Shown piece by piece: positions 1-24,505 of a stretch of 24,505 nt of DNA; position 1 is the first letter of the stretch; each line of letters starts with the position of its first letter. The DNA is taken from positions 1 through 24,505 of IMG/VR virus record IMGVR_UViG_3300045999_006707. The stretch is one strand, 5' to 3'. Source of the stretch: a virus. The position numbers and the translations under genes are program-made. The notes below the pieces were generated by a model, which ran no database searches, had not been told where the DNA came from, and saw only the letters and a list, made by a program, of their open reading frames with translations.

Positions 1-1
1 G

Positions 2-640
2 TTGGGCAAGCTGTATCGTCAGGCGTGGGCGTTGTATGTGCAGTACGACAGCAAGAGTCTGAGGTATCGGTTTGCGGAGGATTCGTTGGAGGCGGATCCG
101 GTTGCGTTGCATGACCAGTATGAGTTGGAGCCGAAGGGTGGGATGGACATGGTGAGTCGTCAGATGATGGTGCAGCAGGCCATCAACCGGAAGCAGTTGT
201 TCATGAACTCGCCTTGGGTGGATCAGGTGGAGTTGGACAAGAGCATCATGGAGTTGGACGACCCGAGTCTGGTGAAGCGGTTGCTGCGGGATCCGGGGCA
301 GAAGCAGGTGGATGAGTTGGAGGATGAGGCGAAGACGATCCCGACGCTGCTCGTGGGTGTGCCTGTGCCTGCGAAGCCTGGTCAGAACTATGCGGGGAGG
401 ATTGGGGTGTTGATGCAGTATCTGAATGGGGCGATGCAGCAGGGTCAGGTGTTGAGTCCTGTGGCGAAGAATGCGTTCATGAGCCGGCTGGACAGTCTGC
501 TCCAGGCTTACGAACAGGTGGCGACGAATGAGGCGCGGAAGCTGCGGAAGGAGATCCAGAAGTTTTTTGAGAGTACGGGGATGCTCGCGGCCCAGCAGGC
601 CCCGGCCCCGGCCCCGGCCCCTGTTCCTGCTGTCCAATGA
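2..640 (+). CDS. Portal protein, C-terminal part (5' end outside window)
   Basis: The reading frame is open from the first bases of the window, so this is the 3' part of a longer gene and the TTG at base 2 is probably internal. About 212 residues are visible. The stretch with DDPSLVKRLLRDPG, followed by an acidic segment and a hydrophobic ILL-type stretch with GVPVPAKPGQNYAGRIGVLMQY, resembles the C-terminal part of portal proteins of phages with N4-gp56-type capsids. In the virion the portal is a dodecameric ring at one head vertex through which DNA is packaged and ejected. The end is an Ala-Pro repeat (APAPAPAP) encoded by a CCCCGG-type hexamer repeat at about 600-621. Its ATGA overlap with the next gene suggests translational coupling. 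Codons here are strikingly G-rich (TTG, GTG, GAG) compared with later genes. The identity rests on motif memory and position next to scaffold and capsid genes. Confidence 0.7.
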   Translation: MGKLYRQAWALYVQYDSKSLRYRFAEDSLEADPVALHDQYELEPKGGMDMVSRQMMVQQAINRKQLFMNSPWVDQVELDKSIMELDDPSLVKRLLRDPGQKQVDELEDEAKTIPTLLVGVPVPAKPGQNYAGRIGVLMQYLNGAMQQGQVLSPVAKNAFMSRLDSLLQAYEQVATNEARKLRKEIQKFFESTGMLAAQQAPAPAPAPVPAVQ

Positions 641-948
641 CCTGTAACGATTGTCGATACCGCGCTGTGGATGGAACCTGTCGGAGGTATCCGCCGAGCA
701 GCAGACCCACTTGTTGGCCCACTGTCCATGCGATGGATTGGTGCGGCGAGTTCCAGCCTATGAATCCAACTCCTCCGCCCCCTCCTCCGCCGGTCGTTCA
801 TATCAAGATGCCTGAGCCTGTGGTGACCACCTCAGTTTCTGTGATGCAGCAGCTTGAGGAGGGGGTTCCGCCGAAGGTGCGGTTCCAGAAGGCCAGGAGC
901 AATGGGACGTTGAAGGAGATACAGGAATCGCCGCTATTTGGAGAATGA
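637..948 (+). CDS. Small Cys-rich phage protein, putative zinc binder
   Basis: This 103-residue protein starts with ATG in an ATGA overlap with the portal stop. The N-terminal 40 residues carry a CNDCRY, GTCRRYPP and DWCGEF pattern, so Cys at about 3, 6, 15, 26 and 37. This resembles small zinc-finger-like proteins found in many tailed phages beside portal or terminase genes. A polyproline run of seven residues (about 46-52) follows, then a predicted helical C-terminal half with the basic segment KVRFQKARSNGTLKE. No enzymatic function can be assigned. Zinc binding is inferred from paired cysteines. Placement between portal and scaffold suggests a head-assembly or packaging accessory role. Confidence 0.75.
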   Translation: MTCNDCRYRAVDGTCRRYPPSSRPTCWPTVHAMDWCGEFQPMNPTPPPPPPPVVHIKMPEPVVTTSVSVMQQLEEGVPPKVRFQKARSNGTLKEIQESPLFGE

Positions 949-951
949 GAT

Positions 952-1197
952 ATGGCTGAGTACCAGGGCAAGAAGGTCACGTTGAACAAGCCGTTCTACA
1001 CGCCGGGCGAGGCGAAGAAGAAGGCTGTGTATGTCCGCAATCCGAAGGGGACTGTGATCAAGGTCCGGTTCGGTGATCCGAAGATGGAGATCAAGAAGGA
1101 TGATCCGGGTCGGCGGAAGAACTTTCGTGCGCGGCACAACTGCGACACGGCGACGGACAAGACAACGCCCAGGCACTGGTCGTGCAAGGCATGGTAA
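952..1197 (+). CDS. Small basic conserved phage protein with FRARHNCD motif
   Basis: This protein has 81 residues and a good Shine-Dalgarno site (GGAGA at 940-944, 7 bases before ATG). It is strongly basic and contains the linked blocks AVYVRNPKGTVIKVRFGDP (about 25-43), RRKNFRARHNCD (about 54-65) and a terminal PRHWSCKAW. The spacing of Cys, His and Trp in the last third looks like a conserved functional unit. I recall the same RARHxC...K...WSC block in other phage proteins of head modules, sometimes at the end of larger proteins, but cannot name a function with certainty. It lies between portal and scaffold, so a head-assembly accessory role or DNA contact is possible. That role is inference. 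Confidence 0.75.
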   Translation: MAEYQGKKVTLNKPFYTPGEAKKKAVYVRNPKGTVIKVRFGDPKMEIKKDDPGRRKNFRARHNCDTATDKTTPRHWSCKAW

Positions 1198-1201
1198 CCA
1201 C

Positions 1202-1357
1202 ATGAAGAAGAAACCTACGAAGTTCAGCAAGTTGGCCACGCAGCTCAAGAAGGAGGGCGCGGATGATCCGAAGGCTCTGGCGGCATGGATCGGGCGCAAG
1301 AAGCTCGGGGCTGCGGAGTTCATGCGCCGTGCGGCTGCCGGCAGGAAGAAGGGCTGA
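1202..1357 (+). CDS. 51-residue basic conserved phage protein
   Basis: The ATG at 1202 gives a 51-residue protein rich in Lys and Arg. It contains KFSKLATQLKKEG, DPKALAAWIGRKKLG and a helical C terminus ending in GRKKG. The DPKALAAxIGRKKxG core is familiar from very small proteins of many phage genomes, where no function is established. A longer frame upstream (from 1073) overlaps the preceding gene and lacks conserved character, so the shorter start is preferred. The stop TGA at 1355-1357 overlaps the next ATG by one base (TGATG), which suggests coupling. Net charge suggests nucleic acid or capsid-interior binding, but this is only inference. Confidence 0.65.
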   Translation: MKKKPTKFSKLATQLKKEGADDPKALAAWIGRKKLGAAEFMRRAAAGRKKG

Positions 1358-1680
1358 TGATCACATTCATTGGCCGACTCCGTGCGGCATGGACTTTTGC
1401 GCGTCACCAGCGTTGGGTTGATCCGTTGCCATGGCGCAAGGATGACGCGATCGCGCTCAACAATTTCTTCAAGAGCGATACCGGCAAACGGTTCAAGGAA
1501 GCTCTACTGAACACGGTCCTGATGCAGAACGCTTCTGCGATTACGGACCGAAACCATTTGCAATACTCGGCAGGGTTTGCAATGGGTCAGGCCAGTCTTG
1601 TGAAGGTCATCGAAGTGATGGCCGATCAGGAATCAATTACGGGGCAGGATGATGATCCTGATTCTGCCACGAACACATAG
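1357..1680 (+). CDS. Hypothetical phage head-module protein (107 residues)
   Basis: The start is the ATG at 1357 in a TGATG overlap with the preceding gene. An in-frame ATG at 1285 would run 73 bases into that gene and is less likely. The protein has 107 residues: a basic aromatic N terminus (RAAWTFARHQRWVDPLPW), a helical middle (NNFFKSDTGKRFKEALLN), and a segment with NHLQYSAGFAMGQASLVKVIEVM before an acidic tail. Proteins with a similar helix, Tyr-x-x-Gly-x-Ala-x-Gly and helix pattern often precede scaffold and capsid genes in related phages. Their function is unknown. No membrane segment or catalytic motif is seen. Confidence 0.7.
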   Translation: MITFIGRLRAAWTFARHQRWVDPLPWRKDDAIALNNFFKSDTGKRFKEALLNTVLMQNASAITDRNHLQYSAGFAMGQASLVKVIEVMADQESITGQDDDPDSATNT

Positions 1681-1735
1681 GATCAAGTTGCGGTTGCTGT
1701 GTCTGTGCGGACCGGCAAACGAGTAAAAGCACAAT

Positions 1736-2671
1736 ATGTCAGAAGAGAATCAGAGCGGGGCGATGGATGCCAATGCGATGCTCGCGCTGGCCAACGACTT
1801 CGACTCCGGTGTCGATATCGACAATCGGGCAAAGGAGCAGCCGGAAACCAAACAAGAGGTTGCTCCAGCCGAGAAGGAAACCACAGAAGTGGAGTCCGCC
1901 GGAAAAGAGGTTGAGAACACGGCCAAGAGCGAGAGTAAGCAGGAGCAGAAGCCGCCCGCTGAGCAGAAGCGGGATTCCAAGTTTGCCCAGGAGCAACAGC
2001 GAAAGGCCAAGACTTGGGAGCAGATCAACGCCGAGAAGGAGGCCATCAAGGCCGAGCGCGAGGCGGTGAAACGGGAGCGGGAGGAATGGCAGAAGCAGCG
2101 GGAGCAATCCCAGAGTGCGGAAGCCAATTCCTTCAGGGATGACAAGGGCTACACGGCGGAGGACTACGAGGCTGCGGCCAAGGAGTTCGATGCTGATGGC
2201 GATACCCAGTTGGCCAAGGCAGCGCGAGCCAAGGCCGAGGGGGTTCGCAAGTCCGCATCCCAGCAGGCGCAGAAGGTCCAGCAGGAGCGCATGGCAAAGC
2301 AGTGGGCTGACAACTACAATCGATTGGCCGACAAGGAGCCGTGGTTGAAGGATCAGTCGAGTGCCGAGTACAAGCGGACTGTTGAGATCTTGCAGCGTGT
2401 GCCGTTCCTCACGGGGATGCCGGATGGACTTGTCCATGCGGTTGAACTGATGAAGCTGCAAGATACCGCTGGCAAAGCTCAGTCGCTTGAGAGCGAGAAC
2501 AAGGCTCTCAAGGAACAGTTGGAAAAGCTCCAGCAGAAGACCGCCATTGGGAAGAGCATTCCGGCAGGACAACTCAAGGCCGAGGAGAAGGATTTCTCCA
2601 AGCTGTCCCTCAAGGAGCAGAGGGAGGCGCTCATGCGAGCGTCACGAGAGTTCGACCGGGAAGCAGCCTAA
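1736..2671 (+). CDS. Scaffold-like coiled-coil head protein
   Basis: This protein has 311 residues and an extremely charged composition. The N-terminal 60 residues are acidic and low in complexity. A long Glu/Lys/Gln/Arg-rich coiled coil follows (about 60-200, including WEQINAEKEAIKAEREAVKR), then a more ordered segment (DKEPWLKDQSSAEYKRTVEIL, about 200-220), and a second coiled coil near 245-275. Immediate placement before the major capsid gene, helical architecture and length match internal scaffolding proteins. Those guide capsid assembly and leave before DNA enters. No protease domain is visible. The ATG has no clear Shine-Dalgarno site, only an A-rich AAAAGCACAAT leader. The assignment rests on position and composition rather than a specific motif. 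Confidence 0.65.
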   Translation: MSEENQSGAMDANAMLALANDFDSGVDIDNRAKEQPETKQEVAPAEKETTEVESAGKEVENTAKSESKQEQKPPAEQKRDSKFAQEQQRKAKTWEQINAEKEAIKAEREAVKREREEWQKQREQSQSAEANSFRDDKGYTAEDYEAAAKEFDADGDTQLAKAARAKAEGVRKSASQQAQKVQQERMAKQWADNYNRLADKEPWLKDQSSAEYKRTVEILQRVPFLTGMPDGLVHAVELMKLQDTAGKAQSLESENKALKEQLEKLQQKTAIGKSIPAGQLKAEEKDFSKLSLKEQREALMRASREFDREAA

Positions 2672-2691
2672 GGCACAACCACAACTGAAAT

Positions 2692-3849
2692 ATGCCAGTC
2701 ACGACCTCAACCACGCTTACTAACCAGTTCCAGAACTACTTCAGCAAGGAGCTGCTCAGCATCGTCACTCAGGAGACGATCCTCGATCAGTTCGGCATGA
2801 AGGCCCCGATCCCCAAGAACAATGGCAACAAGGCCATCTCGATGTTCCGTTTCGGAGCCCCGAGCATTGGCAGTGTCCAGTCGTTGAGTGAGGGTACGGC
2901 CATCGCCTCGGCCAACTACCGCGCTCTCGCGCTGAACAAGCTCGACAAGAGTCTGTCGCAGTACGGTCAGGTCATCGGCCTCACGGACATCCTCCGCGCC
3001 ACCGACCTGTTCAACAGCTTGCAGCAGGCCACCAAGACCTCTGGTCTGGACATGGCTCTCTGGGTTGACTCGGTGATCCGCAACACGCTGATCGGTTCCA
3101 ACCTGTCGCTTCACGTTGGAACTTCGGTTCTTGGTACTGGCCCAGAACAGGCCGGCCCTGCGTTCGACAACTCGGATGCCTGTAACACCGCCGCCGGTTC
3201 CGGCGGTATCAAGGTGTACGGAAACCCGGCCACGCTGACGAACCAGACCTTCTCTGGTCTGAATACCGATACCACCGCTGCGAACGTCACGATGACCGCT
3301 TCGGCTGTCCTCGATTCGATGACCCGGCTGAAGCGCAATCGCGCCCCGCTGATCAATGGCAGCTACGTCCTCGCCACCGATCCCCGCGTTGCCCGCGACC
3401 TGATGCGCGACAGCGACTGGTTGAACGCCTCCAACTACGGCAACAAGGGTGTGCCGTTCTACAAGGGCGAGGTTGGCTCCATCTACGGCTGCCGCGTCGT
3501 CACCCAGACCAACTCGTTTGTCAGCAAGGGTTCCGCGACTGATACTGACGAGTTCATCAATACTACCAGCCCCAATGGGGGTGGTCTTACTGCTACCAAG
3601 GACATCATCGCTTCGTTCTTCTTCGGCAACGAGGCGTTCGGTATCCCCGCCCTGACCGGTGATGATCCGCTCTCCCCGAAGATCGTGATCACCGACACCC
3701 CGGACAAGAGCGACCCGCTGAACCAGCTCGTCACCGTTGGCGTGAAGCTCTACTTCGCCACGCTCCGTCTGGCCGCTGGTAACACCGGTTCCACCGGCAA
3801 CCCGACCTGGTACCTGGTGCATCGCACGAAGACCTCGACCACGCTGTAA
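2692..3849 (+). CDS. Major capsid protein, N4-gp56 family
   Basis: This 385-residue protein forms the icosahedral head shell. Features match the N4-gp56 capsid family. The N-terminal segment has TLTNQFQNYFSKELL (about 8-22), then IPKNNGNKAI (40-49), LSEG (65-68), and QYGQVIGLTDI (90-100). Later come a helix with ALWVDSVIRNTL and a domain beginning TRLKRNRAPLINGSYVLATDP. This is an HK97-like fold family. The gene lies directly after the scaffold-like gene, as expected. Codon use is unusually even and biased to favoured codons, consistent with high expression. Surprisingly, there is no Shine-Dalgarno site: the 20 bases before ATG read as an A/C-rich leader ending CTGAAAT. The stop overlaps the next ATG by one base. 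Confidence 0.9.
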   Translation: MPVTTSTTLTNQFQNYFSKELLSIVTQETILDQFGMKAPIPKNNGNKAISMFRFGAPSIGSVQSLSEGTAIASANYRALALNKLDKSLSQYGQVIGLTDILRATDLFNSLQQATKTSGLDMALWVDSVIRNTLIGSNLSLHVGTSVLGTGPEQAGPAFDNSDACNTAAGSGGIKVYGNPATLTNQTFSGLNTDTTAANVTMTASAVLDSMTRLKRNRAPLINGSYVLATDPRVARDLMRDSDWLNASNYGNKGVPFYKGEVGSIYGCRVVTQTNSFVSKGSATDTDEFINTTSPNGGGLTATKDIIASFFFGNEAFGIPALTGDDPLSPKIVITDTPDKSDPLNQLVTVGVKLYFATLRLAAGNTGSTGNPTWYLVHRTKTSTTL

Positions 3850-4241
3850 TGAAACCCAAGACGGCCACCATCATGGTGATCGCCGTCGGCCCAAAGGGGC
3901 ATCATCGAGCAATCGGTGGTGCCCCTTCTCATTCCGCTTGCGGATGCGAAGATGCCGACAACAATGCGCCCATGATTTCGATTCCTATCGAGGCTCTCTC
4001 CACCGACATGGAGGATGGCGAACAGGCCATGCCAGAGGTCGGTGACGAGGTTGTTCTGGATGATGTTCGCGGTGTGTTGAAGAAGCTCGACAACGGAGAA
4101 GCCTACATCGAGATCCGTAGCGTCAACGGCATGCCCGCCGAGTACGAGTCCAAGGAGGACAAGAAAGAGATGGCCGGTCCCATGGACAAAGAAGGCATGC
4201 AGAAGATGGCCGAGGAATACGACAGCGAGATGGAGGGCTAA
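3849..4241 (+). CDS. Small acidic protein downstream of capsid gene
   Basis: With the ATG at 3849 (TAATG overlap with the capsid stop) the product has 130 residues. It starts with a hydrophobic KTATIMVIAVG stretch and a short segment with CGC. The apparent conserved core starts at the in-frame ATG at 3972 (89 residues). It runs MISIPIEAL, then PEVGDEVVLDD, GEAYIEIRSVNG, and a charged Met/Glu/Lys-rich tail. Similar acidic proteins with a small beta domain and an acidic tail commonly follow N4-gp56-type capsid genes, perhaps as decoration or assembly factors. No function is proven. Neither start has a strong Shine-Dalgarno site, so the true start is open. Coupling to the capsid stop favours 3849. 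Confidence 0.7.
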   Translation: MKPKTATIMVIAVGPKGHHRAIGGAPSHSACGCEDADNNAPMISIPIEALSTDMEDGEQAMPEVGDEVVLDDVRGVLKKLDNGEAYIEIRSVNGMPAEYESKEDKKEMAGPMDKEGMQKMAEEYDSEMEG

Positions 4242-4242
4242 G

Positions 4243-4497
4243 ATGCCGATCTACACCTTCGAGAACAAGGGCCGGACCATCGAGCATATCGCTCCGATGG
4301 GAACCGATTCCATTGTGATCAAAGGGGAACGCTGGACGAGGCAGCCGGTGGCCCGCTTCGGGGTCACCGGTTTTGCCCGCGAGGCCGAACTCAAGGATCA
4401 TGTGAAGAAAGGGTTCAGCCGATTGGAGGATCGGCAGGGCTCGCGCTTCGAGAGCACTTTCACCAAGAATCAGATTCGCAAGATTTGGGACATATGA
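4243..4497 (+). CDS. Hypothetical 84-residue head/neck protein
   Basis: The protein starts MPIYTFENKG, which looks like the beginning of FmdB-type zinc ribbons (MPIYEYxC) but lacks every cysteine, so a zinc site is absent. A compact beta segment follows (RTIEHIAPMGTDSIVIKGERW), then a Lys/Arg-rich helical C-terminal half ending NQIRKIWDI. A clear Shine-Dalgarno site GGAGGG lies at 4232-4237, 5 bases before ATG. The stop overlaps the next start as ATGA. Function is unknown. It sits in a run of small structural genes after the capsid gene, where head-completion or decoration proteins occur. Confidence 0.7.
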   Translation: MPIYTFENKGRTIEHIAPMGTDSIVIKGERWTRQPVARFGVTGFAREAELKDHVKKGFSRLEDRQGSRFESTFTKNQIRKIWDI

Positions 4498-4760
4498 GCA
4501 TTGAATCCAATCTAGCCATTGAATACTCGATGGGCATTGCTGGTGGCCGACTCGTGCAGGACACAGCCAGCTACACCGGCCCATTCGTTGCGCTGACGTT
4601 CCTGGCTCCGACCGTGATCTCCAGCATCTCTGGAACGAACATTGTCGGCACCTTTTCGAGCGTGACGATCCCTGCAGGTGTGACGATTCAAGCGCCGATC
4701 ACCAGCTTCCAGCTTTCGAGCGGTGTGGTGTGGGCCACGAATGGCGTGATCCAGTCCTGA
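4494..4760 (+). CDS. Small beta-rich structural protein (88 residues)
   Basis: The start is chosen at the ATG at 4494, which forms an ATGA overlap with the preceding stop. An ATG three codons earlier (4485) is possible. The product is rich in Ser, Thr, Val, Ile and Gly, with no charged clusters. Alternating beta patterns include TGPFVALTFLAPTVISSISG and VTIPAGVTIQAPITSFQLS. Such proteins in this genome position are often minor virion or decoration proteins. No family name is certain. The sequence ends with SSGVVWATNGVIQS, resembling the final strand pair of a beta sandwich. Confidence 0.65.
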   Translation: MSIESNLAIEYSMGIAGGRLVQDTASYTGPFVALTFLAPTVISSISGTNIVGTFSSVTIPAGVTIQAPITSFQLSSGVVWATNGVIQS

Positions 4761-4766
4761 TGACCC

Positions 4767-5003
4767 GTGAACACCCTGGCTCTAGGAACTCGGTTGGCAT
4801 CGTCGGGTGGCGGAAACGTCATTCCGATCGATCCTCCGATCCTGCGCCGGGACCTGTTGCAGGAAGACGATTTCTTCGTCCTGTTGGAAGACGCGAGCAA
4901 GATCGTTCTCAGTCTTGGAACCTATGATCGAATTGCCACTGAGCAGGGCACTGATCTGCTCCTCACCGAAGATTCAAGCAAGTTCATTCTAACCGTTTAT
5001 TGA
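4767..5003 (+). CDS. Small hypothetical structural protein with LLxED repeats
   Basis: The 78-residue frame starts at GTG 4767, seven bases after the previous stop, and ends two bases before the tail-fibre gene. A competing frame starts at ATG 4760 in a TGATG overlap, but its translation is Arg/Ser-rich and looks like a shadow, so the GTG frame is preferred. The protein carries two copies of a motif: DDFFVLLEDASKIVLS (about 34-49) and TDLLLTEDSSKFILT (about 62-76). Short Glu-Asp beta-hairpin repeats of this kind are frequent in phage tail-associated proteins. Function is unknown. Confidence 0.6.
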   Translation: MNTLALGTRLASSGGGNVIPIDPPILRRDLLQEDDFFVLLEDASKIVLSLGTYDRIATEQGTDLLLTEDSSKFILTVY

Positions 5004-5004
5004 T

Positions 5005-5895
5005 ATGCCCGACACGAAGATCACAGCACTTACGGCACTGACTGCGGCTGATCCCGCGAATGATGTGCTTCCGATTGTCGATGTGAGTGACACGACAATG
5101 GCGGCTTCTGGTACCACCAAGAAGATCAGCATCAACAATGTTCTTGGTTGTTCCGGCACCGCCACGCTCGCCTCCGCCACCATCACCGGCAACCTGACGG
5201 TGGATACGAATACGCTGTTCGTGGATGCGGCGAACAATCGGGTGGGTATTGGGACGGTGAGTCCGGTTGACTCGCTTCATATTTTTGGAACCGGAAATGC
5301 CTTGATTGAAGGAAGTGCTGGCATTTATGCCAAAACAATCACGAAGGTCGGCGCGAAATCTTGGCAGTTTGGTTATCGCAGCGGAACGCTTCAGTACGAA
5401 ATCCAAGAGGATGGTGTTGAGCGTTACACCATCGGAAACGGTGGCACTCCGCATACATGGTACATCGGTGCGTCCACCGCCATGACCCTCAACTCCACCG
5501 GCTTGGGCGTGGGGGTGAGTCCGGCGGCAAAGTTCGACAGCTTGGTTGCCGATGCTGCTGAATGCGCTCGTTTCCGTGCGGCAAGTGGCTGGCTGCGGAT
5601 TCATCCTTATCTGGACGCAACGGATGTTTGCCGACTGCAATCGGTCAACAATACCAACACGGGGCTTCAAAACCTGACGGTTGAGGGATTCAATCTTCGG
5701 TTCAATACAAACAATGGAAACGCTGTCATTATCGATAGCCTCGGAAACACGGTTTCCAACGTGAACTCTGCGGTTCCTGCGCTTGGAACCAATAACCGGA
5801 TGGTCTTCAACCTGACATCCAACACCAACCTCCGCATCTCGGTTCGCGGCTCCGATGGTGTAACCCGCACTACCAACCTCACCCTCGCCCCCTAA
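5005..5895 (+). CDS. Tail fibre-like protein
   Basis: This 296-residue protein looks like a fibrous tail or adhesion protein. The N terminus (about 4-48) has the familiar KITALTALTAADPANDVLPI and VDVSDTTMAASGTTKKIS pattern, used by many phage fibre proteins as an attachment module. A repeat-like region follows (TITGNLTVDTNTLFVDAANN and RVGIGTVSP), then a globular middle with Tyr/Trp-rich segments (KSWQFGYRSGTLQYEIQED). The C terminus has FNLTSNTNLRISVRGSDG and TTNLTLAP. No chaperone-type peptidase triad is evident. A related attachment module appears inside the second fibre gene at 10126-11415. Fibres bind the host cell surface. Confidence 0.75.
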   Translation: MPDTKITALTALTAADPANDVLPIVDVSDTTMAASGTTKKISINNVLGCSGTATLASATITGNLTVDTNTLFVDAANNRVGIGTVSPVDSLHIFGTGNALIEGSAGIYAKTITKVGAKSWQFGYRSGTLQYEIQEDGVERYTIGNGGTPHTWYIGASTAMTLNSTGLGVGVSPAAKFDSLVADAAECARFRAASGWLRIHPYLDATDVCRLQSVNNTNTGLQNLTVEGFNLRFNTNNGNAVIIDSLGNTVSNVNSAVPALGTNNRMVFNLTSNTNLRISVRGSDGVTRTTNLTLAP

Positions 5896-5899
5896 TACC

Positions 5900-6268
5900 A
5901 TGACCATCCTCTGGCTCATCGAACGCCTTCTCGTCAAGCCGACCGACGGCTCCAACACCGATGTCGTAATCACCGCCGATTGGCGTTGCAACGGCTCGCA
6001 GGAATCGTTCTTCGGAACGTGCTACGGCTCGACCTCATTCGCTCCGCCGACTGGTAGCTTCACGCCTTACGACCAGTTGACCGAAGCGCAGGTGCTGGAC
6101 TGGTGCTACGCCAACGGAGTCGATCAAGCGGCCATCGAAGCGAACGTCACCGCGCAGATCAACAACCAGATCAACCCGCCCGTGGTTGCTCTGCCGCTGC
6201 CGTGGGTCGAACCCGATCCGTTGGTGATTGCGGTCGAGGACACCGTGGTCAAGACTCCCGCTGCATGA
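5900..6268 (+). CDS. DUF7936-like phage protein
   Basis: The product has 122 residues. The pattern of an N-terminal beta strand (ILWLIERLLVKP), a DVVITADWRCNG strand, a Gly/Thr/Ser loop with CYGSTSF, then FTPYDQLTEAQVLDWCYANG, a helical IEANVTAQINNQ and PLPW near the end fits a widespread small phage family. I recognise this as DUF7936-like. Members usually sit close to tail-fibre and lysis genes. Their function is unknown; a virion-associated role is likely. The start has no Shine-Dalgarno site (leader CCCCCTAATACC). The stop overlaps the next gene as ATGA. Confidence 0.7.
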   Translation: MTILWLIERLLVKPTDGSNTDVVITADWRCNGSQESFFGTCYGSTSFAPPTGSFTPYDQLTEAQVLDWCYANGVDQAAIEANVTAQINNQINPPVVALPLPWVEPDPLVIAVEDTVVKTPAA

Positions 6269-6417
6269 TTGAAATCAAACTGACTCAGGAGCAGGCCAAT
6301 AGCCTCCTCCAGCTCATCGACATCGCCATCAAGGCCGGCGGCTACCAGAATGCCAAGGCAGCCGTCCCGCTGGTCGACATCATCCTCGACGCCGCCAACT
6401 CCCAGAAGCCCCAGTAG
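6265..6417 (+). CDS. 50-residue helical hypothetical protein
   Basis: The start is the ATG at 6265 in an ATGA overlap with the previous stop. The 50 residues form two probable helices: LTQEQANSLLQLIDIAIKAGG and NAKAAVPLVDIILDAANSQ. Similar tiny helical proteins with a leucine-rich LTxEQxNxLLxLIDxA pattern occur in phage genomes just before lysis genes, with unknown role. There is no membrane segment or metal motif. The longer in-frame extension upstream (from 6103) overlaps the preceding gene and is Arg-rich, so it is discarded. Confidence 0.65.
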   Translation: MIEIKLTQEQANSLLQLIDIAIKAGGYQNAKAAVPLVDIILDAANSQKPQ

Positions 6418-6420
6418 TCC

Positions 6421-6627
6421 ATGCCCCCCATCGACAACCACGAACTGGAAGTCCGAATCGTGCGCCTCGAAACCACCATCGGCGACAAGGATTCCGGCCT
6501 CGTCTCCGACATCCACGGCATCAAAGCCTGTGTCGAGGGGCTGAAACAGTTTCAGTGGAAGCTGTTCGGAGGCCTCGCGGTCATCGTCGTTCTCGCCCAA
6601 ATGTTCGTCCGAATCGTCCTAAAATGA
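6421..6627 (+). CDS. XhlA-like membrane protein of the lysis cassette
   Basis: The 68-residue protein has a soluble N-terminal heptad-like segment (HELEVRIVRLETTIGDKD, about 7-24) and a helix (SDIHGIKACVEGLKQFQWK). One C-terminal transmembrane helix follows (about 47-66, LFGGLAVIVVLAQMFVRIVL). This layout of coiled coil then single C-terminal anchor matches small XhlA-type lysis accessory proteins. It lies directly upstream of, and overlaps by 4 bases, a two-helix holin candidate. Its job would be to assist holin hole formation in the inner membrane. The identification is by topology and neighbour, not by a signature motif. Confidence 0.6.
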   Translation: MPPIDNHELEVRIVRLETTIGDKDSGLVSDIHGIKACVEGLKQFQWKLFGGLAVIVVLAQMFVRIVLK

Positions 6628-6794
6628 ATCCCAACATCGCCTCCCTCATCCGCCACGCCCTCACCGCCGCCGGCGGATTCTTCGTCGCCAAGGGCCTCGC
6701 CTCCTCGGAGCAGATCGTCGAAATCGTCGGCGCACTCAGCACCGTCATCGGCATCGTTTGGTCCGTCAAAAACAACACGCTCAAGAAGGACTGA
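6624..6794 (+). CDS. Putative holin (two transmembrane helices)
   Basis: The 56-residue product starts at the ATG in an ATGA overlap. It has the pattern SLIRHALTAAGGFFVAKGLAS (about 7-27), then EQIVEIVGALSTVIGIVWSVKNN (about 30-51) and a basic tail NTLKKD. Two hydrophobic helices joined by a short turn, with the IRHxLTAxGG and GIxWSV signatures, match small phage holins of the Pam3-gp28-like group. Holins oligomerise in the inner membrane and time lysis. The next gene follows in a TGATG overlap, so the whole lysis cassette appears translationally coupled. Confidence 0.75.
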   Translation: MNPNIASLIRHALTAAGGFFVAKGLASSEQIVEIVGALSTVIGIVWSVKNNTLKKD

Positions 6795-6973
6795 TGAGCG
6801 CAGGCTGGATCTACCAGATCATCAAAGCCTTCCTCGACTTCTTCCGAGAAACCCCACCCACCGATGTCCAGCACGGCCAAGCTCCCAAGGCTCTCAAGGA
6901 TGATCTGGCTGCTCGCGTTGCCGATCTTCCCGGCCTGCCAGCAGACCAAGGTGGTCCTGGTGCCAAACGGTGA
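6794..6973 (+). CDS. Lysis-cassette small protein, possible inner partner of a spanin-like pair
   Basis: The 59-residue product starts at the ATG in a TGATG overlap with the holin stop. An N-terminal amphipathic or weakly hydrophobic helix (GWIYQIIKAFLDFFRE, about 4-19) is followed by a charged PKALKDDLAARVADLPG segment. Its last 110 bases are overlapped in another frame by a putative lipoprotein gene. Overlapping small genes after a holin, one ending in a charged helix and one a lipoprotein, recall Rz/Rz1 spanins, which fuse the inner and outer membranes. The helix is short for a typical i-spanin and lacks a long periplasmic coiled coil, so the role is uncertain. The overlap itself is plain in the sequence. 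Confidence 0.5.
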   Translation: MSAGWIYQIIKAFLDFFRETPPTDVQHGQAPKALKDDLAARVADLPGLPADQGGPGAKR

Positions 6974-7097
6974 CCCGGTGATGCTGGCCAAGCCCACAAA
7001 AGCCAAGGTGTACGCATTCGACAAAGATCAGAAACTCGTGGGGCCATCCACCGTGACACTCCCGGCTGGTTGGTACGCTCTCCCGAAAACCAAGTGA
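6864..7097 (+). CDS. Putative small lipoprotein overlapping the upstream lysis gene
   Basis: With ATG 6864 the product has 77 residues and a plausible lipoprotein signal: basic n-region (Lys6, Arg9, Arg12), hydrophobic IWLLALPIF, then Pro-Ala-Cys with Cys25 as candidate lipidation site. The lipobox is imperfect (Phe and Pro at -3 and -2). An alternative ATG at 6900 has AAGG at 6887-6890 but would remove the basic n-region. The mature part is beta-rich: VVLVPNGDPVMLAKP, KAKVYAFDKDQKLVG and TVTLPAGWYALP. I recall this VPxG...KAKV...LPxGWYxLP pattern from small proteins next to phage holins. An outer-membrane spanin-like or other lysis accessory role is inferred. It overlaps the gene at 6794-6973 by 110 bases in another frame. 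Confidence 0.6.
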   Translation: MSSTAKLPRLSRMIWLLALPIFPACQQTKVVLVPNGDPVMLAKPTKAKVYAFDKDQKLVGPSTVTLPAGWYALPKTK

Positions 7098-7107
7098 TTC
7101 CAACGCT

Positions 7108-7551
7108 ATGTCAATGACCAACGCCGCCGAGGCGGATCTCCTCGACCTCATCTTCATCAACAACAACTGGGGGCACATCGGCAACACCGGTGGCCTACAG
7201 GGATCCTCCGTCGCAGGCTCGTTCTACATCAGCCTCCACACCGCTGACCCCGGAGAAGCCGGAAGCCAGAACACCAACGAGGCCACCTACACAGGCTACG
7301 CCAGAGTCGGCGTCGTTCGCTCCGGTTCCGGCTGGACCCTCACCAGTTCCACCATCAGCAACGCCGCCCTCGTCCAGTTCGCTCAATGCACCGGCGGCAG
7401 CAACACCCTGACCCACTTCGGCATCGGCACCGACAGCGGATCCGGCGCAGGCAACCTCCTCTTCAAGGGCGCACTCACCTCCTCCCTCTCAGTCTCCAAC
7501 GGCATCCAGCCGCAGTTCGCCGCATCAGCCCTCACCGTCACCGTCGATTGA
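7108..7551 (+). CDS. Phage tail fibre-family structural protein (147 residues)
   Basis: The N terminus MSMTNAAEADLLDLIFINNNW, then FYISLHTADPGEAG (about 39-52), TNEATYTGYARVGVVRSGSGW, and a Gly/Ser/Thr beta-rich C-terminal half with HFGIGTDSGSG and LLFKGALTSSLSVSNG match a widespread small phage tail protein family. That family is marked by YxSLHTADPGxAGxQ and YTGYARV. These proteins are thought to be virion components linked to tail fibres or baseplate, but their exact role is not established. The start lacks a Shine-Dalgarno site (leader GATTCCAACGCT). It opens the long beta-rich adhesion region. Confidence 0.75.
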   Translation: MSMTNAAEADLLDLIFINNNWGHIGNTGGLQGSSVAGSFYISLHTADPGEAGSQNTNEATYTGYARVGVVRSGSGWTLTSSTISNAALVQFAQCTGGSNTLTHFGIGTDSGSGAGNLLFKGALTSSLSVSNGIQPQFAASALTVTVD

Positions 7552-7555
7552 TCAT

Positions 7556-7714
7556 GTGGACTACTTCTGCCCCCATTGCTTGCGGCAGTTGTGGCCGCTC
7601 GATGACAACCCCTCCTATCACGTCTGCGGGGAACATCCAGACGGCGTTCCACAAGCTGATCTAGTCCCAAGAAACCCAGAACCAGAGCCTGACTCATGGG
7701 TTTCACCGGAATAA
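7556..7714 (+). CDS. Hidden 52-residue zinc-ribbon protein (GTG or ATT start)
   Basis: Reading from GTG 7556 gives 52 residues ending at TAA 7712-7714. It starts V-D-Y-F-C-P-H-C-L-R-Q-L-W-P, then a short acidic loop and H-V-C-G-E-H-P-D-G. The CPHC (Cys5, Cys8) and VCGEH (Cys24, His27) groups make a credible zinc ribbon, and the remaining residues (NPEPEPDSW) are not shadow-like. The gene fills the gap between two structural genes and overlaps the next start (7696) by 19 bases. A frame beginning at ATG 7554 gives 36 residues without clear character and is the competing reading. No Shine-Dalgarno site is seen. An in-frame ATT at 7547 could also be the start. Function is unknown. Confidence 0.6.
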   Translation: MDYFCPHCLRQLWPLDDNPSYHVCGEHPDGVPQADLVPRNPEPEPDSWVSPE

Positions 7715-8544
7715 TGCCACTCGCTGAAGCAGCGAATTGGCAGTCCTTCTTCTTCAAGACAAGCGTTCCATTCGGAACCGCTTCACGATGGTACGATGCT
7801 GCCGTAGGTGCAGGCACACCCGTGTACCAAGCATACGTCGGTTCACAGTACGAATCGACTCCGATCACGGGTCAATCAAACCAAGGCATCTACCTCGGGC
7901 CAACTCCATCAGCAGGCCAGACCAAACACCTCTTCGCACTCTCAGCAGGCACATCCACAGCATCGGTCCCATTGACCCTGCTACTGGCCGACTACCTCAT
8001 GTTCTATCCGCTGATCGACATGGATTCGCTCGATCCGCAGGACATGACCAATTCACTCAGTCTCACCAGGTACACATCCGGTGAAGGCGTCCAAGCCTAC
8101 TTCGTTGTGGCCGCTCCAATGGTCTCAAACGGAACGGTAACCGTCACCTACACCAACAGCGAAGGCACGTCCAACAGGACAACCACCTTCGGGATAACCT
8201 TCAGCGGCACCATCGGAACCATCGTCAACAACTCCAACTCAACGCTGGTCGCAGGTGCAGCCGCTCCGTTCATCCCGCTCGCCAACGGAGACAGAGGTAT
8301 CCGAAGCATCCAAACCGTCACCTGCAACGCCAGCATGGGCGGATTCTGCAACATCGTTCTGGTCAAACCGCTTGCAACACATCTCATCCGCGAGCAGAAC
8401 ACAGAGGCGGAAACCGTGTTCTTCACAAGCAAGGCCAACTGTGTGCAGATCCAACCGGGCGCATATCTGAACTTCATCGCACTCAACAACACCGCAACGA
8501 CATTCGCGCCACTTCGCGGGTTCGTGCAATTCACCTGGAACTGA
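7696..8544 (+). CDS. Beta-rich virion protein, first of two tandem paralogues
   Basis: This is a 282-residue protein rich in Thr, Ser, Gly, Asn and Ala, with an alternating beta pattern. Blocks shared with the following gene show common descent. SRWYDAAVGAGTP matches GRWYDFSGLGGTP, TKHLFALSA matches TKHILNVSA, APFIPLANGDRG matches GPFLPLASGDTG, and LVKPLATH matches LAKPLLTL. It ends LRGFVQFTWN, matching the neighbour's AVEFGWG. Such proteins often occur as tandem copies in phage tail regions and probably build fibre, collar or baseplate-like parts. The family name is not known to me. The start ATG overlaps the hidden zinc-ribbon gene by 19 bases. No catalytic motif is seen. Confidence 0.75.
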   Translation: MGFTGIMPLAEAANWQSFFFKTSVPFGTASRWYDAAVGAGTPVYQAYVGSQYESTPITGQSNQGIYLGPTPSAGQTKHLFALSAGTSTASVPLTLLLADYLMFYPLIDMDSLDPQDMTNSLSLTRYTSGEGVQAYFVVAAPMVSNGTVTVTYTNSEGTSNRTTTFGITFSGTIGTIVNNSNSTLVAGAAAPFIPLANGDRGIRSIQTVTCNASMGGFCNIVLVKPLATHLIREQNTEAETVFFTSKANCVQIQPGAYLNFIALNNTATTFAPLRGFVQFTWN

Positions 8545-8546
8545 TA

Positions 8547-9428
8547 ATGGGCTTCTCATCCATGGACGATCTCGTCAACGAGATCACGACGAACGGAAAG
8601 TTTCTCCGATCCGATTGGAACAAGATCACCGGTGCCGCCGCATACACCGCTGGTCGATGGTACGACTTCTCGGGCCTTGGCGGCACTCCCATCGCCAACG
8701 CTTGGGCCGGCACCGCACTCGCTTGGAGAACTTGCGACGAAACTACCGGCAACGGCACCCAGATCTTCGGGCTTCCGAACGGCGGCAACGTCAGCACCGA
8801 TACCAAGCACATCCTCAACGTCTCAGCTGTCACCGCCGTCGCCACAGGCGTCCCATCCCAGCTCATGCTCGTGGACCTGCAAGGCTATTGGCCGGGCATC
8901 TCCAACAACTCCGCTGTCGCTCAAACCCTCACCGGAACACCATCCCTCCGCTACACCAACGGAGCCGGATGCCGCTTGTTCTGGGTTCAGACAAGTGCCG
9001 CTGGTGCCACCGCACAGAACATCAGCCTCAGCTACTCGAACACCACGCCCACATCCGGTCGCTCGCTCCCCGTGACTGTTTCCATGACAGCTTCGGCAAT
9101 CGTGGGCCACATCAGCCATTCCGGCACAGCCGCCAACAACTACGGTCCATTCCTCCCGCTCGCTTCCGGTGACACAGGGGTCAGCACCGTGGCCACCGTA
9201 ACCTTCTCCGCCGCCAACACCGGAACAGGAGCCCTCTGCCTCGCCAAACCGCTCCTGACACTCCCGCTCACCACGGCCTCCGTTTCCGCCGAGCGCGATC
9301 TCCTCAACCAGCTTCCAAGCCTGCCTCGCGTCGTCGATGGGGCCTGCCTCGTCTGGCTCTACTTCGCAGGAGCCGCCACCGGTGCCAGCACCAACTTCTA
9401 CGGAGCCGTCGAGTTCGGTTGGGGATGA
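8547..9428 (+). CDS. Beta-rich virion protein, second of two tandem paralogues
   Basis: The protein has 293 residues and starts two bases after the stop of its paralogue. Its N terminus is more typical of a structural protein (MGFSSMDDLVNEITTNGKFL and RSDWNKITG, about 1-29), while the rest aligns by eye with the previous protein along its length. It has the RWYD segment (about 42-45), a TKHILNVSA block, a Gly/Thr/Ser beta core and PFLPLASGDTG. Divergence is high, so the duplication is old or the copies evolve quickly, as expected of host-facing virion parts. Function is likely structural. The two could form a hetero-oligomer. Confidence 0.75.
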   Translation: MGFSSMDDLVNEITTNGKFLRSDWNKITGAAAYTAGRWYDFSGLGGTPIANAWAGTALAWRTCDETTGNGTQIFGLPNGGNVSTDTKHILNVSAVTAVATGVPSQLMLVDLQGYWPGISNNSAVAQTLTGTPSLRYTNGAGCRLFWVQTSAAGATAQNISLSYSNTTPTSGRSLPVTVSMTASAIVGHISHSGTAANNYGPFLPLASGDTGVSTVATVTFSAANTGTGALCLAKPLLTLPLTTASVSAERDLLNQLPSLPRVVDGACLVWLYFAGAATGASTNFYGAVEFGWG

Positions 9429-9431
9429 TAC

Positions 9432-10124
9432 ATGGCCCTCAAGCAGAACACTTCGATCCTGTGCCAGCTACCGCTGCGGCAACGCGGCGGTGACCCAGGC
9501 ACCCTGCGCTCCATGTGGGGGCGCACGGACCTCAGGAATCAAAGCGTAGGCGAAGGCATCAATTCAGAACTGGCCGGCATCCCATACGGCCACCTCGCTC
9601 CATCATCATGGAACCTCCCATACCAAGGAGGAGCCATGTCGGCATACACCTACATCGGTGCCAGCTTCACGGTAGACCCACTCAATCTGGCGGGAGGTGT
9701 CGCGGCAAACGGGTCATCGACAATCACGTTCACCGTCGGGCCTTCGCTGCTCGAACTCATCTCGTCAGCAGCCGGTGATTGCACCGTCACATTCACGGTT
9801 GGCCCAGCCACCCTGCCCGGAGCGATCAACGGATCAGGAAATACCACGGTCACATTCACCGTCGGTCCAGACACCCTCGGGGCCATCATCGACCTGGCAG
9901 GCGGATCCACAGTCACATTCACCGATTCCGGGTCCACAACCGCCATCGGCGTCCTCGCCGGCGACATCAGCCCATTCACACCGCTTTCCCCTGAGAACCT
10001 CGCCGCAGCGGTAATAGCCGCTTCGCAAACCACACCCATCGTGGCCGACGCCAAGAATGTCGTTGGCAACTACAGGGACCAGTGGAGGATCAGATCCACC
10101 TACAAGAACCGTTTACGAACCTGA
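9432..10124 (+). CDS. Repeat-containing virion protein, five 21-residue units
   Basis: This is a 230-residue protein. Residues 1-68 form a distinct N-terminal part (LPLRQRGGDPGTLRSMWGRTD, then PYGHLAPSSWNLPYQGG). Residues 78-182 form five exact-length 21-residue units, each starting with a TFTVGP-like strand. The C terminus is basic (YRDQWRIRSTYKNRLRT). The start ATG follows the previous stop TGA by three bases. An internal in-frame ATG at 9636 has a very strong Shine-Dalgarno site (AAGGAGG at 9625-9631) and could give a shorter product covering only the repeats and tail. Beta-repeat proteins in this position are usually fibre or adhesion components. Confidence 0.7.
   Translation: MALKQNTSILCQLPLRQRGGDPGTLRSMWGRTDLRNQSVGEGINSELAGIPYGHLAPSSWNLPYQGGAMSAYTYIGASFTVDPLNLAGGVAANGSSTITFTVGPSLLELISSAAGDCTVTFTVGPATLPGAINGSGNTTVTFTVGPDTLGAIIDLAGGSTVTFTDSGSTTAIGVLAGDISPFTPLSPENLAAAVIAASQTTPIVADAKNVVGNYRDQWRIRSTYKNRLRT
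9663..9977 (+). repeat. Five tandem 63-base coding repeats (21 residues each)
   Basis: Units start at 9663, 9726, 9789, 9852 and 9915, an exact period of 63 bases. The best conserved block is GTCACATTCACCGTCGG-like and recurs at 9723, 9786, 9849 and 9912. In protein the units begin SFTVDP, TFTVGP, TFTVGP, TFTVGP and TFTDSG. The third and fourth are most similar. Perfect in-frame period and conservation of the first six residues show a beta-repeat module that can expand or contract by recombination. Confidence 0.9.
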
Positions 10125-10125
10125 T

Positions 10126-11415
10126 ATGGGAACACCGCTCACAGGAAGCACCGTAGCATCGACCTACACGTCGCTCCTCAAAACGACGGACAACGCCGCG
10201 CTGACCGCATCGCTCCGCACCATCAGCGATGGCAACGGCAACGATTCCGCGCTCCAGATCTCCTCCGCAGGAGTGGCCAGCACCGGCACCCTCGCAGTCA
10301 CCGGAGCCGCAAGCCTCTCGTCCCTCTCAACCAGCGGAAACATCACCGTCGGAGGCAACTTGGTTGTCACAGGGACCACCACTCTGTCAGCCGGTCTATC
10401 GGTGCCAGGAACTCTGTCCTGCACCGGCAACTTCTCGGTCAACACCAACAAGTTCACCGTCGATGCCACGAGCGGAAATGCTTCCATCCTCGGAACCCTT
10501 GGAGTCACCGGTGCCACCTCGCTCTCAAGCCTTTCAACAAGCGGTGCTGCCACGGTCGGAACCACCCTGGGAGTGACCGGCAACTTCTCCGTCAACAGCA
10601 CCCAGTTCACCGTCGCGGCAGCTACAGGCAACACGGCGGTCGCTGGAACCCTCAATGCGACCGGCAACTTCGAGGTCGGAGCCGCCAAGTTCACCGTCGC
10701 AGCAGCCAGCGGAAACACCGTCGTCGCAGGCACTCTCGATGTCGCCGGCAACACGGCCATCACCGGTGACCTTTCGGTCAATGGCAACACCACCATCGGA
10801 AACGCTTCCGGTGATTCTTTCACCGTCACCGCAGGAACAGTCGCCATCAACAACCTGCCGTCGAAAGCGACTCCGGTAAATGCCGACACCGTAATCATCA
10901 GGGATTCGGCCGCTTCAAATGCGGTCAAGACTGCAACCGTCTCCGCTGTTTCACCGGTCCGATTCGCGTACGCATACGACATCCAGACCGCAACAACCGC
11001 AGGCCAAACGCTTTCGCTGACCACAGGAGTCGGAACCGCAATACAAGAATCGGGGTCGGATTGGATTTACACTTGGACCCCAAAGAACATCGGGAACAAG
11101 GCGATCATCAGGGTTTCAATTCCGGTCAGAATGGGAATTACCGGATACGTTTACGCCGGAATCGTGGAAAACCCGTATTCGGCTCCAGCAAACGTCATCG
11201 CCGTCGGTGGCGTCTACAGCACGGCCGTTTCTCCTGTGAATGTCTTGGTTGAATCCGTGTTCACATCAAGCCAATCAACACACAGCTTCAAGATCTGGCT
11301 CACAGGTCAAACACAGACCGTCGTTGTGGCTGAGAATCCAAGCGGATACTACTTTGGACAGACAGGCACGACGTACCAAGCCAAGGTCCACTTTGAATTG
11401 ATCGAGTTCGCATGA
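10126..11415 (+). CDS. Second tail fibre-like protein with 28-residue repeats
   Basis: The start is placed at the ATG at 10126, one base after the previous stop. A longer frame from 10057 overlaps the upstream gene. The product has 429 residues. Residues about 50-222 are a Thr/Gly/Val/Ser-rich array. Three 28-residue units start at 100, 151 and 179, each with TGNFxV...FTVxA...GNxxVxGTL. An SLSSLSTSG motif appears twice (about 64 and 133). Residues about 243-275 are LPSKATPVNADTVIIRDSA followed by a KTATVSAV strand, resembling the attachment module of the fibre at 5005. The final 140 residues (WIYTWTPKNIGNKAIIRVSIP onward) form a distinct beta domain, probably the receptor-binding tip. Role: host attachment. 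Confidence 0.75.
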   Translation: MGTPLTGSTVASTYTSLLKTTDNAALTASLRTISDGNGNDSALQISSAGVASTGTLAVTGAASLSSLSTSGNITVGGNLVVTGTTTLSAGLSVPGTLSCTGNFSVNTNKFTVDATSGNASILGTLGVTGATSLSSLSTSGAATVGTTLGVTGNFSVNSTQFTVAAATGNTAVAGTLNATGNFEVGAAKFTVAAASGNTVVAGTLDVAGNTAITGDLSVNGNTTIGNASGDSFTVTAGTVAINNLPSKATPVNADTVIIRDSAASNAVKTATVSAVSPVRFAYAYDIQTATTAGQTLSLTTGVGTAIQESGSDWIYTWTPKNIGNKAIIRVSIPVRMGITGYVYAGIVENPYSAPANVIAVGGVYSTAVSPVNVLVESVFTSSQSTHSFKIWLTGQTQTVVVAENPSGYYFGQTGTTYQAKVHFELIEFA

Positions 11416-12173
11416 AACCATCCGAAGTAGCCCAAGCGGCTTGCGACAAGCTGTCCTTCACAGACTCGGCCACCATCACGCTGGCCAACAAGTTCTGCAT
11501 CCGTCGCTACTCGATGATCTGGGACTCGTGCCTCTGGAACGATACCCTCGGAGTCATCTCCACGCCGGTCACCAACGGCACCGAACTCGTCACCCTCGAT
11601 CAGACCGTCACCGCCACCTACGCCTCCGGGTCAGGGTACAACATGTTCCTCGATTTCCCGGTCGCCGCACGGTTCACGGTCACCGGCGAAACCGATGGCA
11701 TCGAGATCCCTGCCGCAGAATGGGTCTCGTTCTTCCAGCTCGATCCAAATACCTGGAACAACGTGGACTCCCGCAAGTCCACCCCCAACAACTTCGTCAA
11801 CTGGGTGCGGATCATCGGGGCTTCCTACGGAGAAGCCGGCGTCCCGCGCATCAAACTCGTCCCAACCCCCAACACCGATGGGACACTCTTCATCCTGGGA
11901 AAGAAGCAGTCCCAGATGCGCCAGTTCGGGGAATCAACGGCCATCTCCAACGACAGCGACTTCGAGCTGCGCGGAGTAGAGAACGCATTGATGGCCTACA
12001 CCGAGGGCGATCTCCTCGAATACTCTCGCCAGTACGCGAAGGCGCAGGCCAAGTTCCAAGAGGGTGCTGCTCAGGTCTCCATCATGAAGGACATGGAGCG
12101 CGGCCAACAGCAGCAGATCAGCCGCATCATCCCTGACAGCCTCTACGACTACACCTTCCAAGACATCCTGTAA
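11412..12173 (+). CDS. Head-tail adaptor / tail tubular protein A-like
   Basis: This 253-residue protein starts in an ATGA overlap with the fibre gene. The N terminus (MKPSEVAQAACDKLSFTDSA) starts a helix, and the core has the mixed pattern RRYSMIWDSCLWNDTLG. A beta sandwich-like middle follows, then NNFVNWVRIIGASYGEAGVPRIKLVPTP, and a helical C terminus with AYTEGDLLEYSRQYAKAQAKF. That layout and its position immediately before a nozzle-like protein match podovirus adaptor proteins, the T7 gp11 role between portal and nozzle. No specific family signature is certain. The C-terminal Gln-rich QQQQISRII segment may form the interacting helix. Confidence 0.6.
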   Translation: MKPSEVAQAACDKLSFTDSATITLANKFCIRRYSMIWDSCLWNDTLGVISTPVTNGTELVTLDQTVTATYASGSGYNMFLDFPVAARFTVTGETDGIEIPAAEWVSFFQLDPNTWNNVDSRKSTPNNFVNWVRIIGASYGEAGVPRIKLVPTPNTDGTLFILGKKQSQMRQFGESTAISNDSDFELRGVENALMAYTEGDLLEYSRQYAKAQAKFQEGAAQVSIMKDMERGQQQQISRIIPDSLYDYTFQDIL

Positions 12174-14128
12174 TGCCATTCCAAGCATCAGAGGCTCTTG
12201 ATGACCAACTGATCCTCGACGGGACCAGCGGGTTCAGCACCGGCGTCATCTCGGCCACCCGTCCAGATGCCATCCCTGCCACAAGCATGGAGTCGGCCAT
12301 CAACATGGACTACGACGATTTCGGAAACATCGTCACACGCTTGGGAACAGTCTCGCTTGCCGGCAATCCCATCGTCGGAAACTGGGAGAACATTGTCGAA
12401 AACTGGGAAACGATCTCGTCTTCCTACGGATCAAACCTTCCCATCAACGCCACGGTTTTCTCCGGGTTCTACTTCGACACCGCAGCGTCCGAACGCCTCG
12501 TCATCGCGGTCAACGACACATCCACCAAGAGCCTGTACTGGGGATCCCCAACGACAGTCTACTCTCAGATCGCAGGATCGACCGTCAGCTCGTCCAGTAA
12601 TTACGTCTATTTCGCCCAACTCAACGACAAGCTCTTCTATTCGGACGGGGTTGGGTCGCTGAAATACATCAGTTCCGGCAACGTCAATTCATCGATCACA
12701 GCAGGCAAAGTCAGCCGCATCGATGTCATCAACCAAGGGAGCAACCTTTCAAATGTTCCCACGGTCACCATTGCTCCGCCTCCAAGCGGAACCACCGCAA
12801 CCGCCGAGGCTATCGTCGCAAACGACGGCAACCTGGTTGCCATCAACATCATCAATCCGGGCAGCGGGTACACCACGGCTCCTTCGGTGAACATCAGCGG
12901 AGGCGGCGGTGCCCACGCAGTCGCCTACGTCTCGCTCACGCCACCGTCAAAGCCCATCTACCTCATCAGCCATTCCAACAGGCTTTGGGCCGCAAGCGCA
13001 GACACGACCACGCCGCCAGACACCCTCTACTTCTCGGACATCCTCGACGGTGAATCATGGGATCCACTCGGATCCATCCGCATCGGAGGCGATGGCGATC
13101 CCATCAAGGGCCTCTACTCTTGGTTCGGGTTCCGACTCCTCGTGTTCAAGGAACGGTCAATCTGGACCGTGGACGCAGACCCAAACCAAGACCCAGCCGA
13201 TTGGCAGGTCACACTCGTCAGCGGCAACATCGGATGCTCGTCGCACCGATCCATCGCCGCCGTCGGACCAGATGTCTTCTTCCTGTCTCGTGACGGCATC
13301 CGTTCGCTCCAGCAAATCCAAGCCGGCACACAGACCAGCGTCGGCCTCGCCCTTTCGTCGCCCATCAACGACCTGATCAGCCGCATCAACAAGACCAAGC
13401 TCGATCTCTGCGACGGAACATTCTGGAACAACCGCTACCTGCTGGCCGTTCCGTTCGTCCAAGAAGACCCGTACATTCTGGGAACCGAAAACGAGAGCGC
13501 ACTGCTTACCGAGAACTCCGTCCAAGTATCCCTCGAAGGCGCACTGAACGAGAACAACGCCGTCATCGTCTACCACTCGCTGGCCCGCTCTTGGCTCGGT
13601 TACTGGGACAACTGGATCGTCAACGACTTCATCCCAACTTCATTCTCGGAGTTCGGTCCCGTCCTCATGTTCGCAGGCGACATCATCTCCGTGTCGGCAG
13701 CATCCGGCCAGGTCTGGTCCTTCAACGATTACCTGCCAAACACCCGGCTCTCACCGGTCGCCACGTCCGCATACCTCGACGGCGGTGCAACCTACGAGTC
13801 GAGCGTCATCACCAAGGCGTACAACCTCAACGAGCCGATCCCCGACAAGATCGGGTACAGCGTCCAGCTTGCGTTCGACAACCCGTACACCACGCAGAAT
13901 GTTCCGGTGAGCGTCTCCTACGCCAAGGACATGAGCGGGACATTCTCGACCATCGACCCAGCCTTGAACATCACGGCTTCGCAGAAGTTCCTCAAAGCCT
14001 ACAACCTGATCAGCAAGGGCCGCTGGAACACCATCCAGTTCAAGGTGAACACCAACTCGGGCGGAAGACTTTGCTTGCAGTCCACCATCCTGTCAGGGTT
14101 CGTTGATTCCGTTCGACCCCAACAGTGA
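12173..14128 (+). CDS. Tail nozzle / tail tubular protein B-like, with inserted repeat domain
   Basis: The 651-residue protein begins in a TAATG overlap. It has the signatures of phage tail-nozzle beta-propeller proteins (T7 gp12 role). N-terminal blocks are ATRPDAIPATSMESAINMDY and GNIVTRLGT (about 29-59). The propeller-like blades include LYFSDILDGESWDPLG (about 285-300), GLYSWFGFRLLVFKERSIW and FFLSRDGIRSLQQI. Residues about 180-255 hold an insert with two copies of an IxxINxGSxxxxxPTVTI-type repeat (INQGSNLSNVPTVTI and INPGSGYTTAPSVNI), a module frequent in adhesive phage tail proteins. The protein would form the tail tip through which DNA leaves. The stop overlaps the next GTG start as GTGA. 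Confidence 0.65.
   Translation: MPFQASEALDDQLILDGTSGFSTGVISATRPDAIPATSMESAINMDYDDFGNIVTRLGTVSLAGNPIVGNWENIVENWETISSSYGSNLPINATVFSGFYFDTAASERLVIAVNDTSTKSLYWGSPTTVYSQIAGSTVSSSSNYVYFAQLNDKLFYSDGVGSLKYISSGNVNSSITAGKVSRIDVINQGSNLSNVPTVTIAPPPSGTTATAEAIVANDGNLVAINIINPGSGYTTAPSVNISGGGGAHAVAYVSLTPPSKPIYLISHSNRLWAASADTTTPPDTLYFSDILDGESWDPLGSIRIGGDGDPIKGLYSWFGFRLLVFKERSIWTVDADPNQDPADWQVTLVSGNIGCSSHRSIAAVGPDVFFLSRDGIRSLQQIQAGTQTSVGLALSSPINDLISRINKTKLDLCDGTFWNNRYLLAVPFVQEDPYILGTENESALLTENSVQVSLEGALNENNAVIVYHSLARSWLGYWDNWIVNDFIPTSFSEFGPVLMFAGDIISVSAASGQVWSFNDYLPNTRLSPVATSAYLDGGATYESSVITKAYNLNEPIPDKIGYSVQLAFDNPYTTQNVPVSVSYAKDMSGTFSTIDPALNITASQKFLKAYNLISKGRWNTIQFKVNTNSGGRLCLQSTILSGFVDSVRPQQ
12710..12937 (+). 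repeat. Two-copy GSGYTxAPxVxI repeat domain inserted in the nozzle protein
   Basis: Residues 180-255 of the nozzle-like protein form two units of about 36-38 residues, each a DVIN/INIIN strand, Gly-Ser turn, PTV/PSV strand and Gly-rich segment. The unit looks like a beta-solenoid or adhesin module, and similar GxGYTxxPTVTI units are common in phage tail proteins. It interrupts the propeller-like sequence. Confidence 0.7.
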
Positions 14129-14565
14129 ACGCTCATCCCACAATCATCTCGGCGGCCAAACTGCTGAAAGAGAAGTGGCCTACTTGTTCCACATGGAACA
14201 ATGACGAGTTGCTCAACTGGATCGGCATCTTCAATTCCAAACGACAGATCGGCATCGTCATGGATGGTGACGAATGCGTTGGCGTAGGGGCCGTCCGATT
14301 CCTCAACTCCATCGAGGAATCCAAGGACATCTACAACGATGATCCGAACGGTCACATCGCTTGGATCGAGGTGGTTGTGACCAGCAAGCCGATGGCGGTC
14401 CAGACACTCTGGCTGGCCATGAAAGCGCGGTGTTCCCCCAACGTCACCAAGATGGGCGGAACCAACGTCTACACGGGCGTTTCGCGTTTGTACGATTTCG
14501 AGCGGTACTTCAAACTGTTGATGAACGATAGGATTTGCTATGGGAGGAGATTACAGGGCACCTGA
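14125..14565 (+). CDS. GNAT-like small protein of the tail/internal virion region
   Basis: The GTG start at 14125 forms a GTGA overlap with the nozzle stop. The 146 residues show the pattern seen in small GNAT-fold proteins of podoviruses near nozzle genes. There is a helix with AAKLLKEKWPTCSTW, then QIGIVMDGDECVGVGAVRFL (strand-turn-strand), then HIAWIEVVVTSKPMAVQTLWL and a C-terminal segment KMGGTNVYTGVSRLYDFERYF. A canonical acetyl-CoA loop (Q/RxxGxG/A) is not obvious, so enzymatic activity is doubtful. It may serve as a structural or maturation factor. The last 26 bases overlap the next gene. Confidence that this is a gene is high. The fold call is weak. Confidence 0.55.
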   Translation: MNAHPTIISAAKLLKEKWPTCSTWNNDELLNWIGIFNSKRQIGIVMDGDECVGVGAVRFLNSIEESKDIYNDDPNGHIAWIEVVVTSKPMAVQTLWLAMKARCSPNVTKMGGTNVYTGVSRLYDFERYFKLLMNDRICYGRRLQGT

Positions 14566-15706
14566 TTACGCTGCTGCGAACCGGGAAGCGGTCATGGCAC
14601 AGGCGGAAACATTTCCGCTGATCCGCCAAATTGAAGCCGCGTCTAGAATCGGCGCAAAGGTCGATGTTCCTGTCTATCAAGACGGGAAAGCAACCGGACA
14701 GTTCAAGACCGTTGATTTCGGTCCGATGTCCGACATTGCTCAGACGAGGGCAATCGGAAGGGCTCTGGCCGAGATGGCTCCTGAGCAGGCTCGCGCCCAG
14801 TACGAAGCGTCTCAGCAAAGGGTTTCCCCAGGCGGACCAACCCTTGGAGAGGCAACGGCGATGCAACGCCGAGCAGAGCTTCAAGCTCTTGATCCTACCA
14901 GGTACGGACTCTACGAGACGTTCCTCAAGGACATCGGTCAACGCCCCATCGCGCAGGATCAGATCGAAGCTCCTCGGTACGAGCAGGTAGGGATTCCTTC
15001 CGCTCCCCAAGATGTCGGTGAAGCGCAGCGGATCCGATCCAATCTCGAGCGTCAGATCTCCGCCGGTCTCGCTCAGGCCGGAACCGCAGATCCCGCGCTC
15101 ATCCGCGCTGCTCAGCAAGCCGTTCGAGCCCGTGGCACTACCACGGGTGCCGCACTGAGCGACATCCAGTCCTTCCGCGAGGCTCGTGCCGTCAGCGAGG
15201 CCATTGCCAACGCGGACATGCAGCGCAGGGCTCAGGCCATGAGCCTGCTTCAGTCTGGCCAGACGACCAGCGATGTCGCCAATCGGCAGGCGCAGGAGTC
15301 GTTCCAGAACATCCTCGCCGCTACTGGCCAACGGAATACCGCCCAGCAGCAGACCTTCGCGGGCCAGATGGCTTCGCAGCAGCAGCGTCAGAGCGTCCAG
15401 CAGCAGAACACCGCCAACATCCAGTCTGCTCTTGGTCTCCAGCCGATTGTCTCGCAGGCCGCTCAGCTCCCCGGACTTCAGCAGGGTGCATCTCCGTTCG
15501 CTCCTCCCCAGCTCATCCAAGGAATGCAGCAGGCAGGTCCGGGTCAGCTCGCACAGCTTGGAACCGGCTTCGCGTTGCAGAACGCCCAGAACGCATACCA
15601 AGCCTCGCAAGCCGGATCTCCGTTGGCTGTGTTCGGTGCCCTGACTCAAGGCATTGGAAGCCTCGGAAGTGCATATCGAGGATTCAACAGTCCTTACGGG
15701 GGTTGA
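14540..15706 (+). CDS. Internal virion / ejection protein candidate (388 residues)
   Basis: The ATG at 14540 has a TAGGA Shine-Dalgarno site 7 bases upstream and overlaps the previous gene by 26 bases. The protein is very rich in Ala and Gln. The first third is mostly helical (YAAANREAVMAQAETFPLIRQ), the middle has ALSDIQSFREARAVSEAIANA, and the last third is Gln-rich (TGQRNTAQQQTFAGQMASQQ), ending SLGSAYRGFNSPYGG. This composition, its place after the nozzle gene, and the run of three further similar genes match the internal proteins that podoviruses inject ahead of DNA to build a channel. No lytic transglycosylase motif is seen. The gene is certain; the role is inferred from context. Confidence 0.65.
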   Translation: MGGDYRAPDYAAANREAVMAQAETFPLIRQIEAASRIGAKVDVPVYQDGKATGQFKTVDFGPMSDIAQTRAIGRALAEMAPEQARAQYEASQQRVSPGGPTLGEATAMQRRAELQALDPTRYGLYETFLKDIGQRPIAQDQIEAPRYEQVGIPSAPQDVGEAQRIRSNLERQISAGLAQAGTADPALIRAAQQAVRARGTTTGAALSDIQSFREARAVSEAIANADMQRRAQAMSLLQSGQTTSDVANRQAQESFQNILAATGQRNTAQQQTFAGQMASQQQRQSVQQQNTANIQSALGLQPIVSQAAQLPGLQQGASPFAPPQLIQGMQQAGPGQLAQLGTGFALQNAQNAYQASQAGSPLAVFGALTQGIGSLGSAYRGFNSPYGG

Positions 15707-15709
15707 TCT

Positions 15710-16615
15710 ATGGCCGAACCGCTGGATAGCTACTTCTTGTTTCCCGAGGGCGGAGAGGCGTCCGAGCTTGGGTTCACCCCGAGCGCGGAAGTTCTCGGTC
15801 GATACCCCATCGATCTGTCCACGGGGTTGGCCACGTTGCAGCCTCCTCAGGATCAGGGGCCGGCGATCAGCGATCTGGAACGCATTGCCTACGCCGCTCC
15901 GACTCCTCCTGCTAGGATTGACGTTCCTCCAAATCTCAACGCGGGCTTGGCGACACTCCAGATGCCTCAGGCTCCTGCTCCCACGCCTTCGCTCGCCAGC
16001 CCGGCATCATTTGCCGCAGCACCTGCGGTTACCAGATTCACCCCGGAACAACCAAAGGTCGCGGCAGCAAACATCGGGGGACCTCTCGATCCGAAAACCG
16101 AAGACAGGTACAACGTCATCGGAACCGTAAAGGATGACAAGGAAACCATCTCTCCAGCTCCAGTAGCGGGGACCGGTGGTGGGGCTCCAGACATACGGGT
16201 CGAACAGCTCACTCCAAAACAGATGGATGAGCTTCTGCTCAACCAGACTCCGACCACGGTCACTCCTGGGACCGAGACGCCAAAGGAAACCAGCGAATAT
16301 GTTCCCGCTCGCGTCATCCTTGAACCGATCAAGTATGACCCGTTTCCGATTTCCGAGTTCCAGTTCAACGAGCCGGCAAGGACAACCACATCGGTTCTTA
16401 CAGCAACACCTGGTGTCCCGGTTGTTTCAACGTTGAGGCCGACAACTATCGAGTCGCCCATGCGTCGGGCGGTCGAACGGCTCGCTCCCGGCATCTTCCG
16501 AGACATCAACTACGATCCCGAGCTGATCCTCGAAGCCGCCATGCGGAGCATGGGTCCGCGCTACGCAAAACAGTCGCTTCTCGAAGAACAACGGATGTTT
16601 GAAAGGATGAAGTAA
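15710..16615 (+). CDS. Internal virion protein candidate, Pro/Ala-rich (301 residues)
   Basis: This 301-residue protein is disordered-looking, with Pro, Ala, Thr and Ser making most of the first two thirds. Examples are PAPVAGTGGGAPDIRVEQL and TPTTVTPGTETPKETSE. A repeated STGLATLQPPQ and NAGLATLQMPQ element occurs at about 43-53 and 78-88. The C-terminal 60 residues (ESPMRRAVERLAPGIFRDIN, then ILEAAMRSMGPRYAKQSLLE) form an amphipathic helical end. It sits between two other internal-virion-type genes with no gap. A flexible linker or scaffold-like ejection component is plausible. No known family is recognised. Confidence 0.55.
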   Translation: MAEPLDSYFLFPEGGEASELGFTPSAEVLGRYPIDLSTGLATLQPPQDQGPAISDLERIAYAAPTPPARIDVPPNLNAGLATLQMPQAPAPTPSLASPASFAAAPAVTRFTPEQPKVAAANIGGPLDPKTEDRYNVIGTVKDDKETISPAPVAGTGGGAPDIRVEQLTPKQMDELLLNQTPTTVTPGTETPKETSEYVPARVILEPIKYDPFPISEFQFNEPARTTTSVLTATPGVPVVSTLRPTTIESPMRRAVERLAPGIFRDINYDPELILEAAMRSMGPRYAKQSLLEEQRMFERMK

Positions 16616-18094
16616 ATGGCTACTCCTCAATTTGGAAATCTAGAACAGCAGGCCACGCAGCGGATCAACCCGTTACTCAAGGGGTTGTCGATGCTTACCG
16701 GAGGAATTGCCGGCGAACTCACCGGGACCAACGAGCAGATCCGTCAGCAGCGGGCCGCTCGCAGGGCTCTGCTTCAAGAGGAACTCCAGAAGCGGGACGA
16801 GCAACGAGCCCTTGAGAGACAGTTGATGATTAACGCGCTCCAGCAGAACGTTGGACAGCTTGAGGGAGCTACGTTCGAGGAGAGGATGGCCGACTTCCAG
16901 AAGAAGCGGCTCCGTCAGGAGATCGCAGGGCAGCAGGGTCGAATCTTTGGGTTGGGGCAATCAATCGGTCCTTCGCCTTACGAAGCCGAACCGACCTTCC
17001 AAGCCGGAATGGCCAAGGGACAGGTCGAGCTTGCCGAGAAGAAGGCGATGGCTGGTGCCGAAGAGGAAATCCAGCGTCCTTCGCTGGAAGCCCAGCTTCG
17101 TGGATTCGGAGCGACTCCTCGCACTGGTGCGCCCACCGGAGAACTCCGAGGCCAGCTTGAGCGTATCCGCATGGAGACCCAGAGCAGGATTCCTGTCGAA
17201 AGCAGGGCTTCTCAAGCAAAGGCTGAACTTACTGCTTTGCAGGGAATGGGCTTTGTTCCTAGCCCGATGAACATTGAGTCGCTTACTCCAGAGCAGGCGA
17301 TTGCCCAAGCCGACATTTACGGTCGAAAGTATCAGCAGGAATCCTACGTCGGAGCTTTTGATCGGAAGGCAAAAGCTGAACGCAAGGCGATCGATGAGTT
17401 CAATGTCGAGGCTGGCAAAGACTCCCCCGATCAGACCAAGCTCAAGACCCTGTTCTATGATCTCCCGACGGATGCTCAGAAAGACGCTCGCAACCGCATG
17501 ATTGCCGGTGTCACTCAGGCTCCTACGCCAAAGGAACGCGAATCGCTGGTCAAATACCGGGAGATGCTCGGTGGAGCGCAAAACCTTGCGACATCTCTGT
17601 CGTCTCTGGCTGGATCCGAGAACCTAGCGAAGGTTTCTCAGGACAACTTCAACGGATTCCAAAGCTGGTTGCGCGGAATCAAAAACAAGTACGGAGCCGA
17701 GGATTCTCGACTCAGAACCATCAACGACATCGTTCAGCAGTTCGAGGCTGTCGTCGCAGGAAAGCGCAAAGATTTGTTCGGTGCTTCGCTCACCGGCAAC
17801 GAGCTTGAATCTGCTAGGCAGCAATTCGCTGATCCCAAGTCGGCCAACTTCCTGCCGCGCATGGTTCAGTTCCTCGACGGAGTGTTCAGCCGCGATGTGG
17901 TCAACGAGGACTACAAGCAGTTCGGTATCCAGGTTCCTGCGGAACTCGAGAAGACTGTTCAAGACGCCCGCCAGAAATGGCTCACGACTCGTGAGCAACT
18001 CAACTTTGGGAATCTGGGTGGGACTCGCAGAGGGTTGTCGAACGAGGAGTCAGCAAGACTCAGGCAGCTCCAACAGAAGAGGGCTCAACAGTAA
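16616..18094 (+). CDS. Internal virion protein candidate, coiled-coil (492 residues)
   Basis: The 492-residue protein starts directly after the previous stop and has an AAGGA Shine-Dalgarno site (about 16603-16607). It is mostly helical, rich in Arg, Glu, Gln and Leu. An N-terminal Gly segment (LLKGLSMLTGGIAGELTGT, about 20-38) could contact membrane. Then come coiled coils such as RAARRALLQEELQKRDEQRA (about 46-65). A later domain has LATSLSSLAGSENLAKVSQD and FQSWLRGIKNKYGAEDSRLR, and the end reads ARLRQLQQKRAQQ. The profile fits podovirus internal core proteins that line the head-tail channel. No enzyme motif is visible. Confidence 0.6.
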   Translation: MATPQFGNLEQQATQRINPLLKGLSMLTGGIAGELTGTNEQIRQQRAARRALLQEELQKRDEQRALERQLMINALQQNVGQLEGATFEERMADFQKKRLRQEIAGQQGRIFGLGQSIGPSPYEAEPTFQAGMAKGQVELAEKKAMAGAEEEIQRPSLEAQLRGFGATPRTGAPTGELRGQLERIRMETQSRIPVESRASQAKAELTALQGMGFVPSPMNIESLTPEQAIAQADIYGRKYQQESYVGAFDRKAKAERKAIDEFNVEAGKDSPDQTKLKTLFYDLPTDAQKDARNRMIAGVTQAPTPKERESLVKYREMLGGAQNLATSLSSLAGSENLAKVSQDNFNGFQSWLRGIKNKYGAEDSRLRTINDIVQQFEAVVAGKRKDLFGASLTGNELESARQQFADPKSANFLPRMVQFLDGVFSRDVVNEDYKQFGIQVPAELEKTVQDARQKWLTTREQLNFGNLGGTRRGLSNEESARLRQLQQKRAQQ

Positions 18095-18103
18095 TTTATT
18101 TGT

Positions 18104-20698
18104 ATGCCACTTACCGCTGCTGAAGAGGCCGAATTGGCCCAACTCGAAGCTAAACTTGCCGGTTCTCAAGCGGCAGAGCCGCAGCTTACGGAAGAGGAAC
18201 AACAGCGCAGGATTGCGATGGCCACTGCCGCTGCCCGTGCTGGTGGCGGTGGATTCATTACTCCTCCGCTTCAGCCTGCGGCTTTTACTTCCGAAGAAGT
18301 GGTTCCAGCACTTCTCCGCTACGGCGTCCCGCTTGGTGCCGGGTTGGCCACGGGTCCGGTCGGTGGACTCGCAGCTCTTGCCAGAACCGCAGCAATCACG
18401 GGCGGGGCCGCTGGCCTAGGAGAAGCCGGCGCGCAGACCGTTGAAAGGGTTGCCGAGGACAAAGAGTATCGACGCGGAGAAATCTTGGGCGCGACGATCC
18501 GTGGTGCTGCTCCGCTCATCAGCCGTGCCCCCATCAAGACCATCCTCGCTGCCGGAGGAGCAGGCGTGGCAGGAGGCGCAGCCGAAGGGAAGACGGGTGG
18601 GATGGAGATGGCCGGTGAGTTCGTAAAATCCGCTGCACCGGTCGGGTTCCTTCAAGGGCTTTCAGCAGGATCAAGGGCTCTCGGAGAGTTCGTCCAAGGC
18701 GGAATGCAGCGGGCATCGGAGGTGGAAAGAATCGGACCCGGAGTTCAAGCCACCATCGGTCAGGCATTCCCCGAGTTTGCCGGCCTGGAATCTCGCGTTG
18801 CGGCCCAGACAGGAAGCCAAGAGCTTCGCAAACAGCTCCAAGACCAGTCTCAGGCCATTGCGAGAGCTGTCCAAGGGGTCATGGGGGTTCCTGCTGAGAA
18901 CTATCCGAATCTGGTCAACAGGATCGCCCAGACAATCGGGGATCTCGGACCAGAAACCGGCGCACGACTGGCCAACGAAGCGCAGAATGTCACCTCTGCA
19001 TTCGGTGCCGTCGAAAAGGCGCGTTCAGAAGCCCAGAAGAGCCTCGCTCAAGACGCTCTCAAGGAAGCCCAGCAAGCGTTCCAGAAGGCCATCGAGGTCG
19101 AAACCCTCAAGGGTGGAATCCGTGGCGGAGGCGTTCGCCAGTATCAGCCAGCGACCATGGGTGCAGAGGTCGAGGATGTCATCCAAAGCACCAAGAAAGC
19201 GTTCACAGATCGATCCGCTGAACTCTACCAACCGGTCAAACAATTCGAGAACACGCCAGCATTCGATCTCGGCCTCCCAGCAGGCCAGAACGTAGGGTCT
19301 GTCGAGGACGAGATCCTTGGCCTGCTCAACAAGTATCCCGCACTCCAAACCGGAGAGCAGAGCCGTGTCTTCACCCCGTATCTTCGCAAGCTCGAAGAGA
19401 TCCTTGCCAGCAAGACACCGGCCTCATTGAACGACCTCAGGGCAATCCGAGACCAGCTCTACGACGCTTCCGATGTCGCTGGCCAAGCGTTCGGTACGGC
19501 TGCGAAGCGCGACATCCGCAACGTCGCCAAGCGGATCACCCAAACCATCGACTTCCAAGCCCCGTACTTCCTAGGGCAGCCCGAGGCTCTTGCCCTCAAG
19601 GAAGCCAATGCTTTCTACAGCCAGTTCCGGCCAAGGTTCGACGAGTTCGGAGTCGTCCAAGCCTTCAAGCCGGGAACCATGGAGACCGGCCAGATGGCTG
19701 AGATGTTCACGGGCCGTGTCGCTCGCCAAGGAACCGAAACTCCAGGCTTCGCAAATCCCTACACGCTGCTGCAAGACCTCAGAAAAGCGAACGTCGCCAA
19801 CGTGCCAGCCCCGGAGCGTTTGGCCGACATCACTCGGTCAGGAATCGTCGATCGATCCATTGATCCCGTCACAGGAGATGTCGATCTTTTGAAGCTCGCT
19901 GGCGATCTCAACAGCATTTCAAAACAGGGCGGCGGCGGATTGCAGCAGCTTGGCTTCGGAACCAAGCGGGAACTCGATCGCTTCGTCCAATACGTCCAGA
20001 AACTCGACCCAGCTCAGGCGAAAGGCCCTGAGGCAGTTCTGGAACTCCTCAAGACTGGCACCCCCGCTGGCTTCGCGGTCGCTTCTCGCGCCGTCCGCAC
20101 CCTGCCCGACCTCGCAACGGTCGATTCGGTCATCAAGACCCTCGAAAAGCAGGCCGTGGCAGGCTCCAAGGTTGCCGAAAACACCCTGCTGAACATCAGG
20201 GCGCGTGAAATCGAGGACTTGCTCCTCAAAGCAAGCTCCGAAGGCCGCGTGGCGAACCTCGGATCACTCACCGAGCTGGCCGATCCAGCCATGCGAGACA
20301 ACGTGGAACGAATCATCGGAAGAAACCTGATGAACCAGATCGATTCGACGTTCATCCCAGGATTCCGAGTCATCGAGGAGGCTCGACAGGCTGCTGGAAT
20401 GGCCGGATCTACGGTCCGAGGTGCCGCGCTCGAACGGGTTGGACGCGCAGTCGTTCAAGCCCCCACCCAGATCGCCACGGGCAACGTCACGCAGGGAATC
20501 CAGAACATGCTCGGAAACGCTGCGGCGGCTCTCGGCTACTCCGCAGTGGCCAAGGTGTTCGCCAAGGGTGCCGGAGTGACGGGTCTCCGAAAACGTCAGG
20601 ATTTCCTCAAGGATTTGGAGAAAATCGCGGGCGCACCGCAGCCGCAGCAGATCGAACTCCTGCGCCGATACATCGGCGAGGATTCACGCGAGGAATAA
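18104..20698 (+). CDS. Large internal virion / DNA-ejection protein candidate (864 residues)
   Basis: This is the largest gene of the window. The N terminus is an acidic coiled coil (AAEEAELAQLEAKLAG). Two Gly/Ala-rich hydrophobic stretches follow: VVPALLRYGVPLGAGLATGP with GGLAALARTAAITGGAAGLG (about 66-106), and IKTILAAGGAGVAGGAAEG (about 144-162). These look like membrane-inserting segments of ejection proteins. The remaining about 700 residues are mainly helical with QSQAIARAVQGVMGVPAENY, LNDLRAIRDQLYDASDVAGQ, and a C-terminal Gly/Ala stretch (AAAALGYSAVAKVFAKGAG) near 820. In podoviruses such large final internal proteins are injected first to span the cell envelope. No peptidoglycan-lytic motif is obvious. 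No Shine-Dalgarno site precedes the ATG. Confidence 0.65.
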   Translation: MPLTAAEEAELAQLEAKLAGSQAAEPQLTEEEQQRRIAMATAAARAGGGGFITPPLQPAAFTSEEVVPALLRYGVPLGAGLATGPVGGLAALARTAAITGGAAGLGEAGAQTVERVAEDKEYRRGEILGATIRGAAPLISRAPIKTILAAGGAGVAGGAAEGKTGGMEMAGEFVKSAAPVGFLQGLSAGSRALGEFVQGGMQRASEVERIGPGVQATIGQAFPEFAGLESRVAAQTGSQELRKQLQDQSQAIARAVQGVMGVPAENYPNLVNRIAQTIGDLGPETGARLANEAQNVTSAFGAVEKARSEAQKSLAQDALKEAQQAFQKAIEVETLKGGIRGGGVRQYQPATMGAEVEDVIQSTKKAFTDRSAELYQPVKQFENTPAFDLGLPAGQNVGSVEDEILGLLNKYPALQTGEQSRVFTPYLRKLEEILASKTPASLNDLRAIRDQLYDASDVAGQAFGTAAKRDIRNVAKRITQTIDFQAPYFLGQPEALALKEANAFYSQFRPRFDEFGVVQAFKPGTMETGQMAEMFTGRVARQGTETPGFANPYTLLQDLRKANVANVPAPERLADITRSGIVDRSIDPVTGDVDLLKLAGDLNSISKQGGGGLQQLGFGTKRELDRFVQYVQKLDPAQAKGPEAVLELLKTGTPAGFAVASRAVRTLPDLATVDSVIKTLEKQAVAGSKVAENTLLNIRAREIEDLLLKASSEGRVANLGSLTELADPAMRDNVERIIGRNLMNQIDSTFIPGFRVIEEARQAAGMAGSTVRGAALERVGRAVVQAPTQIATGNVTQGIQNMLGNAAAALGYSAVAKVFAKGAGVTGLRKRQDFLKDLEKIAGAPQPQQIELLRRYIGEDSREE

Positions 20699-20712
20699 TT
20701 TCAACATTTTCC

Positions 20713-20741
20713 TTGCGGCAGAGTACGACACGGTGCAACAT
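20713..20741 (+). promoter_or_regulatory. Weak sigma70-like promoter candidate between late and recombination modules
   Basis: TTGCGG at 20713-20718 and CAACAT at 20736-20741 are separated by 17 bases in the 50-base gap before the helix-turn-helix gene. Each hexamer matches the consensus at only three positions, but this is the first non-coding gap after more than 6 kb of abutting genes and lies exactly where gene content changes. It is tentative. Confidence 0.2.
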
Positions 20742-20748
20742 CTGCCCC

Positions 20749-20928
20749 GTGAGCGTAAAACTCCTCTCAACGAAGCAGATCGCCACTGCTCTCGGGGTCC
20801 ACCCCGAGACCGTGCGCCGATGGATCCGTTCGGGGCGGCTCCCAGCGATGAAGGCCACCAGCCAAGTCATCCGGGTCCGCTCCGATGTGGTCGAGCAGAT
20901 GCTCCGCAATCAACAAGACAAACAATGA
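20749..20928 (+). CDS. Excisionase-type helix-turn-helix DNA-binding protein
   Basis: With GTG 20749 as start the product has 59 residues. A TTG at 20713 would add 12 residues of unlikely sequence. It has the winged-helix pattern of MerR/excisionase-type proteins: LLSTKQIATALGVHPETVRR (about 5-24), WIRSGRLPAMKA, then VIRVRSDVVEQML. The LSTKQIAxxLGVHPETVRRWI segment is the helix-turn-helix and the following GRLPA turn the wing. Such small proteins bind short DNA sites as transcription or recombination directionality factors. No integrase is in the window, so a control role for the adjacent recombination genes is more likely. The stop overlaps the next start as ATGA. Confidence 0.75.
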   Translation: MSVKLLSTKQIATALGVHPETVRRWIRSGRLPAMKATSQVIRVRSDVVEQMLRNQQDKQ

Positions 20929-21695
20929 ACGCAATCGCAACGACAACGCAGCCATCATCCGAGATGTACGACAAGATCTCGGACCCCATCACCGCCATCG
21001 AGAAGATGGGCGAGTGGATCGCATCATCCGGCATGCTCGGATGCACCAAGGTCGAGCAGGGCAAACTCATCGCGTGGCAATGCGCCGCCGAGAAGAAGAC
21101 CCCGTTCGACTTCAAGCGCGAGTACCACATCATCAACGGATCCTTGAGCATGCGCTCCGATGCCATGCTCGCAGGATACCGTGTTCGCGGAGGCAAGGTC
21201 CTTTGGAAGCAGTTCGACTCGAAAGCCGCCATCGCCATCTGGAAGTACGATGGCAACGAGTGCGAGATCGGCTTCACCGAGAACGATGCCCGCACCGCTG
21301 GCCTACTCCCAGCCAAGCCGGGTTCCGGGTGGGCCAAGGATCCGTCCGCCATGCTCCGCGCCCGCTGCATCTCCAAGGCAGTCCGCATGCTCGCGCCCGA
21401 GGTCGTCGCCGGGATCTACACCCCGGAGGAAACCGAGGACTTCCAGCCCGCTCCTTCGGAGGTCGCAGTCACACCGGCCAAGTCCTTCGACATCACCTCC
21501 AAACTCGAAGAGCTTTTCGAGTCACGCGAGACCGAGGTGAACCAACTCCTCATCGGTGCCGGACGAATCAAGGAAGGTCAGACCTTCCGAGACATCGACG
21601 ACGTGACCGCTTCCAAGTACATCAAGCGGCCCGACCTCATCCTCTCCAAGCTCCCGGCTCCCGCCGTCGAGACCACCGTGGAGGTCGCACCGTGA
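20925..21695 (+). CDS. RecT-like single-strand annealing protein
   Basis: The ATG at 20925 forms an ATGA overlap, giving 256 residues. Conserved-looking blocks are ITAIEKMGEWIASSGMLG (about 22-39), HIINGSLSMRSDAMLAGYRV with RGGKV (about 68-91), FTENDARTAGL (117-127), and WAKDPSAMLRARCISKAVRM then LAPEVVAGIYTPEE (136-169). This pattern is known from phage proteins annotated RecT-like, which anneal complementary single strands after exonuclease resection. The next gene encodes a RecE/DUF3799-type nuclease, the usual partner, which strongly supports the call. It is more distant from classical RecT than usual. A longer frame from 20733 is rejected because it overlaps the preceding gene. Confidence 0.7.
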   Translation: MNAIATTTQPSSEMYDKISDPITAIEKMGEWIASSGMLGCTKVEQGKLIAWQCAAEKKTPFDFKREYHIINGSLSMRSDAMLAGYRVRGGKVLWKQFDSKAAIAIWKYDGNECEIGFTENDARTAGLLPAKPGSGWAKDPSAMLRARCISKAVRMLAPEVVAGIYTPEETEDFQPAPSEVAVTPAKSFDITSKLEELFESRETEVNQLLIGAGRIKEGQTFRDIDDVTASKYIKRPDLILSKLPAPAVETTVEVAP

Positions 21696-22468
21696 AGTTC
21701 AAACAGATGGCGGCAGCGGATTACCACGCCCGACGCGCTCTCTCCAAGTCTGGCCTCGACCAGTTCCGCAAGTCGCCAGCCCACTTCCGCGCATGGCAGG
21801 ACGGTGATGCCAAGCAGGAGTCCACTCCTGCCATGGAGTTCGGCACCGCCGCTCACATGGCTGTCCTTGAGCCAGAACTGTTCATCCAGAAGTACAAGCC
21901 GTTCAACGGGGACAAGCGCACCAAGGAAGGCAAGGCCATCTGGCAGGCCATCCTCGACTCAGGCCACACCCCTCTGGCAGCAGAGACTTGGGACTCGATC
22001 AACCACCTCGCGGCATCCGTCCACGCACACCCTGCCGCTGCCCAACTCATCCACCGCATCGAGCCAGAGACCTCTTGGTTCGACAACTGGAACGGCATCG
22101 AGGTCAAAGCCCGACTCGATGGCATCGGAGACGATTACATCATCGACCTCAAGACCACCCAGGACGCATCGCCATCGGCGTTCGCAAAGTCCGTCGCGCA
22201 GTTCCGCTACCATGTCCAAGCCGCTTGGTATCAGCGCATCACCTGCATCCGCCGCTTCGTATTCATCGCAGCAGAGAAGGAGCCGCCTTTCGGCATCGCC
22301 TGCTACGAGCTTGATCAGCAGGCCATCGACCTCGGCAACGAGATCATCGATGCTCAGCTCGCCACCTTCCGCGAATGCCAAGCCCTCAACTCTTGGCCCT
22401 GTTATTCCTCCTCAACCGAAACCCTTTCTCTGCCCGCGTGGGCTTTGAAGAACAACGAAAACCAGTAA
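21692..22468 (+). CDS. RecE/DUF3799-type PD-(D/E)XK exonuclease
   Basis: The start is the GTG at 21692 in a GTGA overlap, giving 258 residues. The order of motifs matches PD-(D/E)XK nucleases of the RecE C-terminal (DUF3799) group. These are LSKSGLDQFRKSPAHFRAW (about 17-35), EFGTAAHMAVLEP with His55, ETSWF with Glu126, EVKARLDGIGDDYIIDLKTT with Asp143, Asp152 and Lys154, and YHVQAAWYQ carrying the Gln176-x-x-x-Tyr180 motif. Such enzymes degrade the 5' strand of double-stranded ends, leaving 3' tails for the annealing protein encoded just upstream. All catalytic residues are present, so it should be active. The large N-terminal extension of E. coli RecE is absent, as usual in phages. Confidence 0.8.
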   Translation: MKFKQMAAADYHARRALSKSGLDQFRKSPAHFRAWQDGDAKQESTPAMEFGTAAHMAVLEPELFIQKYKPFNGDKRTKEGKAIWQAILDSGHTPLAAETWDSINHLAASVHAHPAAAQLIHRIEPETSWFDNWNGIEVKARLDGIGDDYIIDLKTTQDASPSAFAKSVAQFRYHVQAAWYQRITCIRRFVFIAAEKEPPFGIACYELDQQAIDLGNEIIDAQLATFRECQALNSWPCYSSSTETLSLPAWALKNNENQ

Positions 22469-22472
22469 CACC

Positions 22473-22889
22473 ATGAAGTTCACAGTAGATCGTTCCCAAG
22501 CAGAAGTGAAGTCCTTCGCCGGTCCCGGCGAATACACCGTCGTCGTCAACTCCGCCAAGGACGAGGGCCTCGACAAGTACGGCAACCCCGTCGTCACCCT
22601 CCGCTACAAGGCTGCCAGCGGCGAGACCGTCAGCGACCGGTTCACCCTCAAGGAAACCCTCATGTGGCGCGTCCAGTCGCTCATCTCCGCCACCGATGCC
22701 AACATCGATGACGGCAAGGAGTTCGACTTCTCGGTCCCAGGTGCCTTCCTCGCCTTCCTCCAAGGATTCGTGGGGCTCTCGCTCAACATCGTCCTCGAAG
22801 AGGAGAAGTACACCGACAAGAACGGTGCCGAACAGACCACCTTGCGCGTGAAGCGGATGAAGAAGACCCCCGCTGACGAGGCGTTCTGA
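22473..22889 (+). CDS. DUF669-like single-stranded DNA-binding protein
   Basis: The 138-residue protein has GPGEYTVVVNSAKDEGLDKYGNP (about 17-39), VVTLRYKAASGETVSDRFTLKE and TLMWRVQSLISATDANIDDG. Then come FDFSVPGAFLAFLQGFVGLSLN and an EEEKYTDKNGAEQTTLRVKRM strand. This arrangement of GxY strand, Gly-x-Pro strand, an FL/W helix and a final GxxL...V...E segment fits DUF669-type phage proteins. Those bind single-stranded DNA and usually neighbour recombinase or helicase genes. Acidic residues near the end partly resemble the acidic tails of SSB-like proteins. There is no Shine-Dalgarno site; the leader reads AACACC. Confidence 0.7.
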   Translation: MKFTVDRSQAEVKSFAGPGEYTVVVNSAKDEGLDKYGNPVVTLRYKAASGETVSDRFTLKETLMWRVQSLISATDANIDDGKEFDFSVPGAFLAFLQGFVGLSLNIVLEEEKYTDKNGAEQTTLRVKRMKKTPADEAF

Positions 22890-22901
22890 TCCAAAACAAA
22901 G

Positions 22902-22927
22902 CCCCCGGAGGTTCCAGCCTCCGGGGG
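22902..22927 (+). terminator. Perfect 10-bp GC hairpin, terminator or attenuator candidate
   Basis: The left arm CCCCCGGAGG (22902-22911) and right arm CCTCCGGGGG (22918-22927) pair perfectly across a 6-base loop. It lies in the 77-base gap between the ssDNA-binding gene and the helicase gene. The + strand lacks a T tract after the stem but has a preceding A-rich AAAACAAAG stretch. On the - strand the same stretch provides a CTTTGTTTTGG tail, so a conventional terminator would act on leftward transcription. It could attenuate or protect mRNA in the rightward operon. The left arm contains a GGAGG that would be buried. Confidence 0.65.
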
Positions 22928-22966
22928 TGTGCAATAGAACAAACAAACAAAGCGCAACGAAACGCT

Positions 22967-24076
22967 ATGCACGACAAAGATTCATCACAACAGGAACCCG
23001 CGCAAGCGTTCCTTCTGCGCCCTTACCAGCAGAGAGCTGTCGATTGGGCCAATCAGGGCGGAGGTCTCATCATCGCCCCGGCAGGAAGCGGCAAGACACT
23101 CATCGCTTCCTCCATCATCAAGCACTATTGCCAATGGCCAGATTGGAGCTTCGGCTGGCTCGCACCTACCCGCGAAACCTGCCAGCAGGCGATTGCTTCG
23201 CTCCAAGCTGTGGGCGTTGATCACTCTCGCATCGAGGTCCGGTGCCCCCACGAGTCGGTCGATTTTTCATCCAAGAAAGTCATCATCGTGGACGAGGCAA
23301 AGCATGCACCTGCCGAGTCGTGGCGCAGGATCATCGAGTCCTGTAAAGGTATCCGATTCGGCTTCGATGCCACCCCTTGGGGCGATGATTTCAAGCGGAA
23401 CGAGATCCTCCTCAAGCTCTTTGGAGATAGCGTCTACGAGATCAAGCGCGAGGAGCTGGCAGGAGTTCTGGCCCACGCAACCGTCATGATGTGTTCCGCC
23501 ACGGACTTCATGATCCAGAAGAAGATCGATGACCACATCGAGAAACTCTTCACCGACCGCAAACGCTACATGCGGATCCGACACGAGGAACTCCGCGCCA
23601 TGTGCGCTTGGGAAGCCATCACCGACATCGGTATCTGCCAAAACAAGAACCGGAATGCCGCCGCAATCATGTTCGCCAAGTGCGAGCCTCAAACCCTCGT
23701 TCTCGTCCCCAGGGTGACCCTCGGTGAGGAGTACGCGAAAGCAATCGATGGTTCCATCCTCGTCCATTCCAAGATGCCGAAGAAGGCTCGCCGCGCTGCC
23801 ATGGAAGAGTTCAAGGCTGGCAACATCAAGGCCATGATCGCCACCTCGCTGGCCGACGAGGGACTGGACCTTCCAAACGTCCGCACACTCGTGATGGTGT
23901 CCGGTGGCAGGAGCGCACAGAAAACAATCCAGCGGGCCAGCAGGGCTCTGCGTAGATGCGAAGGGAAGGACGAGGCGTTCATCCACGACTTCAAGGACAA
24001 CTTCCATCCTCTCGCCCAGGCCCACGCCAAGAAGCGGATCAAGTGCTACCAACAACTAGGATGCTCGATCCAATGA
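22967..24076 (+). CDS. Compact SF2 helicase (DEAD/DEAH-like, DEAK variant)
   Basis: The 369-residue product contains a complete set of superfamily 2 helicase motifs. LRPYQQRAVDW (about 17-27) serves as the Q-like motif, and Walker A is APAGSGKT with Lys43 (37-44). LAPTRE is motif Ia and VDEAKHA is motif II (Asp109, Glu110, Ala111, Lys112, in place of DEAD/DEAH). FDATPW is near 133-138, LVPRVTLGEEYA marks the second RecA lobe (about 246-257), IATSLADEGLDLPN is motif V (291-304), and QRASRALR is motif VI (322-329). It is short for phage UvsW-like enzymes but keeps both RecA lobes. With the nearby annealing and resolvase genes it likely unwinds or remodels branched DNA. The ATG follows an A/C-rich leader without a Shine-Dalgarno site. 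Confidence 0.85.
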   Translation: MHDKDSSQQEPAQAFLLRPYQQRAVDWANQGGGLIIAPAGSGKTLIASSIIKHYCQWPDWSFGWLAPTRETCQQAIASLQAVGVDHSRIEVRCPHESVDFSSKKVIIVDEAKHAPAESWRRIIESCKGIRFGFDATPWGDDFKRNEILLKLFGDSVYEIKREELAGVLAHATVMMCSATDFMIQKKIDDHIEKLFTDRKRYMRIRHEELRAMCAWEAITDIGICQNKNRNAAAIMFAKCEPQTLVLVPRVTLGEEYAKAIDGSILVHSKMPKKARRAAMEEFKAGNIKAMIATSLADEGLDLPNVRTLVMVSGGRSAQKTIQRASRALRRCEGKDEAFIHDFKDNFHPLAQAHAKKRIKCYQQLGCSIQ

Positions 24077-24213
24077 ACACCGCGCTCACGATCATCTCGA
24101 TGGCCGCGATCCTCCCGATCTTCACACTCCTCGGAGTCTTCGTAGGCCACAAACTCACCATCAGATCCCAGAAGCAACCACCAACCAATGAACAGAACAA
24201 TCGTAGCCTGTGA
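24073..24213 (+). CDS. 46-residue single-helix membrane protein
   Basis: The ATG at 24073 forms an ATGA overlap with the helicase stop. One hydrophobic helix (about 4-25, ALTIISMAAILPIFTLLGVFVG) is followed by a short polar tail with Lys, Arg and Gln. The next gene starts 26 bases before its stop. There is no family match. Small membrane proteins nested between replication genes are common in phages, and this one could simply influence host membrane or exclusion functions. It is accepted as a gene because both overlaps preserve tight gene packing. Confidence 0.5.
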   Translation: MNTALTIISMAAILPIFTLLGVFVGHKLTIRSQKQPPTNEQNNRSL

Positions 24214-24505
24214 CCCCGGCGTGAACGGCGGGTTCGCAGTCAAAACCCAAGACAGGATCCTCCTGTTCCCAATGCCGGAATCCGTGCCGGACATCCACGA
24301 ACTCCTCATGGACCTCAAACTCTCAGACTCCCACATCTGGATCGAGAAGGTGCCGAAGTTCGTTTCCAAACTCACCCCGGCCGCAGCCGTCGCCACACTC
24401 CACGAGAACTACGGCATCGTCCAAGGACTGGCCTACTCTCAAGGCTACGCACTCCACCGCGTCGAGCCTCGAGTCTGGCAGGAACCACTCGGACTCGGCG
24501 TCTCT
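24188..24505 (+). CDS. RuvC-like Holliday junction resolvase, N-terminal part (3' end cut by window)
   Basis: The frame is open from ATG 24188 to the window end, giving 106 residues. The RNase H-like fold shows strand IVACDPGVNGGFAV with catalytic Asp9, a second acidic residue in HIWIEKVP (Glu53), and a following helix with TPAAAVATLHENYGIVQGLAYSQG (about 63-86). The next strand has ALHRVEPRVWQ. This matches RuvC-type crossover-junction endonucleases of phages, which cut four-way junctions. The remaining Asp pair near the C terminus lies outside the window. It completes the recombination set (annealing protein, exonuclease, ssDNA binder, helicase). Confidence 0.8.
   Translation, partial: MNRTIVACDPGVNGGFAVKTQDRILLFPMPESVPDIHELLMDLKLSDSHIWIEKVPKFVSKLTPAAAVATLHENYGIVQGLAYSQGYALHRVEPRVWQEPLGLGVS

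Follow-up and report, generated by a model that had tools for sequence, protein, structure and literature searches.

What do two short genes that share 110 bases in different frames do directly behind the holin of a virus, and could they supply the outer-membrane step of its lysis cassette? The question is raised by the 24,505-nucleotide stretch analyzed here (the window; IMG/VR record IMGVR_UViG_3300045999_006707, positions 1 to 24,505), in which a sequence-only reading had seen either a spanin variant or another type of lysis or envelope factor.

Results

Organization of the locus

On the + strand, a 68-aa protein (6421..6627) with a C-terminal hydrophobic segment precedes the holin, as in PF23987-type cassettes; it resembles coiled-coil holin partners and we take it to be XhlA-like. 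Its Pfam match to DUF7201 is weak (E 0.033), as is the match of its L082 homologue to a holin/anti-holin family in PHROGs (E 0.09). The holin itself (6624..6794, + strand), previously a candidate, belongs to Phage_holin_10 (PF23987; Pfam E 3.6e-15, above cut-off), and its TGA stop shares one base with the ATG start of the following gene, as TGATG. That gene, ORF A (6794..6973, + strand), encodes 59 amino acids with an N-terminal amphipathic helix (WIYQIIKAFLDFFR), a predicted second short helix and a Pro/Gly-rich tail. The gene that overlaps it (6864..7097, + strand) encodes a 77-aa candidate lipoprotein in which we found, as the sequence-only reading described, a basic n-region, a hydrophobic core and Pro-Ala-Cys at residues 23-25 (within FPAC), ahead of a beta-rich mature domain; the coordinates, lengths and 110-base out-of-frame overlap given in that reading also proved exact on recheck. 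The dual-coded overlap (6864..6973, + strand) covers the 3' part of ORF A and, on the lipoprotein side, the signal peptide, the lipobox and the first residues of the mature domain, the rest of which is encoded beyond ORF A. Within it, the TGC codon for the proposed lipidated Cys25 (6936..6938, + strand) takes its TG from bases 2-3 of an ORF A codon.

Conservation of the overlapping pair

Searching viral contigs with the 77-aa protein and keeping the best 80 of 397 relatives, we found both frames open in the same relative frame in 81/81 loci, the window included, with the ORF A stop ending at base 38 (70 loci) or base 35 (11 loci) in a count that starts at the Cys codon. Many of these loci are near copies: they hold 60 different lipoproteins and 52 different A proteins, and thinning at 90% reduces these to 25 and 24, respectively. 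The 38-base register is also kept in 5/5 distant loci (L082 and L163-L166), whose lipoproteins are 55-60% identical to that of the window, so that conservation of the overlap in relatives, the check proposed with the sequence-only reading, came out in its favor. Searches based on ORF A and on a wider lipoprotein profile each recovered both partners in one frame in 80/80 loci (best 80 of 453 and best 80 of 519 relatives, respectively); these sets have contigs in common with the first 80 relatives, and all of the conservation counts rest on best matches, which relatives lacking the overlap could have escaped. One 42-kb contig (IMGVR_UViG_3300043436_002614) carries two different holin-like/A/lipoprotein cassettes near its two ends (L101 1330-2385 and L105 2488-3292), and 321 shared 25-mers point to a duplication or to a join of two related phages.

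Dual coding of the overlap

Synonymous recoding of ORF A with the codon usage of the window, applied to 23 sequences (the window, 19 of the 80 relatives and 3 of the five distant loci), preserved an open second frame in 56-95% of random trials. An open frame that also had a lipoprotein-like signal resulted from 0.07-0.5% of them, compared with 22/23 real sequences, under a lipoprotein-signal rule written so as to admit the lipoboxes of this pair; the sole failure among the real sequences, L039, is caused by an Asp near the Cys. For synonymous diversity, 86 loci gave 70 unique DNA sequences, of which 59 are of standard length (11 of other length were omitted). Across these 59 sequences ORF A diversity is 0.349 in codons 0-18, 0.331 in codons 19-43 and 0.020 in codons 44-54 (p 6.5e-5 for the first block against the last), and lipoprotein diversity is 0.197 within the overlap versus 0.405 outside it (p 1.7e-4), with p-values taken as guides because the sequences share ancestry. 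Over the entire overlap the drop in ORF A is borderline (p 0.05; n=59), which indicates that the constraint is concentrated at the start of the mature lipoprotein.

The Cys codon is maintained through codon choice in ORF A. The overlapping ORF A codon is CTG in 34, TTG in 24 and ATG in 1 of the 59 unique standard-length sequences, and the codon after it is CCA in 59/59; across 12 genes of the window, the commonest Leu codon is CTC (191/406) and CCA makes up 59/248 Pro codons. Since the lone change from a Leu codon to ATG still yields TGC, the Cys codon is kept despite an amino-acid change in ORF A. Together, the register in 81/81 and 5/5 loci, the recoding trials, the choice of codons over the Cys and the synonymous diversity rule out a chance pair of open reading frames.

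Properties of the two proteins

AlphaFold2, run with the family alignment, predicts four strands in residues 38-72 of the lipoprotein (pLDDT ~90 there; 69 overall, pTM 0.38), consistent with the beta-rich mature part described earlier. All 81 loci combine an n-region of net charge +1 to +4 with a hydrophobic core, and the mature domain is more conserved than the signal peptide. Around the Cys, [AG]-C-[QH] occurs in 86/86 loci, with Ala or Gly at -1 throughout and Gln (His once) at +2, in a tally whose search required Q or H after the Cys; C25 and Q26 are invariant in a 25-row alignment. The lipobox is unusual: 0/86 fit [LVI][ASTVI][GAS]C, none of the 86 starts with L, V or I, and Pro stands at -2 in 26/86, Cys at -3 in 49/86 and Asp at -4 in 15/86. 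PROSITE PS51257 is fitted by 11/86 loci. Judged by such simple sequence rules, the 77-aa product is a candidate lipoprotein with a non-canonical lipobox. The off-consensus box in 86/86 loci, with its Pro at -2 and Cys at -3, would also suit a secreted or membrane-anchored periplasmic protein that uses the Cys for another purpose, but this we consider very unlikely, given the Ala or Gly at -1, the Gln at +2 and the invariance of C25 and Q26, the hold that ORF A codon choice keeps on the Cys codon, and the existence among o-spanins of non-consensus lipoboxes, of which AWAC proved functional, as reported in the spanin survey of Kongari et al. (2018; PMC6139136).

For ORF A, AlphaFold2 (family alignment) gives, at low confidence, two short helices only (4-19 and 32-43; pLDDT 68, pTM 0.28), in agreement with the earlier remark that the first member has no long coiled coil. 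Hydropathy reveals no transmembrane segment in any of 81 sequences (the 19-residue Kyte-Doolittle mean peaks at 0.66, with a median of 0.15). The first helix is amphipathic (median moment 0.73 over the 81; median shuffle p 0.002, weaker in L017 and L019 at 0.014-0.028), the net charge runs from -4 to +2, and neither ORF A nor the mature lipoprotein has a cysteine beyond the lipidated one in 81/81 loci. Disruptins such as phiKT gp28 are reportedly small, cationic, amphipathic phage proteins that act on the outer membrane, and a disruptin-like action was an alternative for ORF A, itself small and amphipathic; we rejected it because a charge of -4 to +2 in 81 sequences is not cationic and because ORF A is paired with a lipoprotein.

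Gene neighborhood and lysis cassette

We surveyed the neighbors of the pair in 85 relatives (window excluded) with 17 proteins. The nearest upstream gene among those searched is a PF23987-type holin in 42/85 and a second holin-like protein in 43/85; the latter, of ~64 aa with two hydrophobic stretches, shows no detectable relation to the PF23987-type holin and no family match in PHROG and NCBIfam searches, and is called holin-like for its size, hydropathy and place. Counting the 81 loci by a simpler motif gave 36 of the PF23987 type and 43 of the second type and left 2 unassigned. The gene preceding the holin differs with the form of the cassette, being the 68-aa coiled-coil/TM protein in one form and a TM protein of a 56-aa type in the other (5/5 inspected second-form loci). 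The 68-aa protein is thus unlikely to be the true inner partner of the lipoprotein, as it is replaced by the 56-aa type and ORF A stays. The stop of the upstream ORF overlaps the ORF A start in 24/25 inspected loci (none is listed for L078), and the ORF A start codon is followed by A in 81/81 loci, giving NTGA.

Such a start inside the upstream stop, together with the amphipathic helix, would suit a partner of the holin at the cytoplasmic face, and ORF A lacks export features. ORF A might accordingly be a membrane-bound, antiholin-like holin partner or timing factor, and the lipoprotein might alone weaken or mark the outer membrane, the two sharing a transcript and acting by separate mechanisms; this division fits a mature lipoprotein domain encoded for the most part beyond the overlap and better conserved than the signal peptide. 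We nevertheless think it rather unlikely, for ORF A is retained though both the holin and its preceding gene are exchanged, which is unexpected for a specific holin regulator, and its co-occurrence with the lipoprotein is complete in both 80-locus sets (best 80 of 453; best 80 of 519). At one locus (L165 2758-2937) the holin is separated from A by a 59-aa ORF, which would fit joint movement of A and the lipoprotein independent of the holin.

Downstream of the lipoprotein the gene varies: among the 85 relatives it is phrog_7595-like in 32, gp80-like in 14 and like the window's 10057-11415 in 14, with 20 lacking a match and 5 ending with the contig. In the window it is a gp80-like fibre protein, an arrangement that, with the small size of the single lipoprotein, brings to mind a receptor-shielding or superinfection-exclusion lipoprotein of the T5 Llp kind, protecting progeny or the infected cell. 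We hold such a role to be highly improbable, since the constant neighbor is the holin and not the fibre, at least three kinds of gene follow the lipoprotein, and both ORF A and the fixed overlap register would be left unaccounted for.

A rule-based six-frame scan of the window and of a 39.8 kb record (G001) returned the 77-aa ORF as the lone lipoprotein-type ORF in each; the scan was not blind, as its rule was loosened after a stricter version missed the window's lipoprotein ORF. No endolysin adjoining the cassette was found when Phage_lysozyme, Peptidase_M15_3, Amidase_2 and SLT domains were sought. The first three matched 0/9 records, and SLT matched 6/9 at E 0.1, 3 of them above cut-off. 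In these six, a single-domain SLT protein of ~110-150 aa, a likely endolysin, is separated from the pair by roughly 16 kb or more, going by coordinates; the window, G001 and G002 yielded no such protein. Small stand-alone SLT-type proteins at L264 1498-1830 and on the - strand of L261 (112 aa) are candidate endolysins many kb from the holin cassette, and a 47.7 kb record (G008) has SLT matches at both ends (2-133 and 47354-47662), as if it were circular or cut inside the gene.

Comparison with spanins and other known systems

No described family in Pfam, PHROGs or NCBIfam matched ORF A or the lipoprotein above cut-off, the best PHROGs match of any lipoprotein tried having E 0.25. Against annotated phages, tblastn with the lipoprotein returned nothing, and ORF A and the L082 lipoprotein gave partial matches only (E 4 or more); one of the seven for the L082 lipoprotein (E 4, covering 35% of the query) falls under a gene annotated Rz. 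A profile search of solved structures yielded three matches (best E 0.16), VIA-align 0/457 at Z 2 or more, and Foldseek, at E < 0.001, nothing for the lipoprotein in its pdb set and nothing for ORF A in its viral set, where the lipoprotein matched A0A6J7WFE6 alone. Neither by sequence nor by fold did the libraries searched tie the pair significantly to any known spanin, and we rejected a classical spanin by homology. A0A6J7WFE6 (uncultured Caudovirales phage; BFVD/UniProt), a direct relative 84% identical to the lipoprotein over 61 columns, is named only "uncharacterized protein"; at 61 aa, it probably owes its shortness to a start called too far downstream, which would leave out part of the signal peptide.

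In layout, the pair closely follows overlapped two-component spanins of the P2 LysB/LysC kind, which are likewise two short genes in different frames adjoining a holin, with the lipoprotein signal encoded toward the 3' end of the first gene and the mature part beyond (PMC6139136). The survey counts 228/528 two-component pairs as overlapped, an arrangement found here in 81/81 and 5/5 loci, and describes association with lysis genes as usual, not universal; here a holin (42) or holin-like gene (43) lies upstream in 85/85. The combined length after the first ORF A helix, ~40+53 residues, exceeds the reported spanin minimum of 62 (PMC6139136). The sequence-only reading had counted the missing coiled coil and the beta-rich partner as departures from spanins, but neither is distinguishing, as the survey reports more than 120 i-spanins without a coiled coil and o-spanins with beta character, so that both traits are ordinary (PMC6139136).

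The marks that do distinguish the pair, as judged from the protein sequences, are an ORF A without a transmembrane anchor and two partners without extra cysteines. An i-spanin carries an N-terminal transmembrane domain, whereas ORF A, by hydropathy, has an amphipathic helix in its place. A periplasmic cysteine besides the lipidated one occurs in 507/528 spanin pairs and is absent from the 81 loci here, which is unusual and not excluding, because 21 reported systems also have none (PMC6139136). The pair also has an unusual lipobox and no sequence relation found to two-component spanins, and we have not filed it as one of them because ORF A has no transmembrane segment, there is no extra cysteine and the lipobox is off consensus. 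A unimolecular spanin was also rejected: the lipoprotein has no C-terminal transmembrane domain (by eye, no hydrophobic C-terminal segment; the sequence ends LPAGWYALPKTK), and its mature part is four predicted strands.

Genes 31-33 of Rhodobacter phage RcRudolph (OP009285) encode a holin-like protein, a small protein and an overlapping lipoprotein-type ORF, in an order like that of the window. The first resembles the window's holin (tblastn E 0.3; weak PHROG holin match, E 0.056). The second has 82 aa, a hydrophobic N-terminal stretch (maximum 19-residue hydropathy 1.01) and a long charged remainder that ORF A lacks, and the lipoprotein-type ORF overlaps its gene by 107 bases. Both members have weak PHROG matches to Rz-like spanins (E 0.025-0.11), with other families scoring better for both, and neither shows detectable homology to ORF A or the lipoprotein (hhalign probability 2.6 and 3.2%). 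RcRudolph also has a cell wall hydrolase annotated just upstream, in contrast to the window cassette, beside which no endolysin was found. The comparison suggests that a single plan has arisen convergently or been retained through great divergence. The annotated RCRUDOLPH_33 starts at 5463 and looks truncated, as the frame opens at 5313 (L167 5313-5606) with a signal ending IVTAC; this longer frame is the one that overlaps RCRUDOLPH_32 by 107 bases, a possible missed o-spanin.

Discussion

Immediately after a holin, the window encodes two proteins that are conserved together and share dual-coded DNA. The balance tips slightly toward their forming the outer-membrane step of the lysis cassette and working like an overlapped two-component spanin, a reading that draws on the linkage to interchangeable holins, the fixed overlap and the sole lipoprotein-type ORF found. 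The lysis link rests on gene linkage, and an outer-membrane role presumes a diderm host. Of the alternatives offered by the sequence-only reading, a lysis factor gained from the kept overlap, the holin linkage and the single lipoprotein, and a spanin proper lost ground through the missing transmembrane segment and extra cysteine.

As an outer-membrane lysis step, the pair could work as follows. The 77-aa product would be exported by Sec, cleaved before Cys25 and lipidated. In E. coli, Asp at +2 acts as a retention signal and Gln at +2 does not; because the lipoprotein has Gln there and no Asp retention signal, its predicted destination is the outer membrane, and the small beta domain would be exposed to the periplasm. 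ORF A would be translated by coupling to the holin and would lie on the inner membrane through its amphipathic N-terminal helix, or become periplasmic once the holin opens; with no transmembrane segment in 81 sequences, its reaching the periplasm is a proposal. We would guess that the lipoprotein's beta domain is contacted by the second helix and tail of ORF A, and that the bridge, after the murein is cut, pulls on both membranes or fuses them.

A bolder version, which we rate as doubtful though worth stating, is that the pair represents a new kind of disruptor beside the spanins, composed of a beta-domain lipoprotein and an amphipathic partner that has no transmembrane segment, stays cytosolic or at the cytoplasmic face until the holin opens and forms the bridge after triggering. 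In lambda, the spanin bridge is assembled long before holin triggering; if the bolder version is true, assembly here would follow triggering instead. Kongari et al. (2018) note that anchors other than transmembrane ones might serve spanins, and about 13% of the phages of Gram-negative hosts in their survey (91/677) have no recognizable spanin under criteria that seek a transmembrane i-spanin (PMC6139136). As an overlapped-spanin layout minus the transmembrane anchor, the pair is a small, concrete system for testing the need for that anchor, and it offers a searchable profile for phages with no recognizable spanin.

As to the host, a search with the G001 terminase gave three Akkermansia phages at 32-35% identity as the first rows among 223 matching records, a remote link that does no more than hint at a diderm host; the first rows of the capsid search were faecal and Bacillus phages. 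One match lies in a metagenome-assembled genome named Ca. Aquidulcis and tells little about the host, because the contig is phage-like from end to end (ORFs by eye) and the match is the sole one in 301 genomes drawn from that phylum. The Akkermansia phages Chambord, Chantilly and DTMo-2021a are absent from the annotated-phage tblastn matches, and a strict scan, which also missed the window's own gene, found no similar pair in them. Chantilly does encode, near its annotated endolysin (L258 15750-16034, - strand), a 94-aa protein with a hydrophobic stretch ending in QPGC, which might be a lipoprotein or a holin-like envelope factor.
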